Origin: Pirellula sp.
GTDB lineage: Bacteria > Planctomycetota > Planctomycetia > Pirellulales > Pirellulaceae
NCBI GenBank assembly: GCA_021299695.1
Contig: JAJTEK010000013.1
Span: forward strand, 46,589 to 100,128
Length of the DNA stretch: 53,540 bases
Direction of reading: 5' to 3'
Shown here: piece after piece, positions 1-53,540 of the stretch
How the letters are laid out: each line of letters begins with the position of its first letter
How positions within the stretch are numbered: position 1 is the first letter of the stretch
The notes under the pieces: generated by a model
The model's input: only the letters and a program-made list of their open reading frames with translations
What the model was told of the DNA's origin: nothing
The model's database searches: none
Made by a program: the position numbers and the translations under genes

Positions 1-592
1 CCGGGTCCGACTCTTCGACTCCCGTCGACCGAAGCGCTTCGATGAAAAAAGAGGTATTCGAAAGATCGGGCCTGGATTTGCTTCCATACCCTGCACCTCC
101 GAACGCCGGATCCTTTGGGCTAAGCCCCTCACCCTCATCCCATTGTTCGCCCTTTACAAATCGCTGAGCGGCTTGCAGAACCCCATCATATTCGCCTTGT
201 TCGTTGGCTTTGGAAAGCGCCATAATCGCGAGGCACGTTTCGTAATTCGCGTGCCTGGAACCCTCGGCATACAAGCCACCGTCGGCCCGTTTGGTCTTCA
301 ATAGGTACACGATTGCTTTGTCGACCATCGCATCGTTCTTGGGAACTCCGATGGACAATAAAGCAGCTGCCACAAGTCCAGTAACACCGGGGCCGGCTTG
401 GGAACTAAACGAACCGTCTGCCCCCTGACTCTGCCTTAGAAAAGCCACCCCTGCGCGCTCTATTCGAGTCTGGGCTTCCGCGTCGAGGGCAGTGACCAAC
501 CGGGTGTTGGTCTCCTGGGCAAAAGAAAACCCAGCATGCTGCGAGACGACCAGACCGGACAGAAGAGTCATTACCAGCAATTTCTTTTTCAT
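1..592 (-). CDS. Secreted prenyltransferase/squalene-oxidase-repeat protein, 3' end beyond window
   Basis: The frame opens at the ATG complementary to 590-592 and runs off the left edge, giving 197 codons. The N-terminus MKKKLLVMTLLSGLVV followed by a small-residue stretch ending FAQE reads as a signal peptide. The rest contains alpha-toroid repeat motifs of the terpene cyclase/prenyltransferase type: FLRQSQGADGSF near residue 55, YLLKTKRADGGLY near residue 100, and TSFFIEALRSTG near the cut end. In planctomycetes such proteins are usually secreted repeat proteins of unknown substrate, not true hopene cyclases; here no catalytic DXDD motif is within the visible part. It is divergent from queG across a 182-base gap. 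The family call is fairly safe, the function is not known. Confidence 0.75.
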   Translation of the reverse strand, partial: MKKKLLVMTLLSGLVVSQHAGFSFAQETNTRLVTALDAEAQTRIERAGVAFLRQSQGADGSFSSQAGPGVTGLVAAALLSIGVPKNDAMVDKAIVYLLKTKRADGGLYAEGSRHANYETCLAIMALSKANEQGEYDGVLQAAQRFVKGEQWDEGEGLSPKDPAFGGAGYGSKSRPDLSNTSFFIEALRSTGVEESDP

Positions 593-774
593 CGTTCACC
601 TAGAATAGATCGTTGCCATAGGATCGTTGCCCGACGAGAATCGCCAGAAGCCGCAAGTCAAGTATAGGATCAATCAGGTTTTTCTACATGGGATAGAAAG
701 CGGATTGTCCAGTGCGATAACAACTTTTAACCCATCGGTACCCATTCCTGGCAAGCCAACCGAGACCAACTGCG

Positions 775-1866
775 ATGCTCTTGTCGGAAATTGCGAGAAA
801 ACAGATTGAGGAGTTCGCCAAGGACCACGGTTTCCACTCGGTAGGTTTCGTTCCTTCTGAGAATGCAGAAACATTCCCAGAGTTTTGCGACTGGCTCGAA
901 CGCGGTTACGCAGCATCGATGGGTTACCTCGAAAAACGCAAAGAAGCGTACCGAAACCCCACCGGTGTGCTTCCCGACTGCCGAACCGCCGTGCTACTGA
1001 CACTTCCCTACCAAGGCCATCCTGGGACAAAATCAGTGACCAAGCAGGGTAAGAAAAGAACCCTACCCGGGCCGACCGAAGCGACATTTGGGTCCTATGC
1101 AGCGGCCCCTGAGGATTATCACATCTGGATTCGCAGAAAGCTCAAACCTTTGGTTCGGGAGCTTCAGGCCATGTTTCCAAACTGCCTGACACGCGCCGTG
1201 GTCGACACCGCCCCGCTGCTAGAGCGGCATTACGCGAATCGAGCAGGGCTCGGCTGGATTGGAAAAAACACGATGCTTTTGAATCGACAGATCGGAAGTT
1301 ATTTTTTCCTTTGTGCGATCCTTACCCAAGCCGATATTGCAGGTAAGCAAGCCCCGCCAGCAAAGGACCATTGCGGAACGTGCAGGGCATGTCTCGACGC
1401 ATGTCCGACCGGTGCGTTCGCCTCGCCTTATGTGCTCGACGCGAATCGATGCATCAGCTACTGGACCATCGAACATCGAGGTCCAATCCCTCAAGCCGTG
1501 CGTCCCTCTATGGGGCCTTGGATTTTCGGGTGCGACGTATGCCAGATGGTTTGCCCCTGGAATCAACATGCCAAAGTGTCGATTCCCGAGGAAAACAGGC
1601 CATTCGAGGTAGCACAAAAAGCCGATTGCTCCCACTGGCTGAGCCTCGATCAAGAAAGCTTCGACAGGCTTTATCGAAAAACTCCCTTTTGGAGAACTGG
1701 CCTTCTGAGCATGCAACGCAACGCACTGATCGTCGCTGGGAACCTTAGAGAGCCCTCAGCGTTTCCCTGGATCCAACAGTTCACCAACCATCCAAACCAG
1801 GATCTTGTGGAGCTGGCGCTCTGGGCGCTCGAAGAGTACCGCTCAGGCACAAATCAAGACAAGTAG
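775..1866 (+). CDS. queG: tRNA epoxyqueuosine reductase QueG
   Basis: QueG performs the last step of queuosine synthesis, reducing epoxyqueuosine to queuosine at position 34 of tRNAs with a GUN anticodon, using cobalamin and two [4Fe-4S] clusters in the cytoplasm. The 363-residue product has the family length. The ferredoxin-like motif CGTCRACLDACPTG places cysteines at about 200, 203, 206 and 210. A further cysteine lies in CISYW (226), and CDVCQMVCPW gives 253, 256 and 260. VDTAPLLERHYA near 143-154 carries the conserved Asp, and GWIGKN follows at about 160-165. The start at 775 gives the usual short lead before the conserved region. It is probably monocistronic. The downstream DUF971 gene converges on it with 25 bases between the stops. 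Confidence 0.95.
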   Translation: MLLSEIARKQIEEFAKDHGFHSVGFVPSENAETFPEFCDWLERGYAASMGYLEKRKEAYRNPTGVLPDCRTAVLLTLPYQGHPGTKSVTKQGKKRTLPGPTEATFGSYAAAPEDYHIWIRRKLKPLVRELQAMFPNCLTRAVVDTAPLLERHYANRAGLGWIGKNTMLLNRQIGSYFFLCAILTQADIAGKQAPPAKDHCGTCRACLDACPTGAFASPYVLDANRCISYWTIEHRGPIPQAVRPSMGPWIFGCDVCQMVCPWNQHAKVSIPEENRPFEVAQKADCSHWLSLDQESFDRLYRKTPFWRTGLLSMQRNALIVAGNLREPSAFPWIQQFTNHPNQDLVELALWALEEYRSGTNQDK

Positions 1867-1891
1867 ACGTTCGATCCAGAGCCCCCGAGGG

Positions 1892-2221
1892 CTACGCATT
1901 CGATTGCTTTCTCAAGAGCCCAAATCCGAAGATCCCTGAACTGTGTCCGTCGGAGAATCGAACATTATAGGCGTAATTTCCCACAGGATGCATCGAGTCG
2001 ATCCGCAATGGCTGAGCTTCCTGCAGGGGGATCACCTGGAGCAACCCACCATTGCGATCAGCCTTGCGGTCCTCAACCCCTTTCTTCTTTTCTTTGCAAG
2101 TCGCACAAGGACAGGCTGCCCGAAGTTCGCCAGGGGTCCATTCGCAAGCCGACGAATCGCTCCATTGGATCTTGATACCACCCCGCTCCGTACGCTCGAT
2201 TGAACATGGAATGACGTCCAT
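1892..2221 (-). CDS. DUF971 family protein
   Basis: Small protein of about 109 residues matching DUF971, the domain also found at the N-terminus of gamma-butyrobetaine hydroxylase. Signs are the IKIQWSDSSACEWTPGELR stretch, the cysteine pair in CPCATC, and the C-terminal IDSMHPVGNYAYNVRFSDGH followed by GIFGF. The Cys-rich stretch suggests metal binding, as in other DUF971 proteins. DUF971 genes often sit near Fe-S cluster carriers, but the only Fe-S gene nearby is queG. I chose the ATG at 2221 because family members begin a few residues before the first strand; an upstream in-frame ATG at 2269 would add 16 residues. Function unknown. Confidence 0.8.
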   Translation of the reverse strand: MDVIPCSIERTERGGIKIQWSDSSACEWTPGELRAACPCATCKEKKKGVEDRKADRNGGLLQVIPLQEAQPLRIDSMHPVGNYAYNVRFSDGHSSGIFGFGLLRKQSNA

Positions 2222-2333
2222 CGGTCCTGCCCTACTATTCCGCATGAGGTAACTTGCGTCTAAAATCACATCTCAATTTAGGGTCGAGTCAAGTACGACG
2301 CAATCCACACCGCCGATTCAAGATGGTAGGCAG

Positions 2334-3290
2334 ATGAGCTTTCCCTTCCGACGAATATTCATTGCGGGCCACCAAGGAATGGTGGGCGCATCGGTCTGCC
2401 GATTGCTGCAAAGCCAACATCCCGAAGTCGAATTGGTTCTCAGACCTCGGAAGGATCTTGATCTGACACAGGCCAATCAAGTCGACGAGTTTTTTCAAGA
2501 AACAAAACCCGATGCGGTGATTTTTGCGGCCGCCAAGGTAGGCGGAATCCTCGCGAATGCTTCCTTCCCCGTCGAGTTTCTTTCCGAAAATGTCCGGATG
2601 GCCATCAACGCCATCGAATCTGCCCACCGAAGCGGAGTCCAAAGGTTTCTATTTCTAGGTTCGACCTGCATCTATCCAAAGCATGCACCACAACCCCTGT
2701 GCGAGCCGAGCCTCCTTTCGAGTCCCCTCGAATCGACCAACGAAGCCTATGCTTTGGCAAAGATCGTCGGTTTGAAGTTGTGCCAGTACTACCGAACGCA
2801 GTTCAAAGCGGTATACCACAGCGCCATGCCTACGAATCTCTATGGGCCAGGCGACAACTACCATCCCGAGCACAGCCATGTGATCCCAGGCCTGCTACGA
2901 CGCATTCACGAGGCAAAAATGCAGAATGCTCCAAGTGTAACACTATGGGGAACGGGAACTCCCCGACGGGAGTTCCTCTACGTGGATGATCTTGCAAGGG
3001 CTCTGGTTCACCTTATGGCTCTCGAATCGCCCCCCGATTGGATCAACGTCGGGACCGGACAGGAAATCTCGATCCTGGAACTTGCGAAACTGATCGCCAA
3101 AACCGTTGGGTACACCGGAACCTTCGGCCTAGATACCAGCAAGCCCGACGGGACCCCCCTGAAACGCACCGACCCGAGCCTCATTTTTTCAACGGGTTGG
3201 AATCCCCAAATCGAACTAGCCGACGGATTGGTTCGCACCTATCAAGATTTTCTAATTCGTATCGAACGGGGCAACCTACGTAGCAAATAA
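2334..3290 (+). CDS. fcl: GDP-L-fucose synthase
   Basis: This short-chain dehydrogenase/reductase converts GDP-4-keto-6-deoxy-D-mannose to GDP-L-fucose with NADPH, by 3,5-epimerisation and then 4-reduction. The 318 residues match the usual length. Visible are the Rossmann motif AGHQGMVG (11-18), the catalytic Ser110 and Cys112 in GSTCIYP, and Tyr139/Lys143 in AYALAK. These correspond to Ser107, Cys109, Tyr136 and Lys140 of the E. coli enzyme. The conserved [15 protein letters not shown] segment carries the active-site His. It is the first gene of a plus-strand trio with two GDP-mannose dehydratase genes that supply its substrate. It is divergent from the DUF971 gene across about 112 bases. 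Confidence 0.95.
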
Positions 3291-3376
3291 CCTCCAATCC
3301 CGTTATTCTATCGGCCAGTCTGGAAATCAGACGGTTAGCCGTTTTTATAGAGAGAATTCAAGGAAAGAACGACGCA

Positions 3377-4390
3377 ATGGGCAAATCCGCATTGATTACC
3401 GGGATCACCGGACAAGATGGCTCCTACTTGGCTGAGCTGCTGCTCGAGAAAGGCTACCTCGTGCATGGACTCGTGCGACGCAGTTCGAGCTTTAGCACCG
3501 GACGTATCGACCACCTCTACAAAGATATCCACGAGAATCCCGGCCTGCTGCTCCATTACGGAGATCTGACCGATGGACAAGCCCTTACCAACTTGGTCCT
3601 GAACCTCGAACCCGATGAAATCTACAATCTCGGTGCCCAAAGCCATGTTCGTGTTTCGTTCGACCAGCCCGTCTACACGTTGATGACCGACGGAGTGGGG
3701 GCTTTGAATGTTCTCGAAGCAGCGAGAATTCTCAACCAAAAAAAGCAGGTCCGAGTTTACCAAGCGAGCTCCTCGGAGATGTATGGAGCGGTCCTGGAAA
3801 CCCCTCAAAAAGAATCCACCCCATTCAACCCCCAAAGCCCTTACGCCTGTGCTAAAGTCTACGCGTTCTTCCAAACCGTGAATTATCGCCGGAGCTATAA
3901 CCTGTTTGCCTGCAACGGTATCTTGTTCAACCATGAGTCCCCGCGACGCGGGGAAACCTTCGTGACTCGGAAAATCACCCGCGCCGCGACACGGATCAAA
4001 TTAGGGCTTCAGAAAAAACTATTTCTAGGCAACCTCGATGCAAAACGAGACTGGGGCTACGCCAAAGATTATGTCGAGGCGATGTGGCTTATGCTCCAGC
4101 ATCATCAACCTGATGATTTCGTTATCGCCACTGGGAATACTTACTCAATCCGTGAATTCCTACAGATGGTCTTTTCAAAACTCGACCTCGACTGGCAGAA
4201 ATTCGTCGAGATCGACCCTCGCTATTTCCGACCAGCGGAAGTGGAACTCCTGCTCGGTGACCCCTCGAAAGCCAAGAATTCCCTCGGTTGGACCTCCAAA
4301 ACATCCCTTGACGAACTCGCGTCGATCATGGTCGAACATGACCTTGAATTGGCTAAACGCGAACAACACAATCAGACGTTCCAACAGTAG
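3377..4390 (+). CDS. gmd: GDP-mannose 4,6-dehydratase
   Basis: Cytoplasmic NADP-dependent SDR enzyme that turns GDP-D-mannose into GDP-4-keto-6-deoxy-D-mannose, the precursor of GDP-L-fucose and other GDP-deoxysugars. The 337-residue protein has [16 protein letters not shown] at the N-terminus, [11 protein letters not shown], and the active-site block SSSEMYG with Ser132 and Glu134. Tyr156/Lys160 lie in SPYACAK and [16 protein letters not shown] follows. Numbering coincides with the E. coli enzyme, where residue 132 is Thr; Ser is an accepted substitute. It lies 86 bases after fcl and 27 bases before a paralogue, so the three genes are probably one operon. Confidence 0.95.
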
Positions 4391-4417
4391 TTCTGCATCG
4401 ATCCCCGGATCTCAACT

Positions 4418-5413
4418 ATGCGTGCAGTCATCACGGGAATCACCGGCCAAGATGGATCGTACTTGACCGATTTGCTTTTAGCCAAAGGCTATGAGGTTCA
4501 CGGGATCGTCCGCAGAAGCAGCACTCTACAACGGCCTAGGCTCGACCAACAGGTCCACGATCAATCGATCTATGGAAAGCGGTTGTTCCTACACTACTCC
4601 GACCTTACCGATACCACATCGCTCCGACGTATCCTCAGCAGGATCGTCCCTGATGAATTTTATCACCTCGCTGGCCAATCCCATGTCGGTCTAAGCTTTG
4701 AAATCCCCGAGAGCACCTGCGAATTGACCGCCATGGGTACGTTGCGGATCTTGGAAATCCTAAGGGACCTGTCTCCCTCTCCTCGTTTCCTACATGCAAG
4801 TAGCCGTGAAATCTTCGGGACCCCTATCTGTTCACCCCAAAACGAAGACACCCCTCTAAATCCAAACTCCCCCTATGGTGCAGCAAAAGCTTTTGCCAAC
4901 CAATTAGTCAAAATCTACCGAGACTCCTTAGGCCTCTTCGGTTGCAATGCCATTTGCTACAACCACGAGAGTCCCCGCCGAGCAGAAAATTTCGTCACGA
5001 GAAAAATCAGTATCGCCGCCGCATCGATCAAACTCGGACTCCAAAAAGAATTGATCCTTGGCAATATCGACTCGTCTCGAGATTGGGGATGCGCTCCTGA
5101 ATTCGTCGAAGCCATGTGGCTAATGCTTCAGCAGCCAAACCCCAAAGACTATATCCTTGCCACTGGCAAAACCCATAGCGTTCGTGAATTTCTCGAACTT
5201 GCATTCCAACATGTAGGACTCGATTGGAAAACCTACTACCGCCACGACCCACGGTTTCAACGCCCAGTTGAACCAGAGAATCTCAGGGGCGACGCAAGCC
5301 GTGCCTCAATCGAGCTTGGCTGGAAACCAAAAACATCCTTGGCGCAACTCGCCGCGATGATGGTCGATCATGATTTGTCTCGACTCGAGCAATCAATACT
5401 TGAAAAGCAATAG
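4418..5413 (+). CDS. Second GDP-mannose 4,6-dehydratase paralogue
   Basis: A 331-residue tandem paralogue of the preceding gene with the same architecture: [43 protein letters not shown] and NHESPRRAENFVTRKI. The Ser129/Glu131/Tyr153/Lys157 set is intact, but the residue between Ser and Glu, a Ser in the paralogue, is Arg130. Several substrate-side positions also differ. It most likely catalyses the same or a closely related GDP-sugar 4,6-dehydration; a different GDP-hexose substrate is possible. The gene converges with the minus-strand TPR gene, with only 7 bases between the stop codons. A T7 tract (5427-5433) just beyond its stop could help termination, although I see no strong stem before it. 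Confidence 0.88.
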   Translation: MRAVITGITGQDGSYLTDLLLAKGYEVHGIVRRSSTLQRPRLDQQVHDQSIYGKRLFLHYSDLTDTTSLRRILSRIVPDEFYHLAGQSHVGLSFEIPESTCELTAMGTLRILEILRDLSPSPRFLHASSREIFGTPICSPQNEDTPLNPNSPYGAAKAFANQLVKIYRDSLGLFGCNAICYNHESPRRAENFVTRKISIAAASIKLGLQKELILGNIDSSRDWGCAPEFVEAMWLMLQQPNPKDYILATGKTHSVREFLELAFQHVGLDWKTYYRHDPRFQRPVEPENLRGDASRASIELGWKPKTSLAQLAAMMVDHDLSRLEQSILEKQ

Positions 5414-5420
5414 AGCTGTG

Positions 5421-6857
5421 TTAACGTTTTTTTGGGTCGATCGAACCCTCTAAAACCTGCCATCGCTTCATTCGCTCATGCATCTGCTGTTGATTCTTAG
5501 AAGCCTCCTGCATCGCTACGATAAGGGATTGGGCCAGTCCTAGGGTTGACGGTTCATAACGGCAGGCTTGTTCAAGGTGCCAATCTCTTGACGTATCGTC
5601 TCCAGAGAGGCCCTTGCAAAACGAAAGACTCAAATGAACCATCGGTAGGTCCAAGCCCTCGACAAGCCATTGCTGAAGCTGCTTTTGAAGTTCCAGTAGC
5701 TCCGATTGAGGTCTCAGTAAGCTTCTAACCATGATGTCTTGGACCCTTGGGCCTGCACGACTGGTTCGAAGGAACTTCACCAAACAATACGCTACTTCTC
5801 TAAGGTCTCTAGGTTCCTTCAAAGCGGCCTCGGCCCGTCGCTCCATGGATGCAAGATAAGCATCTATCGAATCTTGATCCCGGTGGATCTTGTACCCTTC
5901 CAAGTTGACCTGCTCTGCCCTGCCCCACTCGCCGAGCGCTTCATAAAGGGACGCAAGCTGCACGCGGTAGGCTCGATTCCATGGATCGGAACGCAACCCC
6001 TCCCCCATTCGTTCAGCACCCGTTCTCAACACCGCCTGACGCTCTTGATCCTTTCCCAATCGCTTCAACAAGGCGGCAAAACCCAGGCTTTGCGAGAAAT
6101 CGGATTCAAATACCTTGCGGTACTTTGACTCCGCCTCGTCCAGCCGACCATCCCAGTACGCCTTCATCGATTCGAGCAAAGCAATCTGTTCAGGACGAAC
6201 CCCGCTGGCCCTCTCCAAATGCCAATCCAAATCCTCGAGCAGCTCGATCCGTTGGGATTCCCCGAGGTTTGACTCCTCCAACTTGCCGACACATTGACTG
6301 GCTTTCCAAAAATGCGCTATACCCAGTCCAGTTGAATCCCTTGGCGATAAGCCCTCAAGAATCCGCTCGGCGGATCCTGCGTTTCCATTCTGGATTTCTA
6401 CCAAAGAGTATAGGAACTTGCGGTCCGCGTTTGCATACTCCGTATCTCCAATCCAGCGCATCGCCGCCCGAACTCCTTTCGGTCCATCTTGTTTGCTGTA
6501 TGCATTTTGAACGCGAGCCAGATAACGGTTAAGAATCCGCTCACGATTGAACGCCACGAGCAAACAACTCGCCATCACGCTCGATGCTAGCACACAGAAA
6601 GGGATGCTACAGAGAAACGCTTGCCGACGCTTCCCTCGGTAAAAGAAACCCGCAATCGGATAGCTGATAAGTTTTGCTAGAAACCAGAAGAATTGGCCTA
6701 GTTTACGGTTCAACGATCTATAGAGACCAACTGGATGCCCCGAATCCTCAAAGTTCCCGCGATCTAGGAAGCCCGCGAAAAATCGAAGCGTTATTTCCAG
6801 AAGATCTGAGATCCACGCGATGATTCGAATAGGGAGATCCGTCAGAAATCTCAACAT
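5421..6857 (-). CDS. Membrane-anchored TPR-like repeat protein, exosortase partner 1
   Basis: About 478 residues. The first 70 residues are amphipathic or hydrophobic (MLRFLTDLPIRIIAW at the start), followed by a clear transmembrane segment near 80-105 (FLCSIPFCVLASSVMASCLL). After that comes a long alpha-helical region with TPR-like pairs such as AERILEGLSP and YEALGEWGRAEQVNLEGY. The repeat region probably faces the periplasm. I chose the ATG at 6857 because GAGGG lies 10 bases upstream, just after the exosortase stop codon; a longer frame from 6941 would overlap that gene. It directly follows the exosortase-like gene. A second membrane-anchored repeat protein follows the other exosortase in the same locus, so a shared role is inferred. 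No enzyme motif is visible. Confidence 0.75.
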   Translation of the reverse strand: MLRFLTDLPIRIIAWISDLLEITLRFFAGFLDRGNFEDSGHPVGLYRSLNRKLGQFFWFLAKLISYPIAGFFYRGKRRQAFLCSIPFCVLASSVMASCLLVAFNRERILNRYLARVQNAYSKQDGPKGVRAAMRWIGDTEYANADRKFLYSLVEIQNGNAGSAERILEGLSPRDSTGLGIAHFWKASQCVGKLEESNLGESQRIELLEDLDWHLERASGVRPEQIALLESMKAYWDGRLDEAESKYRKVFESDFSQSLGFAALLKRLGKDQERQAVLRTGAERMGEGLRSDPWNRAYRVQLASLYEALGEWGRAEQVNLEGYKIHRDQDSIDAYLASMERRAEAALKEPRDLREVAYCLVKFLRTSRAGPRVQDIMVRSLLRPQSELLELQKQLQQWLVEGLDLPMVHLSLSFCKGLSGDDTSRDWHLEQACRYEPSTLGLAQSLIVAMQEASKNQQQMHERMKRWQVLEGSIDPKKR

Positions 6858-6870
6858 ACAGGAAATACCC

Positions 6871-8391
6871 TCATCGAATCGAATCACCGATCGCTGCGCC
6901 GAAATCCAACTGCTTTTCGATCGCTTCGACCCCTCGAGCATGCAACTCTTTGTGCTCCTTGCGCTGCTTCTCGGTAATTGGACGCACCGACTCGTGCACC
7001 AGGGAAACCTGTACGACCGGTCCGGGTAACGTACTATCCCCGACGACCCGAACCCCCTTGGTCACGACATAAGCTTCTTCAACAATCGATCGTTTCAAGG
7101 CGAAGCTGAAGCTGCCGTTGTCTTCAGATAGCACAAGGTCGGGCTTCCAACCGTACCATCGCCAAAGCCAATCTGGTCTTGGTAACGCTATCCAAATCCC
7201 ATCGATACGAAGTTTCATGCTCCCCTCTCGGCTCTGATCTGGTGTCAGATCCCATTCCCAATGTTTCCAATCGGGAGTCTGTCGAAACACAGGGCTGAAG
7301 CTTTCCGTTGATTTCGTTGCCGGTCCAATCTTCCAACCTTCAACAGCCGACTCAAGCTTCAAACTCTCGACAGCCGAAATCGCTTCGTATTGCCGAAGGT
7401 TCAACCCCTGCGCCCACTGGCCCTTGTAGATTGACCAACCGCCGAGAAAAGCAATACCAACCAACATGGACCAAAGGACCATCCAGGGAACTTTCGAATC
7501 AGAAATATCTTTATCATTGGTCAACTCAATTTTTTTTGCGTCGATCGAAGTTTCCGATTCCTTGTCGCTAGATGGTCCAAAGAAGGCGGAGAAAAACTGA
7601 TCTCCGCTCCACGTGAGCAACGTGACGCTGGCAAAGAGAATCACAGATACGGTTCCGCTGTTATAAGAAACTTTCGTCGATTGCCTATCCTGCATAATCG
7701 CCTCGACTGCGATCCAGGCCCCTTGGGACACGATTGCCCAAAACAACAACACGCACAACAGATAAAGGAATCGAGGAAAGCGATAGCCGTTAAAGCATCC
7801 ATAGGCGATCGCCAACAAAATCATCGGGTAGATAAGCCTAAGGCCCGAGCACGATTCATTCTGTAGAAAATCAGTGCTGACCAACCCAATCACATTCCCT
7901 TTTGCAAAGTAGAAAACCTTGTAGATATCCAAAAGACAGCCGGCGAAACTACTAGCTAGCCATTGCGCAAGCGAGTGCACCCAAGGAGCAGTTTTCCATA
8001 AAGACAAAGGAACCATACACAGTACAAGCCCCAAATAGAACAAGCGGTTTGTAGAGAATCCCGCGACCAAGGCAATCAATGCGGCAAAGCACAAGCCTGC
8101 TGCACGAAAAACCCAAACCGGATCGTTTGATAGAACTCCTAAAAGGCACGTTCCAACAGCTGCCGAGACGAACAGAATCAAGTACCGAGCTCGGATCGGA
8201 TGCTCATCCGTACTCGATCGTGAAAATGGTGTCACCATTCCCGTCAAAACCATCAATGCGAACGCCAGGAAAAACAAAGCGAGGTCCATCGACAAACCCG
8301 CGAAAGCAATCTGCTTTAGCATCAACCCAATAGCGGTGGTTTGCATGGCTACTGCCGCGATTAGCAGTCCGATGGTTATCTTTTTATCCAT
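6871..8391 (-). CDS. Exosortase-like membrane protein with incomplete active site
   Basis: Polytopic protein of 506 residues: about eight hydrophobic segments in residues 5-265, a cytoplasmic-looking linker, another TM near 297-315, and a soluble C-terminal domain. Exosortases are membrane transpeptidases that recognise C-terminal sorting tags; their active site is Cys, Arg and usually His. Here NESCSGLR provides Cys181. An ungapped alignment with the other exosortase of this window places WAI on WAI (218-220 in both), so its Arg227 corresponds to Trp226 here. The GNLLR segment reads VSQGAW, and no His stands at the third site (SYNSGTVSV). The C-terminal domain resembles the region that many exosortases carry in place of a separate EpsI. 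It follows the wzc-like gene after a hairpin. Confidence 0.8.
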   Translation of the reverse strand: MDKKITIGLLIAAVAMQTTAIGLMLKQIAFAGLSMDLALFFLAFALMVLTGMVTPFSRSSTDEHPIRARYLILFVSAAVGTCLLGVLSNDPVWVFRAAGLCFAALIALVAGFSTNRLFYLGLVLCMVPLSLWKTAPWVHSLAQWLASSFAGCLLDIYKVFYFAKGNVIGLVSTDFLQNESCSGLRLIYPMILLAIAYGCFNGYRFPRFLYLLCVLLFWAIVSQGAWIAVEAIMQDRQSTKVSYNSGTVSVILFASVTLLTWSGDQFFSAFFGPSSDKESETSIDAKKIELTNDKDISDSKVPWMVLWSMLVGIAFLGGWSIYKGQWAQGLNLRQYEAISAVESLKLESAVEGWKIGPATKSTESFSPVFRQTPDWKHWEWDLTPDQSREGSMKLRIDGIWIALPRPDWLWRWYGWKPDLVLSEDNGSFSFALKRSIVEEAYVVTKGVRVVGDSTLPGPVVQVSLVHESVRPITEKQRKEHKELHARGVEAIEKQLDFGAAIGDSIR

Positions 8392-8439
8392 TTGACCAAC
8401 CGCCCTTTAGCTCAATCCAATCCAACGTCTCTAATGAAA

Positions 8440-8461
8440 GACGCGTCGATGTCGACGCGTC
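8440..8461. repeat. Perfect 10-base inverted repeat between wzc-like and exosortase-like genes
   Basis: The arms GACGCGTCGA and TCGACGCGTC are exact reverse complements separated by two bases. The site lies 61 bases past the wzc-like stop and 48 bases before the exosortase-like start. Read in the transcribed (minus) direction the stem is followed by TTT only. It could be a partial terminator, an mRNA processing or stability hairpin, or a dyad operator for the downstream pair. Confidence 0.6.
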
Positions 8462-8522
8462 ACTTAACACAAATCTAAGCCCGCACTATCTAGCGAACTT
8501 GGCTCCGGTGATGGCTGTAAAT

Positions 8523-11009
8523 CTAAGTGGACCGATCGCTCGAGACTCGATCTTCTTTACGTACCTTATCCGAATAATCAGAATATTTTTTGTCGTAATA
8601 GTTCTTGTAGGAATGCCCATGGTAATAAGCACCACGGTAGTACGTTCCGTATTCATTGTAATAAAGATTCTCGTCCATACCGTTGACGATAACGCCGATC
8701 AGATTCCCATTGACCATGTTTAATCGACTCTTGGCCTTGTGTGCCGATAACACCACACCACGGCGAATTCGCAAGACCATAACAATACCATCGACGAGCC
8801 CGCAAATCGAGGTCGCATCAGCAACCGGGATCACCGGCGGCGAATCGATCAAAATGAAGTCAAACCGATTTCTAAGCTCCCCGATGAACTCCAAGAACGA
8901 CTCCGAAGCGACGAGTTCTCCAGGGTTTTTCGGTCTCCCACCCGTGGTGACCAACCAAAGGTTCTTCTGAAAATCACAGGGCCTTAATGCCTCATCGAGG
9001 GTGCATTGACCTTCTAAATACTGCATCCCTCCGGGCTCGAACTGCACGCCGAAATTCTGCTGAACACGAGGGCGACGGTAATCCGCATCGACCAAGCATA
9101 CTCGCTTATTGGTTTGCGCTAGTGAAAGGGCTAGATTTGCAATCGTTGTCGATTTGCCATCCCCAGGAGATGGACTCGTGAACATAAAGACCTTGCCGCC
9201 GTTTTGAGCCGCTGTAAAGAGCAGCGATGTTCGAGCCGCTCGGAACGACTCGGATACCGAGGAATTCGGTTGATGTGCTGCCACAAGCATGGGCGAACCA
9301 GCAAAACCTGCCGGAACCTTGGATTTTTTAATCCTTGGAATCTTGCAAAGCACGGGTGTGTTGAGGTTTTCCTGAATGTCAATCGGTGTGCGGTATGCAA
9401 GATCCGAATGGTCTATGAGGACAGCCAAGCCGCAGCCTAGCAGCCCACCGAGAGCGAGCCCACCGAGAAGAAATTTCCATAGTTTCGGAAAAACTTGGCT
9501 CGGGTACGAGGCTTCATCAATGATCTTGACTCTTGTCGATGAGTACGAGTTGGACATGGCCCGCATGGCAGAGAGCCGCTCTAAGATCTGCCCGACGGTA
9601 TTGCGCCTTTCTTCGATCTGATCTCGCAGCATGTTGACTTCAGTGATTTCACCCGCGATCACCTTGGACTTTTCCGTCAACTCTGCGATATCCTCGGCAA
9701 TTCGATCCAGATTGTATTTTGACCGTTCTCGTTGATTCGATAGTGAAGCTGCATAGAGTTGGAGTATCTCGCTGTCCCTAGTCCTGACCTCTTTGGATAA
9801 CGCAACCGCGTACGATTGCAATAGCTCGCTGTCGGCGTTTTGAGTCCGTTTCGCGATTTCAGATCCCTTATTCTCAATATCTTGTTCGCTGGTCAAAAAG
9901 CCTCGCAGTGTTTCCAACTCCTGATTCAAGCGATTGCGTGTTGCGACCGCAGCTTGGTATTTCGCTTCTACAAATTCCACCTGAGGATGCTTTGCACCAT
10001 AGCGGGACATTGCCTCGGCTCGCTCTGAATCCATCGAAACGACCTCGGCATTCGCGGACTCCATCCGCTGTTCGTACCGAGTAAGTCGCAACCTATCCTC
10101 CTCCGACATCCCGTTGAGGAAGTCCATCCCCCGGTCTTGCTTGTCCAGGTTGAAGTACTTCCGTCCCTCAATGACCGCGAGCCTCAAAAGATCATCCCTC
10201 TGCGTTGCCGGATCCATCGCGGTTCGCAATTGCTCGAGTTGCTGATCCGCGTCGCGAAACTCCAAAAGAATATCGTCTCTCTCTAGCCGTAGTTTCTCGA
10301 TCTCCGAAACGTAAGGGTTAACCCACCGACCCTTGTCATTCTCTGCTGTCAAATTGAGTTCTTTGAGCAATTGGTAGTAACGATCCTGGTCCACTTTCTG
10401 ATCATCGACTAAGGAGCGTTGCAATCGCTCGATCAACTCGACGGACTCTTTTCCAGAGATCTCCGAGTCCTTTTCGATCGCTGAGATGTAGGAAGCCACG
10501 ACTTGATTCAAAATGCCAGGAAGATCCTCTTTGACTTTACCCTCACAGATGATCTCCAATGCATCCGAAGTCAGGTCCTTGCCTACCGGCGATATCGTCA
10601 ACATTTCACGCAGATCGACAATCGGAGAATCCACTCCACGGAACGTAACCAACTTGTCCAGTTGCCCGTTACGGATTGCCTCGGCAAGCACCATTTGGCC
10701 GGAAAGCAACACCCTATGTTTTTCCAAAGAAACCGTCTGAGGGACGACTTCTCCGTTGATCACGCTCGGTGGAGCCTGCACGAAAAGCATCAGTTTCATC
10801 ACCGACGCATACACCGGTGTGACCTGCGTGTAGAGCAAGCTAGCGACTGCCGCTCCGAGGACCGATAGAAGCACAATCACCGACTTACGACGCCACAATG
10901 CACCGTAAAAGTCAATCGTCGGCATCGGAGGCTCGTCAGATACGTTGGACCCGCGACCAGCAGAGCCAGAATCGTCGAACCCGTACTGCAAATTAGGCTT
11001 ATCCATCAT
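8523..11009 (-). CDS. Wzc-like polysaccharide co-polymerase with BY-kinase domain
   Basis: The 828-residue protein has the Wzz/GumC plus bacterial tyrosine kinase layout. A first TM lies near 43-62, followed by a long periplasmic region with coiled coil (about 170-480) and a second TM near 525-550. The cytoplasmic kinase has Walker A SPSPGDGKST (about 612-621), Walker A' VCLVDAD and Walker B FILIDSPP. The tail is unusually tyrosine rich, with 12 Tyr between about 783 and 812, the expected autophosphorylation cluster. Such proteins set chain length and drive export of capsule or exopolysaccharide, cycling with a phosphatase and working with an outer-membrane Wza channel. Neither partner is in the window. 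A dyad element lies 46 bases upstream of the start. Confidence 0.93.
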   Translation of the reverse strand: MMDKPNLQYGFDDSGSAGRGSNVSDEPPMPTIDFYGALWRRKSVIVLLSVLGAAVASLLYTQVTPVYASVMKLMLFVQAPPSVINGEVVPQTVSLEKHRVLLSGQMVLAEAIRNGQLDKLVTFRGVDSPIVDLREMLTISPVGKDLTSDALEIICEGKVKEDLPGILNQVVASYISAIEKDSEISGKESVELIERLQRSLVDDQKVDQDRYYQLLKELNLTAENDKGRWVNPYVSEIEKLRLERDDILLEFRDADQQLEQLRTAMDPATQRDDLLRLAVIEGRKYFNLDKQDRGMDFLNGMSEEDRLRLTRYEQRMESANAEVVSMDSERAEAMSRYGAKHPQVEFVEAKYQAAVATRNRLNQELETLRGFLTSEQDIENKGSEIAKRTQNADSELLQSYAVALSKEVRTRDSEILQLYAASLSNQRERSKYNLDRIAEDIAELTEKSKVIAGEITEVNMLRDQIEERRNTVGQILERLSAMRAMSNSYSSTRVKIIDEASYPSQVFPKLWKFLLGGLALGGLLGCGLAVLIDHSDLAYRTPIDIQENLNTPVLCKIPRIKKSKVPAGFAGSPMLVAAHQPNSSVSESFRAARTSLLFTAAQNGGKVFMFTSPSPGDGKSTTIANLALSLAQTNKRVCLVDADYRRPRVQQNFGVQFEPGGMQYLEGQCTLDEALRPCDFQKNLWLVTTGGRPKNPGELVASESFLEFIGELRNRFDFILIDSPPVIPVADATSICGLVDGIVMVLRIRRGVVLSAHKAKSRLNMVNGNLIGVIVNGMDENLYYNEYGTYYRGAYYHGHSYKNYYDKKYSDYSDKVRKEDRVSSDRST

Positions 11010-11054
11010 CGACCGCCTTTGACCCTCAGGGAGCGTTTCGACTCCCGATATTTT

Positions 11055-11092
11055 CCACAGAGACCACTAAGCTAGCTTTCTGTCGTCTGTGG
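11055..11092. promoter_or_regulatory. Nested dyad-symmetric element upstream of the wzc-like gene
   Basis: CCACAGA (11055-11061) and TCTGTGG (11086-11092) are perfect reverse complements around a common centre with the 10-base palindrome AAGCTAGCTT (11069-11078). In all, 14 of 19 base pairs are symmetric about position 11073.5. The element ends 46 bases before the wzc-like start codon, where an operator or a leader hairpin would be expected. No convincing -35/-10 pair was found around it, so the regulatory role is inferred. Confidence 0.4.
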
Positions 11093-11207
11093 CTTCATCT
11101 TAGGAAATCCAGCTCCAGATGTCTACTCGAATCGGCGATTCATCCAAGTTCCCTGCAATGCTTCCGGCTATCGAGACGCACAAAAGCTCCCAATTTCTCC
11201 GTGCCTC

Positions 11208-11954
11208 TCAAAAATACTGGTAAATTTTCCTCAATGGCTTGAGCAATCGCAGAGCCCAAGGCGGCCGCAACCCATTGACCAACCAAGCCCTTGCGTCTTC
11301 TCGGTTTGCCTGCATTCGATTCGAAAAAGACGCGTTGCTCAAGCCCCCGACCCGCATACAGACAAGGGTCTGAGGAATGTAACGCATCGTGACTCCGTTG
11401 ACGAGCATCATCCGTAGGAGCAACTCGTAATCGGCAGCGAAATGGAAGTCATCGCGAAACATTCCGTGCCGAAGATAGCATTCCCTACGGAAGTACACCG
11501 TCGGATGAGGTGGCATCCAACCCCATCGATACTTCGACACCTCGTAATCGCCGGAAGTCCATCGACGCACCGTTCGTGTCGGTTCATGGCAATCGACATA
11601 GACCAAGTCTCCATAGACCCCCATCGTCGATGGGTCCGTTGAAAACTCTTTGGCTATGTTTGTGACAACATCGCGGTGAGCAAAAAAATCATCTGCATGA
11701 AGCAGTCCGACGACATCCCCGCTGGCCATTCGAATCCCTTTGTTCAACGCATCGTAGATCCCTTGGTCCTTCTCCCGAACCTGTCTGTCGATCCGATCGG
11801 AATACCTTGAGACAATCTTCTCTGTCCCGTCATTGGACATGCCATCGACAACGATGTATTCGATATCCGGGTGGGTTTGCTCTAGAACCGATTCGAGAGT
11901 GTGAGAAATGGTGTCCACACGATTGTAGACCGCAGTGATGATCGATACTTTCAT
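11208..11954 (-). CDS. Family 2 glycosyltransferase
   Basis: A 248-residue GT-A fold glycosyltransferase of the WcaA/EpsJ type, adding one sugar from a nucleotide sugar to the growing lipid-linked repeat unit on the cytoplasmic face. The N-terminus has SIITAVYNRVDTISHTLESV, then YIVVDGMSNDGT and the metal-binding region GLLHADDFF, equivalent to the DXD motif. No TM segment is present. Its start overlaps the end of the CDP-paratose epimerase gene by 4 bases (ATGA), so translation is likely coupled. That position suggests it may transfer the deoxysugar made by the upstream rfb genes, although the donor cannot be read from sequence. Confidence 0.88.
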   Translation of the reverse strand: MKVSIITAVYNRVDTISHTLESVLEQTHPDIEYIVVDGMSNDGTEKIVSRYSDRIDRQVREKDQGIYDALNKGIRMASGDVVGLLHADDFFAHRDVVTNIAKEFSTDPSTMGVYGDLVYVDCHEPTRTVRRWTSGDYEVSKYRWGWMPPHPTVYFRRECYLRHGMFRDDFHFAADYELLLRMMLVNGVTMRYIPQTLVCMRVGGLSNASFSNRMQANREDARAWLVNGLRPPWALRLLKPLRKIYQYF

Positions 11955-13003
11955 AGACTACCGACCCAATCGATCATCTGTGTTAGCCCCTGACTTGCAC
12001 TTACACGCGGCGACCACCCCAGCAGTTTATGAGCCTTGGTTATGTCGGCGACGAAGAAATCTTGGTCGCTCTGCCTACGCGGCAATCGTAAATAGCTTAA
12101 TCCATCGGACCGCCCGAGGAGATGGGAGAGTTGGTCAAAAAGTTCGATCAAACTCAAGCTATTACTCATCCCTCCTCCAATGTTGAATACCTCACCGGCA
12201 CAAAGGCTTCTTTTCTCATAGGCAGCTTGGTAAAGGGATATCAAATCCTCACTGTGCAGGACATCACGTACCTGCTTTCCCGTCCCTGAGATCGTAAATG
12301 GTACCACCTCTGCTCCCCTTCTTTTGCATGAGTCTTGCTCAATTGCCTGCTTGGCAAACCAACCAATCCAACCTTGATCGGCCGTTGCATACTGCCGTCC
12401 TCCGTAGATCGAGGAATGCCGAAACACGACCGTATCGAGTCCGAAATTCCTATACCAATCGCGTACGTATTGATCTGCACTCCCCTTGGAACATCCATAA
12501 GGAGACGCAAAATCCAAAGGCATCGACTCGTCAATCCCGTTGGGATACTCAGGTAGCAAATACCTCGTCTCATTCTGGCTGTATTCCAGATGTCGCAAGT
12601 CCCCATAGACCTTATTCGTCGAACTGAAGGCCACCAACGCCTTGGGTGACCACTTTCGAGCACATTCGAGAACATGAACTGTACCTAAAGCGTTGGTTCT
12701 AAAGTCCTCGAGCGGATCGGCTAACGACGTCGTCATCGCTACTTGCCCCGCTAAGTGGCACACATAATCGAAGGGGCCACGTTTCTGAAAAATATCCGCC
12801 ATCCGATCGATTGAGGCTACATCTAACTCGTGAAATTCAAGCTCCCGTTCTTGTTTGTTGGAATCTTGAAGCCAGCGGAGATTTTCCCTAGCTCCTGTTT
12901 TGTGCATCTTATCGATGATCGTCAATCTTGCGCCATCCTGTAGGAATCTGCTAGCGACATTCGACCCAAGAAATCCGCAACCACCAGTAATCAATACGTT
13001 CAT
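11951..13003 (-). CDS. rfbE: CDP-paratose 2-epimerase (CDP-tyvelose synthase)
   Basis: A 350-residue SDR epimerase that closely follows the known Tyv/RfbE pattern. Its features are TGGCGFLGSN at the N-terminus, HLAGQVAMTTSL, the characteristic SSTNKVYGD block, DFASPYGCSKG with Tyr/Lys, VVFRHSSIYGGRQYAT, DQGWIGWF and FTISGTGKQVRDVLH. The family interconverts CDP-paratose and CDP-tyvelose at C2 with bound NAD. It lies 42 bases after rfbH and overlaps the following GT2 gene by 4 bases. The expected producer of CDP-paratose, RfbS, is not encoded in this window, so its substrate must come from a gene elsewhere or be a different CDP-sugar. Confidence 0.92.
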   Translation of the reverse strand: MNVLITGGCGFLGSNVASRFLQDGARLTIIDKMHKTGARENLRWLQDSNKQERELEFHELDVASIDRMADIFQKRGPFDYVCHLAGQVAMTTSLADPLEDFRTNALGTVHVLECARKWSPKALVAFSSTNKVYGDLRHLEYSQNETRYLLPEYPNGIDESMPLDFASPYGCSKGSADQYVRDWYRNFGLDTVVFRHSSIYGGRQYATADQGWIGWFAKQAIEQDSCKRRGAEVVPFTISGTGKQVRDVLHSEDLISLYQAAYEKRSLCAGEVFNIGGGMSNSLSLIELFDQLSHLLGRSDGLSYLRLPRRQSDQDFFVADITKAHKLLGWSPRVSASQGLTQMIDWVGSL

Positions 13004-13045
13004 TGCACCGCTCGTGTTACTCGAACTCTACTCGTTTCAAAAAGC

Positions 13046-14527
13046 TCATCGGCCACGACAAAATGCTACGATTGTCGTGGTCACATAATCGATCATTTCC
13101 TCAGTCAAACCCGGATAAGTCCCCACAAAAAGAGCTTCCTTCATAATCCGATCGGCCCCCGATAAATCGCTGACGACTCGAATTGCTTGAGGACTCTCTT
13201 TGCGCAAATTGGCGAACGCAGGCTGCCTCAGTAAATTCCCACCGAAAAGCATCCTATTGCCGATCAACTTGGAATCCAAATGCTTGGCAAGCTCCGTTCG
13301 CGTAAAACCCGCTGTAGGCTTCACGCCAATCTTGAACCCAAACCAGGAACATTCCGTTCGACAACCCGATGAGTCCCAGGAGAAACCATTTTCCGCATCC
13401 CACTTCGATGCATGGGTTGGTAGCGAGAACTCGAGTACATCCTCAAGCCCTGCCAAACCACATCGGAGCAAATGCCAGTTCCGCTTCCGTGCCTCGATAA
13501 ATCGCTCAAGCTTCCCGAGTTGCTTGATGCCGATCGCTGCCTGAATATCCAATGGCTTTAGGTTGTAGCCTAAGTGGCTATAGATGTACTTGTGGTCATA
13601 TCCATCAGGTAACTCTCCTAGCTGCCAACCAAAACGCTTGTTGCATGTATTGTCTTTACCAGATGGACACCAGCAATCTCTGCCCCAATCTCGAAAGCTC
13701 TCTACGATTACCTTAAGTCCCGTTTGCTTGACAACATTAACCGCCCCACCTTCCCCCAAAGTCAGGTGATGCGGTGGATAAAAACTCTGTGTCGAGAGGT
13801 CCCCCCAAGCTCCGGTGAATTTGGAAAGACTGCCGTCTGCCTGTCCAGACTCCTTCGGATATATTTCTTGCCAGTGCGAATCAGGTGGCATGGTATACTT
13901 GCACCCGAGGGCATCGCAATTGTCTTCTACAAGCCAAAGCTGATGGTCGTGGCAGAATTCCAAAGTCGTCCGAAGATCGAAGGGATTGCCCAACGCATGG
14001 GCCATCATCACCGCTTTCGTCTTACCCTTGCAATAAGCATCCTGGAGTTGCTCACATTTGGCGTTCCCAGTGATGGGATCGGCATCGATGAAAACCGCAG
14101 TCGCTCCGCACTGAAGGATCGGTGCGACCGTCGTGGGAAAACCCGCCGCAACAGTGATCACCTCGTCTCCCGGTAGCAATCGCCGTTGCTTAGGTATTTT
14201 TGGACTGGTTAATGCCGTAATGGCCAGCAGATTCGCACTCGACCCTGAATTGACCAACAACGAATTCCTTACCCCAAGAAAATCGGCCAACGAACGCTCG
14301 AAACGATCCCCTTGAGGACCGAGAGTCAACCAAAAATCCAAAACGCTGTCTACGGCCGCCTTGACTTCGTCCTCATCGAAGACACGACCAGCGTAGGGCA
14401 CTGGGGTTTGACCAGGGACGAACTCCGTACGACCCAGAGCATCTCCAGGAAGGTTGGAGCGATGGTTCATTCGCGAATATTCGCCAACAAGTTTCTGGAT
14501 CTCTTCTCGCAGTTCCTGGGCATTCAT
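13046..14527 (-). CDS. rfbH: CDP-4-keto-6-deoxyglucose 3-dehydrase (E1)
   Basis: PMP- and [2Fe-2S]-dependent dehydrase that removes the C3 hydroxyl of CDP-4-keto-6-deoxy-D-glucose on the way to 3,6-dideoxyhexoses. The family marker is a His where aminotransferase relatives have the PLP lysine; here it is His253 in SFYPPHHLTLGEGG. The iron-sulfur cysteines stand in DWGRDCWCPSGKDNTC, and SHLGYNLKPLDIQAA follows. The ATG at 14527 gives 493 residues, about 50 more than usual. An in-frame extension to 14815 was rejected because it overlaps rfbG and has no family similarity. It needs a reductase partner (RfbI/E3), which is absent here. Confidence 0.93.
   Translation of the reverse strand: MNAQELREEIQKLVGEYSRMNHRSNLPGDALGRTEFVPGQTPVPYAGRVFDEDEVKAAVDSVLDFWLTLGPQGDRFERSLADFLGVRNSLLVNSGSSANLLAITALTSPKIPKQRRLLPGDEVITVAAGFPTTVAPILQCGATAVFIDADPITGNAKCEQLQDAYCKGKTKAVMMAHALGNPFDLRTTLEFCHDHQLWLVEDNCDALGCKYTMPPDSHWQEIYPKESGQADGSLSKFTGAWGDLSTQSFYPPHHLTLGEGGAVNVVKQTGLKVIVESFRDWGRDCWCPSGKDNTCNKRFGWQLGELPDGYDHKYIYSHLGYNLKPLDIQAAIGIKQLGKLERFIEARKRNWHLLRCGLAGLEDVLEFSLPTHASKWDAENGFSWDSSGCRTECSWFGFKIGVKPTAGFTRTELAKHLDSKLIGNRMLFGGNLLRQPAFANLRKESPQAIRVVSDLSGADRIMKEALFVGTYPGLTEEMIDYVTTTIVAFCRGR
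13053..13080 (-). terminator. Terminator-like hairpin at the 3' end of rfbH
   Basis: CCACGACAA (13053-13061) pairs perfectly with TTGTCGTGG (13072-13080) around a 10-base loop. The stem lies in the last codons of rfbH. In the transcribed minus direction a T5 tract begins 9 bases after the stem, just past the stop codon. The spacing is longer than in a standard intrinsic terminator, so partial termination or attenuation before the epimerase gene is the most that can be claimed. Confidence 0.35.
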
Positions 14528-14592
14528 TTTCTTAGAACCATTCCCTCTTTTGCTCGAAAACCATTTCAAAAAACCCCTAAAGTCGACTCGTG

Positions 14593-14612
14593 GCGATCGC
14601 ATTTGCGATCGC
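14593..14612. repeat. Hairpin between rfbG and rfbH built from two GCGATCGC octamers
   Basis: GCGATCGCA and TGCGATCGC form a perfect 9-base stem with a TT spacer, starting only 3 bases past the rfbG stop codon. No T tract follows on the minus strand, so an mRNA processing or stability element inside the operon fits better than a terminator. Each arm contains the self-complementary octamer GCGATCGC. Confidence 0.5.
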
Positions 14613-14615
14613 GAT

Positions 14616-15740
14616 TCAGTCCGCAAAAACCTGAGCCTGCGTCCACGCCTGATTGAGCCTAGTGGCATCCTCCACGTACCGGGCGATGCATCCTTGCGTA
14701 GCCGCCTTTGGGTCGAATCCGTTCTGAACCGATTGATACCAGTTTGCCGTCTGCTGCACGCAAGCTTCGAATGACCATGTTGGCTTCCACCGCAACATAT
14801 GATAAGCCTTATCAATCGAGAGATTCAGTCGCGAAGCTTCATGGGGCTCCGTGGGATTTGAAGCATCGATCCAGTTTCCGCCCGTATGCTTAAGGAAGCT
14901 TTCGACCAATTGGGAAACAGTCCGATTGCTCTCAAGCTGGGGACCAAAATTGAATGCCGAGCAAAACAGCATTGGCTCGTATCCACAAATTTCAGGTGTC
15001 CCAAGATGGGCGGCGAGCCACAGATAACCAGAAATCGGCTCCAAGACATGCTGCCAAGGCCTCGTTGCTTGGCGATTTCGAACCGATACCGGTTCCCCCG
15101 ACTTCACGGATCGAACGATGTCCGGGACGATTCTCTCGGGTGCCCAATCCCCTCCACCAATCACATTTCCCGCACGTGCTGAGGCAACCTTGATTAAGGA
15201 ATCGGACTCGGAGAAAAACGAAGATCGATAAGCGGCTGTCACCAACTCCGCGCAACCCTTCGATGCACTGTAAGGGTCATACCCTCCCATGGGATCTTCC
15301 TCACGGTAGGCATGCAGCCACTCTTTGTTCTCGTAGCATTTGTCCGTTGTTACCACCACTACCGAACATCTTTTGGGATATCCGATAAGAGCCTCTAGCA
15401 GATTTACCGTCCCAAGCACGTTCGTTTCAAAAGTCTCCTTAGGCTTTCGATAGGATGCTCTGACCAAGGGCTGTGCTGCAAGGTGGAAGATGTAGTCGGG
15501 CTGGGAGCTCAAGATCGCCTCTGATAAAGCTCCCGCATCACGGATATCTCCTCGACCATCGCGTTTGAGAGATTCACCAAGACGCAGAAGATCGAAAAGT
15601 ACTTCGTGGGGTTTCGGCTCAAGCGAATACCCGAAAACCTCCGCCCCCAGGGACACCAACCAAGCTGTCAACCAACTCCCCTTAAAGCCGTTGTGACCTG
15701 TGATGAAGACGTTTTTGCCTCGAAACAAATCATGAAACAT
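14616..15740 (-). CDS. rfbG: CDP-glucose 4,6-dehydratase
   Basis: NAD-dependent SDR dehydratase that converts CDP-D-glucose to CDP-4-keto-6-deoxy-D-glucose. The ATG at 15740 gives 374 residues, near the usual 360. Motifs are FITGHNGFKGSWL at the N-terminus, HLAAQPLVRASY, VVTTDKCYEN with the catalytic Thr-Asp-Lys, and GGYDPYSASKG with Tyr/Lys. SARAGNVIGGGDWAPERIVPD and RPWQHVLEPISGYLWLA follow. A longer in-frame reading from 16025 would overlap rfbF and does not match the family. There is one base between the rfbF stop and this start, so the two are tightly coupled. Confidence 0.95.
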   Translation of the reverse strand: MFHDLFRGKNVFITGHNGFKGSWLTAWLVSLGAEVFGYSLEPKPHEVLFDLLRLGESLKRDGRGDIRDAGALSEAILSSQPDYIFHLAAQPLVRASYRKPKETFETNVLGTVNLLEALIGYPKRCSVVVVTTDKCYENKEWLHAYREEDPMGGYDPYSASKGCAELVTAAYRSSFFSESDSLIKVASARAGNVIGGGDWAPERIVPDIVRSVKSGEPVSVRNRQATRPWQHVLEPISGYLWLAAHLGTPEICGYEPMLFCSAFNFGPQLESNRTVSQLVESFLKHTGGNWIDASNPTEPHEASRLNLSIDKAYHMLRWKPTWSFEACVQQTANWYQSVQNGFDPKAATQGCIARYVEDATRLNQAWTQAQVFAD

Positions 15741-15741
15741 A

Positions 15742-16527
15742 TTACTTATCCCAAACTTTCCAAGGTGCTTTGCCGTTTTCCCAATGCTGTTGCAACTCGT
15801 TTCGATCCCTAAGTGTATCCATGGGAAGCCAAAATCCTCGATGCCGATACGCCGAAAGCATCCCTGATGCAGCCAGGTTCGCAAGCGGCTCGCGCTCCCA
15901 AACCGTCTGATCTCCATGCTCGATGCTGTCGATCGCCGATGGCTCGAGAACGAAGAAACCACCATTGACCCAAGCTCCATCGCCTTCAGGCTTTTCCTGA
16001 AACACCGAGATCCGATTCGGATCATTTCTTGTAAAGGACAACGCTCCGTAGCGTCCAGGTGGCTGTACGGCTGTCAGCGTCGCGGCTGTGCCATTTCGCC
16101 TATGAAAAGCAATCAATTCCTCGATGTTGATATCAGCAACTCCATCACCATAGGTCATGCAGAAGGTTTCCTTCCCAAGAAACCTCGCCACTCGCTTGAG
16201 GCGTCCACCTGTCATCGTCGCTTCGCCAGTATCGACGACCGTCACTCGCCAAGGCTCAGCCTTCTTGTGAAGGACCTCGACGGTGTTGTTGCCCATGTCA
16301 AAAGTAACATCGGACATGTGCAGGAAATAGTTTGAAAAGTACTCCTTGATCATGTATCCCTTGTAGCCTGCACAAATGATGAACTCATGGATTCCAAAAG
16401 CGGAATAGATCTTCATGATGTGCCACAAAATCGGCATGCCTCCAATCTCGATCATCGGCTTGGGCCTCAGATGCGTCTCTTCCGAAATCCTTGTCCCCAT
16501 ACCCCCTGCAAGTATCACTGCTTTCAT
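15742..16527 (-). CDS. rfbF: Glucose-1-phosphate cytidylyltransferase
   Basis: Makes CDP-D-glucose from CTP and alpha-D-glucose 1-phosphate, the entry step of the CDP-deoxysugar pathway. The 261 residues match the family exactly. The N-terminal nucleotidyltransferase signature reads VILAGGMGTRISEETHLRPK, followed by MIEIGGMPILWHIMKIYS, YKGYMIKEYFSNY and VTVVDTGEATMTGGRLKRV. TYGDGVADIN carries the metal-binding Asp. It heads the rfbF-rfbG-rfbH-rfbE set and lies 48 bases after the gene for a membrane-anchored repeat protein. Confidence 0.96.
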   Translation of the reverse strand: MKAVILAGGMGTRISEETHLRPKPMIEIGGMPILWHIMKIYSAFGIHEFIICAGYKGYMIKEYFSNYFLHMSDVTFDMGNNTVEVLHKKAEPWRVTVVDTGEATMTGGRLKRVARFLGKETFCMTYGDGVADINIEELIAFHRRNGTAATLTAVQPPGRYGALSFTRNDPNRISVFQEKPEGDGAWVNGGFFVLEPSAIDSIEHGDQTVWEREPLANLAASGMLSAYRHRGFWLPMDTLRDRNELQQHWENGKAPWKVWDK

Positions 16528-16575
16528 CGTTTTGTTCCTAGAATCATATTTTGGGTTCTCTTTGCATGGAAGCTT

Positions 16576-18207
16576 CTACTTCGAAGCCCCAATGCTCAAT
16601 CGCTTCCTTGCCTCCTGGAGCAGGCCATCAATGAGGCCTCTGTTGGGCGAGTTCGGACCGATACTTTCAAGATAGCCAATTGCAAGATCCCACTTTTGAT
16701 ATCGCATCGCCAGAACCGCCGAACCAATCTTTAGATCGAGACTGTTGGGAAACGCTCGATTGAAGGATTCGCAGATCGTACCGAGCCCCGCCCATGGAAC
16801 ACTTCTGGAACCGCTTTCCTGAATCCAATACGCTAGCAGACCTACGAATCCTTCAAGATCCCTCTCGGAAAAAACTGGAAAAGACTCCTCGTGTCCCTGC
16901 CCTCGTTCCCCTTGGCGATCCATGATCCGCTTGGTCCAATCTAACACCATAAGAAAGGTATCTTGGGTTGCCTCCGCTTCGACCACCATAAGCTCAAGCA
17001 ATGGATCTGAGCTCTGGGCCTGGTCAGCATCATAGTACCGATCGAGCAAATCAAGAACCTCGGGATGGTCCGATCCGATCCGAAGCATGGACCGAAAAAC
17101 GGAACCAGACAAAATCTCGCCAAATACTCCCTCGGGAAAAACTGACTTCGAGACCAGAGCGCGAAGTTCGCTTGCGACAATAACATGCCTTAGCAACTGT
17201 TGATCTTCTGGGGGAATAGCTTCGATGCGCGAAAGGACCGTTGCACTGGCTTCATCGATTCCCGAGACCAACATCAAACAACGAAAGAAAGCGTCGATCG
17301 CTCGTATTCTAATTTCGCTCGACCATTCATCACTCATGCGTTGCATGATCTGGGAGTGCTTGAGAATCGCTTCTCTAGCCTCTCGAATCGCACGCTGTGG
17401 ATCGACACTGGCGAGTCCCTCTACCAACCAAGCCTTGGTGATCAAATCACCCGGTGAACTTGCAGCGTTCGCAGTACTCCTGCTCAAACCCGTTTCCAAC
17501 CGTGCAATCCCCGAACGCAGCTGCGCTACCCGCTCGGAAACCTCTAACGCAGGGAATGCTCGATAGGCGTACTGCACTTCCAAAGCTCCGAGGATTTCGG
17601 CAATCTCAGCCGGTTCGAGGCTGTTGGAAAGTTGGCCCACGCGATCGATCATCGTGGGTACTCGCATTCGATCGTCTCGACACTTCTGCTTGAGCTTGAG
17701 CAGTTCGTCGCGGAGGATCCAGGCCTTTGCCCAAGCCGCATCAGGTCCTTCGAGTCGCGTCGCGCTGCGTATCGACTCCAGAGCGCGGTTCTTCGATCCG
17801 GAGACCAACTCTTTGCATCGCCGGCCATATTCGCTGGAATCGGGTGAAATATTCGCGAGAATCTGCTTGCCAGTCCGATCGATCTCCAAAGCGACTTCAG
17901 CGTGCATTCGCCGATACCGAGCTTCCGTAGGCGAATGGACCATCAATCGCTCTGCGGCTAGCTCCGCTCTACGCATCCTTGCAAACCACTGAGCCGTGCG
18001 GGTAGATGGGTTAGCAAGCTGTTCTGATTCAAATTCCACGTTCTGCGAACCGACTACCATCGCTTCATAACGACCCAATAAATTAGGCTCGACGAAAAAA
18101 TAGCTCAGCGCCATCGAGCTAAGAGTTACGCCCGCCAAAATCAGGGACGGAACTCCCCAACGCCAATAGGTTTCCCGCGTCTCAGGAAGATCTTTATCTG
18201 GATCCAT
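16576..18207 (-). CDS. Membrane-anchored helical repeat protein, exosortase partner 2
   Basis: A 543-residue protein with a short charged N-terminus, one transmembrane helix near residues 18-38 (WGVPSLILAGVTLSSMALSY), and a long alpha-helical region. That region is rich in Ala, Leu, Arg and Glu and looks like degenerate TPR repeats, for example AWAKAWILRDELLKLKQKC and YQKWDLAIGYLESIG near the end. The helical part probably faces the periplasm. Its start overlaps the end of the canonical exosortase gene by 14 bases, so the two are co-translated. The same order, exosortase then membrane-anchored repeat protein, recurs at 5421-8391. I do not recognise a named family and assign no enzymatic role. 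Confidence 0.75.
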   Translation of the reverse strand: MDPDKDLPETRETYWRWGVPSLILAGVTLSSMALSYFFVEPNLLGRYEAMVVGSQNVEFESEQLANPSTRTAQWFARMRRAELAAERLMVHSPTEARYRRMHAEVALEIDRTGKQILANISPDSSEYGRRCKELVSGSKNRALESIRSATRLEGPDAAWAKAWILRDELLKLKQKCRDDRMRVPTMIDRVGQLSNSLEPAEIAEILGALEVQYAYRAFPALEVSERVAQLRSGIARLETGLSRSTANAASSPGDLITKAWLVEGLASVDPQRAIREAREAILKHSQIMQRMSDEWSSEIRIRAIDAFFRCLMLVSGIDEASATVLSRIEAIPPEDQQLLRHVIVASELRALVSKSVFPEGVFGEILSGSVFRSMLRIGSDHPEVLDLLDRYYDADQAQSSDPLLELMVVEAEATQDTFLMVLDWTKRIMDRQGERGQGHEESFPVFSERDLEGFVGLLAYWIQESGSRSVPWAGLGTICESFNRAFPNSLDLKIGSAVLAMRYQKWDLAIGYLESIGPNSPNRGLIDGLLQEARKRLSIGASK

Positions 18208-19819
18208 CGGCTCGCTGGCTCCTGACCATTGCTAGTGCGTTGGCCGATTGCGATACGACCTGTACCCGACTTTCAAGGAAAATCTTGCGAAGAAAGCCCA
18301 GTTGCTCCTCGGATGGCAATGCGCTCGTGTAGGCGATCTGCTGAAACTGAAAGGTCATCGGCTCGTGCGCTCGATCACCAGGCCGCTCGCGGTTTAATAT
18401 CGTGTTTGCCCACCGACCACTTTGCGTCCGAAAATCAACCGAGCCCTCGTACTTATAAGGGTTTGCTTGCTGGTCGAAAAGGGAAAAATGAAGGATCGCA
18501 AGATCCCCCAGATCGTTTCTCAAAACCGTCTCGAAAAATGAGGCACCCTCAGTTTCGATCAACTCCGAGCGCTCTCTATGCCATCCTGAATTGATGTAGC
18601 ACTCCCAAAGGGGATGCCAACCCCGAAATGGAAAATCAAGACTCAAGGTTAAACGCCCAAGATCGCTCGATAGTTCCCAGATCCGAGAATGCTGACCCAA
18701 CATATCGTTTCGATCCCGGTAGGCGGTATGGAAGCCCACCACCTCTGAGCCGCTCGGTGCAACCAAGTCGGAGGCTCCTGGAAATGCACCTGACTCCTCT
18801 TGAGTAATGCTGGGCAAATCAGGACTCGCATGGAACTCCATGACTGCCCGCACGCTCTCTGGAAAAAAAACAAACAGACACAACGGAAAAAAAGCCCAAC
18901 CCAATCCCAATCGCCCAATGGAATGCAACTCGCCTTCTGCAGCACCCTTACTCTTAGAAGCTGTCTTCAAATCTAGCTGACTGGCTGACCATCTCAAGTG
19001 CAAATAGTTAAGAAACTGAACCGAACTCCAGTGCACCCAAGCTGTAAATACAAATACTCCGAGCCCCAAAAAAGTATGCGTCGTTCCGTGCGACAAATCG
19101 ATTCCAAACCACTCCAGTCCAATGACGATCAGATAAATGCGAAGTAGATTTCCCAAGATCGCCCAAATCGGAACCGTTAGGATCGTGACCAAACTGACCC
19201 ACCAATGGGCCCGCCCCAGGAGGAGTAGCACACCAGCGACTGCCATTAGAGCATACTGACTATCGACTCCACTACAGGCTTCCTCAACAAACAAAGGTTT
19301 GCTAGGAACCTCGATGATGTTGCCTCGCCGAACGTGCACGATATTTGTCAAGTCCATCAAGCGACTGCATGCGATGGAGGAAAAGGACTGTAATCCGCTG
19401 ATGAGTCGCTTGTCCCATCCCAAGGGCGCGGGCAATGTGACGACCAGCAATCCGCATATTCCGACGACTCGCAACACACTGAGCCCCGGTCTTGCCAGGA
19501 GCGCCCAAGTCCCTACCAACATGATCGCAACGAAATGCGATAACCATGGACTCCCAAGATACAATGCCAGCATCGCCGAAAGCATAGATAGGAGCCATGC
19601 TCCAATCACCAATTCACCCGGACGAAAGTATCTCTTGGAGGGATCGGATTGACCAAGAAAGTAGACGCAAGCAGCAACAGCTAAAGGGAAAAATTGCAAA
19701 TGGGGCTTTTGCATCAAGATACGGCATTGCATGTAAAGGAGCGGTGATAAAGCGATCAATGGCAATATCAATGCAATCCAATTCCATCGATTCAGGCGTG
19801 CTGGGTTATCGTTCGACAC
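18194..19819 (-). CDS. Exosortase with full Cys/Arg/His active site, planctomycete type with C-terminal EpsI-like domain
   Basis: A 541-residue integral membrane cysteine transpeptidase expected to process proteins with a C-terminal sorting tag (PEP-CTERM-like) and link them to envelope or exopolysaccharide. Hydrophobic segments fill residues 12-270. The active site is complete: Cys182 in VEEACSGVDSQ, Arg227 in GNLLRIYL and His248 in HGTTHTFLG. After a last TM the soluble C-terminal domain has GWHPLWECYINSGW, typical of the EpsI-like domain that some exosortases carry fused. The arrangement resembles the planctomycete class called exosortase U, although I cannot confirm the subclass. Its start overlaps the preceding GT2 gene by 14 bases. 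No protein with a recognisable sorting tag is encoded in this window. Confidence 0.9.
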   Translation of the reverse strand: MSNDNPARLNRWNWIALILPLIALSPLLYMQCRILMQKPHLQFFPLAVAACVYFLGQSDPSKRYFRPGELVIGAWLLSMLSAMLALYLGSPWLSHFVAIMLVGTWALLARPGLSVLRVVGICGLLVVTLPAPLGWDKRLISGLQSFSSIACSRLMDLTNIVHVRRGNIIEVPSKPLFVEEACSGVDSQYALMAVAGVLLLLGRAHWWVSLVTILTVPIWAILGNLLRIYLIVIGLEWFGIDLSHGTTHTFLGLGVFVFTAWVHWSSVQFLNYLHLRWSASQLDLKTASKSKGAAEGELHSIGRLGLGWAFFPLCLFVFFPESVRAVMEFHASPDLPSITQEESGAFPGASDLVAPSGSEVVGFHTAYRDRNDMLGQHSRIWELSSDLGRLTLSLDFPFRGWHPLWECYINSGWHRERSELIETEGASFFETVLRNDLGDLAILHFSLFDQQANPYKYEGSVDFRTQSGRWANTILNRERPGDRAHEPMTFQFQQIAYTSALPSEEQLGFLRKIFLESRVQVVSQSANALAMVRSQRADGSR

Positions 19820-20651
19820 CCTGGCCTCCCTGAAGTTCCTGCTGGCGAATCTCGGAGATCTTCAAGGCGATAAGATACTCATAGATGGAAAGTAAGCGGC
19901 AGTAATGATAGCCGGGAACCCCATCGAGAAAACCAGCCTTGAATAGGTACATGTAGACGAATCGAAGAAATCCCCTGAAAGGCAATCGAAATGATAATTC
20001 CTTTAAAGCCAAACGACGCAATGATGGATCCTTCCATTGAAAGAGTTCCTTCCAAGGAACATTTCGCTGCCTTAAACTGCGAAGCGATTCAATCGCCTCA
20101 TTCGTCGAATACTTGTTGTGCTTATCGACCCAGGCAGCAAGTCCCTTACGAAAACTGTAATGGTGAAAGTGCCCTTTGAGTTCTCCAATCGGCCCCTGCA
20201 CCACTGGGGTGCAATTGACGATTCGCTCCCATCGCACCCTCTCGGGTCGATAAAGCCTCAAAACCCAAACTGGGTAGATACCGCAGTGCTTGATCCAACG
20301 ATCCATGAAAAAGTTTTTGTATCGCAACCGATAAGCGACATTTGTGTTCGTTGTGTCCAAGGCGATCGATTTCATTTCGCTGACCAAGTCTGCGGGAAGT
20401 ACCTCGTCGGCGTCCGAGCAATAGACCCAAGGGTGCTTGTATTCGATCTGTGTACTTGCCCAATTAAGTTGCGCAGACTCATCGGCGAACCGACGCTCGA
20501 TCACGCGGCAACCGGCCTGCTTTGCAATATTGAGCGTTTGGTCCGTACTGCCTGAATCCAAGACGACAATATCATCGCACCATGAGAGAGACTCAAGGCA
20601 ATGCGGCAGATTGATCTGCTCGTTTAGAGTTCGAATCAAAACGGAGATCAT
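19806..20651 (-). CDS. Family 2 glycosyltransferase, WaaE/KdtX-like
   Basis: A 281-residue GT-A glycosyltransferase with ISVLIRTLNEQINLPHCLES at the N-terminus, IVVLDSGSTDQT, the YCSDADEVLP segment (DXD equivalent), and the GHFHHYSFRKGLAAWVDKHNKYS region seen in WaaE/KdtX-like enzymes. The C-terminal part has a hydrophobic stretch (FRGFLRFVYMYLFKAGFLDG) that may attach it to the membrane. The ATG at 20651 was chosen because it overlaps the stop of the preceding acetyltransferase gene as ATGA, and family similarity starts right there; the frame could extend to 20717 but would overlap that gene. It probably builds the exopolysaccharide repeat unit. Confidence 0.88.
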   Translation of the reverse strand: MISVLIRTLNEQINLPHCLESLSWCDDIVVLDSGSTDQTLNIAKQAGCRVIERRFADESAQLNWASTQIEYKHPWVYCSDADEVLPADLVSEMKSIALDTTNTNVAYRLRYKNFFMDRWIKHCGIYPVWVLRLYRPERVRWERIVNCTPVVQGPIGELKGHFHHYSFRKGLAAWVDKHNKYSTNEAIESLRSLRQRNVPWKELFQWKDPSLRRLALKELSFRLPFRGFLRFVYMYLFKAGFLDGVPGYHYCRLLSIYEYLIALKISEIRQQELQGGQGVER

Positions 20652-21235
20652 GTGTCCCTTGATTTCACTCGCCTTTGCTTTTTCACGATGGCTGGGTTGC
20701 CAGCGACTACTGTCCAAGGGTCAACATCTTTACTCACTACGGAACAGGCGGCCACCACGGAACCTTCTCCTAGACGAACCCCGGGACCTATAAACGCCCT
20801 TGCGCAAACCCAAGCTCCATTTTCGATCACAATCGGCGCATGGGTCAGTTCCATCTGGGGATCCGATATATCGTGACTTCCGGTGCACAAAAACGCTTGC
20901 ATACTCACCGTGCAATGCGAACCGATCTCGATACGATCGACCGAATAAACCTCGACCCCAGGCCCAATCGCTGTATGCTCACCTACCTTCAAACTCGCGG
21001 GATCCCATATCACCGTGGTGGGATAAAAATAACTACTTGATTCCAGCTCAGCTCCAAACAACTTCAAAAGAAACCGCCGCCATGCAAAAGCCCGTCTGGG
21101 ACTCCATCGAAAAAAACTCGATTGGACCAATCCCCAGAGGAAACGCCGAAGCTTCGCACCAAAACTGGCCTTGTTGATGTACTTTGACAAGTCCAAACCG
21201 CCGGCCGAAGTCGGATCACGGAATATAGAGTTCAT
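20648..21235 (-). CDS. WcaF-like hexapeptide-repeat O-acetyltransferase
   Basis: A 195-residue left-handed beta-helix acyltransferase, the family that includes the colanic acid enzyme WcaF and maltose acetyltransferase. N-terminal helices (FGAKLRRFLWGLVQSSFFRWSP, then AFAWRRFLLKLFGA) are followed by hexapeptide coils: KVGEHTAIGPGVEVYS, EIGSHCTVSMQAFLCTGSHD and ARAFIGPGVRLGEGSVVAA. It ends in VVAGNPAIVKK. The His in GSHD is the likely catalytic base. The expected reaction is acetyl transfer from acetyl-CoA to a sugar of the exopolysaccharide. It overlaps the upstream GT4 gene by 20 bases and the downstream GT2 gene by 4. Confidence 0.9.
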   Translation of the reverse strand: MNSIFRDPTSAGGLDLSKYINKASFGAKLRRFLWGLVQSSFFRWSPRRAFAWRRFLLKLFGAELESSSYFYPTTVIWDPASLKVGEHTAIGPGVEVYSVDRIEIGSHCTVSMQAFLCTGSHDISDPQMELTHAPIVIENGAWVCARAFIGPGVRLGEGSVVAACSVVSKDVDPWTVVAGNPAIVKKQRRVKSRDT

Positions 21236-22319
21236 AAGCCTCTTTCAACCGTTGAGCAATCGTTGGCCAGGCAAATTCGTCGCGAACCCAAGCACGGCCT
21301 CGCTGACCCATCGCATTGAGTTCTTGCGGACTGGTCGATGTGGCCTGCACAAGGGCTTGCGTGATCCCTTCGACCGAGGGCGCGACCCACCAACCACAAC
21401 GATGATCGATGAGCCCCTGCCAAGGTGCACCCGTCGTGGTAACGACCGGCAATCGATACGCGAGTGCTTCGGCAACTGCGATCCCAAAATTTTCACTGAA
21501 GGTCGGCAAAACAAATAAATCTGAGCTCAAAAATACCTTCGCTTTTTCCTCCCCGTAAACCGCATCATGAAACGTCCAATTCGCTTGTAAATCGTAACGT
21601 CGGACTAGTGATTCAACCCATTGCCTATGCCCCCCTGCATCGGGTCCGACAACCCGCATTTGCCAGCCTTGAGGGCGAACCTTTGCCCAGGCCTCGACGA
21701 GCATGCCAAGCCCCTTTTTAGGATGGATTCTACTGAGAAAAAGCGCTGTACGTATCGATGTCGAATCTCGTACAGGCCGTTGGCTTTCCCCGCCAAGAAG
21801 GTCGGCTGGAAAATCGATACCGTTAGGAAGAACAACAGTTTTATTGGTAAGCCCCAATCGGGAGAACTGTTCGGCCTCGCTCGGAGCAGTTGCAAGTAGC
21901 ATAGCGGAGTGTTGCAGGTCTTTTCGCTGGTACAACCACCATGCCAAACTCTTTTTCCACCTTCGGTGACGCATCGCCCATGGTTCCAACATACCGTGGG
22001 GAGAAAAGACATAAGGAATTTTGTATTTCCTTGCAAGCTTCGAAACGTTGTGCAGATACCACTCCCAAACCCCATGGATATGCAACGCCCCAATACTTTC
22101 TCGGGGTTCAACGGCCAGTAGATGCTCCAAGCTGGGATAGGATTCACAGGAACCAACGGCGTAACTCCTTGGATCATCCTGCGCATCGGGACAGACTAGC
22201 AAACCTCCTTGTCCGCCATGCCGGAGAGCCTCCATCAGCTGTGTGGCTGACAATGACGGCCCACCTCGGTCGAGGCGAGTTGAGGTGATCACATGAACGA
22301 CCGATTTGCCTTTGATCAT
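21216..22319 (-). CDS. Family 4 glycosyltransferase
   Basis: A 367-residue GT-B enzyme. The N-terminal domain has HVITSTRLDRGGPSLSATQL and LHIHGVWEWYL, followed by FSPHGMLEPWA. The C-terminal nucleotide-sugar site has LFLSRIHPKKGLGMLVEAWA and LPTFSENFGIAVAEALAYRLPVV, the latter carrying the E-x7-E motif of GT4. Most such enzymes are retaining transferases acting on a lipid-linked oligosaccharide. Its start codon overlaps the stop of the preceding GT4 gene by one base (TGATG), giving tight coupling. The sugar transferred cannot be told from the sequence. Confidence 0.9.
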   Translation of the reverse strand: MIKGKSVVHVITSTRLDRGGPSLSATQLMEALRHGGQGGLLVCPDAQDDPRSYAVGSCESYPSLEHLLAVEPRESIGALHIHGVWEWYLHNVSKLARKYKIPYVFSPHGMLEPWAMRHRRWKKSLAWWLYQRKDLQHSAMLLATAPSEAEQFSRLGLTNKTVVLPNGIDFPADLLGGESQRPVRDSTSIRTALFLSRIHPKKGLGMLVEAWAKVRPQGWQMRVVGPDAGGHRQWVESLVRRYDLQANWTFHDAVYGEEKAKVFLSSDLFVLPTFSENFGIAVAEALAYRLPVVTTTGAPWQGLIDHRCGWWVAPSVEGITQALVQATSTSPQELNAMGQRGRAWVRDEFAWPTIAQRLKEAYELYIP

Positions 22320-23377
22320 CAGATAGCCTGCAAGTGCTCTGAAAGGACCATAGCACGTTGCTCCCAGGTATGTTTTGACAAATCATACGCCACGTCGGGC
22401 TGCCTAGAGCGAAGCATGGTTTTGTAAATTGCGTCAGCTAGGGCTTCAGCTGTAGGCTCAACATAAACAGCATGATCACCCAAAATCGACCTGACTTCGC
22501 CAACATCGGATGTGATCACTGGCCTTTGCGCTTGCGCGAACTGAAAACATTTAAACGGGCACCTGGCTAAATTCAATTCCTTGCGACGGATCGGGAACAC
22601 CAGACAATGCGCCTCACGGAGTTGTCTGAGCATCGGTTCCCAATCTAGATAACCTGGGAACTCAAACTTCTCCAAGCCCAACTCGGCAACTCGCTTTTGG
22701 CAGCGCTCGAGTTCGGCTCCTTTTCCTATCCAGCGTATAGGCACCTCATGTCCACGCCCCCGCAGGACTCCTGCAGCTTCCACCAGAAGATCGTGATCCC
22801 AATTTGGATGGAGGCTTCCCATACCAACAGCGACAGGCTTGATATCTGCGAAACCAGGGTTTGGAAATTCTTTAGGCAGGCAAGCATAAGGCAAGTACAG
22901 AGAGTCCCTGGAAAAGCGTGACAGTATGTATCTCGAAAGCCAAGAGCTTGCGGTGATGATTGCAGATGCGCGCCGAATCAACCAGCGATCTCTCATTTCC
23001 TTGTACCATCTCCGAATCGAATTGTCTTCAACAAACGTCGTCCAATCCTCCCAATCAAAAACGAATTTTTGACGTTGATGGATCGACGAAAGCATCAGTG
23101 CTTTCTCTTTGGGATTGAGCATGTGTACGAAGTCAGGTCGCTCTTTGCGAAGAATCCCGCCCAAGCTTGACAAGATCTTCTTGGCGGTTGGATCGTAAAA
23201 GAAACGATTGGACTCCTCGGAATGTTGAAAAGCCCGATTCGACGGGGTGTCTGGAATTGCCACCTGTGCGTCCCACCCGAGTCTCCCTAGATGTACCGCA
23301 AGTTGCGACGCACGTATACATCCTGTCGTACTAAGGTCACCGAAACTGATGAAAAGGATCTTCTTAGGAGCCATCAT
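22319..23377 (-). CDS. Family 4-like glycosyltransferase
   Basis: About 352 residues of GT-B type. The N-terminal Rossmann-like half begins KKILFISFGDLSTTGCIRAS with LGRLGWDAQV. The C-terminal half has VAVGMGSLHPNWDHDLLVEA, ELGLEKFEFPGYLDWEP, and a donor-site block ELNLARCPFKCFQFAQAQRPVI that takes the place of the usual E-x7-E motif; the first position is Glu but the second is unclear. The start at 23377 overlaps the upstream stop (ATGATG). The open frame continues to 23449, but those codons lie inside the polymerase gene and lack family similarity. Donor and acceptor are unknown. Confidence 0.85.
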   Translation of the reverse strand: MMAPKKILFISFGDLSTTGCIRASQLAVHLGRLGWDAQVAIPDTPSNRAFQHSEESNRFFYDPTAKKILSSLGGILRKERPDFVHMLNPKEKALMLSSIHQRQKFVFDWEDWTTFVEDNSIRRWYKEMRDRWLIRRASAIITASSWLSRYILSRFSRDSLYLPYACLPKEFPNPGFADIKPVAVGMGSLHPNWDHDLLVEAAGVLRGRGHEVPIRWIGKGAELERCQKRVAELGLEKFEFPGYLDWEPMLRQLREAHCLVFPIRRKELNLARCPFKCFQFAQAQRPVITSDVGEVRSILGDHAVYVEPTAEALADAIYKTMLRSRQPDVAYDLSKHTWEQRAMVLSEHLQAI

Positions 23378-24717
23378 CTTTTGGTGTCGTTCATAGAACG
23401 ATGAAAAAACGCGACTGAAAAAATGATAAAAGCCATACTCATCGGCCAAGAAAACCTAGCGAAAGCATTGGGTGAAAATAGAACGTGCCAACAAAAATAA
23501 GGTACGTAGACCACCGCGATAGCCGTCATACCGATCGAACCGGTAAGCAGTAATTGGTTTGACAGATGGAACGTTCGAAAGATCACATAAACCCAAAAAA
23601 CGAATCCAGCCAAACCCCCGAATACCCATGCACCGAGCAAGACCGAGTGGACCGGCAAGATATCCTGGATCAGTTTCTTAGGCGCTGATGCTCCATAAAT
23701 CTCCCGCATCTTCAAGAGATAGAGACGTCGCAAATGCCCAGGGTTAGCCCAGGACCCATGCCCTAGGATCGGTTTTTCATAAATCGCGTCTAAGGCGATA
23801 ACCGATTCGTTCCTGGCCAATAACAAAACCTCAACAGGATTATAGGGGTTCTTGGCCAAATCGATCTGCATCTTGGCCGCTTTTCCCAATGCACCGCTTT
23901 GGGCGTAGATCACGTACAGCGAAAAAAGAGGCAGCAGCAACAGGGCACATATCACCAATCCCGAGCGCATCGAGTAACGAAGATCCCCTCGGGAATGGGT
24001 TATCTGAATCCACAAATAGAAAAAAAACAATGTGCTGATCAGAACCACAAGACCATCGGATCTACCACCATACATATTCGCGACGAGTCCATAAGCGATC
24101 CCGACTGGAAATACCAACCAAGGATGGGATCGATAGAATAAAAAAGCGAAAAGTGCAAAGGCTGGATGCGCCCAACCTGAAACATAGAAATCCCAAATAT
24201 TCTCCGCGTACCCAGGATTATTACCATCGAATCGATACAGCAGTCCCGCACTCAATACCCCTCCGGCACAGGCTCCCAGAAGTGTACCAAGGTGCTGGCT
24301 TGGGTTGCGGCTGTACAATCCGCAAAAAAACAAGAACGTCGTCAGCGTCAGGAAGATACTTCCCATGCCTCGAAGTGAATTTTTCATCGTCGTCGCGTTG
24401 TAAAGGTCGCTCAAGCCTTGCGAGATAAACCAAAGGACCCCTAAACCGACGATGGCAAGTACTTCACGATTCCGAAGAGCCTTGAGGATCTGCTTCATAT
24501 AGAAAGGATACAAGGCTAGTACCAGCAATTCACCGAGCCTGAATGTCCCAATCAAATTCACAGGAATCACCATGGATGCTGCCACGATCAACGGAATAAG
24601 ATTCCGACGGTCCAATATCGGTTGCCAACCGACAAATGCGTCGATACCTTGAACTTGGCCCAACGATTTTGCGATGCCTTGCGTGCGAGTATCCGATGCG
24701 AAAGTAGATTGCATCAA
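23374..24717 (-). CDS. Wzy-like polymerase / O-antigen ligase family membrane protein
   Basis: A 447-residue polytopic protein with about 11-12 hydrophobic segments, the layout of O-antigen polymerases and ligases of the Wzy/WaaL superfamily. A large periplasmic loop follows residue 270 and includes the conserved-type sequence KPILGHGSWANPG and the HSVLLGAWVFGGLAGFVFW segment. An arginine-bearing loop GGRSDGLV lies near 215. In a Wzx/Wzy locus this gene would polymerise repeat units on the periplasmic face. It overlaps its neighbours on both sides by 4 bases. Polymerase and ligase cannot be separated by sequence alone, but the adjacent flippase and Wzc-like protein favour polymerase. Confidence 0.85.
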   Translation of the reverse strand: MMQSTFASDTRTQGIAKSLGQVQGIDAFVGWQPILDRRNLIPLIVAASMVIPVNLIGTFRLGELLVLALYPFYMKQILKALRNREVLAIVGLGVLWFISQGLSDLYNATTMKNSLRGMGSIFLTLTTFLFFCGLYSRNPSQHLGTLLGACAGGVLSAGLLYRFDGNNPGYAENIWDFYVSGWAHPAFALFAFLFYRSHPWLVFPVGIAYGLVANMYGGRSDGLVVLISTLFFFYLWIQITHSRGDLRYSMRSGLVICALLLLPLFSLYVIYAQSGALGKAAKMQIDLAKNPYNPVEVLLLARNESVIALDAIYEKPILGHGSWANPGHLRRLYLLKMREIYGASAPKKLIQDILPVHSVLLGAWVFGGLAGFVFWVYVIFRTFHLSNQLLLTGSIGMTAIAVVYVPYFCWHVLFSPNAFARFSWPMSMAFIIFSVAFFHRSMNDTKR

Positions 24718-25664
24718 CGTCTCCTTATCGAATCGATTACACCTTTGAAACCCTGTTTTCCCACTTTCTGGAGAAACCAGCGGATCGCATAATCCAGAGC
24801 AAAACCGAACTTCAATCGGCCGCCGCGTTCACCGATGACACGCTCATAGACCGGTCTTAACGCAGGGTTTGCCAAACTCTTAACCCACAGTGTCGATCGG
24901 TAGCGGTCGTAAAAATCAGAACGGTGATTGTTTACGAAGTACCACCGGACCCATTCCCGAGGTAGATCCAAATCTTTCGTCGCCTGAATCGTGATCGATC
25001 CCTTGTGGGCATGCATGACCACCAATCGTCGATCTACGCATCGTACAATCGGATATCGAAGGGCGGTCAAAATAAATAACAGTTGGTCCGGCCCTGCTCC
25101 ATGGCCTGCGTAATCGATCTCAAATGGGTTGGGTATGTGATCCATAAGCGTTTCAAGCATATCGGATCGCCGAAACAACGAATTGAGCGGAGAAATCAAC
25201 TGGATATGTTTTGGGTTCAATAGAACTGCCGCTTCCAGCAACTCTTCTCGGGTTATCAATGACTGAGACTGAAAGGTCGAGCGGTCATAATCGCCCTGTG
25301 CACTGTTCATCGTATGCCCAGTCATCACAAAAGCCGTTTGTGCATCGAAAACCTTGAGCGTCTCGCCAAGGAAATCCGGTTCAAGCCGATCGTCAGAAAA
25401 AAGAAGATGGCAATATTCGCCCCTAGCCGCCTCGATCCCTAATCGCCAGTTCCTTACCGGTCCGACGTTCCGATCATTTCGAAGGCACCTTATACGTGAA
25501 TCCCGCTTGGCGTACTCCTGCACGACCGACCAAGTCCCATCCGTGCTGCAATTGTCGATTACCACAATTTCGTGACCCTCGACCGATTGAGCCAACGCGG
25601 ATTCCATCGCAGGCTTAACCAACTCCTGTCGATTGTAAACCGGAATGACCGTACTGACTCTCAT
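24714..25664 (-). CDS. Family 2 glycosyltransferase
   Basis: A 316-residue GT-A transferase starting VSTVIPVYNRQELVKPAMES, with IVVIDNCSTDGTW and LLFSDDRLEPDFL as the metal and nucleotide-sugar binding loop. The C-terminal third is rich in aromatic and basic residues and may lie along the membrane. It overlaps the flippase gene upstream and the polymerase gene downstream by 4 bases each, so these three are translated as a unit. The sugar specificity is not predictable. Confidence 0.88.
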   Translation of the reverse strand: MRVSTVIPVYNRQELVKPAMESALAQSVEGHEIVVIDNCSTDGTWSVVQEYAKRDSRIRCLRNDRNVGPVRNWRLGIEAARGEYCHLLFSDDRLEPDFLGETLKVFDAQTAFVMTGHTMNSAQGDYDRSTFQSQSLITREELLEAAVLLNPKHIQLISPLNSLFRRSDMLETLMDHIPNPFEIDYAGHGAGPDQLLFILTALRYPIVRCVDRRLVVMHAHKGSITIQATKDLDLPREWVRWYFVNNHRSDFYDRYRSTLWVKSLANPALRPVYERVIGERGGRLKFGFALDYAIRWFLQKVGKQGFKGVIDSIRRR

Positions 25665-26971
25665 GCCCTATCCCCACATTGCTTCGTGCAACCCCACCAA
25701 ACAAAGGGTGCAACGAATCCAAACAGGGATATCGACAGGGCACTGGAAATAAGTACCCCCGCAATCCCGAAACCCCCAACACCGCAAAGCCAAATAGCAA
25801 GAGGAACGTTCAAGAGCGACGCGATGATTGAGCAATAGATTTGCTCCTTGGTCCGACCCATCCCATTGAGTAAACTGGCGTAGGCACTCCCCCAAATCAC
25901 GATCCACGTATAAACCACCATGGTCCCACGCACCATAGGCGAGATCGTGATGCTAGGATCGATCAACCATTGGATCAACGGATTCATCACGATCCCGATC
26001 ACAATCGATACGACGCCAAAGGGTATCATCAATGCTGTCACGATCCACCAGAGTCGAAGCATCATCGCTTGATCCCGTTTGGCCCATGCGGTTCCCGACA
26101 AAGCCCAAATCGGCCCAATGCACAAACTGAATCCAGTGGTGGCCAATGCAGAAAGCCTTAATACCACATCGTACTCAGCCACCATCACCGAACCGAACAT
26201 CCGCAGAACAATCAACCGATCCGTCATGAAAATCACCATATAGGTAATCTCGATAAACAGAAACGATACTCCTACTCTGGCAACTTCCAGAAATATACCC
26301 CAAGACGCTTCTGACCATCGCGGAACTAAGCTCGGAAAACAACGGAACAAATAGCTCGACTGAATCGAATATCCCAACGCAAAGAAAGCGAAATTCGCCG
26401 CCGCCAATTCCGGTAATGTCACTCCGCGCCCAAAAAAATCAGCCAAAAGTAGGTAGAAAAACAAACCGATCGAAGCAGCAAATCCAACCAACGCTGTCGC
26501 AGAATTCCAATGCTTGGCATACAAAATCGCCTGAACCACGCCGGACAACTGCGTCAGAACAAAGGTCAAAAAGCAGAAAAACACACTCCAAGCAATCGTA
26601 CGATCAGTACCAGAGCTCCGAAGCCACAAAGCCAACGGCAAATCCATCAGGAAAAGAAAAACCACCAAAACGCAAGCGATCAGTCCCCACAAAACCATTT
26701 GACCAAACAGTGTCGAAGATAAATACCGACCCGCAAGCCGATCGTCTCCGACACCCAACGATTCAATCAACTTGTTGCGAAGCCCCTTGCCAATCCCCAA
26801 CTCCAAAACCATGACCCATATCACCAAAGACTGCAGCACCACCCAGACCCCATACTCGCCCTTCCCCAATACCTTCATGAAAAGAGGCAGCATCCCAAAC
26901 TGCAACACAAATGTGCTGAGCTTGAGCACCGTCGACAACCCAACATTCCGCAGGAAAACATCCAGCATCAT
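25661..26971 (-). CDS. Wzx-like lipid-linked oligosaccharide flippase
   Basis: About 436 residues forming 12 or so transmembrane segments with the pattern of the polysaccharide-specific transporter branch of the MOP superfamily: FGMLPLFMKVLGKGEYGVWVVLQSL near the N-terminus, then GIGKGLRNKLIESLG, and LRLSALATTGFSLCIGPIWALSG in the middle. It should move the undecaprenyl-linked repeat unit across the inner membrane. It is the first gene of the minus-strand cluster; the 228 bases upstream (to 27199) contain no gene and probably the operon promoter, though I see no clear -35/-10. I prefer the ATG at 26971; the frame also opens at a TTG at 27013. Confidence 0.87.
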   Translation of the reverse strand: MMLDVFLRNVGLSTVLKLSTFVLQFGMLPLFMKVLGKGEYGVWVVLQSLVIWVMVLELGIGKGLRNKLIESLGVGDDRLAGRYLSSTLFGQMVLWGLIACVLVVFLFLMDLPLALWLRSSGTDRTIAWSVFFCFLTFVLTQLSGVVQAILYAKHWNSATALVGFAASIGLFFYLLLADFFGRGVTLPELAAANFAFFALGYSIQSSYLFRCFPSLVPRWSEASWGIFLEVARVGVSFLFIEITYMVIFMTDRLIVLRMFGSVMVAEYDVVLRLSALATTGFSLCIGPIWALSGTAWAKRDQAMMLRLWWIVTALMIPFGVVSIVIGIVMNPLIQWLIDPSITISPMVRGTMVVYTWIVIWGSAYASLLNGMGRTKEQIYCSIIASLLNVPLAIWLCGVGGFGIAGVLISSALSISLFGFVAPFVWWGCTKQCGDRA

Positions 26972-27199
26972 CGCCAACAACCACCCCCCCACTCCATCCC
27001 GCAATAAAATCAACCAAGCTTATACAAAGCTACGCCACGGTCGGTGGCATGCGAGCCATCGATTTCTCTAATTCCACCAGGGACTTGGGCTCCCAATACC
27101 AATGTAGGTTACCCTTTAGTTCGGTAAAGCAATACCAAACAGTTTCGCCAGAACAGGCAGAATATTCTCTCAAGTCAGAAAACTTCCAAGTTCCCTTGG

Positions 27200-28717
27200 C
27201 TAAGCGAGCAACTCGGTCAAGACGTGGCCGTGAACGTCCGTCAAACGCCGGTCAATCCCATTGTGTCGGACCGTAAGCTTCGTGTGGTCGATTCCAAGAA
27301 GATGCAGAATCGTCGCATGGATGTCGTAGACCTGCGTCGGATTCTCCCTATCCAAAGGCTTGTATCCGAACGCATCGCTCGGGCCGTAGCTAACCCCTCC
27401 TCGAATCCCGCCCCCGCACAACCAGTTCGTGAAGCAGTAAGGATTATGGTCCCGTCCCCTACCCCCTTGGGAACTGGGCATCCGCCCGAACTCAGTTGTC
27501 CATAAAATCAGCGTATCCTCGAGCATTCCTCGTTGCTTGAGGTCCTGAATCAAAGCTGCTGCTCCCTTGGCCATCCCCGTCGAGAGCGGTCCGTGATCCC
27601 GCTGTATATCCTCGTGAGAGTCCCAATTACGCCTCGGAAACCCATTGTCATTACCCGACCAAATCTGGATGAATCGAACTCCTCGTTCGAGCATCCTGCG
27701 GGCCGCTAGACACTTACGCGAAAAATGGACGGTTTCTTCCTGTGCATTGATTTCCTTTTCAAACGCCCCAGGTATTTGATCGAGCCCGTAGAGCTTGAGG
27801 ATGTGCTCGGGTTCCTGAGAAAAATCAAGCGATTCAGGAGCGGCCAACTGCATCCTGGCTGCCAGCTCATAACTGCGAATCCGGGATTCGAGCCGTTGGT
27901 CTCCCGAACGCTCTTGCGCGTGGCGAGCGTTAAGTTCGGCCAACAACACCTGTCCGGCGGCCTGACTTGTGCCCGTGATGTAAGTGCCGGACTTGTGCGG
28001 ACGCAGGTCGGCAATCGGATTTTCCGACCCCGGATAAATAACCGTGCCACTGTGTTGCGCGGGCAAAAAAGCCGAATCCCAATTTTTTGTTCCATTGCTC
28101 GCGAGCCCTCGGTGGTCTGGGAAAACTACAAACGTCGGAAGGTTGTCGTTCAAGCTCCCGAGCCCGTAGCTAACCCATGCACCCATGCCAGGGAATCCTG
28201 GCAACTGAAAACCGGTCGCATGCAACAAGGTCGCTTGGCTATGCACCCCTGTTTTCCCAACAACGTTGTGAACAAACGCGAGCTCGTCTGCCACTTTCCC
28301 CAACTCGGACACCGGCTCGGAGAGCAACCTGCCACTCTCCCCGTATCGCTTAAAATCCCATACGGGTTTGAGCCACGGTCCTAGTCCGTTCTGGAACGCC
28401 TCGACCGGTTCACCAAAGTCACTTTCCTGGCCGTGTCGCTTGACCAACTCCTCTTTGAAATCGAACAAGTCCAGATGGCTCGCAGCACCTGCCATGAACA
28501 ACTGCACGACGCGCTTGGCCTTGGGCCTGTGATGCAATGCACCAAGACTCCCCCCGCTTCCAATGCCGCTGCCTGCAGCTTGATCGCCCGGGGCACTAGC
28601 CCCGGCCTTGTCGCGATCGAGCATCGCGCCGAGAACCAGACCTCCGAACCCTTGCCCTAACGATTCGATCCAATTCCTTCGAGAAATGTTTCGATCTTCC
28701 ATGGGATTGATTTGCAT
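27200..28717 (-). CDS. DUF1501 domain protein (sulfatase-fold, planctomycete type)
   Basis: A 505-residue protein of the DUF1501 family, which is expanded in planctomycetes and has an alkaline-phosphatase-like fold. The N-terminus has a twin-arginine-like motif (SRRNWIESLGQGFGGLVLGA), suggesting export by Tat. Then come the family blocks KRVVQLFMAGAASHLDLFDFK, GVHSQATLLHATG, FPGMGAWVSYGLGS, RFIQIWSGNDNGFPRRNWDSH and TLILWTTEFGRMPSSQGGRGRDHNP, ending GIDRRLTDVHGHVLTELL. It lies 58 bases after the DUF1549/DUF1553 gene, the usual partner; the pair is thought to act together in the periplasm on an unknown substrate. Function otherwise unknown. Confidence 0.93.
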   Translation of the reverse strand: MQINPMEDRNISRRNWIESLGQGFGGLVLGAMLDRDKAGASAPGDQAAGSGIGSGGSLGALHHRPKAKRVVQLFMAGAASHLDLFDFKEELVKRHGQESDFGEPVEAFQNGLGPWLKPVWDFKRYGESGRLLSEPVSELGKVADELAFVHNVVGKTGVHSQATLLHATGFQLPGFPGMGAWVSYGLGSLNDNLPTFVVFPDHRGLASNGTKNWDSAFLPAQHSGTVIYPGSENPIADLRPHKSGTYITGTSQAAGQVLLAELNARHAQERSGDQRLESRIRSYELAARMQLAAPESLDFSQEPEHILKLYGLDQIPGAFEKEINAQEETVHFSRKCLAARRMLERGVRFIQIWSGNDNGFPRRNWDSHEDIQRDHGPLSTGMAKGAAALIQDLKQRGMLEDTLILWTTEFGRMPSSQGGRGRDHNPYCFTNWLCGGGIRGGVSYGPSDAFGYKPLDRENPTQVYDIHATILHLLGIDHTKLTVRHNGIDRRLTDVHGHVLTELLA

Positions 28718-28775
28718 CTAATTACTTTCTGGATTCCTCGTACCTGGCACCAATTGCCTCTAGGTCTCTTGGCGA

Positions 28776-31700
28776 TCAATCGACAAATGAAAACTCATTG
28801 AGGTTGAAAACCAAACGGCAAGCGTTTGCCAATCCATGCTCGGCAATGTAAGGCTCAAAGGCCGACCGTTCTGACTCAGTCGGCTTTCTTCCAAAGGCCA
28901 GAAGAAACATTTCATCGATGGGCTTTCCCCTACCGGCATCTTGAATCTCAATCCGCTTGGCGAAATGCCCTGACATACTCACCATGAAACCGTTGTTCAG
29001 GAGAGCCAACGCCTGCAGCGGGCTGAGCGACTCATTCCGTTTATCGACTCGCATGGATGGATCGGCGCAGTCCAAAGTTGCCATGAATGGCTGGGGCTGC
29101 GAACGCACCAAAAACCGATACACGCTTCTGCGATGGGTTTTGACATCCTCGGGATCGTGCAAATGGTATTGGTAATGTGGCGAGTGTTCGGGGTGTTCGA
29201 TGACAAAATCCTGGAAGCTCGGGCCCCCCATCGTCAAATCCAACTTGCCGGCAACCTGCAAAACCATGTCCCGAAGCGCTTCGGCCTCGAGTCGACGTCG
29301 ATTCGACCGCCACAAGTATCGATTATCGATATCGATCGACTCGGCCTGCAGTTTCCGGGCCCGATCGGTGACGCTCGATACTTGCTGATAAGTGTGGCTT
29401 GTCACAATCAGCCTGTGAAGCCCCTTGAGCGATTGCCCTTGATCGCGAAACTCAACGGCAAGCCAATCGAGCAATTCTCGATGGGTCGGCTCGGAGCCCA
29501 TGCGTCCAAGGTCGTTAGCCGTCTCGACGATCCCTCGACCGAAATGATATTGCCAAACACGATTGACGATACTCCGCCAAGTCAGCGGATTGCGATCGTC
29601 GGAAACCCAATGCGCTAAAGCCGCACGTCGATCCGACTCGCTGTGCCCTTGAGGCAAGTCAAACCAACTTCTTAACTCGACAAAGCAATCCAGCGCGCCA
29701 CTGCTGACCTCGTCCTTGGGTTGCGTCACACTCCCTCGATCCAACACATAGATCGACCGAGGTTTTCCTCCACTAGCTCCAGTACCAACAAATGCTCCAT
29801 TCCCGTTATACACCACCCCCGCATAGACCAATTGCTGCGGTGGCAATTCAACTCTGGACTGCTGGGCCTTGTCCAATAGGTCTTGCAGTTCCTCCCGCCG
29901 CTGCTTGGTAGCTTGATCAAGTATCCCATCGACCATCGAAGAACGCTGGGTCTGGAGACTCTCCAATTCGCTATCTGCTAACCTGGACCGGCCAAAATAG
30001 TATCCATCGACCAAGTTCTTTCGCTGCCATCGCGGTCCGGCTTCAATCGAATCCAATGCCGTCACGGGTCGACTCGACGCAACATTGATGCCTTCTGCCG
30101 ATAGAACTGAAAGTTCGCCTAAGGCAAAGATGTAATCGGTCGGCATCCTCTTAGCAAGCTTGGTTGCTGTCACCCGTACATACCGGCCCTTGATTGGAGA
30201 GCCGTCTGGAGCCTCACTCGGAAATCGCTGTGGAACCACGCCTGGATTGGGATAATCTCGATCCGTACGATCGACGCACAAAACCACACCATTTCGAAAC
30301 TCCGGATCATCGCTGACGTGGATCGAGTAGCGAACGGGGAATCCAAAACCTGCACCAATCCCATTGAATGTGTCATGACACCCTACCAACTCCAAACCAA
30401 GAATGCTCTGAGATTCGCCCAAATCGACTTGCACCCACTTCGGAACGTCCTGTTTTGTCTCGATTTGACTGTGGTATCCAAACTCAGGCTGCTCGTTGCC
30501 ACTCAATGCTTTAGTCGCTTCGGCAATCCGATGATCCAACTCCGCAAGTGGCTTACCCCCTCGCTCGTGGATCTGTGCATCGATCTGACGAATCTCTGCG
30601 GTGAGCCCAGCAATCTGCTGATCCAATGCACTGCGTTTCATCGAGATCTCAGGATCTCGGTCGTAAGCCCGATCGGCCCGATCCAACGCAGCAAAAACAG
30701 CTTGCAAACGATAATAATCCCTCTGTGATATCGGGTCGAATTTGTGATTATGACACTGGGCACAACTCACCGTCATGCTGTTGAAACTCCCCATGACCGT
30801 GGCAATCATGTCGTCGCGATCCAAATGCCTAGCCACCTTGCCATCGATCTTGCTCTCTGGAACCTCTGCATGCCCGATGAAATCCCAGGGGCCAGCGGCG
30901 ATCATTCCAAGAGCTTCGATGCCATCAGACGTTCCTGGATACAGTACATCTCCAGCAATCTGCTCCTCGATGAACCTGCGATAGGGCTTATCACTATTGA
31001 ACGCGCCGATAACGTAGTCTCTATAAGGCCATGCGTGGGGACGCATTTTGTCTTTGTCGTAACCATGGGTCTCGCCAAAATGCACCACATCGAGCCAGTG
31101 TCTAGCCCAACGTTCTCCGTAACGTGGGGAATCCAACAACTCATCGACGACGCTTCGGTAAGCGTCATCATCACTTCGAGGATCACTGAGGAAAGCCGAT
31201 TGCTGCTCGGGGGTTGGCAAGAGCCCTATCAAATCCAAGTAGAGTCGTCGCAACAACGTACGCCGGTCTGCTCGCGGGGATTGCTCGAGTCCCTTTTCGA
31301 TCAATCGAGCAACAACAAACGCATCGATCGGATTGGAGACTGTGTATCGCTCCTGGCTGACCGAAGGGATCCCAGGTCGTTCCAAAGGCTTCAGCGACCA
31401 CCAATCCGAATCCGGTACATGGCGGTCTTCCAACTTTTTACCCTCAGGCCACTTGGCCCCGGATTTAACCCAATTCCTTAAGGCCTCGAGTTCCCCAGGC
31501 GTCAACGGTTTTCCCCCTTTGGGCATCTGCGGTTGAGAACCACTTACATAATCCAACAGAACGCTCTTCTCGGGGTCCACAACGTCGATCGATGGACCGC
31601 TTTCTCCTCCCTGGAGAACTGCGTCCAATGTATCCAGCCCCAAACCCCCTTTGGGCTTTGCTCCAGAATGGCAACTGACACATCGGCGCTCAAACACCTC

Positions 31701-31805
31701 GGAAACCACTCCAAAGGAATCCTCCTGCGGGTACCCTCGGCTTGCTAATTGCACAAGCAACAGCGCCAAGAACATCGAAAACCGGCATTGGTAGGTGTTG
31801 CGCAT
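28776..31805 (-). CDS. PSCyt1-DUF1549-DUF1553 protein with internal discoidin-like domain
   Basis: A protein of about 1009 residues. The start at 31805 puts a signal peptide at the front (MFLALLLVQLASRGYP). An upstream ATG at 31823 and a longer frame to 31883 exist but do not look like export signals. A planctomycete cytochrome c domain follows with RRCVSCHSGAKPKGGLGLD. DUF1549 begins at NPIDAFVVARLIEKGLEQ with the YGERWARHWLDVVHFGETHG block, and DUF1553 lies at the C-terminus (NPLTWRSIVNRVWQYHFG, then LSPLQALALLNNGFM). Between them sits an F5/8 type C-like segment (KWVQVDLGESQSILGLEL), a likely carbohydrate-binding module. Electron transfer coupled to breakdown of a complex polymer has been proposed for such proteins but is unproven. 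Confidence 0.92.
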   Translation of the reverse strand: MRNTYQCRFSMFLALLLVQLASRGYPQEDSFGVVSEVFERRCVSCHSGAKPKGGLGLDTLDAVLQGGESGPSIDVVDPEKSVLLDYVSGSQPQMPKGGKPLTPGELEALRNWVKSGAKWPEGKKLEDRHVPDSDWWSLKPLERPGIPSVSQERYTVSNPIDAFVVARLIEKGLEQSPRADRRTLLRRLYLDLIGLLPTPEQQSAFLSDPRSDDDAYRSVVDELLDSPRYGERWARHWLDVVHFGETHGYDKDKMRPHAWPYRDYVIGAFNSDKPYRRFIEEQIAGDVLYPGTSDGIEALGMIAAGPWDFIGHAEVPESKIDGKVARHLDRDDMIATVMGSFNSMTVSCAQCHNHKFDPISQRDYYRLQAVFAALDRADRAYDRDPEISMKRSALDQQIAGLTAEIRQIDAQIHERGGKPLAELDHRIAEATKALSGNEQPEFGYHSQIETKQDVPKWVQVDLGESQSILGLELVGCHDTFNGIGAGFGFPVRYSIHVSDDPEFRNGVVLCVDRTDRDYPNPGVVPQRFPSEAPDGSPIKGRYVRVTATKLAKRMPTDYIFALGELSVLSAEGINVASSRPVTALDSIEAGPRWQRKNLVDGYYFGRSRLADSELESLQTQRSSMVDGILDQATKQRREELQDLLDKAQQSRVELPPQQLVYAGVVYNGNGAFVGTGASGGKPRSIYVLDRGSVTQPKDEVSSGALDCFVELRSWFDLPQGHSESDRRAALAHWVSDDRNPLTWRSIVNRVWQYHFGRGIVETANDLGRMGSEPTHRELLDWLAVEFRDQGQSLKGLHRLIVTSHTYQQVSSVTDRARKLQAESIDIDNRYLWRSNRRRLEAEALRDMVLQVAGKLDLTMGGPSFQDFVIEHPEHSPHYQYHLHDPEDVKTHRRSVYRFLVRSQPQPFMATLDCADPSMRVDKRNESLSPLQALALLNNGFMVSMSGHFAKRIEIQDAGRGKPIDEMFLLAFGRKPTESERSAFEPYIAEHGLANACRLVFNLNEFSFVD

Positions 31806-31941
31806 AAGTTCTAGAGTCCACATCAGTGCAGCGAAGTTGCAGCGAATATAACGACGGCACCCCTTGAGAGCCTCAGGGCACACAAGCCCTCAGGTATTCT
31901 ACTCGGTTTGCGCCCCTCAGAACGACCCAAGCCTCAAGCCA

Positions 31942-32874
31942 CTAGCTTTTCTTTCGCCCATAGACCCGTATCACCATCCCCAATCGACTCCAATCGACAC
32001 CCTGCAATGCCAGACCAGTCCCAAGGTGAACCAAGGGCAGAATCGGCTTTGCGAAACCTGGACAGCGTTTCTCGAAAGTCGATTTGGGCAATCGCGACAC
32101 CCATTCGATCTTTTCGACCTCAAACCCATGCTTTCTAAGCAAACTAGAAAGACTTCGAGGGCTGAAAAAATTCAAATGAGTCGGCGGACATACAAAGGGA
32201 TCTCGCTCCTGGAGCAATCGCCGGGTGATGCTTCCAAAGTTCGGCAGAGCGATGGCCAAAATGCCACCCGGTTCGAGCAAACGATGCGCCTTGTCGACCC
32301 ACAAATTGACATCCAAAACGTGCTCGAGTATCTGGCTCATGAGAACCACCCCCAAAGAGGAGGGCTCGCAAACATACTCCTCGAACGATGAAGCCGTCGG
32401 ATCCAATCCGGTCATCCGGTGGGCGATCTGACGCTCGATCTGCGCTAACTCCAAAGCTTGAACCTCAAAGCCTGCTCGCTGGGCCTCTCGCGAGAAGAAC
32501 CCATATCCACAACCGACATCCAGAAAACGCTTGCTAACCCTCTGGGCCGCGGCCGATCGAGTCAACAGCAATTGGATGGTCTGGACCAAACATTTCGCAT
32601 CCACTGTGGAGTTCGGAAACATCCTCTCGCGTTCTTGCACCGATTCGAGCGTTGGCTTTTCTTGGGCGATCTCTGCGTCTCCATGCCCAAATGTTGCGTA
32701 ATAGTCCATCAAAAACTCCAACGATGGACGTGGGTTTACAAAGCAATAACCACAGCCCTGGCATAGATCCAGACGGTATTGATGATCCCCTACCTGCTTA
32801 GAGCGCCAAGGTTTAAAAGTCGACGAGCAAACAGGACATGCGGAGTAATAGGTCTGATCTTTATCCGTAGCCAT
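31942..32874 (-). CDS. Class I SAM-dependent methyltransferase with N-terminal zinc ribbon
   Basis: About 310 residues. The first 40 contain two cysteine pairs (CPVC and CQGCGYCF), a zinc-ribbon common in methyltransferases linked to sugar or polysaccharide modification. The SAM-binding core has FLDVGCGYGFFSREAQRAGF (motif I), followed by VVLMSQILEHVLDVNLWVDK and LLEPGGILAIALPN. FVCPPTHLNFFSPRSLSSLLRKHGFEV is the family's typical late block. The ATG at 32874 was preferred over the longer frame to 32898. Methyl acceptor unknown; a glycan or lipid-linked sugar fits relatives best. Confidence 0.88.
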   Translation of the reverse strand: MATDKDQTYYSACPVCSSTFKPWRSKQVGDHQYRLDLCQGCGYCFVNPRPSLEFLMDYYATFGHGDAEIAQEKPTLESVQERERMFPNSTVDAKCLVQTIQLLLTRSAAAQRVSKRFLDVGCGYGFFSREAQRAGFEVQALELAQIERQIAHRMTGLDPTASSFEEYVCEPSSLGVVLMSQILEHVLDVNLWVDKAHRLLEPGGILAIALPNFGSITRRLLQERDPFVCPPTHLNFFSPRSLSSLLRKHGFEVEKIEWVSRLPKSTFEKRCPGFAKPILPLVHLGTGLALQGVDWSRLGMVIRVYGRKKS

Positions 32875-33021
32875 TGCGCAGCATCCCCGTAAAACCAAAC
32901 GTTTGCGTCAATCTTTCGCCTCCGCCAAGTCCCTGCATCCTAATTGCTCGGTTGAGGAAGTTCAACCAAAGCCGATACCCTTGAGAGACTCAAAGAAGCT
33001 TTTGTGTATTTCGTCGCCAAA

Positions 33022-34845
33022 TCAAAGGGTCTTGAGATAAACGATCAGATCCTGTGTCTCTTGTGCGGTTAAGGCCTGACCGTGAACCTTATCCGGGGAA
33101 TGCTCGCCCGTGAGCACCTCTTCGAGCGTCGTTGCCCGTCCGTCGTGCAGTAATTGAACCTTGCGAAATACCCCCTGGAGACTCGGGGTGTTGAAACCTT
33201 GGTGAGCGTCGTTTGACGACCCTAGCCCAAGATCATGGATCTGGTGATCGGTCCCTGCCGCTCCGGAATGGCAATCCGAACAAGCTCCCTTAGGGCCGAA
33301 GAAGATCTCTTTGCCGCGAGCGGCTGAACGACCGACCGGTTCGCTGTCGGTTCGATTGGGGTTCGGAGGTGATCGCAGGGACGAGAGAAAAGCCGCTAGC
33401 GCTTGTGCGTCCTCCTGCGTCGGATCCGGGCCTACCATCGTCGTCTTGAGCGAATGCTCCATCGCATCGATCAACCCCTTTTGCCAACCATGCCATGTCC
33501 ATGGACCGGTTTGATCTATAGCGTAAAGAGGCAAAACGGTCTTGAATGTAAACGCGCTACCATCGTTCAAAGTATCCATAACCACTGCATTGGATCCGCC
33601 AAGATAGTGGCAAGAGTGGCAAGAGTACCATTGGTCCAAACTCCGTCTTGCATCATAGAATATCGCTTCGCCTCGTCGAGCCAACGAAGCGCTTTGGTTT
33701 CCACCTAAGAAGATCCGTTGAGCAATTTTTCGCTCGATCAAATCGACTACCTGAACCGAGTTATCCAAATAGTTGGCAACATAAGCGGTCCGATCATCAG
33801 CAGAAACCTTCAGTCCCATCGGACGCCCACCGAGTTCGATCCGGTCAAACCTCTCACGATCTTTGAGCAACTCCGGATCGATATGGTCGGTGCTGCCCCG
33901 ATCCAAAAAGGGAAGACCCGTATTCCGGTAGATCAACAGCTCTTGGGAACCCGATGCGGTGACTAGAACCTTTTGCTCATCGTGAGTCAGCGCCAAACCA
34001 TGTGGATCCGCAATCGCCTTGCTAGGCGGATCGAGCGAAAACGCTTCACGATGCACCCCGTCGGTGAAACCGATTCGACCAAGTCGACTTGCCATGACCC
34101 AGCCGAGTCGAATGTTTCGATCATTGATCGGGTTCCGACGGTAAACCATCCAGGGAAAATAGACTTGATCCGATGTTCTCGACGTCTGCATGTGGCCGAT
34201 GTTCAAGCCGACGAACCGATCGACATGTAGCAATTTGCCCTCTTGAAGGTCCACTATCGAAACCCCGCGATCGCCACTTGTTCCCACCGCCATTCGCGTC
34301 CCGTCGTTGGAGATCGCTAGAGAACGAGGCCAACGTCCAACGGCGATTTTTCTCACCACGCGGCATGTTTCGAAATCGACTACAGCGACTGAATCGGCAT
34401 CGGTCAGACATACATACACCATGGTCCCATCTGCCGATAAGGCTAGCCCTGTCGGTTGAAACCCAAGTTGAAGTTCGCCAGAGTGTTGAAGTTTCTGGCC
34501 ATCAACACGCAACCAATGCAACGTGCCTGCATAACTTGAAGTGACCAGCAGGTGCTTTCCATCTGGATGAAGCACAATGGCACTCGGATGCTGACCTACA
34601 ATCACCTCATCCCAAATACTTCGATCGCTGAGGCCCACAAGCGAGACCGTGCTAGATGTTTGGTTGGCAGTCGCAATCCAACTCGCATCGTGTGCGATCA
34701 CAAGATCCACCGGAGAACGATCTTGATTCGGATCCCCAGGGTGCGGAATCTCGGGGGCCGATGCCAAGCCGATCCGGCAAAGAAGCACAACTCCGGCAAG
34801 CCATGCGAAGACCGGCCGAAAGACACCGTAAAAGGCTGGTATCAT
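33022..34845 (-). CDS. Beta-propeller (YVTN-type) di-haem cytochrome c
   Basis: A 607-residue exported protein: signal peptide in the first 30 residues, a beta-propeller of about seven blades (about 45-385) with repeats such as HPSAIVLHPDGKHLLVTSS, QPTGLALSADGTMVYV, RWPRSLAISNDGTRMAV and RPMGLKVSADDRTAYVAN. Two haem c sites follow: CHSCH at 409-413 and CSDCH at 522-526. The C-terminal half resembles bacterial di-haem cytochrome c peroxidase/MauG, including FNTPSLQGVFRKVQLLHDGRA. A periplasmic redox role is likely. The substrate is unknown. It sits 114 bases downstream of rplS on the same strand. Confidence 0.88.
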   Translation of the reverse strand: MIPAFYGVFRPVFAWLAGVVLLCRIGLASAPEIPHPGDPNQDRSPVDLVIAHDASWIATANQTSSTVSLVGLSDRSIWDEVIVGQHPSAIVLHPDGKHLLVTSSYAGTLHWLRVDGQKLQHSGELQLGFQPTGLALSADGTMVYVCLTDADSVAVVDFETCRVVRKIAVGRWPRSLAISNDGTRMAVGTSGDRGVSIVDLQEGKLLHVDRFVGLNIGHMQTSRTSDQVYFPWMVYRRNPINDRNIRLGWVMASRLGRIGFTDGVHREAFSLDPPSKAIADPHGLALTHDEQKVLVTASGSQELLIYRNTGLPFLDRGSTDHIDPELLKDRERFDRIELGGRPMGLKVSADDRTAYVANYLDNSVQVVDLIERKIAQRIFLGGNQSASLARRGEAIFYDARRSLDQWYSCHSCHYLGGSNAVVMDTLNDGSAFTFKTVLPLYAIDQTGPWTWHGWQKGLIDAMEHSLKTTMVGPDPTQEDAQALAAFLSSLRSPPNPNRTDSEPVGRSAARGKEIFFGPKGACSDCHSGAAGTDHQIHDLGLGSSNDAHQGFNTPSLQGVFRKVQLLHDGRATTLEEVLTGEHSPDKVHGQALTAQETQDLIVYLKTL

Positions 34846-34959
34846 TCGGCCACCTAATCCTAGCGGTCCAAGACACTCGACCCGAATTGAACTTGCTACC
34901 CAGATCCGATGAATCGAACTGGGTTCGAAACCCCAGACGATAACCAGCCAAGCGAGCGT

Positions 34960-35313
34960 TTAGTATTCCCGACGCTCGCGAAGCTTCACACCCTTGCCGA
35001 TTCGGTCTCGCAAGAAGTAGAGTTTGGCTCGCCGGACAACCGAGTGACGTTGAACTACAATCTTTTCGATCTTCGGCGAATGCAGGGGAAACTTCCGCTC
35101 AACCCCCTCGCCTGCCACAATGCGACGGACGACGAACATTTCGCGCGAGCCAGAGCCGCTCTTGGCAATTACCGTGCCGGTGAAAATCTGAATGCGCTCT
35201 TTGACGCCTTCCTGAATCTTCGTGTGCACGTCCACGGTATCTCCAATCTCGAAGGCATCCACGTTTTCCTTGAGATAAGGCTGTTCAACGGCTTGAAGGA
35301 TTTGTTGGCTCAT
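34960..35313 (-). CDS. rplS: 50S ribosomal protein L19
   Basis: A 117-residue L19 with the family length and core: VDVHTKIQEGVKERIQIFTG, VIAKSGSGSREMFVVRRIVAG, VERKFPLHSPKIEKIVV and VRRAKLYFLRDRIGKG. L19 sits at the 30S-50S interface. In most bacteria rplS follows rpsP, rimM and trmD; none of them is next to it here, so it appears to be transcribed alone from the 244-base divergent region shared with the large fusion gene. Downstream, CTGGG/CCCAG with a short TTTCGAA-type loop (about 34919-34936) could form a weak hairpin, without a T tract. Confidence 0.97.
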   Translation of the reverse strand: MSQQILQAVEQPYLKENVDAFEIGDTVDVHTKIQEGVKERIQIFTGTVIAKSGSGSREMFVVRRIVAGEGVERKFPLHSPKIEKIVVQRHSVVRRAKLYFLRDRIGKGVKLRERREY

Positions 35314-35487
35314 GATCGACGAACACTTCCAATGTACTTTGTCCTGAAATGAAACGGGGCAATATCATTGACAAAGAATCGGTTCATGGAAAGGCCAAAT
35401 CGTGCAAAAACCGTCGGTTTCCATCGAGTTAAAACCGGTTTTAGAACCAAAAACAGCCAACTCGCTCTCTCTGAAACTGTTAAACTT

Positions 35488-35526
35488 GGGGGAATCGCAC
35501 CCTCGACGCGGCGCTGCGATTCCCCC
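35488..35526. promoter_or_regulatory. 12-base perfect stem hairpin just upstream of the ceramidase fusion gene
   Basis: GGGGGAATCGCA (35488-35499) and TGCGATTCCCCC (35515-35526) are exact reverse complements separated by 15 bases. The right arm ends 31 bases before the ATG at 35558. As RNA it would be a very stable leader stem. It could reduce translation of the fusion gene, terminate read-through, or be a protein-binding dyad. The type of control is inferred; only the dyad is seen. Confidence 0.5.
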
Positions 35527-35557
35527 CCGCAGTCCCCGCCTATGAAACCTATCTGCT

Positions 35558-38500
35558 ATGAACAGCCTCGGATTTATCCAAGTTTTCGTGAGTTTCATCA
35601 AGGGCTTCGGCTCGCTCTTGTCCGGGTTTCTTTTTTTCAGACCGGGGCATCCAAAGGCCATTGCCCCGGCCCTGACGCTCGCTGTGCTTGCGAGCACTCC
35701 GAGCCTTGGATGGCCCCAATTCGATGGAAAATCGGACGAGTCGCAATCAGCCGATCCACAACCGGGAATCCGACTTTTGGCTGGAGCTTACGCAAGAAAT
35801 ATCGATCCTGAATCGTTTCCGGTCTGGGTAAGTGGCGGAATTGTCGCAGGAAAGTCCGAGCGTATCGTCGACTCGCTGTTTGCTCGAGCTCTGGTCATCG
35901 AACAAGAGATCCCGGGAACCGACCATAAAGCAATTGCCGTCTGTGTCGTCGATAGTTTGGGCGTGCCCGGCTGGATTGTCGAACAAGCCAAAGCGATCGT
36001 CGCTAGGGAAACTCCACTCGGGCCCCATCAGGTGCTCATCAGCGCCACCCACTCGCATTCCGCACCGGCTCTTATGGGGGCCCATGGGACACCTGCCCAA
36101 GACGACTACGCTGAGAAAATGCCGGTTTGGATCGCCGAATCGATCATAGAAGCGTATCGCAAAAGAATTCCAGCAAAAATTGGTAGTGGCGTTTCGAATG
36201 CAGATCGCTTTATCTACTGCCGACGCTGGTTCATGGAACCAGGGCACGCCGGTGGGGTACTTTTCAGTGGCCGAGAGACGAATCTCGTGGCGATGAATCC
36301 CGGTCACGACTCCCCTTACAAGATCCGACAGACGGCTGAGGTCGACCGAACGATCCCCATCCTTTCGGTACAAACCCAAAACGGCAAACCGCTTGCTCTC
36401 TTGGCTTCTTTCTCGACACATTACGCAGGTGCACCAGCTTTATCTTCCGATTACTTCGGGGTGGTCACCAAGGAACTTGCTCAACAACTTCGCCCCGATA
36501 ATCCGTCCGCCTTTGTCGGCATTATGGCCAATGCCACCAGCGGCGACGCCAACTGCATCGACTTTGCCAGACCGGCCAAAGCCTTCGATTACCGAGAAGT
36601 CGGCTCGTATGTCGCCGCCCGGATCCTGAACGCTTTGCCATCGATCGAACACGAGGATCACTCCGTGCTCGAAGGAAGACTCGAGGTCCTCTCTGCGAAG
36701 GTTCGTCTTGCCGATCCAGACGAACTGGCGCAGGCGACGTCCTATGTCGAATCGAAACTCGCCGATCGGCTGCCGAGCAACATCGAGGAGAACTATGCCC
36801 GCGAAACCGTGCTACTTGCGAAGATGCCTCCGACCCGCCAGGTTCCACTCCAGGCGCTACGCGTCGGGGATATGGCGATCGTCGGCTATCCAACCGAGAC
36901 CTACAACGCTACAGGACTTGCTGTACGCGCAGCGAGCCCGTTTCGAGTGACGCTCAACATCGGCCTTGCCAATGATCTGCTTGGTTATTTACCCCCAGCC
37001 GATCAATTCCTACTCGGTGGCTATACCACCTGGAGGGCCAGAACGAGTTGCCTCGAAGAAGCGACCGAAGCCCGCGTCGTCGGAACCCTTTCCTCTTTGG
37101 TCCGTCAGTTAAGCGAACCGAAACAAAATAGCCCGGGCGAACAACCCCTCGGCATCGAAAAATCTGTGCAACCTGAACCGCCAGGGCCCAAGCCGGTCGT
37201 TTTGCATCATGGACCTGATTCAGCCGTTAGCCCAGAGAATTCTCTGAATCACTTTGAACTTCTCGCGCACCAGCGGATCGAATTGGCCGCCTTCGAACCG
37301 AATGTGATCGACCCGGTTGCCATCCGATTCGATGACGCTGGCAAACTATGGGTAGTCGAAATGAGCGATTACCCGACGAACCAAACGACCGAAGGCCTTG
37401 GGCGGATCCGGGTCCTTACGGATGAAAATCTCGACGGACGCTACGATAGGGCCACGGTTTTTGCCCGAGGCCTTTTGTTTCCAACCGGCTTGCAATTGCA
37501 CCGTGACGGGGCATTGGTAAGCGTTGGCGGTCAATTGCTTTTTCTACGAGACACTGACCGCGATGGCACAGCGGATCGGACCGAAGAATGGATCGAAGGT
37601 TTCGCCGTCGAGAATCCGCAGTTGCGATTCAACGATCCGGATTTCGGAATCGACGGTGCACTCTATTTGGCCAACGGGCTACGAAGCTCGAAGATCTCGC
37701 ACCGAGGTTCAACGTCGCCTGATGCGACCGGGAACAAAGGAACTCTTTCGATCTCCAATAGCGACCTACGCTGGGATTGGATTGGCCAGTCAGGGCGCGC
37801 TATAGGCGGGCCATCTCAATTCGGAATGAGCTGGGATCGTTTTGGAAACAGGTACTTCTGCAGCAACCGAAATCCCTGTGATTCTGTCGTCATCGAACCC
37901 AGCCAAGCGGCCCTGAGTCCACTGGCCGGTCTGGCTCCCATGACAACTCCCGTTCTCCCACCCGGAGAGAAATCCACCGTGCGACCCTTGGTCTCGGCTT
38001 GGACCACCTCCAACCTTCATGCGGGTCAGTTTACGGCCGCTTGCGGCGTCTTGATCAGCCACAGCACGCACCTACCGGGCGCTTCTCTAGGCAACGCACT
38101 TACGTGCGAACCGACCGGAAGCCTTGTTCACCGTGTCGGGATCGGAAGAGTCTCCGGCCGATCGGTTCCCGAGGAACCCCAGCGCGATTCGGAGTGGCTC
38201 GCCAGTCGCGATCCTTGGTTCCGTCCCGTGAACCTCGAGGAAGGCCCCGACGCAGGAATCTATATCGTCGATATGCATCGTGCGGTGATCGAGCATCCAG
38301 ATTGGGTTCCCGAGGAACTCAAGAAACGTACCGATGAGCGCTGGGGTGACGATTGCGGACGGATCTACCGTGTCGTCAGTCGCAACGCTCCGACTGTCGA
38401 TCCGATCTTCCTGGATTTGCATCAACGCCCTCTATCGACAAGGGATACGAGCGAACTTTGCTCCCTGTTGGATCACCCCAGAGCATGGATGCAGCAGACG

Positions 38501-40297
38501 GCAGCTAGACTCCTTTTCGAACGCGTCGCACAAGGAAACACAACGGAAAGGGCAACGATTCACCATGCCCTTCTCGAGCATGTGCATAGGTTAGCATTTC
38601 AACCGAGCAACCCCACAGGGATACTCAGAGCCTTCTATCTGCTACATGCTTCTGAAGTCACTGCGCCGCAATCTTCAACCTCTCCCGACCCTGATTGCAA
38701 AGGTTGGCGCGCTTTGCTAGAGACCCGTTTGATAGACTCGAAAGACTTCTCGCATCGCGAGCCTGCCCTCCGCGCTGCGTTTTGGCGCCTGGCAAGCCAA
38801 ACCAATACGCTATCCGAAGCGATCCTCCGTAAGACACCCATGGTTCTTCGAGACGCCCACCAAGAAGAAGCAACCCAATGTGCTTGGTATCTCGCGGACC
38901 TGTTTGCCAAACATCCGACGATCCCTACCTGGGATCCTTCTTACCAAAAGGAACTGCTCGATGCGGCGATCGCAAAATCGATCGACCTTGCAGATGATCC
39001 TTACTGGCTCATGGCCATCAGCTCCGTATACCGCTCCGAACCAGAGCTTTTTGCGTTGCCTTGGATCGAACAAGCTGCACGAGCACTGGACGAAAAAAAG
39101 ATGATCCGAACGTTTTCAACCACCGCTTTTGAAACCTTGGTCGCGAAGGTCGCGGCACCGGAAAACCCTCGTTGGATCACGGCTCGCGATACCTGGACTG
39201 CACTTGCACTCCAAAGGCTCGAGTCTGGGCCACCCCAAGACGAAACGCAACGCCGAGTGATCTTCGAACCACAGATCATCCTTCAATTAGCCGTTGCACG
39301 AGGGATCGCGAAATCCACTGATTCCCCCTGGTTGGCCACTCAGAGTTCTCTTTGGACCGCTTGGGCCAACTCCCTTTCAAATCCGCAGTTCTCTCCAAAT
39401 ATCCATTCAGCTATCGCAGAACTTCTAGCCATGCCAATCGCACCCGAGCAATCCCGCACGTGCAAGACGGCACTGCGCATGGCGCTCGAGCGTTGCGAGG
39501 ATCCAGACCTTCGTCGAAAGTACCTTGCAGCCTGGTCTAAACACACCGATGAGCCGGAGCTCGACGTGAAAACGAGTATCGACTGGATCTTAGAAAACTT
39601 TGACGGCGAAACTCCAGCGATGCGCTCGGTGATGTTCCAAGCGATCCGAAGTAGACCCGATCGGCTTGCCAAATGGCTCGATGCGATCGATCGCCAAGAG
39701 ATCTCCAGCACAGGACTCGATGCGAGTCAAATCCAATCGCTGACGCAAATCACTGGAGAGCTGCAACCGAGAGTTGCTAAGTGGCTCTCAGGCCGAGTCC
39801 AACCCGACCGGCAGAAGGTCATTGATCGCTACACAGATTGCCTGAGCCTTGAGGTGAACCTAGAGCGAGGCAAGCAACATTTCATCCAGCATTGCTCGGC
39901 CTGCCACCGAATAGACGGACTGGGCGTAGGAATCGGTCCAGATATATCCGACTCTCGCACCCAAACTTCGGCGCAGTTGCTTGTTTCAATCTTGGATCCA
40001 AATCGTGCGATCGACAACAACTACTATCGCGTGAGAGTCCAATTGAACGAAGGAACGATCCACGACGGAATCGTCGTCGAGGAATCTTCGGAACACTTGA
40101 TCCTGAAGAATCAACATTCCGACCGCCTTGTGCTCAACAAAACCCAAATCGAGGCAATAAAATCCAGCGGAGTGTCGCTGATGCCCGAAGGCATCGAGGC
40201 CCAGTTGGACCAACAAGCCCTCGCGGATTTGATCGGATACGTCAAAAACTGGCGCTATGTCGGGGGCGAGTCTCCAGCTTTGCAAAAATCACGTTAG
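35558..40297 (+). CDS. Neutral-ceramidase-like / PVC-type dehydrogenase / cytochrome c fusion protein
   Basis: A 1579-residue exported protein. After a hydrophobic N-terminus (about 1-52), residues 70-525 match the neutral/alkaline ceramidase N-terminal fold, with the metal site block ISATHSHSAPALMG (His165, His167) and SFSTHYAGAPALSSDYFG. From about 563 to 935 a six-bladed propeller of the PVC-type membrane-bound dehydrogenase family follows: DPVAIRFDDAGKLWVVEM, LHRDGALVSVGGQLLFLRD, QFGMSWDRFGNRYFCSN and GPDAGIYIVDMHRAVIEHP. A HEAT-like helical region (about 935-1430) leads to a cytochrome c with CSACH at 1446-1450 and the Planctomycete-type heme-binding C-terminus. It lies 8 bases before a second ceramidase-like gene. 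A hydrolase fused to a redox module is unusual. Domain limits are approximate. Confidence 0.85.
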   Translation: MNSLGFIQVFVSFIKGFGSLLSGFLFFRPGHPKAIAPALTLAVLASTPSLGWPQFDGKSDESQSADPQPGIRLLAGAYARNIDPESFPVWVSGGIVAGKSERIVDSLFARALVIEQEIPGTDHKAIAVCVVDSLGVPGWIVEQAKAIVARETPLGPHQVLISATHSHSAPALMGAHGTPAQDDYAEKMPVWIAESIIEAYRKRIPAKIGSGVSNADRFIYCRRWFMEPGHAGGVLFSGRETNLVAMNPGHDSPYKIRQTAEVDRTIPILSVQTQNGKPLALLASFSTHYAGAPALSSDYFGVVTKELAQQLRPDNPSAFVGIMANATSGDANCIDFARPAKAFDYREVGSYVAARILNALPSIEHEDHSVLEGRLEVLSAKVRLADPDELAQATSYVESKLADRLPSNIEENYARETVLLAKMPPTRQVPLQALRVGDMAIVGYPTETYNATGLAVRAASPFRVTLNIGLANDLLGYLPPADQFLLGGYTTWRARTSCLEEATEARVVGTLSSLVRQLSEPKQNSPGEQPLGIEKSVQPEPPGPKPVVLHHGPDSAVSPENSLNHFELLAHQRIELAAFEPNVIDPVAIRFDDAGKLWVVEMSDYPTNQTTEGLGRIRVLTDENLDGRYDRATVFARGLLFPTGLQLHRDGALVSVGGQLLFLRDTDRDGTADRTEEWIEGFAVENPQLRFNDPDFGIDGALYLANGLRSSKISHRGSTSPDATGNKGTLSISNSDLRWDWIGQSGRAIGGPSQFGMSWDRFGNRYFCSNRNPCDSVVIEPSQAALSPLAGLAPMTTPVLPPGEKSTVRPLVSAWTTSNLHAGQFTAACGVLISHSTHLPGASLGNALTCEPTGSLVHRVGIGRVSGRSVPEEPQRDSEWLASRDPWFRPVNLEEGPDAGIYIVDMHRAVIEHPDWVPEELKKRTDERWGDDCGRIYRVVSRNAPTVDPIFLDLHQRPLSTRDTSELCSLLDHPRAWMQQTAARLLFERVAQGNTTERATIHHALLEHVHRLAFQPSNPTGILRAFYLLHASEVTAPQSSTSPDPDCKGWRALLETRLIDSKDFSHREPALRAAFWRLASQTNTLSEAILRKTPMVLRDAHQEEATQCAWYLADLFAKHPTIPTWDPSYQKELLDAAIAKSIDLADDPYWLMAISSVYRSEPELFALPWIEQAARALDEKKMIRTFSTTAFETLVAKVAAPENPRWITARDTWTALALQRLESGPPQDETQRRVIFEPQIILQLAVARGIAKSTDSPWLATQSSLWTAWANSLSNPQFSPNIHSAIAELLAMPIAPEQSRTCKTALRMALERCEDPDLRRKYLAAWSKHTDEPELDVKTSIDWILENFDGETPAMRSVMFQAIRSRPDRLAKWLDAIDRQEISSTGLDASQIQSLTQITGELQPRVAKWLSGRVQPDRQKVIDRYTDCLSLEVNLERGKQHFIQHCSACHRIDGLGVGIGPDISDSRTQTSAQLLVSILDPNRAIDNNYYRVRVQLNEGTIHDGIVVEESSEHLILKNQHSDRLVLNKTQIEAIKSSGVSLMPEGIEAQLDQQALADLIGYVKNWRYVGGESPALQKSR

Positions 40298-40305
40298 GCA
40301 CTCCG

Positions 40306-41703
40306 ATGCAACTTTTCGAACACATCGTATGTAGATTCGCTGTATGGACGCTGATCCTCTACTCGATAGCAGGCGGCCAAGTCGTCGCCCAGGAAGTTGA
40401 ACCCAAACTCGGACACTTTATGATCGACGCGACGATCCCGCTTGGACATCGTTGCATGGGAATCCTCCCGACAAAATCGCAATCGATCAGCGATGGATTG
40501 GAATTGCACGGATTTGTCCTCTTGGGACAGGAACCACCCATCGTCGTCGTGGCGATCGATTGGTGCGAGATCCGAAATCAATCGTACGACGAATGGCAAC
40601 TGAGATTGGCCAAGGTTGCTAAAACTCTACCCGAACGCGTGCTCGTGAGTTCTCTCCACCAGCACGATGCTCCAGTGATCGACTCGGGTGCCCAGGACTT
40701 GCTCGATCAGGTCGGGTTGCAAAACGAACTCTACGACCGCTCTTTTCACGAGGAAGTCCTCTCGCGAGCCGAGCAGGCCTTGTCTGAGGCAATCGAAGAT
40801 GCTCGACCGGTCACCCACATCGGATACGCCGAGTCCGTCGTGAGCGACGTCGCTTCGAATCGACGAATCGTCGATGGCTCGGGAAATGTCAACTTTTCCC
40901 GAGGAAGTAGCAGCGGTCGGGATCCGATTTTCCGACAGGCCCCCGTAGGCCTGATCGATCCGATGATGCGCACCATTTCCTTTTGGAGTCAGAATCGGTG
41001 TTTGGTCGAGTACCACGCGTACGCGACCCATCCGATGAGTTACTACGGACGGGGCGAAGTTACCTCGGATTTCGTCGGACTGGCTCGCAAGCGACTTGCT
41101 CGACTCGACCGATCGATCCATCCGATCTATGCCTCTGGATGCAGCGGGGATGTGACGGCAGGCAAATTTAATGACGGCTCGGTAGAAGCTCGCGAGGATC
41201 TGACCCGAAAGATCTACGATGCGATGCTTGCGAATCGCAAAGGGGTCAAAAAGGAACCTGTACCCAAGACGTGGGGCTTTCGAAACCTCCCGCTGGAACT
41301 TTCCTATTCGCACGCCGCGCCGTTGCAAAAGGAAGCCATGGAGCGAGTCCTCCAGGACCGTTCAATGACGGTCGAAAAGAGGATTTTAGCGGCCATGGGC
41401 CTGTCTTCCTGGGACAGAGTCCAAATTCGAAAACAGAGCATCGGTATGCCAAGCATCGATTTTGGCATCGCTCGAATGGTACTTTTTCCAGGGGAAAGCT
41501 TTGTGGGATACCAGCCAATCGCTCAAAGCTTCAGCGGATCTGTGCCGGTGCTACCGGTTGGATATGGAGAATGCTGGACAGGTTATGTTCCGACCGATGC
41601 GGCATTCAAAGACGGCTTTGAGGAGTCTTGGTTATGGGTAGCCCCGGGGGCTCAAGAGCGAATCGAGCGGGTTTTGAAAGACCTGCTCGCTCCGTCGCCA
41701 TGA
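40306..41703 (+). CDS. Neutral/alkaline ceramidase-like exported protein
   Basis: About 465 residues, starting at the ATG at 40306 just after the fusion gene. The N-terminus HIVCRFAVWTLILYSIAGG is a signal peptide ending near AQEV. The body shows the ceramidase-like pattern: IPLGHRCMGILP, VVVAIDWCEIR, the metal-binding block VSSLHQHDAPVIDSG, EYHAYATHPMSYYGRG and PIYASGCSGDVTAGKFND, with FPGESFVGYQP near the C-terminus. Family enzymes hydrolyse N-acyl sphingosine outside the cytoplasm using zinc, but many planctomycete members have untested substrates. The open frame extends upstream to 39892 inside the previous gene and is not used. The close tandem with the fusion suggests a joint role. Confidence 0.85.
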   Translation: MQLFEHIVCRFAVWTLILYSIAGGQVVAQEVEPKLGHFMIDATIPLGHRCMGILPTKSQSISDGLELHGFVLLGQEPPIVVVAIDWCEIRNQSYDEWQLRLAKVAKTLPERVLVSSLHQHDAPVIDSGAQDLLDQVGLQNELYDRSFHEEVLSRAEQALSEAIEDARPVTHIGYAESVVSDVASNRRIVDGSGNVNFSRGSSSGRDPIFRQAPVGLIDPMMRTISFWSQNRCLVEYHAYATHPMSYYGRGEVTSDFVGLARKRLARLDRSIHPIYASGCSGDVTAGKFNDGSVEAREDLTRKIYDAMLANRKGVKKEPVPKTWGFRNLPLELSYSHAAPLQKEAMERVLQDRSMTVEKRILAAMGLSSWDRVQIRKQSIGMPSIDFGIARMVLFPGESFVGYQPIAQSFSGSVPVLPVGYGECWTGYVPTDAAFKDGFEESWLWVAPGAQERIERVLKDLLAPSP

Positions 41704-41729
41704 GCACCTAACTGCCATCGAATCGGCGA

Positions 41730-43169
41730 TCAAACTGCGTCTTGATGGACGACCGTGACTACGGCTTGGCTTACTTTTCCGTCGGGTGTTCGCAGGGTAT
41801 AAGCGAATTGATCACCTGACCTGACGTTGTAGGCCCCTAAGAAACCCGGTGTGTAGACAATTTTGCGGGTCACAGGGTCCCACTCGACGGTCGCATCGGA
41901 ATGAGCCCAAGGAGTGATCTCAACGGTGATGTCTCGGGGTTTGGTGGCGAACGCTTTCAAATCGTCGTTAGCCAAAATATCCAGCAACGCTGGGGTTGTC
42001 CGGCTGACCGAAGCGAAGTAATCGTCGACAGCAACAGGATCCACGGCGTTGGACTGCTTGGTGGTCTTCACAAGCGTCGAGGCATGCACCGAGCCATAGT
42101 TGACTCCGATACTGCTGTAGAGGAACGCAGAGCCGTTGAGTCGAATGCCGGTTTGCGAGGAGTACCCGTCGGCGGGCTTAAAGTAGAGGTTCGCGAGGAT
42201 TCGGTTGACGTCGGCCATATCGCCGAACATCCATAAGCCGTTGGCTGCGGGATAAACTCCCAGTTCGCTCGAGTTACGCGAAAGAAGCTCTCCTACGAAT
42301 CGCTGGCCCACCGAGAAGCCCTCTGTAAACTCCCACCAGAGGTAAACTCCTGCCTTGGCACCGGCAAAACCAGAATAGTCGATCTGGATCAATGGGGAGA
42401 AATTCGCACCCCGGAAATTGAGTTCTTGCCCTGCGGAGCCTTCAACGCTCTCTGGCATAAGCAACTCGAAACGGACAGTTTCATCCACCGTAACTTCGTA
42501 CTTGATCGCAGCAAAAGCCGTCGACCGACGCCCATCGCTCGATTCGATCATGTACAGGAAACGGTCGTAGTTGGCACTCGATTCGTTCGGGGTGTATACC
42601 ACTACCATCTTGTCAGGGTCGCTCGTCGATGCTCGAACAGCGACAGTTCCTGTTCCAGGCATTCCTAGGTCGACGATCCTAAGACCTTCCCCGATATCAT
42701 TCATGAGGACATCGATCTCGATCTGCGGCTTCTGTGGAGCATCGGCTGCCACATAGACGAGTTCTGTATCGTCGACCGCCGTCACCTCACTTTGAGTGTC
42801 TTCGCCTGATCCACCTCGGGGAAAAAGCGATGGCATGTAAGCAATAAATCCCTCGTTGATCGTGTCGATGACCACCAACGCGTCGATCGGGCTGACGGAA
42901 CCGTCGTTGTTGGTATCGGCCATCATCGACACGCTAAAATCCATGCCCCGGTCCGAACGATTCAATTCATCGATAACCGCCAGTGCATCGATGGGCGAAG
43001 CAAAACCGTCCATGTTGACATCCGACGGATTCAACCAATTGTGACGGGCCTCGATGAACCCATCGACGGCCATCAAGGCCCTCGACTCAAGTCGCTCTAA
43101 AACCAAACGCCGTCGGAGAGTGTGCTTACCTGAATTTTTCTTCGATGTGCTGGGCATAAATGACTCCAT
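41730..43169 (-). CDS. Secreted dockerin-repeat and cadherin-like domain protein
   Basis: A 479-residue protein with the planctomycete N-terminus RRRLVLERLESRALMA, found on many large cell-surface or secreted proteins. Two dockerin type I calcium loops follow: DVNMDGFASPIDALAVIDELN and DTNNDGSVSPIDALVVIDTIN. The rest contains two bacterial Ig/cadherin-like tandem units, each introduced by a VDD motif (AVDDTELVY, VDPVAVDDYF) and ending in tapered beta strands (VVYTPNESSANYDRFLYMIE; IVYTPGFLGAYNV). There is no C-terminal sorting tag or TM. It may act in protein-protein attachment outside a cellulosome. A second ATG at 43157 is an alternative start. The 235-base upstream gap holds no gene. Confidence 0.85.
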   Translation of the reverse strand: MESFMPSTSKKNSGKHTLRRRLVLERLESRALMAVDGFIEARHNWLNPSDVNMDGFASPIDALAVIDELNRSDRGMDFSVSMMADTNNDGSVSPIDALVVIDTINEGFIAYMPSLFPRGGSGEDTQSEVTAVDDTELVYVAADAPQKPQIEIDVLMNDIGEGLRIVDLGMPGTGTVAVRASTSDPDKMVVVYTPNESSANYDRFLYMIESSDGRRSTAFAAIKYEVTVDETVRFELLMPESVEGSAGQELNFRGANFSPLIQIDYSGFAGAKAGVYLWWEFTEGFSVGQRFVGELLSRNSSELGVYPAANGLWMFGDMADVNRILANLYFKPADGYSSQTGIRLNGSAFLYSSIGVNYGSVHASTLVKTTKQSNAVDPVAVDDYFASVSRTTPALLDILANDDLKAFATKPRDITVEITPWAHSDATVEWDPVTRKIVYTPGFLGAYNVRSGDQFAYTLRTPDGKVSQAVVTVVHQDAV

Positions 43170-43404
43170 AAACTCCGTGCAAGGTCACAATCGCTCATAT
43201 GTTAGCACAGTGTCAACTGGAAAATTACAAAATACTTAGATTTCGAGAGTTCGAAAAGACTCATCCCGATGATCGAACGCATTTTGGGCAGATGCCGTGG
43301 CAAGGACCGGGCAAGTGAGTCCCATGGCTCTTTCATTTGACGAGTCTCCTGCCGAGCATGCCCGGCGGAGGCAGAACCAAGCCGCTAGCGGTAATCCTTG
43401 AAAG

Positions 43405-45132
43405 TTAGAAGATATCCGGCTCTTTTCCATAATCGCCACCTTCGAGAAAATCGAAATCGCAGCCCCGGTCGGCTTGCGTCACATGCTTGGTATAGAGCCA
43501 GGTATAGCCTCGGGAGGCATGCTCAGGGGCCGGGCTCCATTGCGATCTGCGTTCGGCGAGAATTTCGTCGGATACCAGAAGCGAAATACGTCGTGCTGGA
43601 ACGTCCAGTTCGATGATGTCGCCGGATTGCACCCAGGCCAGGGGGCCGCCCAAACGGGACTCTGGAGAGACGTGGAGGACGCAGGTTCCGTAGCTCGTTC
43701 CGCTCATCCGAGCATCGGAGATTCGAACCATATCGCGCACCCCAGTTTTGAGCAGTTTCTCTGGAATCGGAAGCATCCCCCATTCGGGGAATCCCGGAGC
43801 GCCAAGTGGACCGGCATCTTTGAGGACCAGGACCGAATCGGCAGTGACGGGCAAATCAGGGTCGTGAATCCGTTTTTTCAGATCCGGATAGTTTTCGAAA
43901 ACAACTGCTGGACCTCGGTGTTGAAGCAGCCGCGCCGTTGAGGCCGAAGCTTTGATCACACAACCATTAGGCGCCAAATTTCCCCGCAATACGCAGGTCC
44001 CTCCTTGTTCGACGATCGGGTTGCTCGGCGTGCGAATCACGTCGGGGTCAATCACTTGCGCTTGGGCAATCGAGTCGGCCAGAGTCCGACCATCGACGAA
44101 CTTTGCCGACGTATCGAGCAGCTCTTGCAATCCGCTCCAGAGCGCTCGCAAACCACCGGCCCTATGAAAATCCTCCATCAAGTGCTTGCCGCTCGGGCGA
44201 ATATTCGCAAGGACTGGAACCTGCCTGGACCAAGCATCGAAATCATCCAAGGAGACTTTGAGGCCAGCTCGGCCGGCCATAGCAATCAGATGAACGATGG
44301 CGTTGGTCGACCCGCCGATAGCCAGTTGGGTGATCATGGCATTGACAAATGAGCCGGCCGATAGCAACCGCGAGGGCTTCCGGTCGGACCAGGCTAGTTC
44401 GACGGCGAGTCGACCGGTAGCGACGGCCATTCGTGAATGTTCGGCAACGACGGCCGGGATGGAGCTCGCTCCCGGCAGTGTCAACCCGAGGGCTTCGGCG
44501 ATACAAGCCATGGTCGAGGCGGTGCCCATGGTCATGCAAGTTCCCGCCGAGCGGGCGATGCAGTTCTCGATTTCTTTCCATTCACCGTCGCACAGGTTCC
44601 CTGCGCATCGCTCTGCCCAGTACTTCCACGCGTCGGTACCGCTACCCAAGGTGGTATCGCGCCAATGGGCATTGAGCATCGGACCGGCGGGAAGAAAAAC
44701 GCTCGGGATATCGGCGCTGATAGCGCCCATGAGCATCGCCGGAACCGTCTTATCGCACCCCCCCATCAGCACGGCAGCATCGATGGGGTGGCATCGCAGG
44801 ACCTCTTCGGTCTCCATCGCCAAGAGATTGCGATAGAGCATGGTGGTGGGTTTCATGAGCATTTCGCCTAGGCTCATGACAGGGATTTCCACTGGAAATC
44901 CTCCAGCTTGGAGGACCCCGCGTTTGACCTCTTGAACCCGTTCGCGGAAATGCGAATGGCAGGTGTTCATCTCGCTCCAGGTATTGAGCACACCGACAAT
45001 CGGTTTGTTCTCGTAGTCTTGATCGTCGAGCCCCATGCCTTTGAATCGCGATCGGTGTCCGAAGCTTCGCAGATCATCGGGTCCAAACCAGCGATGAGAA
45101 CGGAGTCTACTTGGGTCATTCGGTGAGTTCAT
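43405..45132 (-). CDS. IlvD/Edd-family sugar-acid dehydratase, L-arabonate dehydratase-like
   Basis: A 575-residue iron-sulfur dehydratase removing water from a sugar acid to give a 2-keto-3-deoxy acid. The RWFGPDDLRSFGHRSR start, GVLNTWSEMNTCHSHFRE and MGGCDKTVPAMLMG identify the family. SRSAGTCMTMGTASTMACIAEA and GGSTNAIVHLIAMAGR, plus the late blocks RISDARMSGTSYGTCVLH and YTWLYTKHVTQADRGCDFDFLEG, place it nearest to L-arabonate/D-xylonate-type dehydratases, not branched-chain dihydroxyacid dehydratase. The three Cys for the cluster are in NTCHS, GGCDK and GTCMT. It is on its own here with no sugar dehydrogenase or aldolase beside it. It precedes upp on the strand's 5' side with a 35-base gap. 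Confidence 0.88.
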   Translation of the reverse strand: MNSPNDPSRLRSHRWFGPDDLRSFGHRSRFKGMGLDDQDYENKPIVGVLNTWSEMNTCHSHFRERVQEVKRGVLQAGGFPVEIPVMSLGEMLMKPTTMLYRNLLAMETEEVLRCHPIDAAVLMGGCDKTVPAMLMGAISADIPSVFLPAGPMLNAHWRDTTLGSGTDAWKYWAERCAGNLCDGEWKEIENCIARSAGTCMTMGTASTMACIAEALGLTLPGASSIPAVVAEHSRMAVATGRLAVELAWSDRKPSRLLSAGSFVNAMITQLAIGGSTNAIVHLIAMAGRAGLKVSLDDFDAWSRQVPVLANIRPSGKHLMEDFHRAGGLRALWSGLQELLDTSAKFVDGRTLADSIAQAQVIDPDVIRTPSNPIVEQGGTCVLRGNLAPNGCVIKASASTARLLQHRGPAVVFENYPDLKKRIHDPDLPVTADSVLVLKDAGPLGAPGFPEWGMLPIPEKLLKTGVRDMVRISDARMSGTSYGTCVLHVSPESRLGGPLAWVQSGDIIELDVPARRISLLVSDEILAERRSQWSPAPEHASRGYTWLYTKHVTQADRGCDFDFLEGGDYGKEPDIF

Positions 45133-45167
45133 ATTTGGATATGGGTCGCTGCGTTGGATTCTTAGTT

Positions 45168-45797
45168 TTATTGTCGGGTATTAAAAATACGATCGCCGGC
45201 ATCGCCTAACCCCGGTACGATAAATTTCTGTTCGTTGAGCTCCTGATCAACCGCCCCAACGTAGATGGATACATCGGGATGCTCTTCGTGCAAAGCGCGG
45301 ATCCCCTCAGGGGCAGCGATGACGCTCAGGACCCTTACGTCGGTAACACCCCAGCGTTTCAAGGCGGCGACTGCCACGCGGATCGAACCACCCGTGGCGA
45401 GCATCGGGTCGAGTACAAAGCCCACCTGGGCCGGATCGTCCTTGGGAAGCTTGCAGTAGTATTCGATCGGCTTGGCAGTCTGTTCGTCACGGTACATGCC
45501 CAAGTGCCAGACTTCGGCGTTGGGGATCAGTTCAAGGATCGGTTCGACGAGTCCGAGTCCGGCTCTTAGGATTGGAATAATCGCGATGCGCTGAGCGATT
45601 CTCGAGACCCGCATCCGAGTCAACGGCGTTTCGATTTCGAACTCGGTTAAGCTCAAGTCTTCGGTGGCCCGGACGGCTAGTAGCATCGATAACAATCGGA
45701 TTTGGTTGCGGAAGAGTACCGATGGAGTCGATCGGTCTCTGAGGATAGCCAAATGGTGTTTTGCCAATGGGTGATGCAATTCGACGATCTTGGACAT
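45168..45797 (-). CDS. upp: Uracil phosphoribosyltransferase
   Basis: Salvages uracil to UMP using PRPP. The ATG at 45797 gives 209 residues, matching the enzyme's 208-210, and starts MSKIVELHHPLAKHHLAILR. Signature parts are the N-terminal RDRSTPSVLF region, ETPLTRMRVSRIAQ, IPILRAGLGLVEPILELIP and the PRPP-binding loop DPMLATGGSI. The YVGAVDQELNEQKFIVPGLGDAGDRIFNT C-terminus binds uracil and is the family hallmark. The frame continues to 45881, but that extension does not match. It lies 35 bases upstream of the dehydratase start (coordinate-wise) and 14 bases after the frameshifted vWA gene. Confidence 0.96.
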   Translation of the reverse strand: MSKIVELHHPLAKHHLAILRDRSTPSVLFRNQIRLLSMLLAVRATEDLSLTEFEIETPLTRMRVSRIAQRIAIIPILRAGLGLVEPILELIPNAEVWHLGMYRDEQTAKPIEYYCKLPKDDPAQVGFVLDPMLATGGSIRVAVAALKRWGVTDVRVLSVIAAPEGIRALHEEHPDVSIYVGAVDQELNEQKFIVPGLGDAGDRIFNTRQ

Positions 45798-45811
45798 TCT
45801 TTTTGAACTTT

Positions 45812-46806
45812 CTATTCGAGTCCTGAAATATCGATGTAGCGGTAGGTACCGCGGTTGCGTTCGGCAAGTTCGCGGATCCAAGTCCCATCGTTGGGGGCAG
45901 GCCCTCGATTGAATTGGATGGTATGGATGGTTGTCGAGGATCGATCGGCGCGATTTTGGATTTCGACCAATTGCGATTCGGAGAGCGAGGGCTCGGCCGC
46001 ATCGGTAAGAAAAAACAGCACGTCCGGAGCATAGGACAACCCCATTTTTAGTCCGGGGATGTGCTCGGTACCTCCGGAAGGTTTGATCGCCTTGACGAAA
46101 CGCGAAGCTTTTTCTTTGTTGATGTCGTTGGCTGCAAGGAGTCTTCCACCGGAACCCCCGTTGCTGAGCGATCCGGGAGACTCATTGTAGAAGACGATTT
46201 GAAATTGGTTCTTTTCGGCTAACGATGCGATGCTTTTGAGCAACTCACTACGAGCAAATCGCATCGGCGCCCCACCGAATTCTTCCATCGATGCTGAGCG
46301 ATCAAGAACGTAGACGAAATTGGATCCAGCGCCCCGAAGCCCCAAATACCCTTGCCTAGATTCCCCACCGCGTTGGAGGTCGCTCCGGTGTCGGCCGAAT
46401 AGCCGATCAGATCCTTCGTCAGTTCGCTCAGGTCCACTGGAGCGGCCGTCTCGGCTCGAGCCGTTTGCATCGCCGAGCTTGCCGGGCTACTTGCAGAGTT
46501 GCTATCGGTCAAGGAGTAGAGGTCTGCGCGTTTCGATTCGTGGAAAACGGCGATTCCGACAGGGCGATCGATCAGGTCACCCGTCCCGCGTCGGGTCGGC
46601 TGCCAGAGCAAAGCTAGTGCTATCAACAGGATCGTATGAGCTGCCGAGCTGATCAACCAGGCTCTGGCTCCCCTCCAGGGGCTGGGCCTGTAGGCAAAGC
46701 CCTCACTATTGCGACGGACCATCAATTTCCCAGCTCCCACCGCAGGCACAGGTGGCTCGCTAGGGGGCATAGGACTTGAGGATTCCAACAAGGGGGGATC
46801 TGGCAT
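45812..46806 (-). pseudogene. TonB-like/von Willebrand A domain protein, broken by a one-base frameshift
   Basis: Two overlapping frames together make one planctomycete-type protein. The upstream frame (46806 to about 46330) gives a proline-rich N-terminus, a TM near 50-68 (AWLISSAAHTILLIALALLW) and the RRGTGDLIDRPVGIAVFHES block. The downstream frame gives a vWA domain with the MIDAS start VYVLDRSASM, GGTEHIPGLK and FFLTDAAEP. The frames meet in the GGGGCGCTGG run at about 46326-46335; adding one base there reads GFGA-GSNFVYVLDRS. With that base the protein would be 331 residues, and the 995-base span is one base short of whole codons. It could be a real pseudogene, a sequencing error or programmed frameshifting. 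Role of such proteins unknown. Confidence 0.8.
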
Positions 46807-46949
46807 GGCTCAGCGGGTTGGCATTTCGAAGGAAAATTGGGGATCCAGCGATCGGGGTCCCATAGAATGATATAGTATAGGAAGCTTGTTTACAGGCTTG
46901 GAAGCCTTCGGGCAAAAACCCATTTTTCTAGTTACAACGAGGTTCCCTC

Positions 46950-47504
46950 ATGAAGCGCTTGGTCATTGGTTGCTGGCTTGTCGCATCGCTCCTCTGGGCA
47001 AATACGCTCTTGGGTCAGTCCGCTGATTCAATCCAAGAAACCCCAGCGAAGCAGGATATCAAGGAAAAGGATGAGGAGATCACCGCCAAGGTCTCCAAAG
47101 TGATCGATGGCGATTCGATCAAAGTCCGCTCGGCCGATGGCAAAGAGTATGAGGTCCAACTCGAGGGGACCGATGCTCCAGAGACCAAACAAGAGCACGG
47201 CAAGGAGTCCAGCGACGCGCTGAAAAAGCTGCTTTTTGACTCCGACGTACGGGTCACTTGGAAAAAGAAAGACAATTTCGATAGGCCATTGGCACAAGTC
47301 TACCGAGGCGAAACCCACGTCAACGCCGAGATGATCCGATCCGGAAACGCTTGGCATTTCAAACGCTACAACCAGTCTAAGGCCTTGGCAGACCTGGAGA
47401 TTGAGGCGAAAAAAGAGAAACGCGGACTTTGGAAAGCCGAAAACCCAGTCGCCCCCTGGGACTATCGAAAAGAAAACCGCTCCCCGGATAAACCTGATCG
47501 ATAG
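46950..47504 (+). CDS. Exported thermonuclease-like (SNase) protein with an altered catalytic residue
   Basis: A 184-residue protein with a signal peptide (WLVASLLWANTLLGQS) and one staphylococcal-nuclease domain: KVIDGDSIKVR (Asp53 and Asp55 for calcium), VQLEGTDAPETKQEHGK (Asp75, Glu78), KKDNFDRPLAQVY (Arg112), and EAKKEKRGLW. The family cleaves DNA and RNA using one calcium and two arginines. The first of these, Arg35 in the S. aureus enzyme, is five residues before the Asp; here that place is Gln70. Arg87 is kept (Arg112). Activity may therefore be lower or lost. Other family members use Arg or are inactive structural domains. GAGG lies 8 bases before the ATG. It is divergent from the vWA gene across 143 bases. 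Confidence 0.88.
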   Translation: MKRLVIGCWLVASLLWANTLLGQSADSIQETPAKQDIKEKDEEITAKVSKVIDGDSIKVRSADGKEYEVQLEGTDAPETKQEHGKESSDALKKLLFDSDVRVTWKKKDNFDRPLAQVYRGETHVNAEMIRSGNAWHFKRYNQSKALADLEIEAKKEKRGLWKAENPVAPWDYRKENRSPDKPDR

Positions 47505-47534
47505 CCCTAGCTGCAGCGGTTAGACCTGCACAAA

Positions 47535-47550
47535 ATCCGCTCAAGCGGAT
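47535..47550. repeat. Short inverted repeat after the thermonuclease gene
   Basis: ATCCGCT and AGCGGAT are exact reverse complements with a two-base CA spacer, 31 bases past the thermonuclease stop codon. No T tract follows, so it is at best a weak terminator. The rest of the 223-base gap, up to the strong GGAGG Shine-Dalgarno at 47719-47723, shows nothing recognisable. Confidence 0.35.
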
Positions 47551-47727
47551 ACACTTCCTGCGGAAACTGCTCGATCGACCGAAGACTGCCCCGAATGCCT
47601 CTATGCGACTCTCCTATTCGATCCGACCAACCCGTTCGCCTTGCCCCCCTCCGGAACGCCCCGGCGGGTCGCTTCGCTGTTCTCTTTTGGGTAATTTATC
47701 GATGGGCAGGCTGTTCCTGGAGGTCCG

Positions 47728-48480
47728 ATGAGACAGGCGTTGATCAGCGACATTCATGGCAATCTTGAAGCGTTAAACGCAGTTCTTGCCGACATCTCTT
47801 CACAGTCGATTGAAGAGATCATCTGTTTGGGCGATGTGGTGGGCTATGGCCCCAACCCAATCGAATGCTTAGAACTCGTGATGAAGAAAGCCAAGCTGAC
47901 GATTTTGGGGAATCACGATCAAGCGACCGTGTTCGACCCCAACGGCTTTAATCCCATCGCCATGCGGGCGATCCTCTGGACCCGCGAGGAATTAGGCAAA
48001 GGAAACTCCAAAGCGGTCAATAAGCGATGGGATTTCATCAATGACATGCCCAGGTCGCATCAGATAGAAAAGACACTTTTCGTCCACGGATCGCCCTGCG
48101 ATGCGACCAACGAATATGTCTTCCCCGAAACGGCCTATGACAAAAACAAAATGGACCGCCTCTTCTCAAAAGTCCCATTGTTCTGCTTCCAAGGCCATAC
48201 GCATATCGCAGGGGTCTTTACTCCCGATCCAGGTTTCATCTACGCCGAGGAATGCGACCACAACTTCACTCTGGGACGCGAAAAACTGATGATCAATATC
48301 GGAAGTGTCGGCCAACCTCGCGATGAAGACCCACGAGCTTGCTACACCATCGTCGACCAAGAAGCCAAAAAGGTATTCTTTCGCAGAGTTCAATACGATC
48401 TCGATACGACCATCGCCAAAATCTACAAAATTCCCGAACTGGATAACCAACTGGGGGACCGCTTGCGGTCAGGAAAATAA
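47728..48480 (+). CDS. Metallophosphoesterase, YfcE/MJ0936-type
   Basis: A 250-residue calcineurin-like phosphoesterase. The dinuclear metal motifs are in order: LISDIHGN (Asp8, His10), CLGDVVGYGPNP, GNHDQA, FVHGSP and GHTHIAGVF. YGPNP and the NIGSVGQPRDEDPRACY block near residue 191 are typical of the YfcE-like class whose phosphodiester substrates vary. A strong GGAGG lies 4 bases before the ATG. The following gene is a close paralogue. The natural substrate of this type is usually unknown; the cytoplasm is the expected site. Confidence 0.9.
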   Translation: MRQALISDIHGNLEALNAVLADISSQSIEEIICLGDVVGYGPNPIECLELVMKKAKLTILGNHDQATVFDPNGFNPIAMRAILWTREELGKGNSKAVNKRWDFINDMPRSHQIEKTLFVHGSPCDATNEYVFPETAYDKNKMDRLFSKVPLFCFQGHTHIAGVFTPDPGFIYAEECDHNFTLGREKLMINIGSVGQPRDEDPRACYTIVDQEAKKVFFRRVQYDLDTTIAKIYKIPELDNQLGDRLRSGK

Positions 48481-48493
48481 GTCCAGCCCTCTG

Positions 48494-48520
48494 ATGAAAA
48501 ACCGAAAGCATCCATCTTGA
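48494..48520 (+). CDS. Putative 8-codon leader minigene overlapping the next start codon
   Basis: An ATG at 48494 opens MKNRKHPS followed by TGA at 48518-48520. Its stop overlaps the TTG start of the second phosphoesterase (48517-48519) by two bases. The second gene has no other possible start and no good Shine-Dalgarno of its own, so ribosomes finishing the minigene may reinitiate at the TTG. Only the arrangement is seen; coupling is inferred. Confidence 0.3.
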   Translation: MKNRKHPS

Positions 48521-49263
48521 GAACCGCAATCCTCAGCGATATCCATGGCAATCTCGAAGCCCTCGAGGCGGTGCTCAAGGACATTGAGTCTCAAAATGTC
48601 GACCGAATCATTTGCTTAGGCGATGTCATCGGCTACGGTCCGAACCCAAGGGAATGTTTAGACCTCGTCATGCAGATGTCCGTGTGCGTCATTGGGAACC
48701 ACGATTATGGAGCGGTCAACGATCCAGAGGGATTCAGCGCATCGGCCGAACGCGCTATTTTTTGGACCCGTCAACAAATCGAGCAAAGCGAGAATCCCGA
48801 TGACGCCCGACGCCGAATCCTCTTCCTTCTGAAATTACCAAGGATTCATAGCCAAGACGGACTCCTGTTCGTCCACGGTTCGATCCGCGATCCGATCAAT
48901 GAATACGTGTTTCCCGACGACGTCTTCAACCGCCGCAAGATGGAGAAACTCTTCGGGATGATCCAGACATTTTGCTTCCAAGGGCATACCCACACCCCTG
49001 GGATTTTCACCCCCGATTACCAATTCCTCTCCCCCGACTCCTTCAACTACAGATACCGGCTTACCGAGCCCAAAGCGATGATCAATGTCGGAAGCGTTGG
49101 GCAACCACGGGACGAAGACTGGAGAAGTTGCTATGCGATCTTCGATCCACCCTTCTTGGAATATCGCCGAATCGAATACGACGTGGATGCAACCGCCGAG
49201 AAAATCTTCCAAATTCCTGAACTCGATCGCTTCCTCGGAGAACGCCTTTTCCGAGGAAATTGA
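48517..49263 (+). CDS. Second metallophosphoesterase, tandem paralogue with TTG start
   Basis: A 248-residue paralogue of the preceding gene with every metal motif kept: AILSDIHGN, CLGDVIGYGPNP, GNHDYG, FVHGSI and GHTHTPGIF. NVGSVGQPRDEDWRSCY follows near the C-terminus. The start is TTG, and only four residues precede the first metal-binding Asp region; an ATG just upstream is out of frame and forms an 8-codon minigene. The two proteins share block order throughout, so a recent tandem duplication is likely. The gap between the genes is 36 bases. Substrate unknown. Confidence 0.9.
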   Translation: MRTAILSDIHGNLEALEAVLKDIESQNVDRIICLGDVIGYGPNPRECLDLVMQMSVCVIGNHDYGAVNDPEGFSASAERAIFWTRQQIEQSENPDDARRRILFLLKLPRIHSQDGLLFVHGSIRDPINEYVFPDDVFNRRKMEKLFGMIQTFCFQGHTHTPGIFTPDYQFLSPDSFNYRYRLTEPKAMINVGSVGQPRDEDWRSCYAIFDPPFLEYRRIEYDVDATAEKIFQIPELDRFLGERLFRGN

Positions 49264-49293
49264 TACCAATCCACGGAGCAGAGGGACCGACAA

Positions 49294-49866
49294 ATGATCC
49301 TCGAAGGTATCCTCACGACCCAATCGGCCGACGAACGGATGCACGTATCGCCCATCGGACCGCATGTCGATCGGCGCTTGGAAACCTGGGTTCTTAAACC
49401 TTTCAAAACATCGACGACCTTCTCGAATCTACAACAGACCCATCGGGCTGTTTTCCATATCGTCGATGACGCGTTGCTTATGGTCCAGGCCGTCTTGGGA
49501 ATCTGCAATACCCAAGAGGGAACTCCTCGGGCCGATTACCAACCCGCGGTGGGCTGGGTGCTTCAAAACGCATGCCGCGCCATTCCTCTCCAAATTCATC
49601 GATGGGATCTATCCAAAGATCGAGCGATCGCAGATTGCCACGCCGCAGAGAGCATCGACATCCGCCCGTTCTGGGGCTGGAATCGTGCAGCAAACAGCTT
49701 GCTCGAACTCTCGATCCTTTGGAGCAGACGCGAGATGGTCGAACATGCCTTTCTCACTGAAGAATTCGAAAGACACAAAGTGGTGATCCACAAGACCGCC
49801 GGGGACCGCGAGCTCGAAGCCCTTGCGCTCTTGGAGCGATCGTTAGCCGATCGCTCCAAAGCTTAG
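49294..49866 (+). CDS. DUF447 family protein
   Basis: A 190-residue protein matching DUF447, a flavin-reductase-like (FMN-binding split barrel) family found in methanogens and in planctomycetes with tetrahydromethanopterin-linked C1 genes. Family markers are MILEGILTTQSADERMHVSPIGPHVD at the start, LKPFKTSTTFSNLQQTHRAVFHIVDD, and a C-terminal region with HRAANSLLELSILWSRREMV-type helices. No other C1-pathway gene is in view, so the link is an inference from relatives. It starts 30 bases after the second phosphoesterase, on the same strand. Precise function unknown. Confidence 0.85.
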   Translation: MILEGILTTQSADERMHVSPIGPHVDRRLETWVLKPFKTSTTFSNLQQTHRAVFHIVDDALLMVQAVLGICNTQEGTPRADYQPAVGWVLQNACRAIPLQIHRWDLSKDRAIADCHAAESIDIRPFWGWNRAANSLLELSILWSRREMVEHAFLTEEFERHKVVIHKTAGDRELEALALLERSLADRSKA

Positions 49867-49912
49867 TGTCGCTCGAGCGGTCCAGGTCAGTGCTTTGAGA
49901 TTCCTCTGCCGA

Positions 49913-50923
49913 TCAAGGCAGCGTTACTACGATGCCGTCGTTTCGGCCAGCCATCGCCCTGTAGACCTGCATATCGACCGTGCTGGAAATCGTATGGATC
50001 GATCCATCCATCAATAGGAACAAACAACCACCGGTGTGCGGACTCCAAAATCCCCCTGGACTACCCGTTGGAGCATTGGGCCCACCAGACCGCACGTGAA
50101 CGGTAGCCATCGTGATCGCCGGACGGACAGTTTGACCTACGGTCTGTCGGCGCAACTGGGCGATTGTAGGCGAAAAAACCGTCTGAGCTGTCGGGATCAC
50201 TCCGGCCCAACCATTGGGGGCAAACATGCTGGCCCGCTCACCAATCCCAATGGTGTTGGATGTCCCATCGGTGATGTCCGCATGACGGATCGCTTGATTG
50301 CGATGAAACATCCCATTGAAAGGGGACTCCTCATACATTGCGGTGTATCGCGGAGTGTTGGCAGGATCCCCACCCCCCAGCGAACCGATATAACTGCAAT
50401 GCGCAAGATCCCGGATGCCGATCGACGTGGGCCAAACCGTAACCGGTTCGTTCCAAGCATCCGAGGGGCACTGGTAGGAAGGAACGCGCGCGCTGCGGGC
50501 AACTTGATTCTCAGGAGCGGTAATAGGAAGCCCAAACTGAATCGATTGATGGAGGCTCGCCAACTCCATGTTCGGCAAAATCATTGCAAAGACACTCCAA
50601 CCTGGCCCCGTTTCTGGCACCGGGTCATTACCCACCCCAGACCATACCCCCGTGACCCGCGAAATGAATCCTGGAGCAAACCTCTTGTGGGCCCCTTCGT
50701 AGTTGTGCAGCGCCAAACCGATCTGCTTGAGATTGTTAGCACATTGCATGCGTCGAGCCGCCTCCCGGGCAGCTTGGACGGCCGGAAGCAAGAGCCCAAC
50801 AAGAATTCCGATGATGGCAATGACCACCAAGAGTTCCACAAGGGTAAAACCGCTTTGGCGGCCTTGGCCAGACTTCGCTTTGCGAAACCTCTTTGGTAAA
50901 CCAACGCGTTGAAACATAGACAT
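49913..50923 (-). CDS. DUF1559 protein with prepilin-type N-terminus
   Basis: A 336-residue planctomycete DUF1559 protein. The N-terminus has the type II/IV prepilin signature QSGFTLVELLVVIAIIG with cleavage expected after Gly and a hydrophobic helix, then LLLPAVQAAREAARRMQC and NNLKQIGLALHNYEGAHKRFAPG. The C-terminus has the H-x9-DG motif region (HTGGCLFLLMDGSIHTIS). Such proteins are very numerous in Pirellulales and are processed by a PilD-like peptidase, probably forming envelope or pilus-like structures. Start at 50923; a second ATG six bases later (50917) is equally possible. It is divergent from hemP. Confidence 0.93.
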   Translation of the reverse strand: MSMFQRVGLPKRFRKAKSGQGRQSGFTLVELLVVIAIIGILVGLLLPAVQAAREAARRMQCANNLKQIGLALHNYEGAHKRFAPGFISRVTGVWSGVGNDPVPETGPGWSVFAMILPNMELASLHQSIQFGLPITAPENQVARSARVPSYQCPSDAWNEPVTVWPTSIGIRDLAHCSYIGSLGGGDPANTPRYTAMYEESPFNGMFHRNQAIRHADITDGTSNTIGIGERASMFAPNGWAGVIPTAQTVFSPTIAQLRRQTVGQTVRPAITMATVHVRSGGPNAPTGSPGGFWSPHTGGCLFLLMDGSIHTISSTVDMQVYRAMAGRNDGIVVTLP

Positions 50924-51030
50924 GGAGAAAACTCCTCACAGCGAGAAACGATGGTAAGCGAATCGTCAATTTGGCTGGCTAGGTCCCTGTTCTTATCAAA
51001 CGAGTCCCGATGGCTTGCTCCTACCACCTA

Positions 51031-51059
51031 TTGTTACTGAGACTCAGTCTCAGTACAAT
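51031..51059 (+). promoter_or_regulatory. Predicted sigma70-type promoter of hemP
   Basis: TTGTTA at 51031-51036 and TACAAT at 51054-51059 stand exactly 17 bases apart, 4 of 6 and 5 of 6 matches to the bacterial consensus. They face hemP, whose ATG is about 87 bases past the -10. The spacer is taken up by the palindrome described separately, an arrangement expected for a repressed promoter. Confidence 0.6.
51035..51055. promoter_or_regulatory. Fur-box-like operator within the hemP promoter
   Basis: A perfect dyad with two 10-base arms around a single C (arms at 51035-51044 and 51046-51055). Its core TGAGACT-N-AGTCTCA has the 7-1-7 form of Fur operators (TGATAAT-N-ATTATCA in E. coli). It overlaps both the -35 and the -10 edges. 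Control of a haem-uptake gene by an iron repressor is well known in other bacteria, so a Fur-type repressor is the likely reader. Confidence 0.7.
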
Positions 51060-51146
51060 CCACCCGAAGTGCCTTTTCGCATAATTTCTTGTGAAAATTA
51101 TTTGGCTCACAGCCGCACCGATGCACGGGACGGAGAAACGAAGACT

Positions 51147-51356
51147 ATGGAAAAAGACGCCGACCCACATGACACAAGGTCTGATGACCAACCAACCCAA
51201 GACGATTCGCTCGAGAAATCCTCAGGGCCACGACTCCCCAAGATCGTTCCGTTCCGAGATCTGTGCCGCTGCGGCGACGAGGTTTGGATCGAACATGCAG
51301 GGCAGCTCTACCGCCTCAGATGCACCAAACAAGGGAAACTCTTGCTGACGAAATAG
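51147..51356 (+). CDS. hemP: Hemin uptake protein HemP
   Basis: A 69-residue protein whose C-terminal 35 residues match HemP: RDLCRCGDEVWIEHAGQLYRLRCTKQGKLLLTK, with the characteristic YRLR and GKL(L/I)LTK ending. HemP genes are iron-repressed and act in haem uptake, by a still unclear regulatory or transport-related role. The ATG at 51147 puts a polar N-terminus (MEKDADPHDTRSDDQ) before the domain; the frame extends to 51015 through the promoter and is not used. No TonB-dependent haem receptor is next to it. Confidence 0.85.
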   Translation: MEKDADPHDTRSDDQPTQDDSLEKSSGPRLPKIVPFRDLCRCGDEVWIEHAGQLYRLRCTKQGKLLLTK

Positions 51357-51363
51357 AGGGCAA

Positions 51364-51385
51364 CCTCGCTCGGTAAAAAGCGAGG
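51364..51385. terminator. Possible terminator hairpin after hemP
   Basis: CCTCGCT (51364-51370) pairs with AGCGAGG (51379-51385) around an 8-base A-rich loop, only 8 bases past the hemP stop. No T tract follows on either strand. It lies between the convergent hemP and multihaem cytochrome genes and may serve both; strength is doubtful. Confidence 0.45.
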
Positions 51386-51401
51386 AACGACGAGCGATGG
51401 A

Positions 51402-53108
51402 TTAGTAGGAATCTGTTGCGTCCGCCGCCAAAAACGTATCGATGAATGCTTCGAGACGTTCGTAAAACGCCGAATCTATCGGCTTAAAATGGGAATTCTC
51501 TGCCGTATCCCCGAAGGCCCCGATCTGGAAGAAATCGGGCGCCTGGGATTTGAGTTCCTGGAACCTTGCTTGGAATTTCTGATTCTTGACCTCTTGTGGG
51601 TGGATCGCTTTGGAAACATTCGCAAGATCGTCAAAATACATTTCCAAAGTCCAGTAAGTTTGGTTCGCAGCCCAGCGGTTGCCGAGCATGCCCTGGCGTT
51701 GCTCAAGGAATCCACGGAGCCACTCGTCAGCGCCGCTAGGATCCAGAGGCTGCCCGGCCAATTCGATCAATTGGGATTTCGCTTTGGCTCTGTCGGATGC
51801 GGATCCCTCGATCGCAGATTGGATCTTGCCTCGATCACCGAAAGGCTTGGCATTGAACGCCTCATCGATCAAATCTTGTAGGGTCACGAGTCGCATGAAT
51901 GGAGAATCTCCAGGAGAGCTTGGCAACGGCTTGGTCCAAAGCGGCCCTTGAGGTCTCCCCGGCACTCTCCTTGGAGATCCCACGGTTCCTCGCATCTTCT
52001 TGTACAGGGTTTGATGGCAGCCAGCGCAATCGTATAAAGCGTAGTCGCCCCAATTCGTAGCGGCATGAGCTTGTTGTTCCAACAGATCATGGTAGTTCAG
52101 GTTCGCCGTCCACTGGCCGATACGGCTTTGCTGGGTTTTTCTAAAATGGGTTTGGATCGTCTGTTTCAACTGCGAATGATCCGAGGTGTTGGATGCAAGG
52201 TGAATCCTCAGGTACTTTATACGATCGTCTGCAAGCCGCTTATCGATCTCGCTCTCGAGTGTAGCAAGTCTGTTTGATTTCTCCTCGAGCGTCATCCAGT
52301 GTTTGTTGAAGGTCCCATCGAGGAATTTACCAAGATCCAACGGTGGCAAGGGCGGGTGCCCGGCAGCGTACATTTCGTGAGTGATCCATTTGGACTCCTC
52401 TGGGTTTCCAAAGTGGCAACTCAAGCAAACCCGTGCCGCAAGGGCGCTGTTTTCAAGATCGTAGAAACCTTTGCCGAGTTTTGCGCTCGGTGAGTTGCTG
52501 ATCCAGCTTAGGTCCATATGATCGACGAGGTAGTCCTTACCCTGGCCGTGGCATGCTTCGCATCCGATCGATTCTCTAGCGATAGGCTCCCCCTCCGATT
52601 GGAACTGGGCATAGGTTCGACCTGGAGTTGTCGGGCCGCTTTGATCTGGCCGCAATCCTGCATGGCAGGTTAAACATTGGGAACGAAAACCCACCGATCC
52701 CTTATCGATATCGAGATGATTGAGGATCGACTCAAACGCCTCGGTCAGCGGTCCGTTCCTATCCCCGTTTTTGTACACCTTGGTCAACGCCATTGCATGG
52801 ACATCCGGTTGGGCCGGAATCATCGCTTTGTTATCTGGACCGAGCCCCAAAAAAGTACTTGCTTGGTTTAGACCGATCCAACGATGCTGCTCTTGAGGAT
52901 TCAGGTTGCTATGGCATGTGACGCAAGCTTTATCAAAGGCTTGCCCAGAGCCTCCATCCAAATTGCTCTTGTCCTTAAACGAGTGGGGATCCTCCAAGCC
53001 AACCGCTGGTGCTGCAAGCATCGAGATTGCGAGAGCAACGACACAAATCGCACCGAACGCAAAGATGATCCTAGGATTGCAAATTCTGGGCCAAGAGGTT
53101 TGGATCAT
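51402..53108 (-). CDS. Five-haem cytochrome c (cytochrome c554-like)
   Basis: A 568-residue protein exported through an N-terminal signal or anchor (residues 14-38). It has five CXXCH haem sites: CVTCH (62-66), CLTCH (145-149), CEACH (183-187), CLSCH (228-232) and CAGCH (361-365). The spacing resembles the cytochrome c554/perchlorate-reductase-linked multihaem class widespread in planctomycetes. SIGCEACHGQGKDYL is the typical family block. After residue 370 no haem site is left; the C-terminal 200 residues are helical and rich in Gln/Glu. The reaction partner is unknown; no quinol oxidase or peroxidase gene is adjacent. The preceding partial gene lies 41 bases away. Confidence 0.9.
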   Translation of the reverse strand: MIQTSWPRICNPRIIFAFGAICVVALAISMLAAPAVGLEDPHSFKDKSNLDGGSGQAFDKACVTCHSNLNPQEQHRWIGLNQASTFLGLGPDNKAMIPAQPDVHAMALTKVYKNGDRNGPLTEAFESILNHLDIDKGSVGFRSQCLTCHAGLRPDQSGPTTPGRTYAQFQSEGEPIARESIGCEACHGQGKDYLVDHMDLSWISNSPSAKLGKGFYDLENSALAARVCLSCHFGNPEESKWITHEMYAAGHPPLPPLDLGKFLDGTFNKHWMTLEEKSNRLATLESEIDKRLADDRIKYLRIHLASNTSDHSQLKQTIQTHFRKTQQSRIGQWTANLNYHDLLEQQAHAATNWGDYALYDCAGCHQTLYKKMRGTVGSPRRVPGRPQGPLWTKPLPSSPGDSPFMRLVTLQDLIDEAFNAKPFGDRGKIQSAIEGSASDRAKAKSQLIELAGQPLDPSGADEWLRGFLEQRQGMLGNRWAANQTYWTLEMYFDDLANVSKAIHPQEVKNQKFQARFQELKSQAPDFFQIGAFGDTAENSHFKPIDSAFYERLEAFIDTFLAADATDSY

Positions 53109-53149
53109 GATCTTCGCGTGGCAAAAGAGTATTGCAAGGACCTGGCCGC

Positions 53150-53540
53150 TCAGGGGCCTAAGACTTTGAGTAAAAGAACCAGGTCCGATACCCAGGGGTC
53201 AGAAGCCCACAAATCCGATGTCCTGGAATTCGATTGTAATCCGTCGGGGCTAAACTCGCCTGCCTTCATCTGCGGGAAAACCGGAGACTGAGTTGATTTC
53301 GGGAAAACAAGCCGATTTCGTAAACGTTGCAGGGGAGCATCGGCCTGCTCGGGTGGAGAACTCGCAAGGGTGGAAAGGTAAGCCAAAGCGGCTTGTTCCC
53401 AGTTACCCGAGGCCGCAGCCGAATTCCATTTTTCGCGCGTCCATGAACGATGTTGCTCAAGGGTCCAGGTCGGCACCATGGGACCCGATCCAGCGTTGTT
53501 CGAGCGGGGGAACACTCTCTGCAATTGCAATCGCTTGGCC
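53150..53540 (-). CDS. C-terminal end of an unknown protein, start beyond window
   Basis: The frame is open through the right edge; the visible 129 codons end at a TGA complementary to 53150-53152. The first readable in-frame start (TTG at 53530) lies only 10 bases inside the edge, so the true start is probably outside. The segment WTLEQHRSWTREKWNSAAA and WEQAALAYLSTLASSPPEQAD could be helical repeat, and a proline-rich tail follows. I recognise no family. It is on the same strand as and just before the five-haem cytochrome gene, so the two may be co-transcribed. Confidence 0.55.
   Translation of the reverse strand, partial: AKRLQLQRVFPRSNNAGSGPMVPTWTLEQHRSWTREKWNSAAASGNWEQAALAYLSTLASSPPEQADAPLQRLRNRLVFPKSTQSPVFPQMKAGEFSPDGLQSNSRTSDLWASDPWVSDLVLLLKVLGP

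Follow-up and report, generated by a model that had tools for sequence, protein, structure and literature searches.

A degenerate exosortase homolog encoded next to Wzc in Pirellula, with an intact exosortase in the same polysaccharide locus

Besides the Cys-x-Gly motif, exosortases of the EpsH family have two other invariant motifs, N-x-x-R and H-x-x-x-G, and the exosortase triad lies on the outer face of the membrane, as described in the report on this family (Haft et al. 2006, PMC1569441). That report describes EpsI as a protein without known function, mentions EpsI-like regions fused to EpsH proteins, and states that disruption of EpsH in Methylobacillus left methanolan production unaffected. 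We analyzed a stretch of 53,540 nucleotides (the window) from Pirellula sp., a freshwater planctomycete (GCA_021299695.1, contig JAJTEK010000013.1). It contains two exosortase-like genes, pXrt and XrtU, whose positions had been given correctly in a sequence-only reading of this DNA. Both lie on the minus strand, as do the following neighbors.

8391-6871, minus strand: pXrt (P0001), degenerate exosortase of 506 aa; open frame with a PF09721 match, member of a clade of 12
5421..6941, minus strand: TPR1, membrane TPR-like protein coupled to pXrt
8523..11009, minus strand: Wzc-type polysaccharide co-polymerase and tyrosine autokinase (TIGR01007, 140.2 bits, cut-off 108.05)
16576..18207, minus strand: TPR2, following XrtU with a 14 bp overlap; called TPR by position and gene-order analogy, without a Pfam match
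18194..19819, minus strand: XrtU (P0002), intact exosortase of 541 aa (NF033780, 95.1 bits, cut-off 40)

TPR1 more likely starts from the ATG at 6857 than from 6941, which lies inside pXrt.

Catalytic positions of pXrt and its clade

The positions of pXrt that correspond to the exosortase triad are as follows.

7849..7851, minus strand: Cys181 codon (TGC), exosortase nucleophile position
7714..7716, minus strand: Trp226 codon (TGG), at the exosortase Arg position
7657..7659, minus strand: Ser245 codon; one alignment has His in this column in all 49 intact rows, and other alignments have a gap

pXrt matched the Pfam exosortase model PF09721 (33.2 bits, cut-off 25.7) and scored below the cut-off of every NCBIfam exosortase model, the best being XrtD with 40.3 of 400 bits. 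TIGR02602 gave 26.3 bits (cut-off 105.55), and neither TIGR04178 nor NF033780, the C-terminal model of exosortase U, had a match at E <= 1. The Cys-x-Gly motif is present as CSG at residues 181-183. The Asn-x-x-Arg motif is absent, with Gln223 and Trp226 in its place, and so is the His-x-x-x-Gly motif: as the sequence-only reading had noticed, there is no His at the third position, none occurring between residues 226 and 261. Starting at CSG, the ungapped alignment proposed in that reading also holds, pairing C181 with C182, WAI at 218-220 with WAI at 219-221, and W226 with R227 (pXrt and XrtU, respectively). XrtU has a complete triad (Cys182, Arg227 and His248) and a C-terminal His402/Cys407 pair. 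An AF2 model of pXrt (16 sequences; mean pLDDT 79.5, pTM 0.76) contained about ten helices, in line with the at least eight membrane helices required of an exosortase, as well as a hairpin (residues 161-170) preceding Cys181 and, starting near residue 330, a C-terminal domain, which is predicted to lie on the outer face. The XrtU model was poorer (pLDDT 68.5, pTM 0.53). A PDB sequence search gave no useful match and no solved exosortase, and Foldseek searches with both models gave no match at E <= 0.001.

A pXrt profile was searched in 241 genomes of the family Pirellulaceae and detected 12 full-length clade members (520-747 bits) in 11 genomes, all belonging to the genus of the window; two contig-end fragments were additionally present in G005, and the next match below the clade scored 171 bits. 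Among 396 genomes drawn from the order no further member was found, the six full-length matches all being of the genus, and the named records are Pirellula or Planctomycetota MAGs. In a 70-row tree computed without the catalytic columns, the 12 members formed one clade with support of 100/100. Its closest sister is unsure (62/85 for two frames, L047 and L048). An origin of pXrt as a tandem duplicate of the window's own XrtU was rejected, pXrt being on a separate branch and the XrtU branch being well supported.

All 12 members have open frames and all lack the third-residue His. The Arg is kept in seven and replaced by Trp in three, Gly in one and Met in one; thus, the Trp emphasized in the sequence-only reading is real in pXrt and is a late, local change in a group of three that includes pXrt, not a property of the clade. 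Because orthologs with 85% and 79% identity in two other genomes also have Trp, Trp226 is not an assembly error; with Trp common to three genomes and the frames open, we rejected a sequencing, assembly or frameshift artifact. The Cys is kept in nine members, pXrt included, and is Gly in L007 and Phe in L010 and L012, so that the retained nucleophile, correctly read in pXrt, is not a clade feature. On the tree, His is lost throughout the clade, Arg changes three times and Cys twice. It had been proposed that orthologs with an Arg at this column would show the site to be complete. Such orthologs exist, as counted above, and their site is still incomplete, since they too lack the His.

Compared with 49 intact rows, selected by the presence of Cys, Arg and His, the clade has lost or relaxed the exosortase columns N223, R226 and H245 and the C-terminal columns 404 (His), 409 (Cys) and 463 (Gln). 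Columns Q143, D155, G165, G183, W218, W380, G414 and W415 are kept by 12/12 members. New residues have also appeared: W408 and W410 in 11/12 and W412 in 12/12 members (each in 0/49 intact rows), and P189 clade-wide. Could pXrt still be an enzyme, with Cys181 working together with other residues, such as R185 or one supplied by another protein? Cys181 persists in most members, the Cys motif is identical in the three nearest genomes, R185 is kept in 10/12, and in archaeosortase ArtA the third catalytic residue differs as well. However, three members with open frames have Gly or Phe in place of the Cys, the C-terminal His and Cys are gone, and H139, the one clade-specific His (9/12 members), should be at the cytoplasmic end of its helix, on the inner face, judging from the pXrt model and the outer-face position of the triad. 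We consider continued catalysis improbable. A transpeptidase with a different residue set, one of the options of the sequence-only reading, is likewise disfavored, because the nucleophile is lost in 3/12 members and H139 should be cytoplasmic. Another of its options, a regulator or chaperone of the active copy, may apply to pXrt.

Selection was examined by comparing dN/dS among the three genomes in which pXrt has neither Arg nor His. The values for pXrt were 0.18, 0.22 and 0.25; in the same locus they were 0.14-0.17 for XrtU, 0.15-0.20 for TPR1, 0.25-0.28 for TPR2 and 0.013-0.023 for Wzc. pXrt is constrained, somewhat less than XrtU, and the gene is not decaying. A slowly decaying relic that is kept by its place in the middle of an operon would be consistent with the loss of catalytic residues and with fast divergence (the 8 most distant members share 17-35% identity with P0001), but the intact frames of all members, the dN/dS values after the loss of Arg and His, and the gain of W408, W410, W412 and P189 argue against it and make it the least probable of the explanations considered. 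pXrt thus combines lost catalytic residues with purifying selection, as expected of a pseudoenzyme. This possibility, also raised in the sequence-only reading, is supported by the clade-wide loss of His, the separate losses of Arg and Cys, purifying selection and the loss of the C-terminal pair, and pXrt is probably inactive as an exosortase.

Gene order around Wzc and degenerate exosortases elsewhere

Read along the minus strand, the locus consists of XrtU-TPR2, sugar genes, a glycosyltransferase, Wzc and pXrt-TPR1. Wzc, which has a Walker A motif and 12 Tyr in its last 50 residues, is directly upstream of pXrt with a gap of 131 bp. Wzc occupied this position in 12/12 clade members and TPR1 followed pXrt in 11/12, the contig of G004 ending there. 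XrtU was on the same contig for 8/12 pXrt copies; the other four (in G013, G004, G008 and G025) were on contigs of 4.8-10.8 kb that showed no further exosortase. The two G008 contigs, one with XrtU and one with pXrt, both break off within Wzc, the former at its end and the latter at its beginning, as if one locus had been cut. G001 possessed two such loci, each with pXrt and XrtU, the second XrtU being partly covered by the stretch read, with its triad outside. Two tandem plus-strand genes of the window (3377-4390 and 4418-5413), which we take to encode GDP-mannose dehydratase-type enzymes, form a pair that is conserved in G010, G001, G014 and G011.

We identified further degenerate exosortases in the same family. 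In genus g79, 5/5 two-exosortase loci read had the order intact exosortase, Wzc, degenerate exosortase. At the three catalytic positions the degenerate copies have NRA, SRP, NRP, CRP and CKS, and all lack the His/Cys pair. In the tree these copies are placed apart from the pXrt clade (clade 1). A single origin of both was rejected (lnL 118.8 lower, p-AU 9.7e-6), and the g79 copies degenerated independently of clade 1. The independent loss of the active site at the same place suggests that pXrt has a second, non-enzymatic job. A third case is a locus of G119 (L247), which has an intact exosortase, Wzc and then a CCH copy (Cys at the Arg column) that keeps the His/Cys pair and does not adjoin Wzc. 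In another locus of this genome (C405, L205), one of two exosortases is CRQ, with no Wzc between them. Both G119 loci thus contain an intact exosortase and a single-change copy with the His/Cys pair kept, and these copies possibly represent early stages of degeneration.

When Wzc lies between two exosortases, the downstream copy was degenerate in 14/14 fetched loci (the window, L095-L101, L247 and L267-L271) and the upstream copy was intact in all 13 of them where it was fully seen. We also built a census of exosortase-like frames, which contained 142 distinct ones with a length of 430 aa or more, shorter frames and repeats being dropped; these frames were collected by similarity to the family of pXrt and hence are no random sample. 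For 115 census exosortases at least 700 bp of upstream DNA was available. Wzc was directly upstream in 23 of these, 17 of which are degenerate (12 of clade 1 and five of g79) and six intact, compared to 8/92 degenerate copies without Wzc directly upstream (Fisher test, 7.6e-10, a value that ignores relatedness, the independent origins numbering two, or three with G119). An upstream exosortase was in view for 13 of the 17 degenerate copies, the other four being on short contigs. None of the six intact Wzc-downstream copies (L272-L277) shows a second exosortase; a distant one could be missed there, because 6.3-7.7 kb beyond Wzc is visible in only four of the six loci, and in two-exosortase loci the second gene is 1.7-7.2 kb away. 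We rejected the rule that a lone exosortase downstream of Wzc is always intact, given the four degenerate clade members on short contigs without a second gene in view. Two exosortases without Wzc between them, both intact, were found in G149, G168, G193 and G194, and G015 has two intact exosortases with Wzc in another order. The combination of two exosortases in a locus, one of them degenerate, had struck the sequence-only reading as undescribed; two per locus are not rare in the family, and the new element is which copy degenerates.

A separate group, clade 2 (L191-L195), includes degenerate copies of G009 (CRA), G017 (CRA), G015 (CRA), G016 (YRP) and G002 (LKA). All five are located away from Wzc and adjoin a gene related to TgpA-like transglutaminase, together with a TPR gene; a prepilin-peptidase-related gene follows in three of the five loci and was not seen in G002, and the G017 locus is cut by a contig end. 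The initial guess from gene size that clade 2 occupies the same Wzc slot was dropped, as Pfam assigned the neighbor to TgpA-type transglutaminases. Relatives of clade 2 in G020 and G023 (L018, L113) keep the triad and have already lost the His/Cys pair, and another relative, L180 of G021, is CRY. All three scanned clade 2 members scored above the NCBIfam 'exosortase U' cut-off through the C-terminal domain, a warning to annotators that degenerate copies can still score as exosortase U. For L047 and L048, in which His is changed to Leu, no Wzc was seen in the upstream DNA (approximately 9 kb for L047, none for L048). L047 (L198, G128 7113-11030) is near a transglutaminase-like gene in a different setting, with ATP-grasp genes; transglutaminases are thus found near degenerate exosortases in two lineages.

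One alternative is that pXrt works specifically with XrtU, in a heteromer in which pXrt has no catalytic part and either presents substrate to the active copy or regulates it. For the 8/12 clade copies and 5/5 g79 copies noted above, the contig also carries an intact exosortase, and each of the two G001 loci has both genes (with the second XrtU triad outside the stretch). However, the neighbors that stay constant in both pXrt loci and single-exosortase loci are Wzc and the TPR gene, and gene order alone cannot separate contact with XrtU from contact with Wzc. We regard this partnership as unlikely, although less so than continued catalysis.

The C-terminal domain and EpsI

The C-terminal domains differ at the following places.

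18599..18616, minus strand: XrtU codons 402-407, the His-x4-Cys that is also present in EpsI
7147..7170, minus strand: pXrt residues 408-415, the gained WxWxWxGW

Profile comparison with hhalign shows pXrt and XrtU to have homologous C-terminal domains (98.0%, P 2e-13), and part of the H-x4-C-x4-GW of XrtU aligns where pXrt has residues 408-415. The EpsI-type His-x4-Cys-x4-Gly-Trp is absent from pXrt, in which Pro replaces the His and Leu the Cys. H-x4-C-x4-G[WFY] occurred in 22/30 EpsI (PF11984) loci obtained by searching 199 genomes of the phylum. Profiles of the XrtU C-terminal domain and of EpsI, both sets having been selected by this motif, aligned over 107 columns (94.8%, P 5e-8), and when the motif was masked in both sets the same 107-column region was recovered with a weaker score (30%, P 5.5e-4). 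Direct comparison of pXrt with EpsI gave no significant profile match (0.9%). As XrtU carries the EpsI motif H-x4-C-x4-GW, EpsI may use this His/Cys pair as a functional site. Both C-terminal domains also had weak helix-grip matches (START, PYR1 or Bet v 1) at E >= ~0.05, among unrelated entries, which at most hint at binding of lipid or another hydrophobic ligand by EpsI-like domains. The Trp-rich C-terminal domain of pXrt may bind a lipid-linked glycan or a substrate.

In the census, 105 of 115 full-triad frames had the His/Cys pair, in six it was absent or incomplete and four had no such domain; among 27 broken-triad frames, 25 were without the pair and two had it. Across four independent tree pairs, loss of the triad and loss of His/Cys went together in two, with none against and two neutral (p 0.5), and the joint loss is therefore a pattern, not a proven correlation. 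If it holds, it would mark the EpsI-like His-x4-Cys as a second functional site working with the exosortase triad, and the 25/27 losses make the EpsI-type pair a concrete residue-level target.

A possible non-catalytic role and comparison with known systems

We favor, with a probability of about 0.55, the reading that pXrt is a pseudo-exosortase, maintained for some non-catalytic role next to Wzc and a TPR partner, with XrtU doing the chemistry. According to this reading, pXrt would be an exosortase-fold membrane protein of about ten helices and an outer C-terminal domain, and would have ceased to cleave or transfer sorting signals. It would be retained for a structural or binding function within the machinery of polysaccharide export, adjacent to Wzc and the membrane TPR protein and perhaps in contact with Wzc, TPR1 or XrtU, and catalysis would be performed by XrtU, whose gene is upstream of Wzc in this locus. 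A lone exosortase downstream of Wzc might do both jobs; once a second exosortase-TPR pair is present upstream, the Wzc-side copy could lose the catalytic residues of both domains and keep its fold and place. Several observations count against this reading: the full pattern has two independent origins, or three with G119, the Cys is still present in 9/12 clade members including the window's pXrt, clade 2 degenerated away from Wzc, and G015 has two intact exosortases with Wzc in the other order.

Some substrates may be handled by an enzyme other than XrtU, because the window's genome contains a third exosortase and 23 PEP-CTERM matches, which are possible sorting substrates. The third exosortase is of a short type with a full triad and lies on another contig (L111, G000:C69:83000-95000), with a Wzc-like gene and a match to EpsI (PF11984; G000:C69:96884-97339) nearby. 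PEP-CTERM matches were observed at the locus edge (G000:C70:45275-46014, just before the window; G010:C161:35943; G001:C161:34797; G014:C47:90662), and others lie close after pXrt-TPR1 (G008:C128:7613 and G019:C11:41391); these are candidate substrates.

More tentatively, and at somewhat less than even odds, Wzc-coupled exosortases in general may serve polysaccharide export in a second, non-catalytic way that is separable from sorting, with the Wzc-side copy repeatedly stripped to a scaffold when another exosortase sorts, and with the joint loss marking His-x4-Cys as the second site. pXrt bears on the questions of why exosortases are located in polysaccharide loci and what EpsI does; next to Wzc, it amounts to a natural separation-of-function mutant that could part a sorting role from an export role. 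We found no paper on a degenerate or pseudo-exosortase in the open literature searched, and none with both 'exosortase' and 'XrtU'; the 2012 paper on exosortase classes was outside this scope, and novelty is uncertain.

Among known systems, pXrt resembles exosortase/EpsH (PF09721, TIGR02602) in its membrane fold, its C-x-G motif and its polysaccharide-locus setting, but differs in having neither N-x-x-R nor H-x-x-x-G and in falling under all NCBIfam exosortase cut-offs. With exosortase U (XrtU, NF033780) it shares the two-domain layout and a homologous C-terminal domain, but it has no NF033780 match at E <= 1 and belongs to a branch separate from the window's XrtU. EpsI/DUF3485 (PF11984, TIGR02914) resembles the C-terminal domain of XrtU and has the same H-x4-C-x4-G[WFY], whereas pXrt has lost that His and Cys. 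Finally, pXrt resembles pseudoenzymes in general in that its fold persists without the catalytic residues and an active relative occurs alongside it.
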